From Lachnospiraceae bacterium (GTDB taxonomy: Bacteria > Bacillota > Clostridia > Lachnospirales > Lachnospiraceae): DNA of 36,629 bases. Position 1 is the stretch's first letter, and each line of letters opens with the position of its first letter. Location: the NCBI GenBank assembly GCA_022794255.1, contig JAAWEL010000070.1, positions 1 to 36,629 of the forward strand, given 5' to 3'. Below the pieces are notes generated by a model. The model saw nothing but the letters and a program-made list of their open reading frames with translations, did not search any database and had not been told where the DNA came from. A program made the position numbers and the translations under genes. This document shows positions 1 through 36,629 of the stretch, piece by piece.

Positions 1-27
1 TCGAATCTGCTCCTTAGCTACTGCCAT
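1..27 (-). CDS. N-terminal fragment of a probable IS256-family transposase
   Basis: Only nine codons are inside the window (MAVAKEQIR), running off the left edge. An AAGGAG ribosome binding site lies about 9 bases before the ATG, so this is a genuine gene start. The N-terminus is similar to remembered IS256-family transposases, which usually run to about 400 residues. The catalytic DDE residues lie outside the window, so the call depends on these residues and the adjacent terminal-repeat-like sequence. Confidence 0.4.
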
Positions 28-120
28 AAAAATACTCCTTTTCGATAAGAATTGTCATATCTGAATTCTTACCAAAAAGGAGCCATTTTTTTCCAAAGAC
101 ACAAACTATTTTACACTACC
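1..120 (-). mobile_element. Edge of an IS256-like insertion sequence (partial)
   Basis: The minus strand reads inward from a candidate terminal inverted repeat at 93-120 (its minus-strand sequence begins GGTAGTGTAAAATAG). It passes a short untranslated stretch with an AAGGAG ribosome binding site and enters an ORF starting MAVAKEQIR. The repeat and the first residues resemble what I remember of IS256/mutator-type elements in gut Clostridia. Only one end is in view, so neither the second inverted repeat nor the target duplication can be checked. The family call is an inference. Confidence 0.45.
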
Positions 121-123
121 ATC

Positions 124-165
124 AAAAAAGCAGGCTAATGAATTATTTCATCCATCATCCTGCTT
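124..165 (-). terminator. Rho-independent terminator after spoVAC
   Basis: On the minus strand AAGCAGG pairs with CCTGCTT around a loop that itself holds an ATGAA/TTCAT inner stem, followed by six T residues. It lies about 45 bases after the spoVAC stop and directly before the IS-like end. This suggests the sporulation transcript ends here rather than continuing into spoVAD. Confidence 0.7.
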
Positions 166-210
166 ATAAAACTAATCACCAGATTAATTATCTACTTTCC
201 TATCTACCTA

Positions 211-666
211 TCAAATAACCCCCATCACTCCCCCAATCCAATAAATCACCCCAAGCATCCAACTGCTTAAAATCCCATAAAGTATCACCGGCCCCGCAAT
301 GGTAAAAATCTTACATCCGATTCCAAACACCTGTCCCTCCGCCTTATACTCAATCGCCGGCGCCACCACAGAATTGGCAAACCCCGTAATCGGCACCAGG
401 GCGCCGGCGCCGCCCCACTTGACGATCTTGGGATAGACATTAAGCCCAGTCAGCACAATGCTGAGCAAAATCAATTCCAGCTGCATCCACGTTACGGCTG
501 TCTCCTTCTCCATCCCCCAAAAATGCATCATACTCATAGTAGAAATCTGGCCCAGAAGACAGATGGTTCCTCCTGTCACAAATGCCCGAAGCATGTCTGC
601 TCCCAACGGATGAGTTGGTGTAACTTTCTTCACATATTTGTCATATTCCTGTTTATTTAATTCCAT
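211..666 (-). CDS. spoVAC: Stage V sporulation protein AC (SpoVAC)
   Basis: This is a membrane protein of 151 residues, the usual SpoVAC length. SpoVAC forms part of the inner-membrane channel that carries Ca-dipicolinate into the forespore and out at germination, and has been described as mechanosensitive. Residues 1-20 match the family start (NKQEYDKYVKKVTPTHPLG). At least four hydrophobic segments follow, including the conserved GGAGALVPITGFANSV stretch. The ATG at 664-666 is preceded by AGGAGA. It is the last gene of the spoVA run here. The usual downstream partners spoVAD and spoVAE are not next to it, because a terminator and an IS-like end follow. Confidence 0.93.
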   Translation of the reverse strand: MELNKQEYDKYVKKVTPTHPLGADMLRAFVTGGTICLLGQISTMSMMHFWGMEKETAVTWMQLELILLSIVLTGLNVYPKIVKWGGAGALVPITGFANSVVAPAIEYKAEGQVFGIGCKIFTIAGPVILYGILSSWMLGVIYWIGGVMGVI

Positions 667-779
667 ATCATTTCTCCTGGTATTTTTATTTTTCCTGTAT
701 GGATGTTTTAAAACTTCCGCTTTCCAATGTCCTTAAAATAAAATTTGGAAATTGATTGATTTTAATTCTTTCAATTTTC

Positions 780-1247
780 TCACAGACACATCCCTCTGGC
801 AAAATACACCAAGGATCCGGTAAGTTTTCCCAGAGCAACGGAAAGGATCACATATTGAAGTCCTACAGCCAGGCCGATTCTCCGGTTGATAACTGGCAGA
901 GCCTTTAAGGTTTCTGCCAAAGACATAACCAGACAGCCCACAAATATTCCGGATGCTATCCCAAAAATTCCCAGTATCAAATTTCCTCCGATTCCCAGGG
1001 GAATAGGAATTTCATAGATATCGGAAATATTTCCCAAAATTCCGCCTGCAATGATCAAGGTTTCATAGAGCAGAATCTGCCTGGTTTTTGTTCGTCCCAT
1101 GATTCGGGGAAATATGCCGATTATGGCAAGAAAAGCAAATACCCCTGCTGCAATAATCCCACCAGCGCTTAGTCCCAGAAACCCTAAAATGACATTTTGC
1201 CAAAGAGGTATCCCAAAACCCCCAGGCATTATGCTACTGAACGTCAA
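780..1247 (-). CDS. spoVAB: Stage V sporulation protein AB (SpoVAB)
   Basis: This is a small polytopic membrane protein of the SpoVA dipicolinate-transport set. The FAFLAIIGIFPRIMGRTKT stretch is typical of SpoVAB, and four or more hydrophobic segments span the protein. I chose the TTG at 1247, because AAAGGAG sits 7 bases upstream, giving 155 residues and a 14-base overlap with the end of spoVAA. The frame is open further upstream to 1271 (163 residues), but that start lacks a good ribosome binding site. An ATG at 1229 would match the shorter Bacillus protein (about 140 residues) but is too far from the site. A 113-base gap separates it from spoVAC. Confidence 0.88.
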   Translation of the reverse strand: MTFSSIMPGGFGIPLWQNVILGFLGLSAGGIIAAGVFAFLAIIGIFPRIMGRTKTRQILLYETLIIAGGILGNISDIYEIPIPLGIGGNLILGIFGIASGIFVGCLVMSLAETLKALPVINRRIGLAVGLQYVILSVALGKLTGSLVYFARGMCL

Positions 1248-1869
1248 TTCCCTGCTCCTTTCTCCCATCATTCTGAATCAGGGTCTTGCTGATGTTGTCC
1301 TCGTACAGACGCATCTCTACCTCCAATGGAGTGGGATCTGTGTTTATCTTCCACTTGGCAAAATGGTTGAAGAATATGATGATTCCTAAGGCCAGGCCAA
1401 TGGAATAGGTTAAATCTAAGATAGTAAAGCCATCAGCCTCATTTCCAGTTACCAGACGATAAAGCTCCTGAAACACGTCCCGCACATTGGCATCGTTGTT
1501 GAAGGTCATAATGGCAAATGCCGCACCAAAAAAACAGACAACGCAAACAAAGATGGTTTTTGTCCATTGCCACAGATACTTCGGGGGCTTAGGCGTCTGA
1601 TAATCGATAATATACTCTACTTTGCCAATATTATTCACCTGAATAGAAGTGTCCAGTGCCTCTAACTTTTCAATTACATCCAGGGCGTTCTCCACATATC
1701 GGTGATCCTTATCTTCTTTGATATGTTTTACCTTTACGCACTCACATTTATTTTGGATATTGGTGTCACTACAATAAATTTTCGCTACATCCTTCACATA
1801 AACATCCTGGGAGTGAACCTCTGTGATCTCGCTTAAGTTCAGATAAACGGTTTTTGTCGTGCTGCTCAC
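1234..1869 (-). CDS. spoVAA: Stage V sporulation protein AA (SpoVAA)
   Basis: This 211-residue protein is close to the Bacillus length of about 206. It has a soluble N-terminal domain (TVYLNLSEITEVHSQDVYVKDVAKIYCSD, a beta-rich region), followed by two hydrophobic segments near residues 103-123 and 150-170. It belongs to the SpoVA membrane complex for dipicolinate movement. The GTG start at 1867-1869 has GGGAGGTGA upstream. It overlaps the stop of the preceding 50-residue ORF by four bases, so the two are probably translationally coupled. Its position directly after sigF matches the spoIIA-spoVA neighbourhood in Bacillus. Confidence 0.9.
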   Translation of the reverse strand: MSSTTKTVYLNLSEITEVHSQDVYVKDVAKIYCSDTNIQNKCECVKVKHIKEDKDHRYVENALDVIEKLEALDTSIQVNNIGKVEYIIDYQTPKPPKYLWQWTKTIFVCVVCFFGAAFAIMTFNNDANVRDVFQELYRLVTGNEADGFTILDLTYSIGLALGIIIFFNHFAKWKINTDPTPLEVEMRLYEDNISKTLIQNDGRKEQGIDVQ

Positions 1870-2018
1870 AGTATCACCTCCCGGGACTCACATACCAGAG
1901 TACCTCCTGGTTCTGTCTGCGTGACTGCACCGAACAGACAATACCAGGCAATCAGGGCTGCCACTGACAAAAACAAGAATATCAAAACCAATCCGATTAA
2001 ATGTCTCAAAAAATCCAT
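1866..2018 (-). CDS. Small membrane protein between sigF and spoVAA
   Basis: This is a 50-residue ORF (MDFLRHLIGLVLIFLFLSVA...CESREVIL). It has one strong hydrophobic segment at about residues 8-32 and a polar tail. AAGGATG lies 7 bases before the ATG. Its stop codon overlaps the GTG start of spoVAA by four bases, which is typical of real coupled genes. It lies about 38 bases after sigF in the same operon. I do not recognise the family. A role with the SpoVA complex or in the forespore membrane is inferred from position only. Confidence 0.7.
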   Translation of the reverse strand: MDFLRHLIGLVLIFLFLSVAALIAWYCLFGAVTQTEPGGTLVCESREVIL

Positions 2019-2055
2019 ATATTCACATCCTTTTCTTTTGTCTTAGTATGTGTGA

Positions 2056-2775
2056 TTATAAGCTTAGATATTCTCTCATTTGGCGAAGAATCCTTTTTTC
2101 AAGCCGTGACACCTGAACCTGGGAAATATTTAAATCCGCGGCAATTTGGCTCTGAGTCTCATTTTCAAAATAGCGCCGCATAATTATCTCCCTATCCTTT
2201 TCTGTCAGTCTTTTTAACAATTCCTCTAAAACCATCCGATTCAACAGTTCCTCCTGCTGCTCCCGCTCATCGGTCAGCTTATCTAAAAGCCGAAGATTCT
2301 GATCCTCTCCGGAACCAACTGTTTTGTAGATAGACTCCACCTCTGTGGCTGCCTCCATGGAAGCAGCCACTTCTTCACGGCTGGCTCCGATCCGCACTGC
2401 CAGCTCCTCCAGCCCTGGTTCCCGTCCCAGCTCCCAAATCATCTGTTCTCTGGCGCTGCTGACTCTCATTCCCAGTTCTTTTAAAGACCGGCTCACTTTG
2501 ATCATGCCGTCATCCCGAAGAAAACGTTTGATTTCCCCAGTAATCATAGGAACAGCATAAGTGGAAAATTTCACATCAAAATCAAGATTAAATTTGTCAA
2601 TTGCCTTGATCAATCCAATGCAGCCGATCTGGTACAAATCCTCCAGTTCATGTCCTCTTCCGGCAAAGCGGCGCACAATACTCCACACTAGACCTACATT
2701 GTCCATCACCAATTGGTTTCTGGCTTCCTGGTCTCCGGCATGAGCCTGGCGGATCAGTTTCGTGGTTTCTTCCAT
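2056..2775 (-). CDS. sigF: RNA polymerase sigma-F factor (forespore-specific)
   Basis: This is a 239-residue sigma-70 family protein. Region 2 is recognisable from LVWSIVRRFAGRGHELEDLYQIGCIGLIKAIDKF and FSTYAVPMITGEIKRFLRDDG. Region 3 follows, and region 4 holds the helix-turn-helix ETQSQIAADLNISQVQVSRLEKRIL. Sigma-F is the first forespore sigma factor and is held inactive by SpoIIAB, whose gene ends 6 bases upstream. The order spoIIAA-spoIIAB-sigF identifies it as sigma-F rather than sigma-G or sigma-B. The GxxLEDLYQIG and GEIKRFLRDDG motifs support this. Confidence 0.96.
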   Translation of the reverse strand: MEETTKLIRQAHAGDQEARNQLVMDNVGLVWSIVRRFAGRGHELEDLYQIGCIGLIKAIDKFNLDFDVKFSTYAVPMITGEIKRFLRDDGMIKVSRSLKELGMRVSSAREQMIWELGREPGLEELAVRIGASREEVAASMEAATEVESIYKTVGSGEDQNLRLLDKLTDEREQQEELLNRMVLEELLKRLTEKDREIIMRRYFENETQSQIAADLNISQVQVSRLEKRILRQMREYLSL

Positions 2776-2781
2776 GCTCCA

Positions 2782-3198
2782 TCACCTGCCGATTTTCTTT
2801 TTCATTGTCACCAGAGTTCCCCGCCCTGGCTCTGATTCCACCTGCACCTGATCCATAAATGCCTCCATAAAGGAAAAACCCATACCGGATCGTTCTCCTG
2901 ATTTATCCGTAGTATACATAGGTTCCATGGCCTTTTTCACGTCCTGTATCCCCACACCTAAATCTCTCACCACGACTGTCAAAAGCTGGCCTTCTGTCTG
3001 CAGCTCCATATAGATAATGCCTTCCTTTTCCTGGTATCCGTGAATCACTGCATTGGTGACAGCCTCTGATACTGCTGTTTTCACATCATCCAGTTCCTCC
3101 AAAGTAGGATCCAGACGGCTCATAAAGACTGCCGTCACCACCCGGGCCAACTCCTCATTTTTTGATAAACTCTCAATTTCCATCCGAAAGCGTTCCAT
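2782..3198 (-). CDS. spoIIAB: Anti-sigma-F factor and serine kinase SpoIIAB
   Basis: SpoIIAB binds sigma-F and uses ATP to phosphorylate SpoIIAA on serine. The GHKL ATPase boxes are visible: the N box SEAVTNAVIHGY with Asn49, the G1 box RDLGVGI near residue 80, and the G2 box GERSGMGFSFM near residue 108. I start it at the ATG at 3198 because GGAGG lies just upstream. This gives 138 residues; the frame is open to 3219 but has no ribosome binding site there. Unlike the tightly packed arrangement usual for this operon, 540 bases holding a tandem repeat array separate it from spoIIAA. Confidence 0.95.
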   Translation of the reverse strand: MERFRMEIESLSKNEELARVVTAVFMSRLDPTLEELDDVKTAVSEAVTNAVIHGYQEKEGIIYMELQTEGQLLTVVVRDLGVGIQDVKKAMEPMYTTDKSGERSGMGFSFMEAFMDQVQVESEPGRGTLVTMKKKIGR

Positions 3199-3280
3199 TC
3201 TTATCCTCCAGCGGCACATTTTTGCGCCATTTATTCTGCTCTCTGTTATTTTGTCTCCTGCAGTGCGATCTCTCTATTTT

Positions 3281-3690
3281 ACCTTCTGTTCCTTTATCCG
3301 CTACCTCTTCATCCTCTATTCCCCTTCTTCCCGTTACCTCATCCTTTTCCCCATTACCTCATCCTCTTTCCTCTGTTCCCTCATCCCCTTCCCCCTTTCC
3401 CTGTTCCTTTATCTCCTACTCTCTCATCCTTTGCTCTTTCATCTCCTTACTCTCTCATCCCTTGCTCTTTTATCCCCTTCTCTCTCATCCCTCGCTCTTT
3501 CATCTCCTTACTCTCTCATCCTTTGCTCTTTTATCCCCTTCTCTCTCATCTTTTGCTCTTTCATCCCCTTACTCTCTCATCCCTTGCTCTTTTATCCCTG
3601 GCTCTTTCATCCCTTACTCTTTTATCCCCTTCTCTCTCATCCCTTGCCCTTTCATCCCTTACTCTCTCATCCCTCACCTTTCATCCCTGC
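3281..3690. repeat. Polypyrimidine/polypurine tandem array inside the spoIIA operon
   Basis: The plus strand is almost pure C/T with sparse A and G. From about 3405 to 3690 it consists of some 19 units of 14-16 bases, consensus CYTRCTCTYTCATCC. Units group into a higher-order repeat of 61 bases (16+15+15+15) whose first unit begins near 3445, 3506 and 3567. From 3281 to about 3405 the units are degraded. The transcribed RNA is therefore GA-rich, with recurring GGAUGA and AAGGAGAUGAA words resembling Shine-Dalgarno sites. Read in a 15-base frame on the minus strand, the units give RDERV/RDERA repeats, but each 16-base unit shifts the frame. I do not call a protein here. The rest of 3199-3738 shows nothing recognisable. 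Confidence 0.9.
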
Positions 3691-3738
3691 ACACCAGACT
3701 CCCCATTTGTGCTTTATCTGCGTCTGCCCCTTATATCT

Positions 3739-4077
3739 TTAACCAATCAAAGCCGCCTCTTTTGTATCATAATGTTCCATCAATTTTCCGATTCCTCCAA
3801 TCGTAAGGATCCGGTGAACACGGGCATTGACACCGCACAAGGCCACCTCTCCTCCATTGGCCGTCATCTGCTTATACCGGTTCAGCAAAACTCCAATTCC
3901 TGAAGAATCCATAAATTCTGTTCTGCTAAAATCAAAAATCACACGGTTAATATAATTTTCTGCTAAAAGCAAATCCGTCTCATATTTCAAATTCCTGCAG
4001 TTGTGATGGTCCAGCTCCTTGGGAAGATGGATGATCAGCACATGCCCCCGTGCCTCGTATGTAAATGACTGTTTCAT
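3739..4077 (-). CDS. spoIIAA: Anti-anti-sigma factor SpoIIAA
   Basis: This is a 112-residue STAS-domain protein. Dephosphorylated SpoIIAA binds SpoIIAB and frees sigma-F; SpoIIE phosphatase reactivates it. The phosphorylation motif EFMDSSGIGVLL places the target serine at residue 58, the same position as in Bacillus. I start it at the ATG at 4077, which has GAGGAG 8 bases upstream; a GTG nine bases earlier would overlap the ribosome binding site. It is the first gene of the spoIIA operon. I could not find a convincing sigma-H promoter in the 110 bases between it and the upstream terminator. Confidence 0.95.
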   Translation of the reverse strand: MKQSFTYEARGHVLIIHLPKELDHHNCRNLKYETDLLLAENYINRVIFDFSRTEFMDSSGIGVLLNRYKQMTANGGEVALCGVNARVHRILTIGGIGKLMEHYDTKEAALIG

Positions 4078-4187
4078 AAATATCACTCCTCACGTTTATT
4101 TCTGTACAACCGTTCAATCAGCCAGGACATTTTGACTTTTTCCTGGATTCAGAATCCTTTAATCTTCTAAATCTAAATCTTTAAAAC

Positions 4188-4229
4188 CAAAAAAAGACAC
4201 AACAAGCCCTGAATTTCTCTTGTCGTATC
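4188..4229 (-). terminator. Terminator of the valS-folC-TPR operon
   Basis: On the minus strand GATACGACAAG pairs with CTTGTTGTGTC (with GU pairs), followed by a run of seven T residues. It lies about 40 bases after the TPR gene stop and separates that operon from spoIIAA. A T run also follows the hairpin on the plus strand. Confidence 0.75.
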
Positions 4230-4269
4230 TTTTTTTATTTTCTCAGATTGTAATTTTGTAAAAGGGCAT

Positions 4270-5574
4270 TTAATACCCTCTCTGTTCCTTAGCCTGAGAG
4301 GCATATTCCGAACTTCCATGATTCATAATAATTTCTCCGAAATACTCATTGGCCTTGTCCGTATCCCCTGCATTTTTATAAGCCAGACCGATCTTGTAGA
4401 TAACGCCCACATTACCTCCGTTAATCTGCAGGCTTTTCTGAAAATAATCCACTGCTCGGGCATGATTGCCCTGGGTCACTGCCTCATCTCCCATCTGCTC
4501 CAGCACCTGATAGCCATTCTGTGTCATATCCTGCTGCAACCATGCCACAATGTCATCCAAAACTCCGTCTGCCAGCACAGAAAAATCTGTCTCCACATAA
4601 ATCTGAACTGCACTTTTCATATCTTCATTTCGATATGCTTGAAGGATCTGTGCCAGTCTCTGGTACTGGCTGATCACGCCTCCGCTGTTATTGACCATGG
4701 TTTCCAGACTGGATTCTGCCTCCTCCTGAGCTGCGTTAGCCTCCTGAAGCTTTTTATTCAAATCATCAATCTCAAGACTTTTCTGATTTACCAGCTCCAG
4801 ATTCTGCCGCATTTCCTCCTGATGCCTGCTGACAATCGAATCCCGGATAGTGGGAGTCACCAAAAAGAAAACCACCACCACTCCCAGCACCAGACCAGCC
4901 AGAATATTTAGCACAGACTGCAGACCGGTGTTCTCCTTGTAGCTGGGTGGCAGAATAATATCATCGTCCTGCATCTGCCGATGAGAAAAAGCATTGTTCA
5001 GCTTTCTTTTTTCCACCTCTGCCCGTCCTGTGTTCTGCTTGGCAATGGCCATATAACGCTGTGTGAGAGGATTGTACCGATCCACCTTGATAGCCTGAAA
5101 CAGGCAGCGCCCTGCCTTCGTATAATCCTCGTGGTGAATATACAAAAGCGCCAGAAGCTGCTGCGCTCTGACAAATCTCGGCATCTCCTCTACCATCCGC
5201 ATCAACAGCAAAACAGCCAAATCTTCATTATCATTCCGGGCGTAATGCAGCGATTGGTTGTACTTTTTTGCAGCCTGGTCGGCCATATCCAGATATCCTG
5301 GCGCCTCCTGCAACTCCTTTAAATATTCTTCTGCCAGATTGTCCGCTTCCTGAAGATTCAAACTGATAATCCATTGAGCCAGGGCAGCTCCCACCTCTCC
5401 TGTCTCATGATATATGAGCCCTAAAAGATTCCTGGCATCTGTCTGATATTTATTAAAACGAAGGCTTTTTTTCAGAGCATCCACAGCACCGGTCAAATCC
5501 CGGTTTTTTGCTTTAGCAAGCCCTGTATTGTAATAAGCATTGGAAATCTGACGATTTCTCATTCCTGCATTCAT
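4270..5574 (-). CDS. Membrane-anchored TPR protein with central coiled coil
   Basis: This is a 434-residue protein of unknown function. The N-terminal half (about residues 10-180) holds TPR-like helix pairs (AYYNTGLAKAKNRDLTGAVDALKKSL). A single membrane segment lies near 221-241 (VLNILAGLVLGVVVVFFLV). A coiled coil spans about 250-300 (RHQEEMRQNLELVNQKSLEIDDLNKKLQEANAA). A final TPR pair lies at about 365-430 (AVDYFQKSLQINGGNVGVIYKIGLAYKNAGDTDKANEYF). It has no signal peptide, so the N-terminal TPRs probably lie in the cytoplasm and the coiled coil with the C-terminal TPRs outside, though the opposite topology is possible. It follows valS-folC in one transcript and ends at a terminator. I infer a scaffolding role in the envelope. 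Confidence 0.75.
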   Translation of the reverse strand: MNAGMRNRQISNAYYNTGLAKAKNRDLTGAVDALKKSLRFNKYQTDARNLLGLIYHETGEVGAALAQWIISLNLQEADNLAEEYLKELQEAPGYLDMADQAAKKYNQSLHYARNDNEDLAVLLLMRMVEEMPRFVRAQQLLALLYIHHEDYTKAGRCLFQAIKVDRYNPLTQRYMAIAKQNTGRAEVEKRKLNNAFSHRQMQDDDIILPPSYKENTGLQSVLNILAGLVLGVVVVFFLVTPTIRDSIVSRHQEEMRQNLELVNQKSLEIDDLNKKLQEANAAQEEAESSLETMVNNSGGVISQYQRLAQILQAYRNEDMKSAVQIYVETDFSVLADGVLDDIVAWLQQDMTQNGYQVLEQMGDEAVTQGNHARAVDYFQKSLQINGGNVGVIYKIGLAYKNAGDTDKANEYFGEIIMNHGSSEYASQAKEQRGY

Positions 5575-5618
5575 GCCTTATTGACCTCTAATTCTTCTCT
5601 CTGTATCCCTTTGGTATA

Positions 5619-5759
5619 TTACAGCTGTCTTTTTTCATTTAACAGTTCCACCATCAGATCTGTCATATCGGTCAGATCTTCTTTTCCAATGGCATCCTCC
5701 ACATTTCCAATCTCCGGGCTGGGCCGGAAACGTTTTAATTCCTCCTCAAAATCCAGCAA
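5619..5759 (-). CDS. Small acidic protein with TTG start, between folC and the TPR gene
   Basis: This ORF encodes 46 residues (LLDFEEELKRFRPSPEIG...DLTDMTDLMVELLNEKRQL). A perfect AGGAGG lies 8 bases before the TTG, stronger than the site of the next gene. The protein is acidic and probably helical. I have seen similar short DFEEELKRFxPS proteins beside folC in Lachnospiraceae but know no function. It lies 45 bases before the TPR gene and 83 bases after folC in the same orientation, so it is part of that operon. Confidence 0.65.
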   Translation of the reverse strand: MLDFEEELKRFRPSPEIGNVEDAIGKEDLTDMTDLMVELLNEKRQL

Positions 5760-5842
5760 TCCTTATCCCTCCTCGTCTCACGCTTGCGCAATCCCTGTTT
5801 GTATTTCTAAAGCTTTCCCTGCTTCTCCTCTCCCGCAAAACC

Positions 5843-7108
5843 CTAACCCCTCATACGTATTCCATCACCTAAAGGACTTCCTCTCAACAACTCCTTAATC
5901 TCACCGATCAAGTACAAAGAGCCTACCACATACAGCCTGTCCTCCTTTGTCTTGTGGCTTAAAGCCACCTCCAGAGCCTGGCTGACTGTCTCGCAGGACT
6001 CTACCACTTCACAGCCTTCCCTTTCAAACTGTTCTGCCAGTATCTGTTCCTTAAGTCCCCGGTCACTCCTTAAGTGTACCACAGTTACCCGTTCCAAGGG
6101 AAGTGCTTTGCACAACAAATGGATCATTTCTCTGTAATCTTTATCCTCCACTGCTGCGAACAATAGCTGAATATTCTTCTTTTTCCCTGAGAGCTGTCCA
6201 TGCACTGCCTGGATAAATGCCTCTATTCCTCCTGGGTTGTGGGCACCGTCCAGCCAGATATCCGGAGCTACCTCTTCCATGCGGCCGGGCCAGTATACCT
6301 TTTTCAGGCCTCTTTGACAAACTGCTTTATCTGCTTTGGGAATATTTAAGACCTGCAGCGCTTTTTTTGCCAATGTTGCATTCATAGCCTGATAAGGAGC
6401 AGCAAAAAAGGCTTTGTCCTCTTCTGTCACATCCATCTCTCCTACTGGAAAAGCCGGTGAGCCCATTTTCTCTGCCTGCATACCGATCACCTTTGAGGCA
6501 GACGGATCATGATTATCGTAAATCACCGGCACACCTGCCTTGATGATTCCAGCTTTCTCTGCCGCAATCTCAGGGATCGTATCTCCCAGATACTTGGTAT
6601 GATCAAGACTGACAGAGGTGATAATACACCCAATCGGACGTGCTATCACATTGGTTGTATCCAATCGCCCGCCCAGGCCCGTCTCCAGAATCACATATTC
6701 TGTTTTCTTTCTGGTAAACAGAACCATTGCCATGAGAAATACAAACTCAAAAAATGTGGGATGACAATAACCTTGCTTTATCATTTTCTTTGTCACAGAC
6801 AGAACCTGGCGGAAGCAGTCCTCAAAGTCTGCCTCCGCTGCCAGCTCCCCATTAATCAGGAAACGCTCCCGGATATCAATCAAGTGAGGTGAGACAAATG
6901 TACCAACCTGATATCCGGCTTCTCTTAATATGGAAGTCAAATCCGCACACACAGATCCTTTTCCGTTGGTCCCTGCCACATGAATGACAGACAGGGACTC
7001 CTCCGGGTTTTCCAACTCCCTTAAAAAATCTTTCACCTGTTCCAGAGTATTTTTCCTCCTGGCCCAGAATGGTATTTTTAAAATATAATCTTTCGCCTGT
7101 TCATACAT
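5843..7108 (-). CDS. folC: Bifunctional folylpolyglutamate / dihydrofolate synthase
   Basis: FolC adds glutamate to folates and, in many bacteria, to dihydropteroate, using ATP in the cytoplasm. The Mur-ligase-type P-loop VAGTNGKGSV lies at about residues 44-53, and the C-terminal DGAHNPGG motif lies near residue 300. I take the ATG at 7108 (MYEQAKDYILKIPFWARRKN), giving 421 residues, because this is where family similarity begins. The frame is open to 7180 but the extra residues look non-conserved, and no strong ribosome binding site decides the matter. It follows valS, as in many Firmicutes, and may be translated from the valS transcript. Confidence 0.94.
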   Translation of the reverse strand: MYEQAKDYILKIPFWARRKNTLEQVKDFLRELENPEESLSVIHVAGTNGKGSVCADLTSILREAGYQVGTFVSPHLIDIRERFLINGELAAEADFEDCFRQVLSVTKKMIKQGYCHPTFFEFVFLMAMVLFTRKKTEYVILETGLGGRLDTTNVIARPIGCIITSVSLDHTKYLGDTIPEIAAEKAGIIKAGVPVIYDNHDPSASKVIGMQAEKMGSPAFPVGEMDVTEEDKAFFAAPYQAMNATLAKKALQVLNIPKADKAVCQRGLKKVYWPGRMEEVAPDIWLDGAHNPGGIEAFIQAVHGQLSGKKKNIQLLFAAVEDKDYREMIHLLCKALPLERVTVVHLRSDRGLKEQILAEQFEREGCEVVESCETVSQALEVALSHKTKEDRLYVVGSLYLIGEIKELLRGSPLGDGIRMRG

Positions 7109-7222
7109 AACTATAATATATGTGAAATTTTCCTGTTTATGAATCCGATTTGCAGCTTCTTGCCCAGTTCCGGCGGGCACAGGCTTTTAGCCGGGCCACT
7201 CTACAGGCTGCTGACATTTTTG

Positions 7223-9952
7223 TCAATGCTGCAGCTGCCCCAGGCGCTCCTCCACCTGAGCCATCATCTGTCTGTACTTCTCCTGCTTTGCCTTCTCCTC
7301 ATTAATCTTGGCCTCCGGCGCCTTGCTGACAAAGCGCTCATTGGAGAGCATCCCATCCACCCGGGCCAGCTCCTTTATCAGCCGCTCCTTTTCCTTAACC
7401 AGCCGCTCGATCTCCTTTGCCACATCCACCAGTTCCGCAAAAGGCATATAAATAGTGGCCTGGGAGATCACCGCAGACACTGCATCGTCATCAATCCCGC
7501 TCTTGTCCGGCTGGATGCAGACCTCGCTGGCAAAGCCCAGGGTGGCAAAAAATACCTTGCTGTGCTGAAAGATTTCCAGCACCTTCTCCTCCTGGGACAC
7601 CACATATACCTTGGCCTTGCGGCTGGGCGGCACATTCATGGAGGTGCGCACATTGCGGATCGCACGAACCGCATCCTTAATCCGTTCCACCTCCTGCTCC
7701 TCAGAGGCAAAATCCCAGTCCTGGCGGTATTGGGGCCAGGAGGAAACCATGATCGACTCCTCCTCGTCCTGCAAATTGCAGAAAATCTCCTCTGTCACAA
7801 AGGGCATATAGGGGTGGAGAAGCTTCAGGGACTGAATCAGCACCGTCTTAAGCGTCCACAAGGCAGCCCCCCGGGTCTCATCCTCCTCGTTCCACAACCG
7901 CGGCTTCACCATCTCAATATACCAGTCACAAAATTCCTCCCAGATAAAATCATACACTTTCTGGAGGGCAATCCCCAACTCGTATTTGTCCAGGTTCTCC
8001 GTCATCTCCCGGGCCAGGCCGTTGACCTTGGAGAGAATCCACTTATCCGGCATCATAAACGGCAGTTCTTTCCCGCCTGGGTTTTCGCCTGCCATCTCTG
8101 CCTGCCCCCATCCCCTTCCCTTGCCGAAGGCCATTTCATACTCCTTCATCTGCGCAAGAGGCGCCTTTTCCATGTTCATCATGATAAAACGGGAGGCGTT
8201 CCATACCTTGTTGGCAAAATTCCGGCTGTTCTCCACCCGCTCCCAGTAGAAACGCATGTCATTTCCCGGGGCATTGCCGGTGATCAGGGTCATGCGCAGG
8301 GCATCTGCGCCGTACTTATCAATCACTTCCAGCGGGTCAATGCCATTGCCCAAGGACTTGCTCATCTTGCGCCCCTGGCTGTCCCGCACCAGCCCGTGAA
8401 TCAGCACCGTGTGGAACGGGCATTTCCCCGTCTGCTCCAGGCCGGAGAACACCATGCGGATGACCCAGAAAAAGATGATGTCATACCCTGTCACCAGCAC
8501 ATCGGTGGGATAGAAATATTCCAGTTCCTCCGTATTCTCCGGCCAGCCCAGGGTTGAGAAGGGCCACAAAGCAGAAGAAAACCAGGTGTCCAGGGTGTCC
8601 TCATCCTGGACAAAATGACTTCCCCCGCATTTGGGGCATTTCCCCGGCATCTCCTTGGCCACCAGAAGTTCCCCGCAGTCCTTACAGGTATAGGCCGGAA
8701 TCCGGTGCCCCCACCACAGCTGCCGGGAAATACACCAGTCACGGATCCCTTCCAGCCAGTGCAGGTAAGTCTTGCCAAAGCTTTCCGGCACAATCTTTAA
8801 ATCACCGGTCCTGATCGCCTCAATGGCCGGTTTTGCCATCTCCTCCATGCGCACAAACCACTGGGGCTTCACCATAGGCTCCACCGTGGTCTTGCAGCGG
8901 TCATGGGTGCCCACATTGTGGGAGTGGGGAACCACCTTTACAAGCAGACCCAGCTTTTTCAAATCCTCCACAATGGCTTTCCTGGCCTCATACCGGTCCA
9001 TGCCGTTATAAGGGCTTCCGGAAAAGTCAATGGTGGCATCGTCATGCATGATGCAGATTTCCTCCAGGCCATGGCGCTTTCCCACCTCAAAGTCATTGGG
9101 GTCATGGGCAGGGGTGATCTTCACGCACCCGGTTCCAAACTCCTTATCCACATACGCATCTGCCACCACCGGAATCTGACGGCCCGTGAGAGGCAACTCA
9201 AGCATCTTGCCGACCAGATCCTGATAGCGCTCATCCTCCGGATTCACCGCCACCGCAGTGTCTCCCAAAAGAGTCTCCGGGCGGGTGGTGGCAATCTCCA
9301 CATACCGCCCCTCCTCCCCCACAATGGGATAATGGATATGCCAGAAAAAGCCGTCCTGCTCCTCATGCTCCACCTCGGCATCCGAGATGGAAGTCTTACA
9401 GACCGGGCACCAGTTGATGATGCGGGAACCCTTGTAGATATAGCCCTTTTCGTATAATTTGACAAAAACCTCCAGCACTGCATCCGAACATCCCTCGTCC
9501 ATGGTAAACCGCTCTCTGTCCCAGTCTGCGGAGGAGCCTAATTTGTAAAGCTGGTTGATAATCCGGGCGCCGTATTCCTTTTTCCAGTCCCAGCACTTTT
9601 CCAAAAATCCGTCACGGCCTAAATCCTGCTTGTCAATGCCCTCGGATTTCAGCTTGTCGATCACCTTGACCTCCGTGGCAATGGCCGCGTGGTCGGTTCC
9701 CGGCTGCCATAAGGCCTCATAGCCCTGCATCCTTTTGTAGCGGGTTAAAATATCCTGCATGGTATTGTCCAGGGCATGACCCATGTGCAGCTGCCCGGTG
9801 ATGTTGGGCGGCGGCATCACAATGGTAAACGGCTTTTTGCCTTCCCGCTTCCCCCTCCGGGCATCAGCATGGAAATACTTGTTGTCCAGCCATTTCTGGT
9901 ACAGCTTCTCCTCGATCTGGGATGGGTTGTAGTTTTTCTCCAGTTCTTTCAT
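7223..9952 (-). CDS. valS: Valyl-tRNA synthetase
   Basis: This is a class I aminoacyl-tRNA synthetase of 909 residues, slightly longer than the usual 880. The HIGH motif is HMGH at 56-59 within PPPNITGQLHMGHAL, and KMSKS lies at 529-533. The editing domain occupies roughly 190-340 and begins with TTRPETLLGDTAVAV. A zinc-ribbon-like CxxC...CxxC (Cys423, 426, 439, 442) lies before the catalytic half resumes at DTLDTWFSSALWPFS. The C-terminal coiled-coil arm (EIERLVKEKERLIKEL...) is typical of bacterial ValRS. AGGAGG lies 9 bases before the ATG. Expression is controlled by the T-box leader upstream. Confidence 0.98.
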   Translation of the reverse strand: MKELEKNYNPSQIEEKLYQKWLDNKYFHADARRGKREGKKPFTIVMPPPNITGQLHMGHALDNTMQDILTRYKRMQGYEALWQPGTDHAAIATEVKVIDKLKSEGIDKQDLGRDGFLEKCWDWKKEYGARIINQLYKLGSSADWDRERFTMDEGCSDAVLEVFVKLYEKGYIYKGSRIINWCPVCKTSISDAEVEHEEQDGFFWHIHYPIVGEEGRYVEIATTRPETLLGDTAVAVNPEDERYQDLVGKMLELPLTGRQIPVVADAYVDKEFGTGCVKITPAHDPNDFEVGKRHGLEEICIMHDDATIDFSGSPYNGMDRYEARKAIVEDLKKLGLLVKVVPHSHNVGTHDRCKTTVEPMVKPQWFVRMEEMAKPAIEAIRTGDLKIVPESFGKTYLHWLEGIRDWCISRQLWWGHRIPAYTCKDCGELLVAKEMPGKCPKCGGSHFVQDEDTLDTWFSSALWPFSTLGWPENTEELEYFYPTDVLVTGYDIIFFWVIRMVFSGLEQTGKCPFHTVLIHGLVRDSQGRKMSKSLGNGIDPLEVIDKYGADALRMTLITGNAPGNDMRFYWERVENSRNFANKVWNASRFIMMNMEKAPLAQMKEYEMAFGKGRGWGQAEMAGENPGGKELPFMMPDKWILSKVNGLAREMTENLDKYELGIALQKVYDFIWEEFCDWYIEMVKPRLWNEEDETRGAALWTLKTVLIQSLKLLHPYMPFVTEEIFCNLQDEEESIMVSSWPQYRQDWDFASEEQEVERIKDAVRAIRNVRTSMNVPPSRKAKVYVVSQEEKVLEIFQHSKVFFATLGFASEVCIQPDKSGIDDDAVSAVISQATIYMPFAELVDVAKEIERLVKEKERLIKELARVDGMLSNERFVSKAPEAKINEEKAKQEKYRQMMAQVEERLGQLQH

Positions 9953-10033
9953 GATGTTTGACCTCCTGCTATTTTCTGTTTCAGAATTGGCATCAGCCGA
10001 GAGGCTTTTCCCTCTATCGGGCTTTGTCCTGAT

Positions 10034-10076
10034 AAATAAAAACGCCCTCTATTCGGCCAGCTGCCGGATAAAGGAC
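10034..10076 (-). terminator. T-box-controlled terminator of the valS leader
   Basis: On the minus strand GTCCTTTATCCGGC pairs with GCCGAATAGAGGGC around an AGCTG loop, followed by a T-rich run (GTTTTTATTT). It lies directly after the T-box sequence, so it is the terminator that competes with the antiterminator. About 80 bases then remain to the valS start. Confidence 0.85.
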
Positions 10077-10420
10077 GAAATAAAATTCCGCGGTACCACC
10101 TTTATTATGCCGTTCATCGCCCATATGCTACCCTGTCTGGAAAAACCAGACAGCACACTTATGCTGTCCACACTGGTCAGGCTTTCCCTTAAAACGGCAT
10201 CTCTTCATCAATCCTTAACGCGGACCATACGGGGAATCTTACTCTTTGGAGTTTCTGCCCCGGCATAGGAAAACATGCCCGGACACATCCTGCCCTGTTC
10301 GGACTCCCGGCTCTAAAGCTACCTTCCAATGGCTTCCCCCAAACCGCCTTTCAGCCGGTGAACGGTTCTCTCTGACAGGTATCCCACTGTACTCCTCTTT
10401 TTCATCGCCTTTTTTGTATA
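10034..10420 (-). promoter_or_regulatory. T-box riboswitch leader of valS
   Basis: The minus strand shows the ordered parts of a T-box leader. An AGTA bulge motif lies near 10389-10393 (GAGGAGTACAG), then a Stem I region with CAGAGAGAACC. The conserved T-box GGTGGTACCGCGG is at 10088-10100, followed by a terminator hairpin. Such leaders read the charging state of one tRNA, and uncharged tRNA stabilises the antiterminator through its NCCA end. A GUA triplet at 10320-10322, followed by GCTTTAGAGC, is a plausible valine specifier. That assignment is inferred from the gene and the loop context. The leader and its promoter fill the gap between valS and the upstream gene. Confidence 0.93.
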
Positions 10421-10426
10421 GTCCTT

Positions 10427-10455
10427 ATCATAGGGGATCTGAGGTGGATTGTCAA
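10427..10455 (-). promoter_or_regulatory. Sigma-A promoter of valS
   Basis: On the minus strand a perfect TTGACA (10450-10455) is followed after 17 bases by TATGAT (10427-10432). It begins 30 bases after the stop of the UroD-like gene and fires into the T-box leader. Confidence 0.9.
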
Positions 10456-10484
10456 GCAGGAAAATCATCAGAGGAAAATTTTAT

Positions 10485-11480
10485 CTATTCACTCTGTACC
10501 AGCCTGGAAAACACTTTGTCATCCTCATACGTCTCACAGGCCTTTGCCGCCATGGCAATCCTTCCATAATCCAGATCCGGAGGCAGGGTGCAGTCACTTC
10601 CCAGAATAAACCTTCCTGGCTCCATCTGGCAGATAATCCCGTGAATCTCCCGTTCCAGCTGCTCATAGGTCCCTTCCATCCATGCCCCATGCCGATTATT
10701 CAGGCCGCCTAAAACCACCTTGCTTGGGAACAGTTTCTGTCCCTCAGACAGAGACACCCCGCTCTCCTCGATTCCCCAGTTCACCACATCGCAGGGATAA
10801 GCGGCAAAACGCTCCAGCTTTACCTTTGGCTTACACATATGTAAAATCACGAATTTTGCTCCTGCCCTGTAGGCTGTGTCAATCACCATCTGGTCCTGCT
10901 TTGCAAGATACTCTGCATGCTCCTCATCCGTAAATCCGTCCCTTTCCCCTCCTAAGGCCGCATAGTAGATTCCCTCTGCCCCGGCCTTTACCGATGCCTC
11001 TGTAACTGCGCACAGGGTAAGGGCAATCTTCTCATAGGCATCCTTCATGGTCTGAGGGGAGGTCCGAAGATGGTACAGCTGGGCAAAACGCCCGATGGTA
11101 TCATACCTGGGAATGCCCAAAAGCGTGTGGGATGCAGAAGCCACCACCCCGTGAATCGTGGCAACCGCAACTCCCTCGGGGCAATGCTCCACCACCTGTT
11201 TTATCACGTCTGCCTGCCGCACAATAAAGTCTGCTTCTCTCCCATACACCTTTACCTGCTTCCAGTCTGATGCTGCCTGGATATTATGCTCACAGGGGTA
11301 AGTACACTCATTCATAATCTTACAGATATCGGTCCGTGTCTCCCTGAAATACTTCATATGCATAGCCACCGCTTCCTCTCCATAAAAAGCTTTGGGCGGA
11401 AAATGCATCCAAAAGCCCACAGGAACCCGATCCGGCCGTTCTCCCGCCAGGACGGCTAAAACACGTTCTCTTCCATTCAT
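10485..11480 (-). CDS. UroD-like protein with corrinoid methyltransferase-type zinc motif
   Basis: This is a 331-residue protein of the uroporphyrinogen decarboxylase / cobalamin methyltransferase superfamily. It begins in the typical way (NGRERVLAVLAGERPDRVPVGFW). A His-x-Cys pair lies in VILHMCKPK (His214, Cys216) and a later Cys in FILGSDCTLPP (Cys297). This H-x-C...C set is the zinc site of MtaA/MtbA-type methyltransferases and is not a feature of true UroD, so a methyl-transfer role is more likely than haem synthesis. No corrinoid protein gene is nearby. The ATG at 11480 has GAGGTG 7 bases upstream; a TTG two codons earlier is too close to that site. It is the last gene of the liv-type operon, 110 bases after livF. 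Confidence 0.8.
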   Translation of the reverse strand: MNGRERVLAVLAGERPDRVPVGFWMHFPPKAFYGEEAVAMHMKYFRETRTDICKIMNECTYPCEHNIQAASDWKQVKVYGREADFIVRQADVIKQVVEHCPEGVAVATIHGVVASASHTLLGIPRYDTIGRFAQLYHLRTSPQTMKDAYEKIALTLCAVTEASVKAGAEGIYYAALGGERDGFTDEEHAEYLAKQDQMVIDTAYRAGAKFVILHMCKPKVKLERFAAYPCDVVNWGIEESGVSLSEGQKLFPSKVVLGGLNNRHGAWMEGTYEQLEREIHGIICQMEPGRFILGSDCTLPPDLDYGRIAMAAKACETYEDDKVFSRLVQSE

Positions 11481-11596
11481 TTTCAATCACCTCATCCATT
11501 TTTATCTGACACCTGCCGCAACGGCGGCTTTACTGCCCTGGTCCGCCGGCTTTCCCTCCCCATAGCCAGAACACAGATTCTGCACAAGCAGAAATC

Positions 11597-12310
11597 TCAG
11601 CCTCCCAGATAAGAAGCAAGGATCTCCTGGCTTTCCAAAAGTTCCTTCCCCGTACCGCTGCCTGTGATATGTCCCACTTTGAGCACATATCCCCGGTTGG
11701 CAACAGACAAGGCGGACACTGCATTCTGTTCCACCAGAAGAATGGTGGTTCCCTGGTTTCGGATTTCCAATATTAACTCAAAAATCTTTTCCGTCAAAAG
11801 GGGAGACAGTCCCAGAGAAGGCTCATCCAGCATCAAAAGCTTGGGGCTGCTCATCAGGGCCCTGCCGATGGCCAACATCTGCTGTTCCCCTCCTGACAGG
11901 GTTCCTGCAGGCTGGCTCCTGCGTTCCTTCAAACGGTCAAACAGGCAGTAAACCCGGTCATATCCCGCAGACAGTTCCCCTTTTTTGCGGGTATAGCCGC
12001 CCATCTTCAGGTTCTCCTCCACAGTCATCCGGGGGAAAATATGGCGTCCCTCCGGGCAAAGGGTCATCCCCAGCTTTACCATCCTGCTGGCCTTGCGCCC
12101 GTATCCCGGCCCAAAGCTTTCTCCGTCATAGACAATGGTTCCCCGTTCCATGGGAATGCTTCCTGCAATGGTTTTTAATAAGGTACTCTTCCCCGCTCCA
12201 TTGCTTCCGATCAGGGCCACGATCTCTTTTTCCTCTACCTGAATATCGATATCCCAGATTGCATGAAGGTTTCCGTAAAATGTATTCATCCCCTTAACTT
12301 CCAGCAGCAT
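11597..12310 (-). CDS. livF: Branched-chain amino acid type ABC transporter ATPase LivF
   Basis: This is a 237-residue ABC ATPase. The Walker A motif is GSNGAGKST near residue 35, the signature is LSGGEQQMLAIGRALM, Walker B is LLMLDEPSLGL, and the switch histidine region reads ILLVEQNA. Length and sequence match LivF, the second ATPase of HAAT transporters. AAGGGGG lies 8 bases before the ATG, and the start overlaps the end of livG by 17 bases. The substrate is unknown; the linked amidohydrolase suggests something other than plain leucine or valine. Confidence 0.93.
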   Translation of the reverse strand: MLLEVKGMNTFYGNLHAIWDIDIQVEEKEIVALIGSNGAGKSTLLKTIAGSIPMERGTIVYDGESFGPGYGRKASRMVKLGMTLCPEGRHIFPRMTVEENLKMGGYTRKKGELSAGYDRVYCLFDRLKERRSQPAGTLSGGEQQMLAIGRALMSSPKLLMLDEPSLGLSPLLTEKIFELILEIRNQGTTILLVEQNAVSALSVANRGYVLKVGHITGSGTGKELLESQEILASYLGG

Positions 12311-13076
12311 ACGTTTTGCCCCCTTTTCCTATATAGGCCTCAATCACCTCAGGGTTTCTCTGCACCTCCTTTGGAATCCCCTGGGCAATCTTTTTTCCGT
12401 AATCCATCACATAGATGTAATCCGAAATATTCATGACCAGGCTCATGTCATGCTCAATCAGCAAAATGCTGTAGCCCTTCCCCGGAAGCCCTTTGATAAA
12501 TGATGCCAGCTGGTCCGTCTCCTGAGGATTTAATCCGGCGGCAGGTTCATCCAGAAGCAAAAGCTTTGGCCCGCTGACCATGGCCCTGGCAATCTCTAAC
12601 TGCTTTTGTACGCCGTAAGGAAGGTTCATACAGCGTGACTGCGCATAACCATCCATCTCAATATCCTTTAAGATTTCCATGGCCCGCTCCCTGGCCGCCT
12701 GCTCTGCCTGCCGTTTCTTTCTTGTATGAAAGACAGCATCCAGCCTTTTGTAGGAGATACAGGACTGGTAGCCAATCAATACATTTTCCAAAACCGTCAT
12801 CGCTGGAAACAGCTTCAGATTCTGAAAAGTCCGGGTCAATCCCCGCTCCACATAGGTGTAGGGGGGCATATTGGATATCTCCTCTCCGTCAAAAAGAATG
12901 CTTCCCTCGTCACAGGTATAAAAACCGGTCAGAAGATTAAAAACCGTGGTCTTGCCTGCCCCATTGGGGCCGATGATGCTGACAATCTGCCCCTTCTCCA
13001 CCGCAAAGCTCATATGAGACACAGCTGCCAGACCTCCAAACGATTTGCTGACATCACACACTGTCAATAAACTCAT
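12294..13076 (-). CDS. livG: Branched-chain amino acid type ABC transporter ATPase LivG
   Basis: This is a 260-residue ABC ATPase. Walker A is GPNGAGKTTVFNLLTGFY, Walker B is LLLLDEPAAGLNPQE, and the H-loop region is LLIEHDMSLVM. The signature is the degenerate LPYGVQKQLEIARAM common in LivG. The C-terminal tail (IAQGIPKEVQRNPEVIEAYIG) is characteristic of LivG. Its ATG overlaps the livM stop by four bases, so the two are coupled. It should pair with LivF on the cytoplasmic face of the LivHM channel. Confidence 0.94.
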   Translation of the reverse strand: MSLLTVCDVSKSFGGLAAVSHMSFAVEKGQIVSIIGPNGAGKTTVFNLLTGFYTCDEGSILFDGEEISNMPPYTYVERGLTRTFQNLKLFPAMTVLENVLIGYQSCISYKRLDAVFHTRKKRQAEQAARERAMEILKDIEMDGYAQSRCMNLPYGVQKQLEIARAMVSGPKLLLLDEPAAGLNPQETDQLASFIKGLPGKGYSILLIEHDMSLVMNISDYIYVMDYGKKIAQGIPKEVQRNPEVIEAYIGKGGKTYAAGS

Positions 13077-14068
13077 CCTTTACCGTCCCCTTCCTTAAGA
13101 CCCTTTCTTTGACGTATTTTCCCCCAAACTCCTGTTCCCCATCTGCCTAAGGCCGTGGTCTCCCAGGACACATTTTTCCCCAGCATCAGGCCGATCAGCA
13201 AAAATCCATAGATCAGCATCCGGTATTTGTCAAGCCCCCGGAGGGTCTCCGGAATCACCGTCAAAAGAGTGGCCGCAATCACGCTGCCAGGCATAAAACC
13301 CATGCCTCCCAGCACCACCATACTGAGAATATTGGTAGAAAAATCCCCCACAAAAATCGTGGGCGATATAAAAAGCATATAATGGGCCAAAAGAGAGCCA
13401 GCGGCTCCTGCCATGGCGGCAGCAGTGGCAAATGCAATCACCTTTTCCCGGTGTACGTGGATCCCCATGGTCTCTGCCGCAATCTCATCCTCCCGGATCG
13501 CCTTCAGATTCCTTCCGTACTTGGAGTTGAGAATATTGTGAAGAATCAGATAAATCAGAAGAAACAAAGTCAGAGCCACCACCATATACTGGCTTCCGCT
13601 TTTGATTGTCACCCCAAAAAGCACGGGTCTTGGGATATTGACCAGTCCCATGGGCCCTCTGGTCAGGGACACCCAGTTTAAAAGAATCAGCCGCACCAGC
13701 TCCCCAAAGCCCACTGTACAGATAACCAGATATCCGCCGGAAAGCTTTAAGGCCGGTATCCCGATAAGCGCCCCGATCACGCCTGCTGCCATTGCCGCCG
13801 CGATCACACAGACCACCCAGTTGATTCCAAAATGGATTGCCGCCAGGGCAGATGCATAGGCGCCAATGCCGTAAAAAGCCGCATGGCCCATGGACACCTG
13901 GCCGCAGACACCGGAGATCAGATTCAGGCTACAGGCCAGAATAGAATAGATGCATACATAGACCCCAATCCGAAGCATATACTGATTCTTCACAAAAAGC
14001 GGTATCCCATACAGGGCTGCTATCAGCAATAGAGGCAGGATCCTCTTTTTTACTTTCTGTATTTTCAT
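13073..14068 (-). CDS. livM: Branched-chain amino acid type ABC permease LivM
   Basis: This is a 331-residue permease with about eight to ten hydrophobic segments. The family region CGQVSMGHAAFYGIGAYASA lies near residue 55. The cytoplasmic loop GRNLKAIREDEIAAETMGI, which docks the ATPase, is near 190, and VLGGMGFMPGSVIAA near 250. It ends in a basic hydrophilic tail. It lies between livH and livG with a 21-base gap upstream and a 4-base overlap downstream, as expected for one operon. Confidence 0.93.
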   Translation of the reverse strand: MKIQKVKKRILPLLLIAALYGIPLFVKNQYMLRIGVYVCIYSILACSLNLISGVCGQVSMGHAAFYGIGAYASALAAIHFGINWVVCVIAAAMAAGVIGALIGIPALKLSGGYLVICTVGFGELVRLILLNWVSLTRGPMGLVNIPRPVLFGVTIKSGSQYMVVALTLFLLIYLILHNILNSKYGRNLKAIREDEIAAETMGIHVHREKVIAFATAAAMAGAAGSLLAHYMLFISPTIFVGDFSTNILSMVVLGGMGFMPGSVIAATLLTVIPETLRGLDKYRMLIYGFLLIGLMLGKNVSWETTALGRWGTGVWGKIRQRKGLKEGDGKG

Positions 14069-14089
14069 AAATAGCCACCTCCGAAAAGT

Positions 14090-14974
14090 CTAAACCTTTT
14101 TGATCACCTTTTTGCCCAGCAATCCTGTAGGCTTTAAAAAGAGCACCAGAATCAAAATAATAAATGCAGTAATATTGCGGTAATTGGATCCGATATATGC
14201 TGCGGTGTACACCTCCGTCAGGCCAATAATCAGCCCTCCAAGAACCCCTCCCAAAAACACGCCGATCCCACCCAAAACCGTGGAGGCAAAAGTCTTTGTC
14301 CCGATAGCCGCCCCAATGGAGCAATCCACACTCCGGTAGGACATACAGCCCATGATTCCTGCCACTGCTGCCAGAGCCGAACCGATAAAAAAGGTCATGG
14401 AAACCACCTGGTCAACCGACACCCCCATCAGCTCCGTGGCCTCCGTATCCTGGGCACAGGCCCGCATGGCCATCCCCAGCTTTGTCCGGTTTATAAAAAA
14501 GGTAAATGCTGCCAAAAGAAGCACAGTGGAAACTACAATGACAATCTGGACCACCGTCACATGAAAGCCCAACACCAGAATACTCTGATTTTCAGCAATG
14601 GTGGGATATTGCTTTGTCTCAGACCCCATAAGAAGGAAAAAAACATTCTGCAGCACAATAGACGTACCGATTGTGCAAATGAGCATAGCAAACTTGGGGC
14701 GATTTTTCGCCCGCAGAGGCCGGATGGTAAGCCGCTCATTCAGCGCTCCCACTGCCCCTGTAGCCAATATGGTCAAAAGGAAAGAAAGGGGCATGGGGAT
14801 ATGCAGCAGAGTCACAAAGATATAAAACAAATAGGCTCCCACCATGTAAATCGTGCTATGTGTAAAATTCACCAGCTCCAATATGCCATAAACCATGGAA
14901 TAACCAATGGCTGTCAGAGCATAAGTACTTCCCAAAACCAACCCATTGATCGTATAAGCAAGAAAACTCTCCAT
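14090..14974 (-). CDS. livH: Branched-chain amino acid type ABC permease LivH
   Basis: This is a 294-residue permease. The N-terminus NGLVLGSTYALTAIGYSMVYGILELVNFTHSTIYMVGAY is the classic LivH start. The ATPase-docking loop TKLGMAMRACAQDTEATELMGV lies near residue 180, and the conserved STVLGGIGVFLGGVLGGLIIG near 230. It forms a heterodimeric channel with LivM. The gene lies about 45 bases after the amidohydrolase gene and 21 bases before livM. Confidence 0.93.
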   Translation of the reverse strand: MESFLAYTINGLVLGSTYALTAIGYSMVYGILELVNFTHSTIYMVGAYLFYIFVTLLHIPMPLSFLLTILATGAVGALNERLTIRPLRAKNRPKFAMLICTIGTSIVLQNVFFLLMGSETKQYPTIAENQSILVLGFHVTVVQIVIVVSTVLLLAAFTFFINRTKLGMAMRACAQDTEATELMGVSVDQVVSMTFFIGSALAAVAGIMGCMSYRSVDCSIGAAIGTKTFASTVLGGIGVFLGGVLGGLIIGLTEVYTAAYIGSNYRNITAFIILILVLFLKPTGLLGKKVIKKV

Positions 14975-15019
14975 ACCCCGCTCCTTTTTATTGATATGTT
15001 CCGGGTATTTTGCCCGTTG

Positions 15020-16216
15020 TTATCTGTCACATGGTTTCTCCCTTGTGCCTGCGGGCAGGTATTGGCCCTGAACCCAGACGCCTTTTAGACTGTCCCGATA
15101 GGCGGAGAGATTTTCCAGAGGATTTTCTCCAAGAAGAATCAGATCCGCATCTTTCCCCCGGGCAATCGTCCCGGTCTTATCAAGGATTCCCAGCAGATCC
15201 GCTGCATTTTTTGTGGCGCTGTGAATAATGTCTACCCTTGAGATTCCGGCCTTCTCCATGTAAAGCATCTCCTCCACAAAATCCCCCTGGTCCATCATAA
15301 AACCTCCGCTGTCCCGGCCAAATGCCAGCTTCACCCCCTGGCAGTAAGCCTCATACAGCCTCTCCTTCTTTTCCTCCACAATTGCCCTTGCCGCCAGCAC
15401 CGTATCCATCATTTGTCCGTGTTTTTCTCCCAAAAACGCATAATTCATATAGGGCTCAAAGGTTGGAACCACATAGATCCCTTTTTCCATAATCTTTTTA
15501 TTGATCTCCGGATCCAGATAGGTGCTGTGTTCAATGGAGGCAGCGCCAGCATGGACTAACAGCTCCATTCCTTCCCGGCTGTGACAGTGGCAGGCCACCT
15601 TTCTTCCATGTCTGGCCGCCTCGGACACAATGGCATCCAGCTCCTCCTGTTCCATCTCCACCCTTCCAGGCTTCTCCCCGGGCTTTCCCAGCCCTCCTGT
15701 CACCATAACCTTGATAAAATCCACCCCCAAGTGAACCATCTCCCTTACCTTGGCCCGGGCTTCATAAGGTCCGGTTATATCCGTCCCCGGCTCATGCCCG
15801 CCAATTACCTTGATGGGAGTGCCAGAGCAAAGCATACGGGGACCAATCAGCTTTCCTGCCTGAACAGAATCCCGCACTGCCAGGGTTTCCATCCACCGCC
15901 CGCCGCAGTCCCGAATCGCTGTGATGCCGCACCGGGCCATTTTTTCTGCATGGATTACACTGTTGACCGTCAGCATTGATTCATTAGCAGCAAAAAATTC
16001 CTGCATATGTCTGGTCCCGCACACCATGGTGCTGTGGGCATGGCAGTCAATCACTCCCGGAAGCAGATATTTGCCCCTGCCGTCAATGACTTGCTCCATG
16101 TCTGCATCCCTGGAGCCACTTCCTAAGGAAACAATCTTTTTATCTTCCACGACCACATCGTTGATCTCAAAAATCCCCGCCTGCCATACATGGACAGACT
16201 TGATCAGAGTTTTCAT
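15020..16216 (-). CDS. Metal-dependent amidohydrolase (Xaa-Pro dipeptidase / imidazolonepropionase-like)
   Basis: This is a 398-residue amidohydrolase of the TIM-barrel superfamily, cytosolic, with no signal peptide. The binuclear metal ligands are all visible: His59 and His61 in DCHAHS, Lys169 in DFIKVMVTGG, His210 in CHCHS, His230 in SIEHSTYL, and Asp302 in FGRDSGG. The set resembles the Sgx9260 / Xaa-Arg dipeptidase and prolidase group, enzymes that cut N-acyl or dipeptide amide bonds. The gene lies between the binding-protein gene and livH, so the substrate is likely what the transporter imports. The exact substrate cannot be read from sequence. Confidence 0.88.
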   Translation of the reverse strand: MKTLIKSVHVWQAGIFEINDVVVEDKKIVSLGSGSRDADMEQVIDGRGKYLLPGVIDCHAHSTMVCGTRHMQEFFAANESMLTVNSVIHAEKMARCGITAIRDCGGRWMETLAVRDSVQAGKLIGPRMLCSGTPIKVIGGHEPGTDITGPYEARAKVREMVHLGVDFIKVMVTGGLGKPGEKPGRVEMEQEELDAIVSEAARHGRKVACHCHSREGMELLVHAGAASIEHSTYLDPEINKKIMEKGIYVVPTFEPYMNYAFLGEKHGQMMDTVLAARAIVEEKKERLYEAYCQGVKLAFGRDSGGFMMDQGDFVEEMLYMEKAGISRVDIIHSATKNAADLLGILDKTGTIARGKDADLILLGENPLENLSAYRDSLKGVWVQGQYLPAGTREKPCDR

Positions 16217-16253
16217 TCCCGTGCCTTTCCTTTCTCCATCCCAAAGAATGATT

Positions 16254-17471
16254 TTATTCGCTTTTTAACATTTCCCACAGTCCTTCTCCTTTATACTGGA
16301 GAATCAGATATTCTTCCTCTGACTGACGGTTTATCCACTTATTTCCACCGGTCTTTCCATCCCAGTGCTCCATGGAAGTCATCGCTTCATAGAGCTCCTG
16401 TCTGGTGGTTGCCCCGTCCTCTAAGCACTGGGCAATCATAGCTGCACATTCATAGGAATTTCTCTGATAGGCATTGGGTATATTCCCGTCAATGGCTTTG
16501 CACTGACGGATAAACTCCTGGACCCCTTCATCCGGATTGTCTGCATAAAAGCCTGTGCTGACGTAAAAGCCTTCCCCTGCATCTCCCACCAGATTGGTAA
16601 AGTCCTCTGTGTACATAGACTGATTCCCCAGCCATTTCACATCTGTAAGTCCCGCCTGTTTTGCCTGGTTTAAAATGGCGGCACACTCCACATAGCCCAT
16701 ATTTACCACAATGACATCCGGCTTTGCTTCCTTGATCTTTAATACCATGGCGCTGTAGTCCCGAACCTCCCCCTCATTGAAGGTCTCCGATGCCACCATC
16801 TCACAGTCTGTTCCTGACCCCTTCAGACTCTCGATAGCGCCGGAGGCAAATTCCATAAACTGAAGGCCGGCATCATTGTTCAGAGCAATAAAGGCAATGC
16901 GCTTTCCGTCCAGCTTTTCCACCGCATAGCGAGCCATGAGTGCGGACTCAATGGGAATGGTCATCCCTCTCTGGAACGTATAGTTATATTCTGTGGCAAT
17001 GGCGCTGTTCCCTGCGCAGGGAACCATAACCGGCATCTGAGCCTCGTCAAAAATCGGTCCAAAAGCCAGCGTACAGGTGCTGGAATAGCTTCCGATTGCT
17101 GCAATATATTTGTCATCCTCCGTGACGATCTGAGCCATATTGGTGCTCTGCGCCGCATCCGCCCCATCATCAAATACTTCAAACGTAAGCTCTGCCCCAT
17201 TGATTCCCCCTGCTGCGTTGACCTCATCGCAAAGGGCGGTTACCCCGGTTTTAAAGGCATTGCCGTATTGGGCGTTGTCACCCGTGAAAGGGGCAATCAA
17301 TGCAATGGTATAAGCCTCTCCTCCCTGCCCGGATGCAGAGGTGTTTTCTGCGGCCAAGCTCTGCCGGGCCGGGCCTGAAGAGCCCTGAGGTACGGCCGGA
17401 TTTTCTCCTCCGGAGCAGGCGCTTAACATTGTGGCTGCCAGTAAGATTCCCAGTCCAATCCTTCTTTTCAT
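16254..17471 (-). CDS. Lipoprotein substrate-binding protein of the liv-type transporter
   Basis: This is a 405-residue periplasmic-binding-protein type I (Leu/Ile/Val-binding-like) lipoprotein. Residues 1-19 form a lipoprotein signal with the lipobox LSAC and Cys19 as the lipidation site. A Gly/Ser-rich linker of about 40 residues follows. The binding domain starts at YTIALIAPFTGDNAQYGNAFKTGVTALCDEVNAAGGINGAELTF. It is the first gene of the operon, 37 bases before the amidohydrolase, and is driven by a strong promoter at 17571-17599. It delivers substrate to LivHM. Confidence 0.93.
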   Translation of the reverse strand: MKRRIGLGILLAATMLSACSGGENPAVPQGSSGPARQSLAAENTSASGQGGEAYTIALIAPFTGDNAQYGNAFKTGVTALCDEVNAAGGINGAELTFEVFDDGADAAQSTNMAQIVTEDDKYIAAIGSYSSTCTLAFGPIFDEAQMPVMVPCAGNSAIATEYNYTFQRGMTIPIESALMARYAVEKLDGKRIAFIALNNDAGLQFMEFASGAIESLKGSGTDCEMVASETFNEGEVRDYSAMVLKIKEAKPDVIVVNMGYVECAAILNQAKQAGLTDVKWLGNQSMYTEDFTNLVGDAGEGFYVSTGFYADNPDEGVQEFIRQCKAIDGNIPNAYQRNSYECAAMIAQCLEDGATTRQELYEAMTSMEHWDGKTGGNKWINRQSEEEYLILQYKGEGLWEMLKSE

Positions 17472-17526
17472 CTTGTTCCCTCCATTTTCTTACAATGTGC
17501 TTGTGATTGATCGCTCTCCTCTTTTA

Positions 17527-17562
17527 TATACATCAATTTTTATTTTTAATAATTGATGTATA
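17527..17562. promoter_or_regulatory. Probable GntR operator at the liv operon start site
   Basis: A 12-base inverted repeat, TATACATCAATT (17527-17538) and AATTGATGTATA (17551-17562), has a 12-base AT-rich spacer. One arm extends into the 10-base palindrome ATGTATACAT (17556-17565). The repeat starts about 9 bases after the -10 box and covers the expected transcription start, a position suited to repression. FCD-type GntR regulators commonly bind TGTATACA-like sites, and such a gene lies directly upstream. Binding itself is an inference. Confidence 0.7.
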
Positions 17563-17570
17563 CATTATGA

Positions 17571-17599
17571 ATTATAACAATGAAATCGCAGTTTGTCAA
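17571..17599 (-). promoter_or_regulatory. Sigma-A promoter of the liv-amidohydrolase operon
   Basis: On the minus strand a perfect TTGACA (17594-17599), 17 bases, and a perfect TATAAT (17571-17576). It lies 84 bases after the gntR stop, so the operon is transcribed separately from its regulator. The leader is about 90 bases and contains the inverted repeat described at 17527-17562. Confidence 0.92.
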
Positions 17600-17682
17600 T
17601 TTATTTTCCGTTGTTTTTTATAATTTATTTGGCATTGTTATTTTCTTTTAAGACAACTATGACAATCGGATCTGATATTATT

Positions 17683-18303
17683 TTATCCAATATATTTTTT
17701 CATCGCATAGTTTTTGGCATTTTTTATGTGTTCAAGCATGTGTTTTGCCGCAGCCGCGTAATCATTTTTCAACAGTTCCTCTATGATCTTTATGTGCTCT
17801 CTGATCCCTTCCCGCACTCGTTCATCATTACTTTTGTATACGCGATTCCGGTGATCCATCCCTTCCACCATTCGCAGTACCTCCCGCAGATATCGGTTAT
17901 CGCAGGTCTGGTATAGCAGCTCATGAAATTCTTCGTCCAGATGGATCTGTTTTTGTGTGTCAGTTTCTTCCTGGCAGCGTTGGAGGTAGTCTTTCAGAAA
18001 ACTTTTGCTGATCTGCTGGCCGTATATTTGTAAAATCTGTGGCTCGATTATGGCCCTGGCGTCAAATACCTCTGCTATGTCGTCAATGGTGATTCCGCGG
18101 ACAATGATGCATTTTTTGGGAATAATCGTGACCAGGTTTTCTTGCTCTAACTTGTTGAGCGCTTCTCGTATGGGCGTTCTGCTGGCTCCGATTTCTTTGA
18201 TCAGCTCGGCTTCGTTTAATATGCTTCCGGGGATGTATTCACATTCTATGATTTTTTGTCTGATGATTTCGTATGCTTTGTCTTTTAAGTATTTGCCTGC
18301 CAT
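17683..18303 (-). CDS. GntR-family regulator, FCD subgroup
   Basis: This is a 206-residue transcription factor. The winged helix occupies residues 5-70, with the recognition segment ELIKEIGASRTPIREALNKLEQENLV. The C-terminal all-helical FCD domain (about 75-200) shows metal-ligand-type residues in DEEFHELLYQTCDNRYL, in EHIKIIEELL, and in HMLEHIKNAK. FCD members usually sense small carboxylates or amino-acid-like ligands. It lies just upstream of the liv-type operon in the same orientation and probably represses it in the absence of ligand. AAAGGAG precedes the ATG. Confidence 0.92.
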   Translation of the reverse strand: MAGKYLKDKAYEIIRQKIIECEYIPGSILNEAELIKEIGASRTPIREALNKLEQENLVTIIPKKCIIVRGITIDDIAEVFDARAIIEPQILQIYGQQISKSFLKDYLQRCQEETDTQKQIHLDEEFHELLYQTCDNRYLREVLRMVEGMDHRNRVYKSNDERVREGIREHIKIIEELLKNDYAAAAKHMLEHIKNAKNYAMKKYIG

Positions 18304-18342
18304 GGCGGTTCTCCTTTCGGCTGGGGGTATGAGAATTAGTTA

Positions 18343-18376
18343 TTGTTGTATATATGTGTTGCTAAAATGGATTATA
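18343..18376 (-). promoter_or_regulatory. Probable gntR promoter -10 box and self-operator
   Basis: The minus strand has a perfect TATAAT at 18371-18376 with no good -35 box 17 bases upstream. Just downstream, 18346-18356 reads TTGTATATATG on the plus strand, similar to the TGTATACAT core of the liv operator. This suggests autoregulation, as is common for FCD regulators. Both points are inferred. Confidence 0.45.
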
Positions 18377-18443
18377 GCAGATGTTGAGGGGAATTGGTAG
18401 AGGGGAATTTTTTTGAGGAGAGAGGCCGGGTTTCGTCCTATGA

Positions 18444-18504
18444 AAATCGAGGTAGGGGAAGCGGCTTTTGTGCAAGCACAACACCGCTTCCCTTACCTCG
18501 ATTT
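18444..18504 (-). terminator. Long near-perfect hairpin after the DUF5717/DUF5716/TPR block
   Basis: The arms (18444-18464 and 18484-18504, core ATCGAGGTARGGGAAGCGG) pair over about 20 bases with one GU or mismatch position. The loop contains a second small inverted repeat TTGTG/CACAA. It ends with only four T residues on the minus strand, about 15 bases after the stop of the TPR-like gene. It probably stops or stabilises that transcript. It lies between the block and the gntR promoter. Confidence 0.6.
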
Positions 18505-18519
18505 CTCCACATCTCATGC

Positions 18520-19332
18520 CTACGCCATATTTCGATACTCTTGTTTCCATTGATAGATTCGCTCTGCTTCTCCTGCCTGGCGTTTTACAGGATCTTTCTG
18601 GAACAATGCCTCTAGTTCCTTCACCTGTTTTGAATCCCTTGCTTTTTGGCGGGCCCGGATTAATCTGTCATCCCAAAGCTTTTGCTGCTTTTCTGTGATC
18701 TCTCCCTGGAGCTCCTGGCTCAATATAAGACGACTGTCGATTCTGCTTAGATCGTATAAACGCTCTAAAATCACTTCCTGCTGGCTTTTTTTATAGGCAT
18801 TTTCAAAAGCCTCAAAGGCTCTATCCAACTGAAACATCCGGGCGTAACAAGACCCTAAATTATTCCACACTCTTCCAAAAAACAGATCATCCACATGCTC
18901 ACTGGAAGGCAATTCTAAAAGTTCCTTGTATAATTTTACTGCCCGGCCATATTGGCGAAGGGAAAACAGCTCGTCTGCCTTCATCCTCATAAAATCTGCC
19001 GGATGCTTTTTCCTGAGGGCAGCGGCCATCTGGCGAAAACGGCCTACCTCTGCCATACTATAGTAATCACATTCCTGCAAAATTATCATCAGGGCTTCAT
19101 CCGGATTCTCCCCGCTCTTTAACCACCGCTCCACCTTCAGTGCGAGAAAACCTTGATTGAGCTCCTCTCTGAGAAAGGTTAAAAGCCTCTCGTCCACAAA
19201 ACCGTCCAACACCAGCATGGGATGGTTAAATATTACATAGGACAACTCCTGGGAGGAATAAAGATGGATTCCCATGGATTCCATAAAATATGGCCGTTTT
19301 ACATGCTCCTGCCTGCACAACAGTAAACTCAT
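18520..19332 (-). CDS. TPR-like helical protein of the DUF5716/DUF5717 block
   Basis: This is a 270-residue cytosolic protein of unknown function. The N-terminal ~60 residues (RPYFMESMGIHLYSSQELSYVIFNHPMLVLDGF) are not repeat-like. From about residue 115 it is helical with TPR-like pairs (ADELFSLRQYGRAVKLYKELLE; RVWNNLGSCYARMFQLDRAFEAFENAYKKS). The tail is charged and probably coiled coil (GEITEKQQKLWDDRLIRARQKARDSKQVKELEALFQKD). Its ATG overlaps the DUF5716 stop by four bases, so the two are translated together. I infer a physical partnership with the Hsp70-like protein. Confidence 0.8.
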   Translation of the reverse strand: MSLLLCRQEHVKRPYFMESMGIHLYSSQELSYVIFNHPMLVLDGFVDERLLTFLREELNQGFLALKVERWLKSGENPDEALMIILQECDYYSMAEVGRFRQMAAALRKKHPADFMRMKADELFSLRQYGRAVKLYKELLELPSSEHVDDLFFGRVWNNLGSCYARMFQLDRAFEAFENAYKKSQQEVILERLYDLSRIDSRLILSQELQGEITEKQQKLWDDRLIRARQKARDSKQVKELEALFQKDPVKRQAGEAERIYQWKQEYRNMA

Positions 19333-20546
19333 AGCATAACCTCTTGTCTGATTTGTGTACTGGAGGCAGGAAACAACTCCCCAAAGCCCCGATCCTTTAA
19401 CGTTACTTCCATTGTCCGCTCATCCAGAAATAGTACCTGTATCTGCACTCGTGTGGTTTTCTCCGGCCTCTTGGGAAATCCTTCTAAGGGAATGGAGATC
19501 AGCCGCTTCTTTTTGGAATCCACGGAAGTCACAATAAAATCTACCGTGTTTTGCCGGTCCGGAATCACATCAATCACTGACACCCGGTCATACCAGCAAT
19601 CTCCGGCTGCTGCCACTGTCACATTGTTTTCCTGCCCCCGATGAAGCACATTCATAGAAACCGTGGTTTTCAGCCTTCCGTCACAGATGCAGGTAAAAGA
19701 AGCATTGTTCCCTGGCTCCTCCCCGGCACGGCATGCCGCTCCCCGGGCCATTAAGCCCTGTTCCATATACACCTTTCTCTTGGAACACAAAAATTTCATA
19801 AGCCCTTCTGCCCACTTCTGATCTGCAAACCCTTTCCCTGTAAGGAATATTGCTGAGTAGGCTTTTTTAGCCATGATCTTTTCTGCACAGCTAATCATAA
19901 TCCGATCTGCTAAACGGCTGCCGGAAAGGGTCTTTAAAATATCCAGGCTAAAGCCCTCCTCCCGATCCTCATACTCAGCCACCACAGTGACCTTTTTCAT
20001 GCCCCGCTGCACTTTCATCTCATAATACCGGAGCCCGGCTTCCGCCAAATCAAACATACCTACTGTGTTGTTCCATATCTCTTTTTTCTGGCTTAAAGTA
20101 TAATAAATAAAGCTTTCTGAATGACTGATCACCTGAACTTGTTCTTCCGAAATTCCCAAGCGCACGCCTAAATCCCGAAGCATCCGGTTCATCTTTGGAT
20201 CCAGCCTTTTTACAGTAAACACCACTCGGTCCGTCTTTGTCTTTTGATACTCCCTTTGAGGAAGCTTCAAAATCCGCTCAAGAAACAGAAATAAAAGCTC
20301 CTTTCCCCCATAGCGAACCTCCCCTAAAGTGGCTGTCCCATCCCGCATGGCAAGATTCAGCAGCTTATCCACAATAATTCCGTCACCTTTTAGCGTGTGA
20401 GCATAGGCCTCCTCCCCCACATACCACTCATCTGCATTTTTATTCCGGCAGATCACTGTGGGAATCGTCCACAACATCTCTTCCTCCGGGCAGTTGATCT
20501 GCGTATACTCGTCACACAAGTCCACTCCTACCAAAAGTCCGTCCAT
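19329..20546 (-). CDS. DUF5716-type protein with degenerate Hsp70/actin-like fold
   Basis: This 405-residue protein resembles DUF5716 proteins of Lachnospiraceae, which have no known function. The order of motifs suggests an ASKHA (Hsp70/actin) ATPase. A phosphate-1-like LLVGVDLCDEYTQI lies at residues 4-17. A phosphate-2-like VGMFDLAEAGLRYY lies near 163. An adenosine-like SAIFLTGKGFADQKW lies near 236, followed by QGLMARGAACRAG. The usual DxGT/S residues are altered, so ATP hydrolysis is uncertain. From about residue 280 the protein turns beta-rich, like the substrate domain of Hsp70. It lies 19 bases after DUF5717 and overlaps the TPR gene. Confidence 0.8.
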   Translation of the reverse strand: MDGLLVGVDLCDEYTQINCPEEEMLWTIPTVICRNKNADEWYVGEEAYAHTLKGDGIIVDKLLNLAMRDGTATLGEVRYGGKELLFLFLERILKLPQREYQKTKTDRVVFTVKRLDPKMNRMLRDLGVRLGISEEQVQVISHSESFIYYTLSQKKEIWNNTVGMFDLAEAGLRYYEMKVQRGMKKVTVVAEYEDREEGFSLDILKTLSGSRLADRIMISCAEKIMAKKAYSAIFLTGKGFADQKWAEGLMKFLCSKRKVYMEQGLMARGAACRAGEEPGNNASFTCICDGRLKTTVSMNVLHRGQENNVTVAAAGDCWYDRVSVIDVIPDRQNTVDFIVTSVDSKKKRLISIPLEGFPKRPEKTTRVQIQVLFLDERTMEVTLKDRGFGELFPASSTQIRQEVML

Positions 20547-20565
20547 AATCCATCCTCTTTCTTGT

Positions 20566-23500
20566 CTATATCACCCGAAACAGTTCTTCCATAGCCACGC
20601 TGTCTTCCACATACCTTTTCATCTTCTCCTTAAGCGCAGCCTCCTCCTTAAGCGTCAGGCAGAGTCCCATTTCATTAAGCGCCGCAAAACGGCTCCCCTC
20701 TGCTTTTTCCCGGCCTGGCTCCCAGGAGAGACTCCCCTCTTTGGCCAGGGTCAGCTTTTCTTCATTTTTTTCATACACCCGGTATTCCAGGATCTCCCCT
20801 TCAAACAATACCTTCTGCCGGATAAATATGCCTGGATATACCCGGCGCATCTCTTCCCAATGATACTCTTCCTCCTCCGGAAGAATCCGGATCTGAAGAG
20901 CCGGTCTGGCATCCCTGTTTCCCTGGTACTCTATAATCACCTGATCCATAATGGAATCTGGCATGGAAACCCATCTTCCCAGCTCCTTAAACCAGGAGAA
21001 TACCATCCCTTCTGCCAGAAGATGTCTGGTAATCACCTGACAAAGCTCCTTTCGCTCCCCTTCCAGCACTGGAAGCGTGGAGTAATATCTGGACAATGCC
21101 AGCAGATAGACAACAGGAATCTTGTCATAATCCGTGATTCCCTGGATCGCTCCCTCAAGATAAGCAAATACCCGGTCTCCTGCAGGCTCTCCTTTCAAAA
21201 AATATTCAGAGGATTTCATGGTAAAATAAGCCTTCACCAGATTCTCTCCTGTTTTCTTTCCTGCCACATACCAATCAAAAACGGAATCCATCCGGTTGGT
21301 CTCCCCGGTAAACAGCATCTGAGCCAGAAGACGCTCCGGCATATCGTATACCGTAACCCGTTCCCGTACTGCCTGATTTAAAATCCGAAACATCTGTTTC
21401 CCTGAGCCATTAAAATGCTCACACAGATAGTCTAGCAACACACTGTCATATTTGCCGGCAGAAAACAGATCACAGCAAATCAGTAGCAGCAGGTCATCTT
21501 CATCAGCCACTTGCTGTAAAATCATCTGACTGCACAGCTTTAAAAGCCGGGTCTTTTTGATGTCCTCCGCCCCATAGCGGCAGATCCTCACCCAGGCCTC
21601 TTTCATATAATCCTGCTGGATCAGAGTCTCACAGATGCCTGCCCGTTCCTTTCTGGTGAGCTGATCCATATTAAGGCCTAAAAGATACTCGGCTCCCCCT
21701 GCCGCATCGCTTCCTTCTGTCTCTGCCCGGTTCTGGTAATACTGAATCATACGGGAAAGAATTTTTTTCCGGTACATAGGTTTCAGCTTCAGATCCGCCG
21801 CGATCCGCCGCAAAGTCACCACATCCGGCTCCCCGGATATTCCGCAATCCACGATCTCGCCGCACTTTTGCAGCCGCAGCATCTCATGGCTCGGGTAGAC
21901 TTCATAGCATCTTTCCTCCAATTCCCGAATATTGTCCTTTTTCTCCATAGCCGGAAACTTCCTAAAGGGAATATTAGCATAGCGGTTTCCATAACCATCC
22001 TGAAACAAAAGCACCGAATGTTCTCTGAATAAAGGCACATAGACCATGCCATCCCTCACCAGAAATGCATCCTCCTCCTCCAACTCCTCATAGCTGACCA
22101 CCACATATTTTATATTGGAATTGTCAAGCTCAATCCGGCAGGATTTAAGAACAGCCGGTAATACACGGGCTACCCTCTGATCAATCATTTCCTTATAAAC
22201 CATATGCTGATAAAGCACCACCAGCCTCTGATTGACCCGGGCATTCAAAAGCTGTTCCATAGTAAACTTTTCGATGTCCCTCTCGTACTGCCGATACAAA
22301 TCTGAGTCTGGCTTCATATATTTTAAAATATTCATGTAAATGGTAGAACGGCTATGTTCATCCAAAGACTTCTCATAGGAAAAATATAAGAGAACCTCCT
22401 TGGGAAGTAAATATGGATAATCTGCCGGCAGGGAATAAAGATAGTATTCATACAATCTTGTTAAGCTTACCCCTTTATCCAATGCCTTCTGATACCAGGG
22501 AAAATATTTTTCATTGCGGCAATCTCCCTTGATCAGCATGCCACAGACCGCACTGAGAAATTCCTTCTCCGGATATCGCTCATAAAGCGCCATCAAAAGC
22601 CGGCATCCGGATCTGGTATAATGCTTGACCGTTCCAGCCAGCTCTGCCGCTCTCTCAGCCAGCTCCCGCTCCATAATCCCCTGTTTTACAGAAAAATTAA
22701 GCACCTGGATCTCAAAGCTTCCCAAACGGTGCATTAATGCAGGGTTTTCCCGGTATATAAAAAATGCCTGAGCATACACAAACGGACTACAAGAGCCCTG
22801 ATCCGCCAACCTGCCCATTTTCCCCAAAAGCTCTGCCGGATTTTCCTTAAGTCCCGGATCCACCTTCATCCACAAAAGAAACAAATAAGGGTGGCGGCTA
22901 TTCTCCTGAATACATTTCCTCACCAGGCGGATCAGTGTATCCCTCTGCCCTTCCTTTTTTCCCAAAAGCTGCAAAAGATACTGATAAAAGCAGTATAGCT
23001 GAGGCTGATCCCGGCGCAGATCCAAAAGCTCCCCCTTGCGCCCTTCCAAAAGCCCATCTGCCCGGTCAGTCTGGCCGTCAAGAAGGGCTAACTCTGCCTG
23101 TAAAAGCAGGTTAAGAGGAGTCTCCCCGCTTTTTTTGCGCAGATTTTCCACCTCCTGCTTCATCTGATCAATCAGAGTTCTCTCTTTGGAAAGTCCCAGC
23201 TCATACTGAAGGCGAAGCTTAAGATAATGTCCCAAGTTCTCCCGTTCCCTGCTGCGGGGTACCCGAAACTCCTCATCTCCGCCCAAAACCTCCACCTCCA
23301 CCAAAACAGTCTCCCGAATTGTGGAAATCAGAAGCGCCCCCAGATTCCTTCCGCCGTGAAGCCTGGCCGGATTCACCACATACCCAACCTGACACACCCC
23401 GTCCTTAAAATCCGATGGACCAAAAGATCTTCTGGTAAGATCCAGAAAGTCACCGTCTGCCGCCACCTGGAACTGCACATGTCCCCAGGTGCTTGCATGG

Positions 23501-24144
23501 ATCTCCAACCATTCTTTTACCGGCTTTTCCAGCTTTCCAATGGAAATATGGTTTTTCTCCACCTCCAGCTTTACCGGTTCCTTCGCCTTTAGAGCCACCA
23601 AAAACTCCTCTAACAGATTCTGACGGTTCCCCCTGTTTTTAAGGCCATCATATAATGCACGGATATGAATATCCTGCATAAAAGGAGCTTTGGCAAAATC
23701 CTGATATTCAAACAACCGCAGGGCCGTCTCCTGATCCTTCTTTGCAAGCCCGGCAAAGTCTGCTGCCGTTTTCAGATTCTCCAAAGTCCTGTCGGACACC
23801 TCCACCACTATGGAAAAAGAATACGGCACCTTATATTCCCCTGCATTGGTCACAAGATAAAGGGCCCCCGTAATCACATCCTTCTGGCTCAGATACGTAC
23901 TGTCGATGTCGAATGTAATGCGATTGCGGACGCCGCCGAATGCGTTATTGGCAACGCGGACACGTATATTGGAAGAATATACTAGGCCTTTAATAAAACG
24001 GCCTTTTTCATCTGCCACGGATATTATCTTTCTCGTCACTTCCCCGGCATGTACCGTGTCCGTCAATTCTGCCGGGCTGATAACCAGCCTTAAAGCTTCT
24101 GGTTCAACAATCCCCTTCGCCAGCCGGTTGATTCTTTCTCTCAT
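20566..24144 (-). CDS. Giant DUF5717-type protein (N-terminal beta domains, helical-repeat body)
   Basis: This 1,192-residue protein resembles DUF5717 proteins of Lachnospiraceae, whose function is unknown. It has no signal peptide and no membrane segment. Residues ~1-110 are beta-rich (VYSSNIRVRVANNAFGGVRNRITFDI...GEYKVPYSFSIVVEV). A second beta domain spans about 185-300. From about 310 to 1,000 it reads as an alpha solenoid of irregular helix pairs. A final region contains PALQIRILPEEEEYHWEEMRRVYPGIFIRQKVLFEGEILEYRVYE. I start it at the ATG at 24144, which has AGGTGG upstream; the frame is open to 24213 but without a site. It is the first gene of the block. Confidence 0.85.
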   Translation of the reverse strand: MRERINRLAKGIVEPEALRLVISPAELTDTVHAGEVTRKIISVADEKGRFIKGLVYSSNIRVRVANNAFGGVRNRITFDIDSTYLSQKDVITGALYLVTNAGEYKVPYSFSIVVEVSDRTLENLKTAADFAGLAKKDQETALRLFEYQDFAKAPFMQDIHIRALYDGLKNRGNRQNLLEEFLVALKAKEPVKLEVEKNHISIGKLEKPVKEWLEIHASTWGHVQFQVAADGDFLDLTRRSFGPSDFKDGVCQVGYVVNPARLHGGRNLGALLISTIRETVLVEVEVLGGDEEFRVPRSRERENLGHYLKLRLQYELGLSKERTLIDQMKQEVENLRKKSGETPLNLLLQAELALLDGQTDRADGLLEGRKGELLDLRRDQPQLYCFYQYLLQLLGKKEGQRDTLIRLVRKCIQENSRHPYLFLLWMKVDPGLKENPAELLGKMGRLADQGSCSPFVYAQAFFIYRENPALMHRLGSFEIQVLNFSVKQGIMERELAERAAELAGTVKHYTRSGCRLLMALYERYPEKEFLSAVCGMLIKGDCRNEKYFPWYQKALDKGVSLTRLYEYYLYSLPADYPYLLPKEVLLYFSYEKSLDEHSRSTIYMNILKYMKPDSDLYRQYERDIEKFTMEQLLNARVNQRLVVLYQHMVYKEMIDQRVARVLPAVLKSCRIELDNSNIKYVVVSYEELEEEDAFLVRDGMVYVPLFREHSVLLFQDGYGNRYANIPFRKFPAMEKKDNIRELEERCYEVYPSHEMLRLQKCGEIVDCGISGEPDVVTLRRIAADLKLKPMYRKKILSRMIQYYQNRAETEGSDAAGGAEYLLGLNMDQLTRKERAGICETLIQQDYMKEAWVRICRYGAEDIKKTRLLKLCSQMILQQVADEDDLLLLICCDLFSAGKYDSVLLDYLCEHFNGSGKQMFRILNQAVRERVTVYDMPERLLAQMLFTGETNRMDSVFDWYVAGKKTGENLVKAYFTMKSSEYFLKGEPAGDRVFAYLEGAIQGITDYDKIPVVYLLALSRYYSTLPVLEGERKELCQVITRHLLAEGMVFSWFKELGRWVSMPDSIMDQVIIEYQGNRDARPALQIRILPEEEEYHWEEMRRVYPGIFIRQKVLFEGEILEYRVYEKNEEKLTLAKEGSLSWEPGREKAEGSRFAALNEMGLCLTLKEEAALKEKMKRYVEDSVAMEELFRVI

Positions 24145-24251
24145 AGTACCACCTGTTTTGGTTTCTCGGTTGCATTCAATGGCAAACAGCCAAAATACAG
24201 CCTTATCTGCCATTTTAAATCGTATTTCATCTTATCTTAGCATATTTTCAC

Positions 24252-24280
24252 TTGATTTAAAAGGTTTAAATTGGTATGAT
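24252..24280 (+). promoter_or_regulatory. Sigma-A promoter of the DUF4364 gene
   Basis: TTGATT (24252-24257), a 17-base spacer and TATGAT (24275-24280) lie about 80 bases before the start codon. The 217-base divergent region between 24144 and 24362 must also hold the promoter of the DUF5717 gene. On the minus strand I see only a weak TAAGAT -10 near 24236. Confidence 0.7.
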
Positions 24281-24361
24281 AGAAAAAAAGTTATAATGGA
24301 AAGAGACTCCCATCTGTTATGACTGTTTCAGACTCTTATTTAGACAGAAAGAGGCGGCGCT

Positions 24362-24892
24362 ATGTTATCGGACCCAATGACACTTTATAAACTGATGAAT
24401 CTCTACATGCTCAAGCAGGTGAATTTTCCCCTGACCAATGCCCAGCTTACGGAATTTTTCCTGCAGCATGAATATACCAATTATTTTACTCTTCAGCAGG
24501 CCTTAAACGAGCTGCAGGAATCCGGCCTGGTCCGTGCCGAATCTTCCCACAACAGTACCCGCTATGAAATCACCCGGGAAGGGGAGGATACTTTAAGCTT
24601 CTTCGGCAGCAACATATCTCCTGCCATTGTGGAGGACATGGACAATTATTTGAAGGAAAATCGCTTCCGCATGCGCAATGAGGTCAGCACCATCTCCGAT
24701 TATTACAAATCAACCGCCCAGGATTACGTTGTCCACTGTGAGGTGCGAGAGGGAAAAAGTTCCTTAATCAGCTTAGAGCTCTCTGTCCCTGACAAGGATC
24801 AGGCAGAGCTGATGTGTTCTCACTGGGAGGCCCGCAGCCAGGAGATCTATGCCTTTGTGATGCGTACCCTGATGCGGGACCAAACCGAATGA
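24362..24892 (+). CDS. DUF4364 winged-helix protein
   Basis: This is a 176-residue protein matching DUF4364 (LSDPMTLYKLMNLYMLKQVNFPLTNAQLTEFFLQHEYTNYFTLQQALNELQESGLV). Residues 8-80 form a PadR/MarR-like winged helix: NAQLTEFFL and YFTLQQALNELQESGLV are the DNA-binding helices and TRYEITREGEDTLSFF the wing. The second half is an alpha/beta domain of unknown ligand. It is probably a transcription regulator, though no target is established. It is divergent from the DUF5717 block and could control it. GAGGCGGCGCT before the ATG gives a modest ribosome binding site. Confidence 0.88.
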   Translation: MLSDPMTLYKLMNLYMLKQVNFPLTNAQLTEFFLQHEYTNYFTLQQALNELQESGLVRAESSHNSTRYEITREGEDTLSFFGSNISPAIVEDMDNYLKENRFRMRNEVSTISDYYKSTAQDYVVHCEVREGKSSLISLELSVPDKDQAELMCSHWEARSQEIYAFVMRTLMRDQTE

Positions 24893-24911
24893 TAAAAGTA
24901 GTTCATAGCCA

Positions 24912-24962
24912 AAGAAGGGGAGGCAGGAAGCGCTCCGTTTCTCTCTGCCTCCTCTCCTTTCT
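24912..24962. terminator. Bidirectional terminator between DUF4364 and galE
   Basis: AAGGGGAGGCAG pairs with CTGCCTCCTCTCCTT around an 18-base loop. On the plus strand it is followed by T-rich sequence (TTTCTGACAAACTTTCTT), and on the minus strand by CTTCTTTGG. It separates the convergent DUF4364 and galE genes. Confidence 0.7.
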
Positions 24963-24991
24963 GACAAACTTTCTTATTTTATTTGACTGCC

Positions 24992-26014
24992 CTACTCCTC
25001 ATATCCGTTCGGATTGTTCTTTTGCCATCTCCAGGAATCCTCACACATCTCCCGAATGCCGTATTTGGCCTTCCAGCCCAACTCCTTCTCAGCCTTTGCA
25101 GGATCCGCATAACAGGCAGGGATATCACCAGCACGGCGATCCTTGAATACATAATTGATCTTTAAATCATTGGCCTCCTCAAAGGCATTGATCACATCCA
25201 GCACACTGTAACCGGTACCAGTACCCAGATTGTAGATCCACACGCCGCCCTTCTCATCAGCCATCTTGTCCAGGGCCTTCACATGTCCATCCGCCAAGTC
25301 TACCACATGGATGTAGTCACGGACACAAGTACCGTCCGGTGTATCATAATCATTACCAAAAACACCAAGACACACCAGCTTGCCCACTGCCACCTGGGTA
25401 ATGTAGGGCAGAAGGTTGTTGGGGATACCTTTGGGATTTTCACCGATCCGACCAGTCTTGTGAGCGCCGATGGGATTGAAATAGCGCAGCAGCATAACCT
25501 TCCACTCCGGATCTGCTGTGTGCAGATCCGTAAGAATCTGCTCCAGCATTCCCTTCGTCCGCCCATAGGGATTGGTGATTTCTCCCTTAGGGCACTCCTC
25601 GGTGATGGGAATAAATGCCGGATCTCCGTAAACGGTAGCGGAGGAACTGAACACAATGCTCTTCACCCCATGGTTTCTCATGGAATCACAGAGAATCAGG
25701 GTTCCGGTAATATTGTTATGGTAATATTCCAATGGCTTGTACACAGACTCCCCCACAGCCTTCAAACCTGCAAAATGGATCACGCCATCAATCTTCTCAT
25801 TATCAAATACATGGTCCAGAGCCGGCTTATCCAGCAAATCCACCTCATAGAAGGTCACCTTCTTTCCGGTGATCTCCTCCACCCGCTTTAATGATTCCTT
25901 GCAGGAATTGCACAAGTTGTCCACCACAACCACGTCATAGCCTGCATTCAGAAGCTCCACACAGGTATGGCTTCCAATGTAACCGGCGCCTCCTGTAACT
26001 AAAATAGTAGCCAT
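24992..26014 (-). CDS. galE: UDP-glucose 4-epimerase
   Basis: This is a 340-residue extended short-chain dehydrogenase that interconverts UDP-glucose and UDP-galactose using tightly bound NAD. The Rossmann motif GGAGYIGSH lies at residues 8-16, the catalytic serine in SSSATVYG near 124-126, and the Tyr150-x3-Lys154 pair in NPYGRTKG. The C-terminal [33 protein letters not shown] is typical of GalE. It stands alone between two terminator/promoter regions. It may serve galactose use, cell-wall polysaccharide supply, or both. Confidence 0.97.
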
Positions 26015-26101
26015 GTCTCATTCCTCCTTCTCATACGGCCTTCCCTCCGGCAGGAAATTTCCTCTGTTTGCCGACATTTACAAGAAAAGCCTTTCTTACT
26101 T

Positions 26102-26130
26102 ATTATAAACGGAAAAGCCTGATAAAACAA
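26102..26130 (-). promoter_or_regulatory. Probable sigma-A promoter of galE
   Basis: On the minus strand TTGTTT (26125-26130), 17 bases, and a perfect TATAAT (26102-26107), about 90 bases before the galE start. The 336-base gap between galE and the cyclase gene holds this and the divergent promoter at 26272; I see nothing else recognisable in it. Confidence 0.65.
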
Positions 26131-26271
26131 TGACAAAATCTTCTCATTTCCTGTTTTTTTGTGACCACTTTTAAAAGCTGTCTTTTATTTTCTCATCCTC
26201 TTTTTGATTCCCAGACCTTTTTTCTCAGAAGGCCAGCTGTTCTTTTATGAACTTTTTCACACATAAAAAGC

Positions 26272-26301
26272 TTGACCCATCATGTTCGGATACAGTATAA
26301 T
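26272..26301 (+). promoter_or_regulatory. Sigma-A promoter of the cyclase-ketopantoate reductase pair
   Basis: TTGACC (26272-26277), an 18-base spacer and a perfect TATAAT (26296-26301). The leader to the ATG at 26351 is about 43 bases. Confidence 0.8.
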
Positions 26302-26350
26302 AAAATCTACAAAAAAACATCATATCACTATCATTCAGGAGGTATTTTTC

Positions 26351-27037
26351 ATGAGCGTATACCAATTAGGAAATCTGAGAATCGTTGATTTGACCAAGAT
26401 TCTGGATCCCAAAACGGAAAGCCGCCGTTGCGGGCTGACTCGTTTCAACACCGGCGGCCCCATCCCGGATTTCCACACAATCATGGATTTGACCAGCCAT
26501 CTTGGAACCCATTGTGAGTGCCCCTACCACCATGACGATAACTGGCCCAGCGTGGCGGATCTTCCTCTGACCACCTTCCTGGGGAGAGCCATCTATGTGG
26601 ATTTCAAGGATACGGTTGCTCCCCGCACCCACATCTCGGCGGCAGATCTGGACCGGGCTACTGCCGGCAAGATTCAGGAGGGTGATATTGTTATCATTGA
26701 TTCCTCCTACAAGATTCCTCCCTTCACTCCTAAGACCAACACGGAGGAGGACAAGCGTCTTTTGGTCAATGATGAGAGCGCTAACTGGTTTAAGGATCAC
26801 AAGGTGAAATGTGTGGGCTTTGGGGATGGTGTGTCCATTGAGAGCTGCAATGAAGATGTAAAGCCTTTCCACGATATTTTGATGGCAGAGAACATTGTAT
26901 TTCTAGAGGTTCTGCAGAATCTGGAGGAGCTTCAAAAGGATGTATTTTTCATGTCCTACAGCCCTCTTCCCATCAAGGGATTGGATTCCTGCCCCATCCG
27001 CGCCTATGCCATTGAAGGACTGGCTGAGTTTTCATAA
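26351..27037 (+). CDS. Cyclase-family (kynurenine formamidase-like) metal hydrolase
   Basis: This is a 228-residue protein of the cyclase family, which includes kynurenine formamidases, isatin hydrolases and polyketide-type cyclases. The metal motif HxGTHxDxPxH appears as HLGTHCECPYHH at residues 50-61, with Glu in place of the usual Asp. I start it at the ATG at 26351, which has a perfect AGGAGG 8 bases upstream; the frame is open to 26282 but that start has no site. It is followed after 35 bases by a ketopantoate-reductase-like gene. The substrate is probably a small amide or lactone but cannot be read from sequence. No other kynurenine pathway gene is present. Confidence 0.87.
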   Translation: MSVYQLGNLRIVDLTKILDPKTESRRCGLTRFNTGGPIPDFHTIMDLTSHLGTHCECPYHHDDNWPSVADLPLTTFLGRAIYVDFKDTVAPRTHISAADLDRATAGKIQEGDIVIIDSSYKIPPFTPKTNTEEDKRLLVNDESANWFKDHKVKCVGFGDGVSIESCNEDVKPFHDILMAENIVFLEVLQNLEELQKDVFFMSYSPLPIKGLDSCPIRAYAIEGLAEFS

Positions 27038-27072
27038 GCCCTGTTTTTCATTATAACCGGAAAGGAAATGAC

Positions 27073-27990
27073 ATGATGAGAATCGCAGTTATCGGCGCCG
27101 GGGCCATGGGCTCCATTTACGGCGGACATTTATCCCTCCACAACCAGGTTTACCTGATTGATACCAATCAGGCAGTGGTTGACCATATCAATCAGAACGG
27201 CCTGATTTTACAGGAAGATGGCAAGGATGTGGCCTATCATCCCACTGCTGTTACCTCCACCGAAGGCGTAGAACCGGTGGATTTGGTGATCCTGTTTGTA
27301 AAATCCCTGTTCTCCAAGGCTGCTCTTAGCAGCAACAAGGGCATTATCGGCCCTGATACTTATCTGATGACTTTGCAAAATGGTTCCGGCCATGAGGATA
27401 TCTTAAGCGAATTTGCTCCGGAAAACCGCATCATCATCGGCACAACCGAGGATAACGGCGCTGTTCTTGGTTTGGGCCATGTGTCCCGGGGCGGCTGTGG
27501 CAAAACCAACATCGGAATGTTGACTGAGGATACCAAAGGCTTTCTTCCCAGGCTGAAGGAATGTCTGGATTCCTGTGGTTTTCAGGGTTACATTCACGAG
27601 AATATCCGCCAGCTGATCTGGAACAAGCTGTTTACCAATGTCTCTCTAAGCGCCGTCACCGGCGTTTTGCAGGTTCCTATGGGCTTTATCGCCGGCAATG
27701 AGCATGCCTGGGCTATCACAAGGCAGCTGATCCATGAGGCTGTTGCCGTGGCCCACGGTCTGGGCCTTACGGCAGATGAGGAGGAGATCACTGAAAAGGT
27801 GCGCCAGACCTCCTTAGGCTCTCCGGAGGGCATCACCTCCATATGTGCAGATCTCCGTGCCGGACGTAAGACAGAGGTCAATACCATCAGCGGTTCTGTG
27901 GTCAGAGCATCGAAAAAATGTGGTGTGCCTGCCCCTACCCACGAGATGATCGTGGAGCTGGTTCATGCCATGGAAGAGCGGGACAAATGA
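27073..27990 (+). CDS. Ketopantoate reductase family protein
   Basis: This is a 305-residue NADP-dependent reductase of the PanE/ApbA family. The Rossmann motif is VIGAGAMGS at residues 6-14, LQNG lies at 101-104, and the catalytic lysine is Lys185 in IWNKLFTNVSLSAVTGVL. The C-terminal TEVNTISGSVVRASKKCGVPAPTH closes the active site. True PanE makes pantoate for coenzyme A, but the family has many paralogues acting on other 2-oxo acids. The absence of panB, panC or panD nearby and the linkage to a cyclase-family hydrolase favour a catabolic paralogue. AAAGGAAATGAC precedes the start. Confidence 0.88.
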   Translation: MMRIAVIGAGAMGSIYGGHLSLHNQVYLIDTNQAVVDHINQNGLILQEDGKDVAYHPTAVTSTEGVEPVDLVILFVKSLFSKAALSSNKGIIGPDTYLMTLQNGSGHEDILSEFAPENRIIIGTTEDNGAVLGLGHVSRGGCGKTNIGMLTEDTKGFLPRLKECLDSCGFQGYIHENIRQLIWNKLFTNVSLSAVTGVLQVPMGFIAGNEHAWAITRQLIHEAVAVAHGLGLTADEEEITEKVRQTSLGSPEGITSICADLRAGRKTEVNTISGSVVRASKKCGVPAPTHEMIVELVHAMEERDK

Positions 27991-28013
27991 TATAATTTAT
28001 CATGATTTGCAAA

Positions 28014-28055
28014 AAAGCAGGAAGCAGATTCCCACATGCATCTGCTTCCTGCTTT
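28014..28055 (-). terminator. Terminator between the reductase gene and the first YhcH-family gene
   Basis: AAAGCAGGAAGCAGAT pairs with ATCTGCTTCCTGCTTT around a 10-base loop, a 16-base perfect stem. The T run (six T) is on the minus strand, so its best fit is as terminator of the gene at 28085-28537. It probably also stops the plus-strand transcript of the reductase gene. Confidence 0.88.
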
Positions 28056-28084
28056 ACAATACATCTCTTTTTTGCTTTTGGCCC

Positions 28085-28537
28085 TTACACAGCCACCTTC
28101 ACTACAACCTTCTTTACCTGCTCTGCCCCCTCTGCCTGGCATCTGGGCTTGTGGGCATCCTCCGGCGCCACCACAATCAGATCTCCTTCCTGCAAAAGTA
28201 CGGTTCCAGAGAGAGCCGGCTCCTCATAAAAGATCAGGTCGTTCTCCTCGATCCGCTCCTTCACCACCAGGCCATCCCGCTTGCAAAATCCAAACTGTTC
28301 CTTTCCAGACACCACATACTGAATATCGAAGAATTTCTCGTGAGTCTCAAAAGAACCCTCCTCCGGCTTAATGGTTGTATACTCCTGGATATTTGCCACC
28401 ACCTGGTCTCCAAGAATCGGATAGCTTCCCACAGACAAAGCTCCCAAATCCGTCTCCTCCAGCCACTTGTAAGCGGCAAGGAACTTCTCCTCCAGATAAT
28501 TGTACTTCTTTGCGATTGTGATGTTTGAGAAAAACAT
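28085..28537 (-). CDS. YhcH/YjgK/YiaL family protein, copy 1
   Basis: This is a 150-residue protein of the YhcH/EbgC cupin-like family, linked to handling of sialic acid and other sugar acids. The likely metal-binding residues are in THEKFFDIQYVVSG (His, Asp) and PEDAHKPRC (Asp, His). I start it at the ATG at 28537, which has AAGGAGG 8 bases upstream. The frame is open to 28816, but those residues would overlap the divergent paralogue and its promoter. It is closed by the perfect-stem terminator at 28014-28055. No sialic acid genes are next to it, so its substrate is open. Confidence 0.9.
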   Translation of the reverse strand: MFFSNITIAKKYNYLEEKFLAAYKWLEETDLGALSVGSYPILGDQVVANIQEYTTIKPEEGSFETHEKFFDIQYVVSGKEQFGFCKRDGLVVKERIEENDLIFYEEPALSGTVLLQEGDLIVVAPEDAHKPRCQAEGAEQVKKVVVKVAV

Positions 28538-28703
28538 TGTTGTGTCCTCCTTTTTGTTTTGTTGTAAGGCAAACTGACCCAAAAACGTTCCTGATATCTG
28601 CCTTGTCTTGTGATCTCTATATACAAAATACCATATGGATGGAGGATTTGCAATGCCTTTTCCCCCAATATCAAAGGCTGTGCCATGATCAGCACAAGTA
28701 CCA

Positions 28704-28731
28704 TTGATTTTTTCAAAAATCCTGATAAAAT
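28704..28731 (+). promoter_or_regulatory. Probable promoter of the second YhcH-family gene
   Basis: TTGATT (28704-28709), 16 bases, then TAAAAT (28726-28731). It lies about 40 bases before the ATG at 28775. Confidence 0.6.
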
Positions 28732-28774
28732 AGAATAAGAAAGCCATAACATCATGAAACAAAGGAGAATACCC

Positions 28775-29272
28775 ATGATTTACGGAAATGTGCACAGCCC
28801 CATGATCGACCAGCAAATTGCCATGCTCCCGGGGGCTCTTCAGAGCGCTATTCGTTTTTTAAAGGAAACGGATTTGGCTGTCCATGAGCCGGGAAAATTT
28901 GATATGGAATTGAACGGAGTCCCCATGATTCTGCAGGTTTTAGACCTTTCCACAGCCCCCAGAGAAACCCTCCGCCCGGAGATTCACCGGAAGAATATCG
29001 ATGTTCAGTTTCTTGCCTCCGGCGGGCCGGAACGGGCCGGATACTACAGCGATGACGGCAATGGCCAGGTGGATGAGAATCTCTTAGATACTCCCCGGGA
29101 TATTTTGTTTTATCACAACAATCCTGCTGCTTATGAGGGAACCATTGAGATGACAGTGGGAACCTATGCTATCTATTTTCCCTGGGATGTACATATCCCG
29201 GCTATCCAAGTGGGGGACTCCCCTGTAACCATTCGCAAGATTGTAATAAAAGTTCCCGTGGATGCCTGCTAA
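28775..29272 (+). CDS. YhcH/YjgK/YiaL family protein, copy 2
   Basis: This is a 165-residue member of the same family as the divergent gene at 28085-28537, but only distantly similar to it. The family core is visible as EIHRKNIDVQFLASGGPERAGYYSDD and, near the end, FPWDVHIPAIQVGDSPVTIRKIVIKVPV. I start it at the ATG at 28775 with AAAGGAG 8 bases upstream; an ATG seven codons earlier at 28754 lacks a site. It is single-gene and ends at a strong bidirectional terminator. Confidence 0.88.
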   Translation: MIYGNVHSPMIDQQIAMLPGALQSAIRFLKETDLAVHEPGKFDMELNGVPMILQVLDLSTAPRETLRPEIHRKNIDVQFLASGGPERAGYYSDDGNGQVDENLLDTPRDILFYHNNPAAYEGTIEMTVGTYAIYFPWDVHIPAIQVGDSPVTIRKIVIKVPVDAC

Positions 29273-29321
29273 AAGCAAATTCTGTATCATCCGGCTTTTA
29301 GTCTCCACAAAAAACCCCAGA

Positions 29322-29359
29322 AAAAAAGGGAGCTCATCCCCGGACGCGCTCCCTTTTTT
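29322..29359. terminator. Bidirectional terminator between convergent genes
   Basis: AAAAAAGGGAGC pairs with GCTCCCTTTTTT around a 14-base loop. T runs follow on both strands. It serves the YhcH-family gene on the plus strand and the metallo-hydrolase gene on the minus strand. Confidence 0.9.
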
Positions 29360-29366
29360 GTTGCTG

Positions 29367-30626
29367 TTATTCCAGCTCCTTCGCACTGGCAATCAGATAG
29401 TGTCTTGCATTGGCAGATGTCATCTGCCTTGCCCGTCCAAGTAATGCTTCTTTTTTCAGTTCTATACAAGCCTCCCAGTCCCCGCAATCCGCCAGCTCCA
29501 AAAGCTGCAATGCCAGCTGATACGCTTCCTGGTCCAGGCAGGCCCTGATCTTTCCCATCAGTTTCTCCTTGCCAATCAACTCTCTTAATACAGCCTGGTA
29601 CTCCCGGTCACTGACTGGCAGCAAATTGGCCGCATTGCCGTCAAACCACCCTACATATCCGCAATAGATGCTCTTTACCGACCACTCCACTGTACCGTAA
29701 TACTCTCCCAGATAATCCTTATTCAGATATTTCTCCGGAAGCTTCACCTTCTCCACCGTCTGGCTCATGGTCATTCCCTGGTTCATACAGTCCAGAGTCT
29801 CCAAAAGTACATATGCAATGGCATCCCGGAAGGTTCCAATCTGCTCTTGAACCAATTCCTTCCCGATCAAAGGCCTGGTATGGCCCGGAAGAAGGGCCTC
29901 TGCCTCACAGGCGAGAATCTCATCCAGGGCCTCTATCCATGCGGCAATATCCCGGTACTGAGTTCCCCGGATAGCATAAAGATTGGGCCAGCAGCCATAG
30001 TAATTGTCGCCGGTGCAGATAACCTTGTCCTCCTCCAGCCACACAAAAATCTGATCATCCGTCTCCCCTGGTGTGCTGACCATTTTAAGCTTTACCCCGT
30101 CAATGATCCGCTCCACTTCTTTCTCCCTGTAAAGGGTTGTGGGAGGAATGGGGTCAAATTCCCCCTTTCCCACCGCCCTTCCTTCACGGATGCCGATTCC
30201 CTCACTGATGGCTTCCTCATCGGTCAGTTCATATCCAAACTGATACATTCCTCTCTGATTCAGCACATGGTTCAAACGGTCATAATATTTCAGCAAAGAC
30301 TTTGCCGGTGCAAAAGCAATGACCTCCTCCACCGTGTCCCTAAAAGCCCCTGCTCCGCCTCGATGGTCAGGATGTCCGTGCGTATAGATAATCGTTTTCA
30401 CAGGCTTATCCGTCAGCCCTGCCAGCTCTCTCTTTAAATCTTTGGCATAATCTAGACAATCCAGGGTGTCAATCAGAATCACAGATGTATTTCCAATAAT
30501 CGCTATGGAGTTGCTGATCCCGTATCCCAGAAAATGATAAATACGATTGTTTACCTTTGTCCTTATTTTCTTATAATTGGTCTCTGTAAATGTTTTCAGC
30601 TTCTGCTCACCTGTCATAGTATCCAT
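29367..30626 (-). CDS. Alkylsulfatase-like metallo-beta-lactamase-fold hydrolase
   Basis: This 419-residue protein has no signal peptide. The binuclear zinc motif THGHPDH lies at residues 82-88 (His83, His85, Asp87, His88). Further ligand regions are TPGETDDQ, CTGDNYYGCWPNLYAIRGTQYRD and LLPGHTRPLIG. The stretch GEYYGTVEWSVKSIYCGYVGWFDGNAANLLPVS closely resembles the dimerisation domain of BDS1/SdsA1-type alkylsulfatases. Those enzymes are usually about 650 residues, exported, and end in an SCP2-like domain absent here. It is thus a short cytosolic relative. Sulfate ester cleavage is possible but unproven. It is a single gene ending at a strong terminator. Confidence 0.85.
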   Translation of the reverse strand: MDTMTGEQKLKTFTETNYKKIRTKVNNRIYHFLGYGISNSIAIIGNTSVILIDTLDCLDYAKDLKRELAGLTDKPVKTIIYTHGHPDHRGGAGAFRDTVEEVIAFAPAKSLLKYYDRLNHVLNQRGMYQFGYELTDEEAISEGIGIREGRAVGKGEFDPIPPTTLYREKEVERIIDGVKLKMVSTPGETDDQIFVWLEEDKVICTGDNYYGCWPNLYAIRGTQYRDIAAWIEALDEILACEAEALLPGHTRPLIGKELVQEQIGTFRDAIAYVLLETLDCMNQGMTMSQTVEKVKLPEKYLNKDYLGEYYGTVEWSVKSIYCGYVGWFDGNAANLLPVSDREYQAVLRELIGKEKLMGKIRACLDQEAYQLALQLLELADCGDWEACIELKKEALLGRARQMTSANARHYLIASAKELE

Positions 30627-31042
30627 CCTCCTTAAGGTCTTGAAATTTTCTTTCCTGTTCTGCCTTTCTCTCAGAGATTTCTCCTAACTTACAGATCTAT
30701 CATACCTTAGTCCGGCAAAATCGTAAAGTAGGCACTTTCAAGTAACCTTGCCATAAGATTGTATCGGTCACGCTTCTCTGTTTTGCAAATACTCCGATCC
30801 CCCTGTGTCCACTTTAGCTGCCAAGGATCAGATGCTTGCTCATAATCCCTGTAAGGCAATCGATGGTACAAAAATATTTAAAGGAACAGCCAAGCGTATG
30901 AAAATAATTACTTTTTAAGTTATAAATACTAAAATACGGTATGTCATCCAGGATATTCCGAAACTATTTACACATCATTTAAAGTGAGTTATTATTACAC
31001 CATCAAAACAAACAAGCCACATCAGGCGAAAGGAGAACGGTA
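30627..31042. other. Intergenic region upstream of the GH4 gene
   Basis: This is a 416-base gap between divergent genes. The right end holds the GH4 promoter (30967-30995). At about 30731-30745 there is an ACTT-TC-AAGT inverted repeat (GCACTTTCAAGTAAC), of a kind seen near HxlR-type regulators. From 30763 a 49-codon open frame without a start ends at a TAA near 30920. I do not recognise this frame and treat it as possible decayed coding sequence at most. Nothing else stands out. Confidence 0.4.
30967..30995 (+). promoter_or_regulatory. Sigma-A promoter of the alpha-glucoside operon
   Basis: TTTACA (30967-30972), 17 bases, and TATTAT (30990-30995), with a leader of about 40 bases. The -10 region overlaps AAAGTGAGTTATTATTA (30981-30997), which resembles the AAAGTCAGTA core of the two repeats near the RpiR and EIIA genes. 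I found no clear catabolite-response element. Confidence 0.75.
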
Positions 31043-32368
31043 ATGAAAACCTATAATGTATGTATCGTTGGCGGAGGAAGCACCTATACCCTGGGATTCT
31101 TAAAATCCTTTGTGAGATTAAGAGAAGAATTCCCCTTAAAAAAGCTGGTGCTTTTCGACATTGACAAAGAGCGGCAGGAAAAGATCGGCAAATACGGAGA
31201 AATCCTTTTTAAGGAAAGATTTCCTGAGCTGGAATTTTCCTATACCCTGGACATTAAGGAAGCCTATGAAGGCATGGATTTCGTATTTATGCAGATGCGT
31301 GCAGGCGGCCTGCCAATGCGTGCAAAGGATGAACATATCCCCTTAAGCATGGGCATGATCGGCCAGGAAACCTGCGGTGCAGGCGGCATGGCATACGGAC
31401 TTCGCTCCTGTGTGGATATGATCAAGGCAGTTCATGATATCCGTACCTATGCACCAGATGCCTGGATCCTGAACTACTCCAATCCTGCTGCAATTGTGGC
31501 TGAGGCTTTGAGAAGAGAGTTCCCGGATGACAAGAGAATCTTAAATATCTGTGATCAGCCGGAAAATGTGGTTCGCTCCTGCAGCCGTCTGCTGGGCTGT
31601 GACTGGGAGGATTTGGACCCTGTATACTTTGGCTTAAACCACTATGGCTGGTTCACTCATATGTATCATGTACATACCGGTGAGGATCTGCTGCCGAAGA
31701 TCCGCAAAATGATCGCTGAAAACGGCTTCCTGCCTCAGGATGCTGAACAAAGAGATCAGTCCTGGCTGGATACCTACGGCATGGTACAGACCATTATGAA
31801 CGACTTCCCGGATTTCCTTCCCAATACTTATGACCAGTATTATCTCTATCCGGAGTACAAGGCCAGTCACTTAGACCCTAATTTCACCCGCGCAGATGAG
31901 GTGATGGCAGGAAGAGAAAAAAGAGTGTTTAACGAATGTGCAGAGGTGATTAAAGATGGCAAATTAGGGGATCGTTTCCACGCCATATCAGATGCCCATG
32001 CAGAGATGATGATCAAAGTGGCAGAATCCATTGCCTATAACCGCAATGACCGGCACATCCTCATTGTGGAGAACAACGGCGCCATTGCCAACATGCAGAA
32101 TGATGCCATGGTCGAGGTCGTGTGTGAGCTGGGAATCAATGGTCCCCGTCCAATGAGAGTAGGCAATATTCCTCAGTTCTATCTGGGACTTTTAGTAAAC
32201 CAGGTTTCCTGCGAGAAGCTGCTTGTGGATGCCTATTTTGAAAATTCTTACCAGAAGGCACTGGAAGCCTTTACATTAAATCGCCTAATCGGAGATGCAA
32301 AGAAGGCAAGAAAGGTTTTGGATGCCCTTTTGGAGGTCAACAAGGATATGTGGCCAAAGCTGAACTGA
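31043..32368 (+). CDS. glvA: 6-phospho-alpha-glucosidase, glycoside hydrolase family 4
   Basis: This is a 441-residue GH4 enzyme that uses NAD and a divalent metal to cleave 6-phospho-alpha-glucosides such as maltose 6-phosphate. The NAD motif VGGGSTYTLG lies at residues 9-18, YSNPAA at 146-151, the metal cysteine in NICDQP at 168-173 (Cys170), and the metal histidine in FGLNHYGWFTH (His200). An Asp after that Cys is typical of the alpha-specific group (CDMP), whereas beta-specific members carry Asn, so alpha specificity is favoured. AAAGGAGAA precedes the ATG. It is the first gene of the operon with the PTS permease. Confidence 0.93.
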   Translation: MKTYNVCIVGGGSTYTLGFLKSFVRLREEFPLKKLVLFDIDKERQEKIGKYGEILFKERFPELEFSYTLDIKEAYEGMDFVFMQMRAGGLPMRAKDEHIPLSMGMIGQETCGAGGMAYGLRSCVDMIKAVHDIRTYAPDAWILNYSNPAAIVAEALRREFPDDKRILNICDQPENVVRSCSRLLGCDWEDLDPVYFGLNHYGWFTHMYHVHTGEDLLPKIRKMIAENGFLPQDAEQRDQSWLDTYGMVQTIMNDFPDFLPNTYDQYYLYPEYKASHLDPNFTRADEVMAGREKRVFNECAEVIKDGKLGDRFHAISDAHAEMMIKVAESIAYNRNDRHILIVENNGAIANMQNDAMVEVVCELGINGPRPMRVGNIPQFYLGLLVNQVSCEKLLVDAYFENSYQKALEAFTLNRLIGDAKKARKVLDALLEVNKDMWPKLN

Positions 32369-32389
32369 CTCTATCTGCAGTCCTGCGGC

Positions 32390-32424
32390 GCTTAAGCCTC
32401 GCTGAAGGGGGCGGGGCTTTAAGC
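32390..32424 (+). other. Intergenic hairpin between the GH4 and PTS genes
   Basis: GCTTAAGCCTCGC pairs with GCGGGGCTTTAAGC with one bulge, around a short purine-rich loop. No T run follows, so it is not a standard terminator. It may stabilise or separate the two parts of the transcript; this is an inference. Confidence 0.55.
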
Positions 32425-32476
32425 TTACTCTGATCAGACAGCCTTATGAAAAAGAGAAGGGAAAGGATATTGAATT

Positions 32477-34000
32477 ATGGGTAAGAATAAAATTATCAAC
32501 TTTTTTTCGGCACTGGGGCGCAGCCTTCTGATGCCGATTGCGGCACTGGCAGCCTGCGGTATTGTATTGGGGCTTACCTCAGCGCTGATGAAAGCACAGG
32601 TGCAGGCAGCCGTTCCGTTTCTGTCCCAGGGGATACTTTACTTTATTATCTTTACATTGAATAAGATTTCCGGCGTGGTATTTACTCTGATTCCTGTGCT
32701 GTTTGCGATTTCCATCGCCTTCGGCCTGGCAGATGAAGAGAAAGAGATTGCCGCCTTTGCCGGCTTCATCGGCTATTATACCTTTCTGGTTGGCTCCTCC
32801 TGTATGATCAATTCAGGATTTATGAATTTTGAAGCACTGAAAATTTCTTCGATTTTAGGTGTGGAGACGCTGGATATGGGTGCCGTGGCTGGAATGATTG
32901 CAGGTATCGTTACAGCTATACTTCATAACCGCTATCACAAGATCACATTTCCTGTGGCAATTGCTTTTTATGGAGGAAAGCGTTTTGTATCCCTGGTGGT
33001 AATGATTGCCATGGGCTTTGTCGGGCTTTTGGCTCCTGTCGTGTGGGCTCCTGTCTCCTATGCCATTGACAGTCTGGGAGGATTGATCTCCGCATCAGGG
33101 CTTGTGGGAGTATTCGGCTTTGGATTTTTGGAGAGGCTTCTGATTCCCACCGGCCTTCACCATGTGCTCAACGGAATCTTTCGTACCACCTCCATTGGCG
33201 GTATCTACAATGAGGTGGAAGGTTGCTTAAATATTTTCCTTCAGTTTATTGACCAGGTGGATATCAATGAACTGGCTCCCTTCACGATCTTCTTAGGACA
33301 GGGCAAAATGCCTATGATGATGTTCGGCCTTCCGGCAGCGGCCCTGGCTATTTACCAGACCTCTCCGGCGGAGAAAAAGCCTAAGGTGAAAGCATTGATG
33401 ATTGCCGGAGTGGCGGCAAGTGTGGTGTCCGGCATCACCGAGCCCCTGGAATTTTCCTTCATGTTTGTGGCTCCTGTGCTGTTTTTGTTCCATGCTCTGA
33501 TGGGCGGCCTGTCCTTTATGTTGATGGCTGCATTTCAGGTCATTATCGGCAACACTGGTGGGGGACTGATCGATTTCCTTATTTGGGGGGTATTTCAGCC
33601 AGGCTCTCACTGGTACTGGGTGGTGATTGTAGGGCCGTTTTTCTCGGTGATCTATTACTTTGTTTTCAAAACCTATCTGACAAAGAAAAATCTGACCATT
33701 GATGTGTCAGATGAGGAAGAATCCGAGAGTTCTGGTGTGTCCTTAGAGGAAAAGCAGCTGACCCAGGCTACCCGGATCATCGAAGGACTGGGCGGCTTTG
33801 ACAATATTGTTGGCAAGGTCAATAATTGTCTGACCCGGCTTCGGGTGGATGTAAAAGATATGTCCCTTGTAGACGAGACACTGTTAAAAAAGACCGGAGC
33901 CATGGGCTTTGTAAGGCCCAGTGACACACACATCCAGGTGGTGTATGGGCCAAAGGTGGAGGGAATCGCAGCAAATGTGCGGGCTGTTTTAAAAAATTGA
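32477..34000 (+). CDS. glvC: PTS permease EIICB, alpha-glucoside (maltose) type
   Basis: This is a 507-residue membrane protein of the glucose superfamily. The EIIC domain (about 1-405) has roughly ten membrane segments, with the substrate-binding GITEPLEFSFMF at 319-330 and FLERLLIPTGLHHVLN at 217-232. A linker rich in Asp/Glu/Ser precedes the EIIB domain (about 428-507), whose phosphorylated cysteine is Cys451 in VNNCLTRLRVDV. There is no EIIA domain. The EIIA encoded at 35900-36367 probably supplies the phosphate. Coupling to the GH4 gene suggests maltose or a related alpha-glucoside as substrate. AAGGATATTGA precedes the ATG. The stop is 30 bases from the convergent regulator with no terminator between. 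Confidence 0.92.
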   Translation: MGKNKIINFFSALGRSLLMPIAALAACGIVLGLTSALMKAQVQAAVPFLSQGILYFIIFTLNKISGVVFTLIPVLFAISIAFGLADEEKEIAAFAGFIGYYTFLVGSSCMINSGFMNFEALKISSILGVETLDMGAVAGMIAGIVTAILHNRYHKITFPVAIAFYGGKRFVSLVVMIAMGFVGLLAPVVWAPVSYAIDSLGGLISASGLVGVFGFGFLERLLIPTGLHHVLNGIFRTTSIGGIYNEVEGCLNIFLQFIDQVDINELAPFTIFLGQGKMPMMMFGLPAAALAIYQTSPAEKKPKVKALMIAGVAASVVSGITEPLEFSFMFVAPVLFLFHALMGGLSFMLMAAFQVIIGNTGGGLIDFLIWGVFQPGSHWYWVVIVGPFFSVIYYFVFKTYLTKKNLTIDVSDEEESESSGVSLEEKQLTQATRIIEGLGGFDNIVGKVNNCLTRLRVDVKDMSLVDETLLKKTGAMGFVRPSDTHIQVVYGPKVEGIAANVRAVLKN

Positions 34001-34030
34001 TAATTGATCAGACATACTGCTCCTGCCTCC

Positions 34031-35644
34031 TTATTGCTGGGAACGATATTTGCAGGCGGCCTTTTCTCCCATTTTCTTGTGAACAATCAGCTCAATCAGG
34101 ATCTGAACTACGGTAAGGATACCCAGGCGGCTGTTTACATCCACATGGTGATATTCTTCGTTCTGGTCATTGGTATACAAGCCATAAGTACAGGTGGCAA
34201 GCAGAGGGCTGTCCGCCTCGCAGGTAAGCAAAACACTGCAGATTCCTCTCTGCTGTGTTTTCTGAAATGCCGGCAGGTAGCGGGGGGCATCCCCGTGAGC
34301 AGTGATGACAAACAGAATCGCATCACTGCTCATCTCATAGGTCAGCCCGTCAAGCAGCCGGGGCCATTCCAGCAGAATGGATGGATAATCCAGGGTAGTC
34401 AGAATCATGTGAAGGTATTTGGCCGCAACAGAGCTTAATTCATTTCCATAAATATAGACAGGTCGGTCACTGGTCAGAAAATCCACAATATCACATAATG
34501 AAGGGATGTCAATAGCCTCCAGATTGTCCTTAAAAATCGCAATGGAGTGGGAAATAAGGCTGTTGGCAGAATACTGTGGGTTCTGTTGATTTTCTAACTG
34601 AAGGCGAATCTGATATTTCAGCTCATTAAATCCTTTGAATCCCAGCTTCTGGCAAAAACGGACAATGGTGGCACCAGAGGTATAAAGGCGGCTTTCCAGA
34701 TCCTTAAGCCCCAAAAAAGCACAGGAGGGCAAATGACTCTCAAAATATTTTAAAATCTCCTTCTCTGTATCTGTAAAAGCAAGGGAATGGGCATTTTCTA
34801 AAAAAGACAGAGAAAGCGTACCCGGATTTCCCAAAGATGCAGGATATGCCCTGGCCAAAGAGGAATGATCCTGCCTGTAGAGAAGGTATGCATGGATAAT
34901 GAACTGAATCACAAAAAATACCGGTAGCCGGGAAGTAAATTCCGCTCCGCGATTTTCACGCTGATTGGTAAAAAACCGAAAGTTAATTGTGCCAAATTCC
35001 GCAATGGTGTTATTGGCATAAGGGGTGATAGAAAGCACCGGAATATTGTTCATCCGGGCCAGACGTGCAAGCTTTGCTGTAGGAGGAAAATCACCTGTGG
35101 TGCTGATCAAAATTAACAAGGCTTCTGTGTGCAGATCCCTTAAAATATGTTCACCAATGCGGGGAGAATCGATCTTATATACCTTCTGCCGTCCAATGGA
35201 GAACAACAGCTTCTCAAAATAGTCCGTCAGGATAGAAGTAACGCCTCCAGGCGCCCACAGATAGAGGGCACACGCACTGTCCAGATAACGAAAAGTCTGA
35301 TAGAGCTGTTCTTCCTGAATCAGACGGGCAGTTCCCTCCGTATTATAAGACAGAGAATCCACAATTCGGCTGATATCCAGGCTGTATTTTTCGCCTCCAG
35401 AAGCTGTCTTCGTCTGCTCCCCCATATGGCGGCGCAGGCTGTATTTAAACTCCGCAAATCCAGAATAGCCCAGCTTTTTGCAAAACCGCATAACCGTAGC
35501 TGTGGAATAGCAAACTTTAACCGCAAATTCATGAACACTTAAGTCTGCAATCTCCTCCGGATTTTTATAGATGTATCGAAGAATGTTCAGTTCATTGCTG
35601 GTGAGACTTTTAATAACTGTATCATTTAAATGGAAATTAATCAT
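34031..35644 (-). CDS. Tandem-duplicated RpiR/MurR regulator (two HTH-SIS modules)
   Basis: This is a 537-residue protein made of two RpiR units. HTH 1 is at residues 1-75 (TATVMRFCKKLGYSGFAEFKYSLR), followed by SIS 1 at about 115-255. HTH 2 is at about 287-350 (GATIVRFCQKLGFKGFNELKYQIR), followed by SIS 2 at about 385-520. The offset is about 276 residues. Ordinary RpiR proteins have one unit of about 280 residues and dimerise. Here one chain carries two DNA-binding and two sugar-phosphate-sensing domains. Position next to the alpha-glucoside PTS genes suggests it senses a 6-phospho-sugar and controls them. AAGGAG precedes the ATG. Confidence 0.9.
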   Translation of the reverse strand: MINFHLNDTVIKSLTSNELNILRYIYKNPEEIADLSVHEFAVKVCYSTATVMRFCKKLGYSGFAEFKYSLRRHMGEQTKTASGGEKYSLDISRIVDSLSYNTEGTARLIQEEQLYQTFRYLDSACALYLWAPGGVTSILTDYFEKLLFSIGRQKVYKIDSPRIGEHILRDLHTEALLILISTTGDFPPTAKLARLARMNNIPVLSITPYANNTIAEFGTINFRFFTNQRENRGAEFTSRLPVFFVIQFIIHAYLLYRQDHSSLARAYPASLGNPGTLSLSFLENAHSLAFTDTEKEILKYFESHLPSCAFLGLKDLESRLYTSGATIVRFCQKLGFKGFNELKYQIRLQLENQQNPQYSANSLISHSIAIFKDNLEAIDIPSLCDIVDFLTSDRPVYIYGNELSSVAAKYLHMILTTLDYPSILLEWPRLLDGLTYEMSSDAILFVITAHGDAPRYLPAFQKTQQRGICSVLLTCEADSPLLATCTYGLYTNDQNEEYHHVDVNSRLGILTVVQILIELIVHKKMGEKAACKYRSQQ

Positions 35645-35684
35645 AAAAGTACTCCTTACTTAAAGAGAAATAACAACTGATTCA

Positions 35685-35713
35685 AGTATATCACTGGCAG
35701 AAGAAAAAGTCAG
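35685..35713 (-). promoter_or_regulatory. Probable promoter of the tandem RpiR gene
   Basis: On the minus strand CTGACT (35708-35713), 17 bases, and TATACT (35685-35690). The -35 box and spacer lie within the first copy of the 33-base repeat, which suggests autoregulation. Confidence 0.6.
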
Positions 35714-35726
35714 TAAAAATAAATAA
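35694..35726. repeat. 33-base direct repeat, copy 1 (over the RpiR promoter)
   Basis: This matches 35849-35881 at 27 of 33 positions, with the shared core AAAAAGTCAGTA then AAATAAATA. It covers the -35 box and spacer of the RpiR promoter. It is a candidate operator. Confidence 0.7.
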
Positions 35727-35739
35727 AGCGGATTCCCTC

Positions 35740-35769
35740 TTGCCATTTTTCCTTTGTCCATGTTATACT
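35740..35769 (+). promoter_or_regulatory. Probable sigma-A promoter of the EIIA gene
   Basis: TTGCCA (35740-35745), 18 bases, and TATACT (35764-35769). The leader is about 125 bases, unusually long for a single PTS gene. It contains the second repeat copy and a 12-codon ORF. Confidence 0.7.
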
Positions 35770-35848
35770 AAAAACGAATAATCAACCGTGGATGGATAAC
35801 TGAAAAGGGCTCTTAACAGGAGAACAACGACAGGTAAAAAGTATGTTG

Positions 35849-35881
35849 CTGACGGATAAAAAAGTCAGTACAAATAAATAG
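35849..35881. repeat. 33-base direct repeat, copy 2 (in the EIIA leader)
   Basis: This is the partner of 35694-35726, ending just before the ribosome binding site GGAGGG of the EIIA gene. It overlaps a short ORF (ATG at 35843, 12 codons, MLLTDKKVSTNK) whose stop ends the repeat. The ORF has a poor ribosome binding site. Confidence 0.7.
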
Positions 35882-35899
35882 TATTGGAGGGTTTATATC

Positions 35900-36367
35900 A
35901 TGGGGTTTTTTAGCAGGAAGAAAAAAGAAGAATTTGTCTGTCCAATGACCGGGATTCTTCATCCAATGGAGGAGGTACCGGATCCCGCATTCTCGGAAAA
36001 GCTCTTAGGTGACGGCTTTGCCGTGGAGCTGACCGGCGGTGAGGTAAAAGCTCCTTTCAGCGGAACGATTGCCGCCGCCTTTCCCACTGGTCATGCCTTT
36101 GGCGTTAAAACAAAGGAAGGCATGGAGATCCTGATCCACATTGGGATTGACACGGTAAGCTTAGAGGGAAAGGGCTTTGATGTGAAGGTAAAACAAGGCG
36201 ATTCCGTTAAGCAGGGCGATGTGCTGGTGGTTGTGGATGTGGATTATGTAAAGAGCCAGGAAAAGTCTGTGTACTCCCCGGTGATCTTTACCGGAGGCCA
36301 GAAAATCGATCTTTTAAAGACCGGAAATGTGCAGGCCGGCGATGGAGAGATTATTAAGATCAACTAA
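35900..36367 (+). CDS. crr: PTS glucose-type EIIA protein
   Basis: This is a 155-residue soluble phosphocarrier of the glucose EIIA family. The two active-site histidines are His65 in PTGHAFGV and His80 in ILIHIGIDTVSLEGKGF; His80 is the phosphorylated one. APFSGTI and the C-terminal YSPVIF are also typical. It passes phosphate from HPr to EIIB domains of the glucose family, here most likely to the EIICB encoded at 32477-34000, which lacks its own EIIA. It has its own promoter and terminator. GGAGGG lies 8 bases before the ATG. Confidence 0.95.
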   Translation: MGFFSRKKKEEFVCPMTGILHPMEEVPDPAFSEKLLGDGFAVELTGGEVKAPFSGTIAAAFPTGHAFGVKTKEGMEILIHIGIDTVSLEGKGFDVKVKQGDSVKQGDVLVVVDVDYVKSQEKSVYSPVIFTGGQKIDLLKTGNVQAGDGEIIKIN

Positions 36368-36379
36368 GGCTTATGTTGG

Positions 36380-36426
36380 AAAAGCCCCTGGCGGGACAGG
36401 TCTGACCTTCCCACCGGGGGCTTTTT
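36380..36426 (+). terminator. Terminator of the EIIA gene
   Basis: AAAAGCCCC pairs with GGGGGCTTTTT, with the stem continued by TGGCGGGA/TCCCACC around the loop. A T run follows. It marks the end of the sugar locus and the approximate start of the foreign sequence to the right. Confidence 0.9.
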
Positions 36427-36435
36427 GAGAGGGAC

Positions 36436-36495
36436 TTAGCCCTGTTCGAACTCCGCCCGCAGTTTTAAAAGCGCTTTTTTCTCAATTCGACTCAC
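36436..36495 (-). CDS. Short ORF downstream of the recombinase fragment (doubtful)
   Basis: This is a GTG-started ORF of 19 residues (MSRIEKKALLKLRAEFEQG) with GGAG six bases before the start. The frame is open upstream to just after the recombinase stop. It is basic and helical. It may be a small element-encoded gene or a fragment of a larger one. I do not recognise it. Confidence 0.3.
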   Translation of the reverse strand: MSRIEKKALLKLRAEFEQG

Positions 36496-36517
36496 ATACT
36501 CTCCTGTCAAGTTAGGG

Positions 36518-36628
36518 CTAAAAAATTTTTGAAAAATCTTTAAATTTCCACTGAATCCGCAGGGAACCATCCTGGCAGATATAGACCTGCTCTACAAAAG
36601 TCTCCACCATCTCTCTGGTCAGAAATTC
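36518..36628 (-). CDS. C-terminal fragment of a probable large serine recombinase
   Basis: The last 36 codons of a gene running in from the right edge read EFLTREMVETFVEQVYICQDGSLRIQWKFKDFSKIF. The pattern of a helix (L-REMVE-FVEQVYI), a D/N-G turn and a final I-W-FKD-F strand is the usual C-terminal end of large serine recombinases (TnpX/DUF4368-like) in Clostridia. The catalytic N-terminal domain lies outside the window, so activity cannot be judged. It suggests an integrated element inserted beside the EIIA gene. Confidence 0.65.
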   Translation of the reverse strand, partial: EFLTREMVETFVEQVYICQDGSLRIQWKFKDFSKIF

Positions 36629-36629
36629 A

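Follow-up and report, generated by a model that had tools for sequence, protein, structure and literature searches.

Several described systems join an Hsp70 fold to partner proteins in ways that resemble the locus studied here. In the DnaK-DnaJ-GrpE system, GrpE opens DnaK by rotating its subdomain IIB, and eubacterial genomes are said to encode GrpE as their only exchange factor (both from a portion of PMC4753570). Ssz1 of the ribosome-associated complex has a lid-less Hsp70 fold, binds ATP but does not hydrolyze it and is part of a stable complex, according to sections of PMC7083937; its partner on ribosomes is the J-protein Zuo1. Hsp110/Sse1 proteins are likewise Hsp70-derived and have a role other than ATP-driven folding; they are longer and possess an alpha domain and exchange activity. 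Lastly, an excerpt of PMC7159879 lists HSP70, GrpE, a second HSP70 and a fusion of beta-sandwich (FNIII) and TPR domains for the HSP70 theme of GAP1-N2 GTPase-centred conflict systems.

With these systems we compared a gene cluster of a Lachnospiraceae bacterium, located on a stretch of 36,629 nucleotides that was analysed as a whole (the window). It encodes a giant DUF5717 protein, a DUF5716 protein and a TPR protein. A literature search for this system, including DUF5716/DUF5717 and DUF4364, found nothing. Sequence comparisons and structure models lend good support to the view that the cluster is, in fold and descent, a reduced Hsp70 machine lacking its ATPases.

Gene Cluster in the Window

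The following features of the window are discussed:

18441..18506, minus strand: long hairpin 3' of the TPR gene, probable terminator
18520..19332, minus strand: TPR protein, 270 aa, orthologue of the TPR gene that closes the sister operon
19329..20546, minus strand: DUF5716, 405 aa, pseudo-Hsp70, orthologue of operon gene B
19332..19697, minus strand: SBD-beta-like sandwich of DUF5716, about residues 284-405, beta in the model
19929..19961, minus strand: site of the missing subdomain IIB in DUF5716, approximate, residues 196-206
20566..24144, minus strand: DUF5717 giant, 1,192 aa from ATG at 24144
20947..23253, minus strand: helical (TPR-like) solenoid of the giant, about residues 298-1066, from the AlphaFold2 (AF2) model
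23278..23580, minus strand: second beta sandwich of the giant, about residues 189-289, ASH/PapD-like
23800..24093, minus strand: first beta sandwich of the giant, about residues 18-115, PapD-like
24362..24892, plus strand: DUF4364 gene, PF14277 E 8e-62

The three genes form a tight run on one strand with the hairpin at its end. The ORF coordinates confirmed what the first-pass annotation had given as a 19-base gap between the giant and DUF5716 and a 4-base overlap between DUF5716 and the TPR gene. Its long hairpin also stood, with an MFE of -46.6 kcal/mol against -26.35 +/- 3.38 in 200 shuffles (z -5.99), none of which was as good (0/200); the list of a simple terminator scan did not contain it. 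The ORF of the giant (24213..20566, minus strand) encodes 1,215 aa from its first ATG at 24213, and its Pfam match begins at the ATG of the 1,192-aa form. The giant matches PF18984 (E 7e-263) and PF18983 (E 1e-84), DUF5716 matches PF18980 (DUF5716_C, E 3e-96) and the third protein TPR_2 (E 1.4e-7), which together with the profile alignment given below upholds its earlier assignment as a TPR protein. A Kyte-Doolittle scan found no transmembrane (TM) segment in any of the three. Purifying selection acts on all three genes; against five close relatives, dN/dS was 0.06-0.11 for the giant and 0.04-0.08 for DUF5716, and the TPR gene, for which dS was saturated, had a pN/pS of 0.13-0.18.

The giant had been described as beta domains followed by a helical solenoid, and its AF2 model (pLDDT 85.3) agrees with this, the solenoid being interrupted by a small beta domain at residues 668-731. 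The domain layout is uncertain since the pTM is only 0.56. Profile searches retrieved no solved relative of the giant (best E 0.16) or of the beta-domain protein that corresponds to it in sister families (best E 0.49); the profile of the sister solenoid matched TPR structures (best E 1.2e-8).

DUF5716 as a Degenerate Hsp70

The AF2 model of DUF5716 (pLDDT 91, pTM 0.88) has the actin-like nucleotide-binding-domain (NBD) fold of Hsp70, followed by an SBD-beta sandwich, and its residues 3-405 align with DnaK 2-503 in 7kru_A. In a structure search with this model DnaK and Ssz1 tied for the best match, Ssz1 being no better than DnaK. The first-pass annotation had read DUF5716 as a degenerate Hsp70/actin-like protein and had named the lack of an ASKHA fold as the finding that would speak against it. 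The fold is present in the model and the Hsp70 descent is borne out by sequence and structure comparison; loss of catalysis was not part of that reading.

Firstly, this loss concerns T11, K70, E171, T199 and D201 (numbered as in E. coli DnaK), which we take to be the catalytic positions. All five residues are kept in 0/61 DUF5716 rows and none in 58/61; the window protein has D11, L70, H171, G199 and R201. In the sister operon described below, gene B keeps all five in 0/17 rows, Hsp70-A in 20/20, Hsp70-C in 16/16 and Hsp70-D in 11/12, where the remaining row is without its N-terminus. Secondly, the stretch corresponding to positions 187-264 of this genome's DnaK, which is most of subdomain IIB with the limits that we assume for it on DnaK, is missing in 60/60 DUF5716 rows of the family. 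The spacing from the second phosphate motif to the adenosine motif is 143 residues in DnaK and has a median of 144 in gene B and of 71 in DUF5716; it is <=90 residues in 60/60 family rows and 139 in the row of sister family f60. Lastly, the SBD-alpha lid is missing, as DnaK positions 498-610 are filled in <20% of DUF5716 rows, and sister gene B lacks the lid as well. As judged from sequence and model, DUF5716 is an Hsp70 by descent that has kept the NBD core fold and SBD-beta without hydrolysis residues, lid or IIB, and it probably can no longer burn ATP.

It could still be that DUF5716 binds ATP without hydrolysis, as Ssz1 does (PMC7083937, sections as above), with the nucleotide as a structural or switching ligand. 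D8 is kept in 53/61 rows and the adenosine-motif glycine (DnaK G341) in 60/61, but the phosphate loops, K70 and subdomain IIB are gone, and we regard such binding as very unlikely. A role like that of Hsp110, in which DUF5716 would regulate the general DnaK or HscC or serve as its exchange factor, and the giant and TPR protein would bring that Hsp70 to a site, seems rather improbable. The 405-residue DUF5716 model has neither the alpha domain of Hsp110 nor subdomain IIB, and in sister operons gene B is retained next to a GrpE fusion.

An Eight-Gene Hsp70 Operon in Sister Families

The sister set consisted of 21 loci, drawn from ten further families of the order, Lachnospirales. The operon has the order beta-domain protein (BETA), TPR solenoid (SOL), Hsp70-A, GrpE fusion, pseudo-Hsp70-B (gene B), Hsp70-C, Hsp70-VWA (Hsp70-D) and TPR protein. 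Hsp70-A, the GrpE fusion, B, Hsp70-C and Hsp70-D lie on the same strand in 17/21 loci; gene B of L108 was recognized weakly (16 bits) and had no Pfam match. A DUF5717 homologue precedes this run. It is either split into a beta gene of about 400 aa and a solenoid gene of about 900 aa or encoded by one ORF; in the three f73 loci an ORF of 931-1,006 aa stands in place of both first genes. A TPR-class gene follows the run in 16/17 loci, the ORF at that place in L136 being unmatched. Contig edges cut L091 and L098 short, and the f68 loci L094 and L095 have reduced operons. At L094:5816-10912 only BETA-SOL-B is left, which resembles the Lachnospiraceae cluster.

In the operon proteins of L103/L130, the giant homologue matches PF18984 and PF18983, Hsp70-A and Hsp70-C match HSP70 (E 5e-76 and E 7e-63), the GrpE fusion matches GrpE at the C-terminus of its 644 aa (E 3e-13), gene B matches DUF5716_C (E 1.5e-26) and HSP70 (E 1.4e-17), Hsp70-D matches HSP70 (E 4.5e-96) and VWA (E 1.9e-10), and the last gene matches TPR (E 5e-26). 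The Hsp70 with C-terminal VWA domain (L130:17495-19573 and relatives) shows 66-89% identity to the first row over 11 aligned rows, and its VWA domain contains DTTGSM, presumably a MIDAS-type motif. The Hsp70s of the operon score under the DnaK and HscA equivalog cut-offs, and Hsp70-A and C do not have the C-terminal length of DnaK.

The sister operon is like DnaK-DnaJ-GrpE in having catalytically intact Hsp70s and a GrpE domain, but differs by its VWA and GrpE fusions and because Pfam matched no J-domain among the operon proteins scanned; the window form differs further in that it encodes no ATPase itself. For the same lack of a J-domain, the resemblance to Ssz1/Zuo1 is only partial. The part list is also similar to that in the excerpt of PMC7159879, and the system might belong to or derive from GAP1-N2 conflict systems. 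This origin would surprise us greatly, since the scanned operon proteins include no GTPase or GAP1 and the present system is order-restricted and occurs in single copy in nearly every genome of one family. As for the FNIII component, the beta domains of the giant look ASH/PapD-like, but beta sandwiches are common folds in general. PADLOC matches were to generic Hsp70 or TPR only, and a defence system was rejected on that basis.

Descent and Distribution

A maximum likelihood tree was built from 75 Hsp70-like rows. In it, f60 gene B was sister to 47 family DUF5716 rows (support 100/99), gene B of the other families fell outside and A and C formed separate clades. The TPR profiles of sister families and Lachnospiraceae aligned with 99.9% probability (E 1.4e-31), and part of both groups has a divergent aminotransferase gene (by Pfam) upstream and a valyl-tRNA synthetase gene downstream. 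These three lines of evidence support descent of the trio from the larger operon, and by the tree DUF5716 is the orthologue of gene B. Reduction is favoured over expansion because the full operon occurs both in f60, which the tree places as sister, and in families that fall outside. It is well supported, though indirectly, that Lachnospiraceae fused the beta and solenoid genes and kept B and TPR, and that the ATPases and exchange factor were lost. For A, C and the GrpE fusion, loss was read from the inspected loci, the window's own genome and 20 ORFs. When 60 family genomes were searched for Hsp70-VWA, one match, in G179, reached the VWA domain (profile 436-584, in a 1,117-aa ORF) and had no nucleotide domain. 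From the window alone the trio could not be recognized as a reduced eight-gene Hsp70 operon.

DUF5717 (C-terminal model) and DUF5716 were each found in 148/150 Lachnospiraceae genomes; the two exceptions, G211 and G215, are the same for either family. Independent occurrence had been proposed as grounds for doubting that the families belong together, and 0/150 genomes have one alone. By our reading of the hit tables the pair is close together on one contig in 145/148; contig ends split it in G152 and G180, and in G170 the giant is relocated while DUF5716 and TPR remain together elsewhere. Absence of a linked pair from one genome was counted as one event, not two. In both G211 and G215 the gene identified by eye as the synthetase is internal to a contig and flanked by other genes, and five profiles found no homologue there, so the loss looks real.

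PF18983 and PF18980 each occurred in 5/147 class genomes, all five from Lachnospiraceae (0 of the other 142), and PF18984 in 4/299 phylum genomes, all Lachnospiraceae. Within the order, PF18984 was found in 68/147 genomes, 19 of Lachnospiraceae and 49 of other families. In a search of 292 class genomes, the solenoid profile weakly matched eight genomes outside the order (E 7e-9 to 5e-4, ORFs of 225-347 aa), which we read as generic TPR; the profile is not fully sensitive, as it missed the family genomes G098 and G260. Most of the named relatives (80 loci kept of 122) carry either the title Lachnospiraceae or a genus name that we assign to this family (Lacrimispora, Enterocloster, Hungatella), and the family name used here for the other genomes follows from them. 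Giant, DUF5716 and TPR are in order on one strand in 70/80 of these loci, DUF5716 and TPR are fused in one (L247), and in 9/80 another ORF was called next or the contig ended. Two records titled Paenibacillaceae (L188, L191) have a locus much like that of Lacrimispora and are probably mislabelled assemblies.

DUF4364, which the first-pass annotation had noted as sharing the upstream region of the cluster, is an independent neighbour by its distribution. It is present in 105/118 class genomes whereas DUF5717 is present in 5/147, and in G023 it lies about 112 kb from the machine genes. DUF4364 was rejected as a fourth member because it is not co-inherited with DUF5717/DUF5716. The earlier interpretation was borne out in part, for the Hsp70, TPR and solenoid identities, and its suggestion of a chaperone system was a good one; this gene does not belong to the machine. 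In a number of relatives the synthetase gene comes directly after the TPR gene; in the window it is about 8.6 kb beyond, with a transporter-like operon (probably for branched-chain amino acids, by eye) and a GntR/FCD regulator gene in between (10485-18303). Elsewhere in this genome (L154:8783-14192) an HscC-like Hsp70 (563 aa) adjoins a 1,170-aa protein whose start is J-domain-like by eye.

Coupling and Adjacent Membrane Genes

Natural DUF5716-TPR fusions occur at four separate places of the DUF5716 tree (L110-L113, L114, L115 and L247), four being our own reading of the tree and one the automated count without unlabelled rows. The alignment of DUF5716-only and TPR-only rows with a natural fusion (A9) was left out because it was visibly misaligned. 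A shared function, as the earlier view of three genes belonging together had it, is supported by these fusions, the joint absence, the unlinked genome with all three genes and the conserved order, and the three products probably form a complex.

In loci of f60, f62 and f73 the TPR gene is followed by a gene for a protein of 362-405 aa with one or two predicted TM segments and, by eye, coiled coils (L121:12083-13291, L134:15192-16352, L135:1525-2628, L136:15836-16924, L137:16099-17238, L138:2438-3646 and L139:5226-6443). At least part of it is present in 15/30 family loci (L040-L069), and it is a candidate ninth operon gene. A different TM gene (cluster C9; 331-482 aa, one to three predicted TM segments, weak Pfam matches in the one scanned) precedes BETA in six sister loci (L097, L098, L099, L100, L101 and L109). 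Homology between the upstream and downstream membrane genes was rejected (hhalign probability 0.9%). The ancestral machine may have been membrane-tethered. Such genes adjoining the operon in part of the relatives, together with the ASH/PapD-like domains and TPR solenoid of the giant, would suit a purely structural scaffold at the membrane or envelope, in which the Hsp70 fold is only a protein-protein module without chaperone activity. However, neither the window nor any of the 80 named loci was found to have the post-TPR membrane gene at this place, and the sister operon has three catalytically intact Hsp70s and a GrpE domain; we consider the envelope scaffold unlikely.

Proposed Role

We propose, with a probability of about 0.5, that a dedicated Hsp70 machine lost its own ATPases and exchange factor and that its dead Hsp70 stayed with the TPR and ASH-TPR partners as an ATP-independent holdase or assembly scaffold. 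This would be a bacterial counterpart of Ssz1 reached independently, by convergence, with IIB deleted in the lineage that lost the operon GrpE. Both the piece of Hsp70 that GrpE moves and the operon-encoded GrpE are thus missing from one and the same lineage. The giant, DUF5716 and TPR protein would form one stable assembly, with the two ASH/PapD-like sandwiches and TPR solenoid of the giant as platform and the TPR protein docked on DUF5716. Much like Ssz1 within the ribosome-associated complex, DUF5716 would need no ATP cycle and would be a fixed subunit that binds or presents clients; it might act as holdase or scaffold by itself or pass clients to the general DnaK or HscC. The likeness to Ssz1 includes the lid-less Hsp70 fold, the probable lack of ATP hydrolysis and a presumed stable complex; unlike Ssz1, DUF5716 is missing IIB and descends from a bacterial operon gene. 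That G211 and G215 live without the machine counts against the proposal.

On this view DUF5716 and DUF5717, families of unknown function, are what is left of a multi-Hsp70 operon not described before, and their role can now be put to a direct test. The operon of the sister families, with its Hsp70-VWA and GrpE fusions, is an uncharacterized chaperone system too, and its GrpE-domain fusion bears on the single-exchange-factor statement in the consulted portion of PMC4753570. The reduced form is a natural experiment that shows which parts of an Hsp70 machine persist once ATP turnover is dropped, and since it is near-universal in the family examined, a deletion phenotype would be informative on major gut bacteria.
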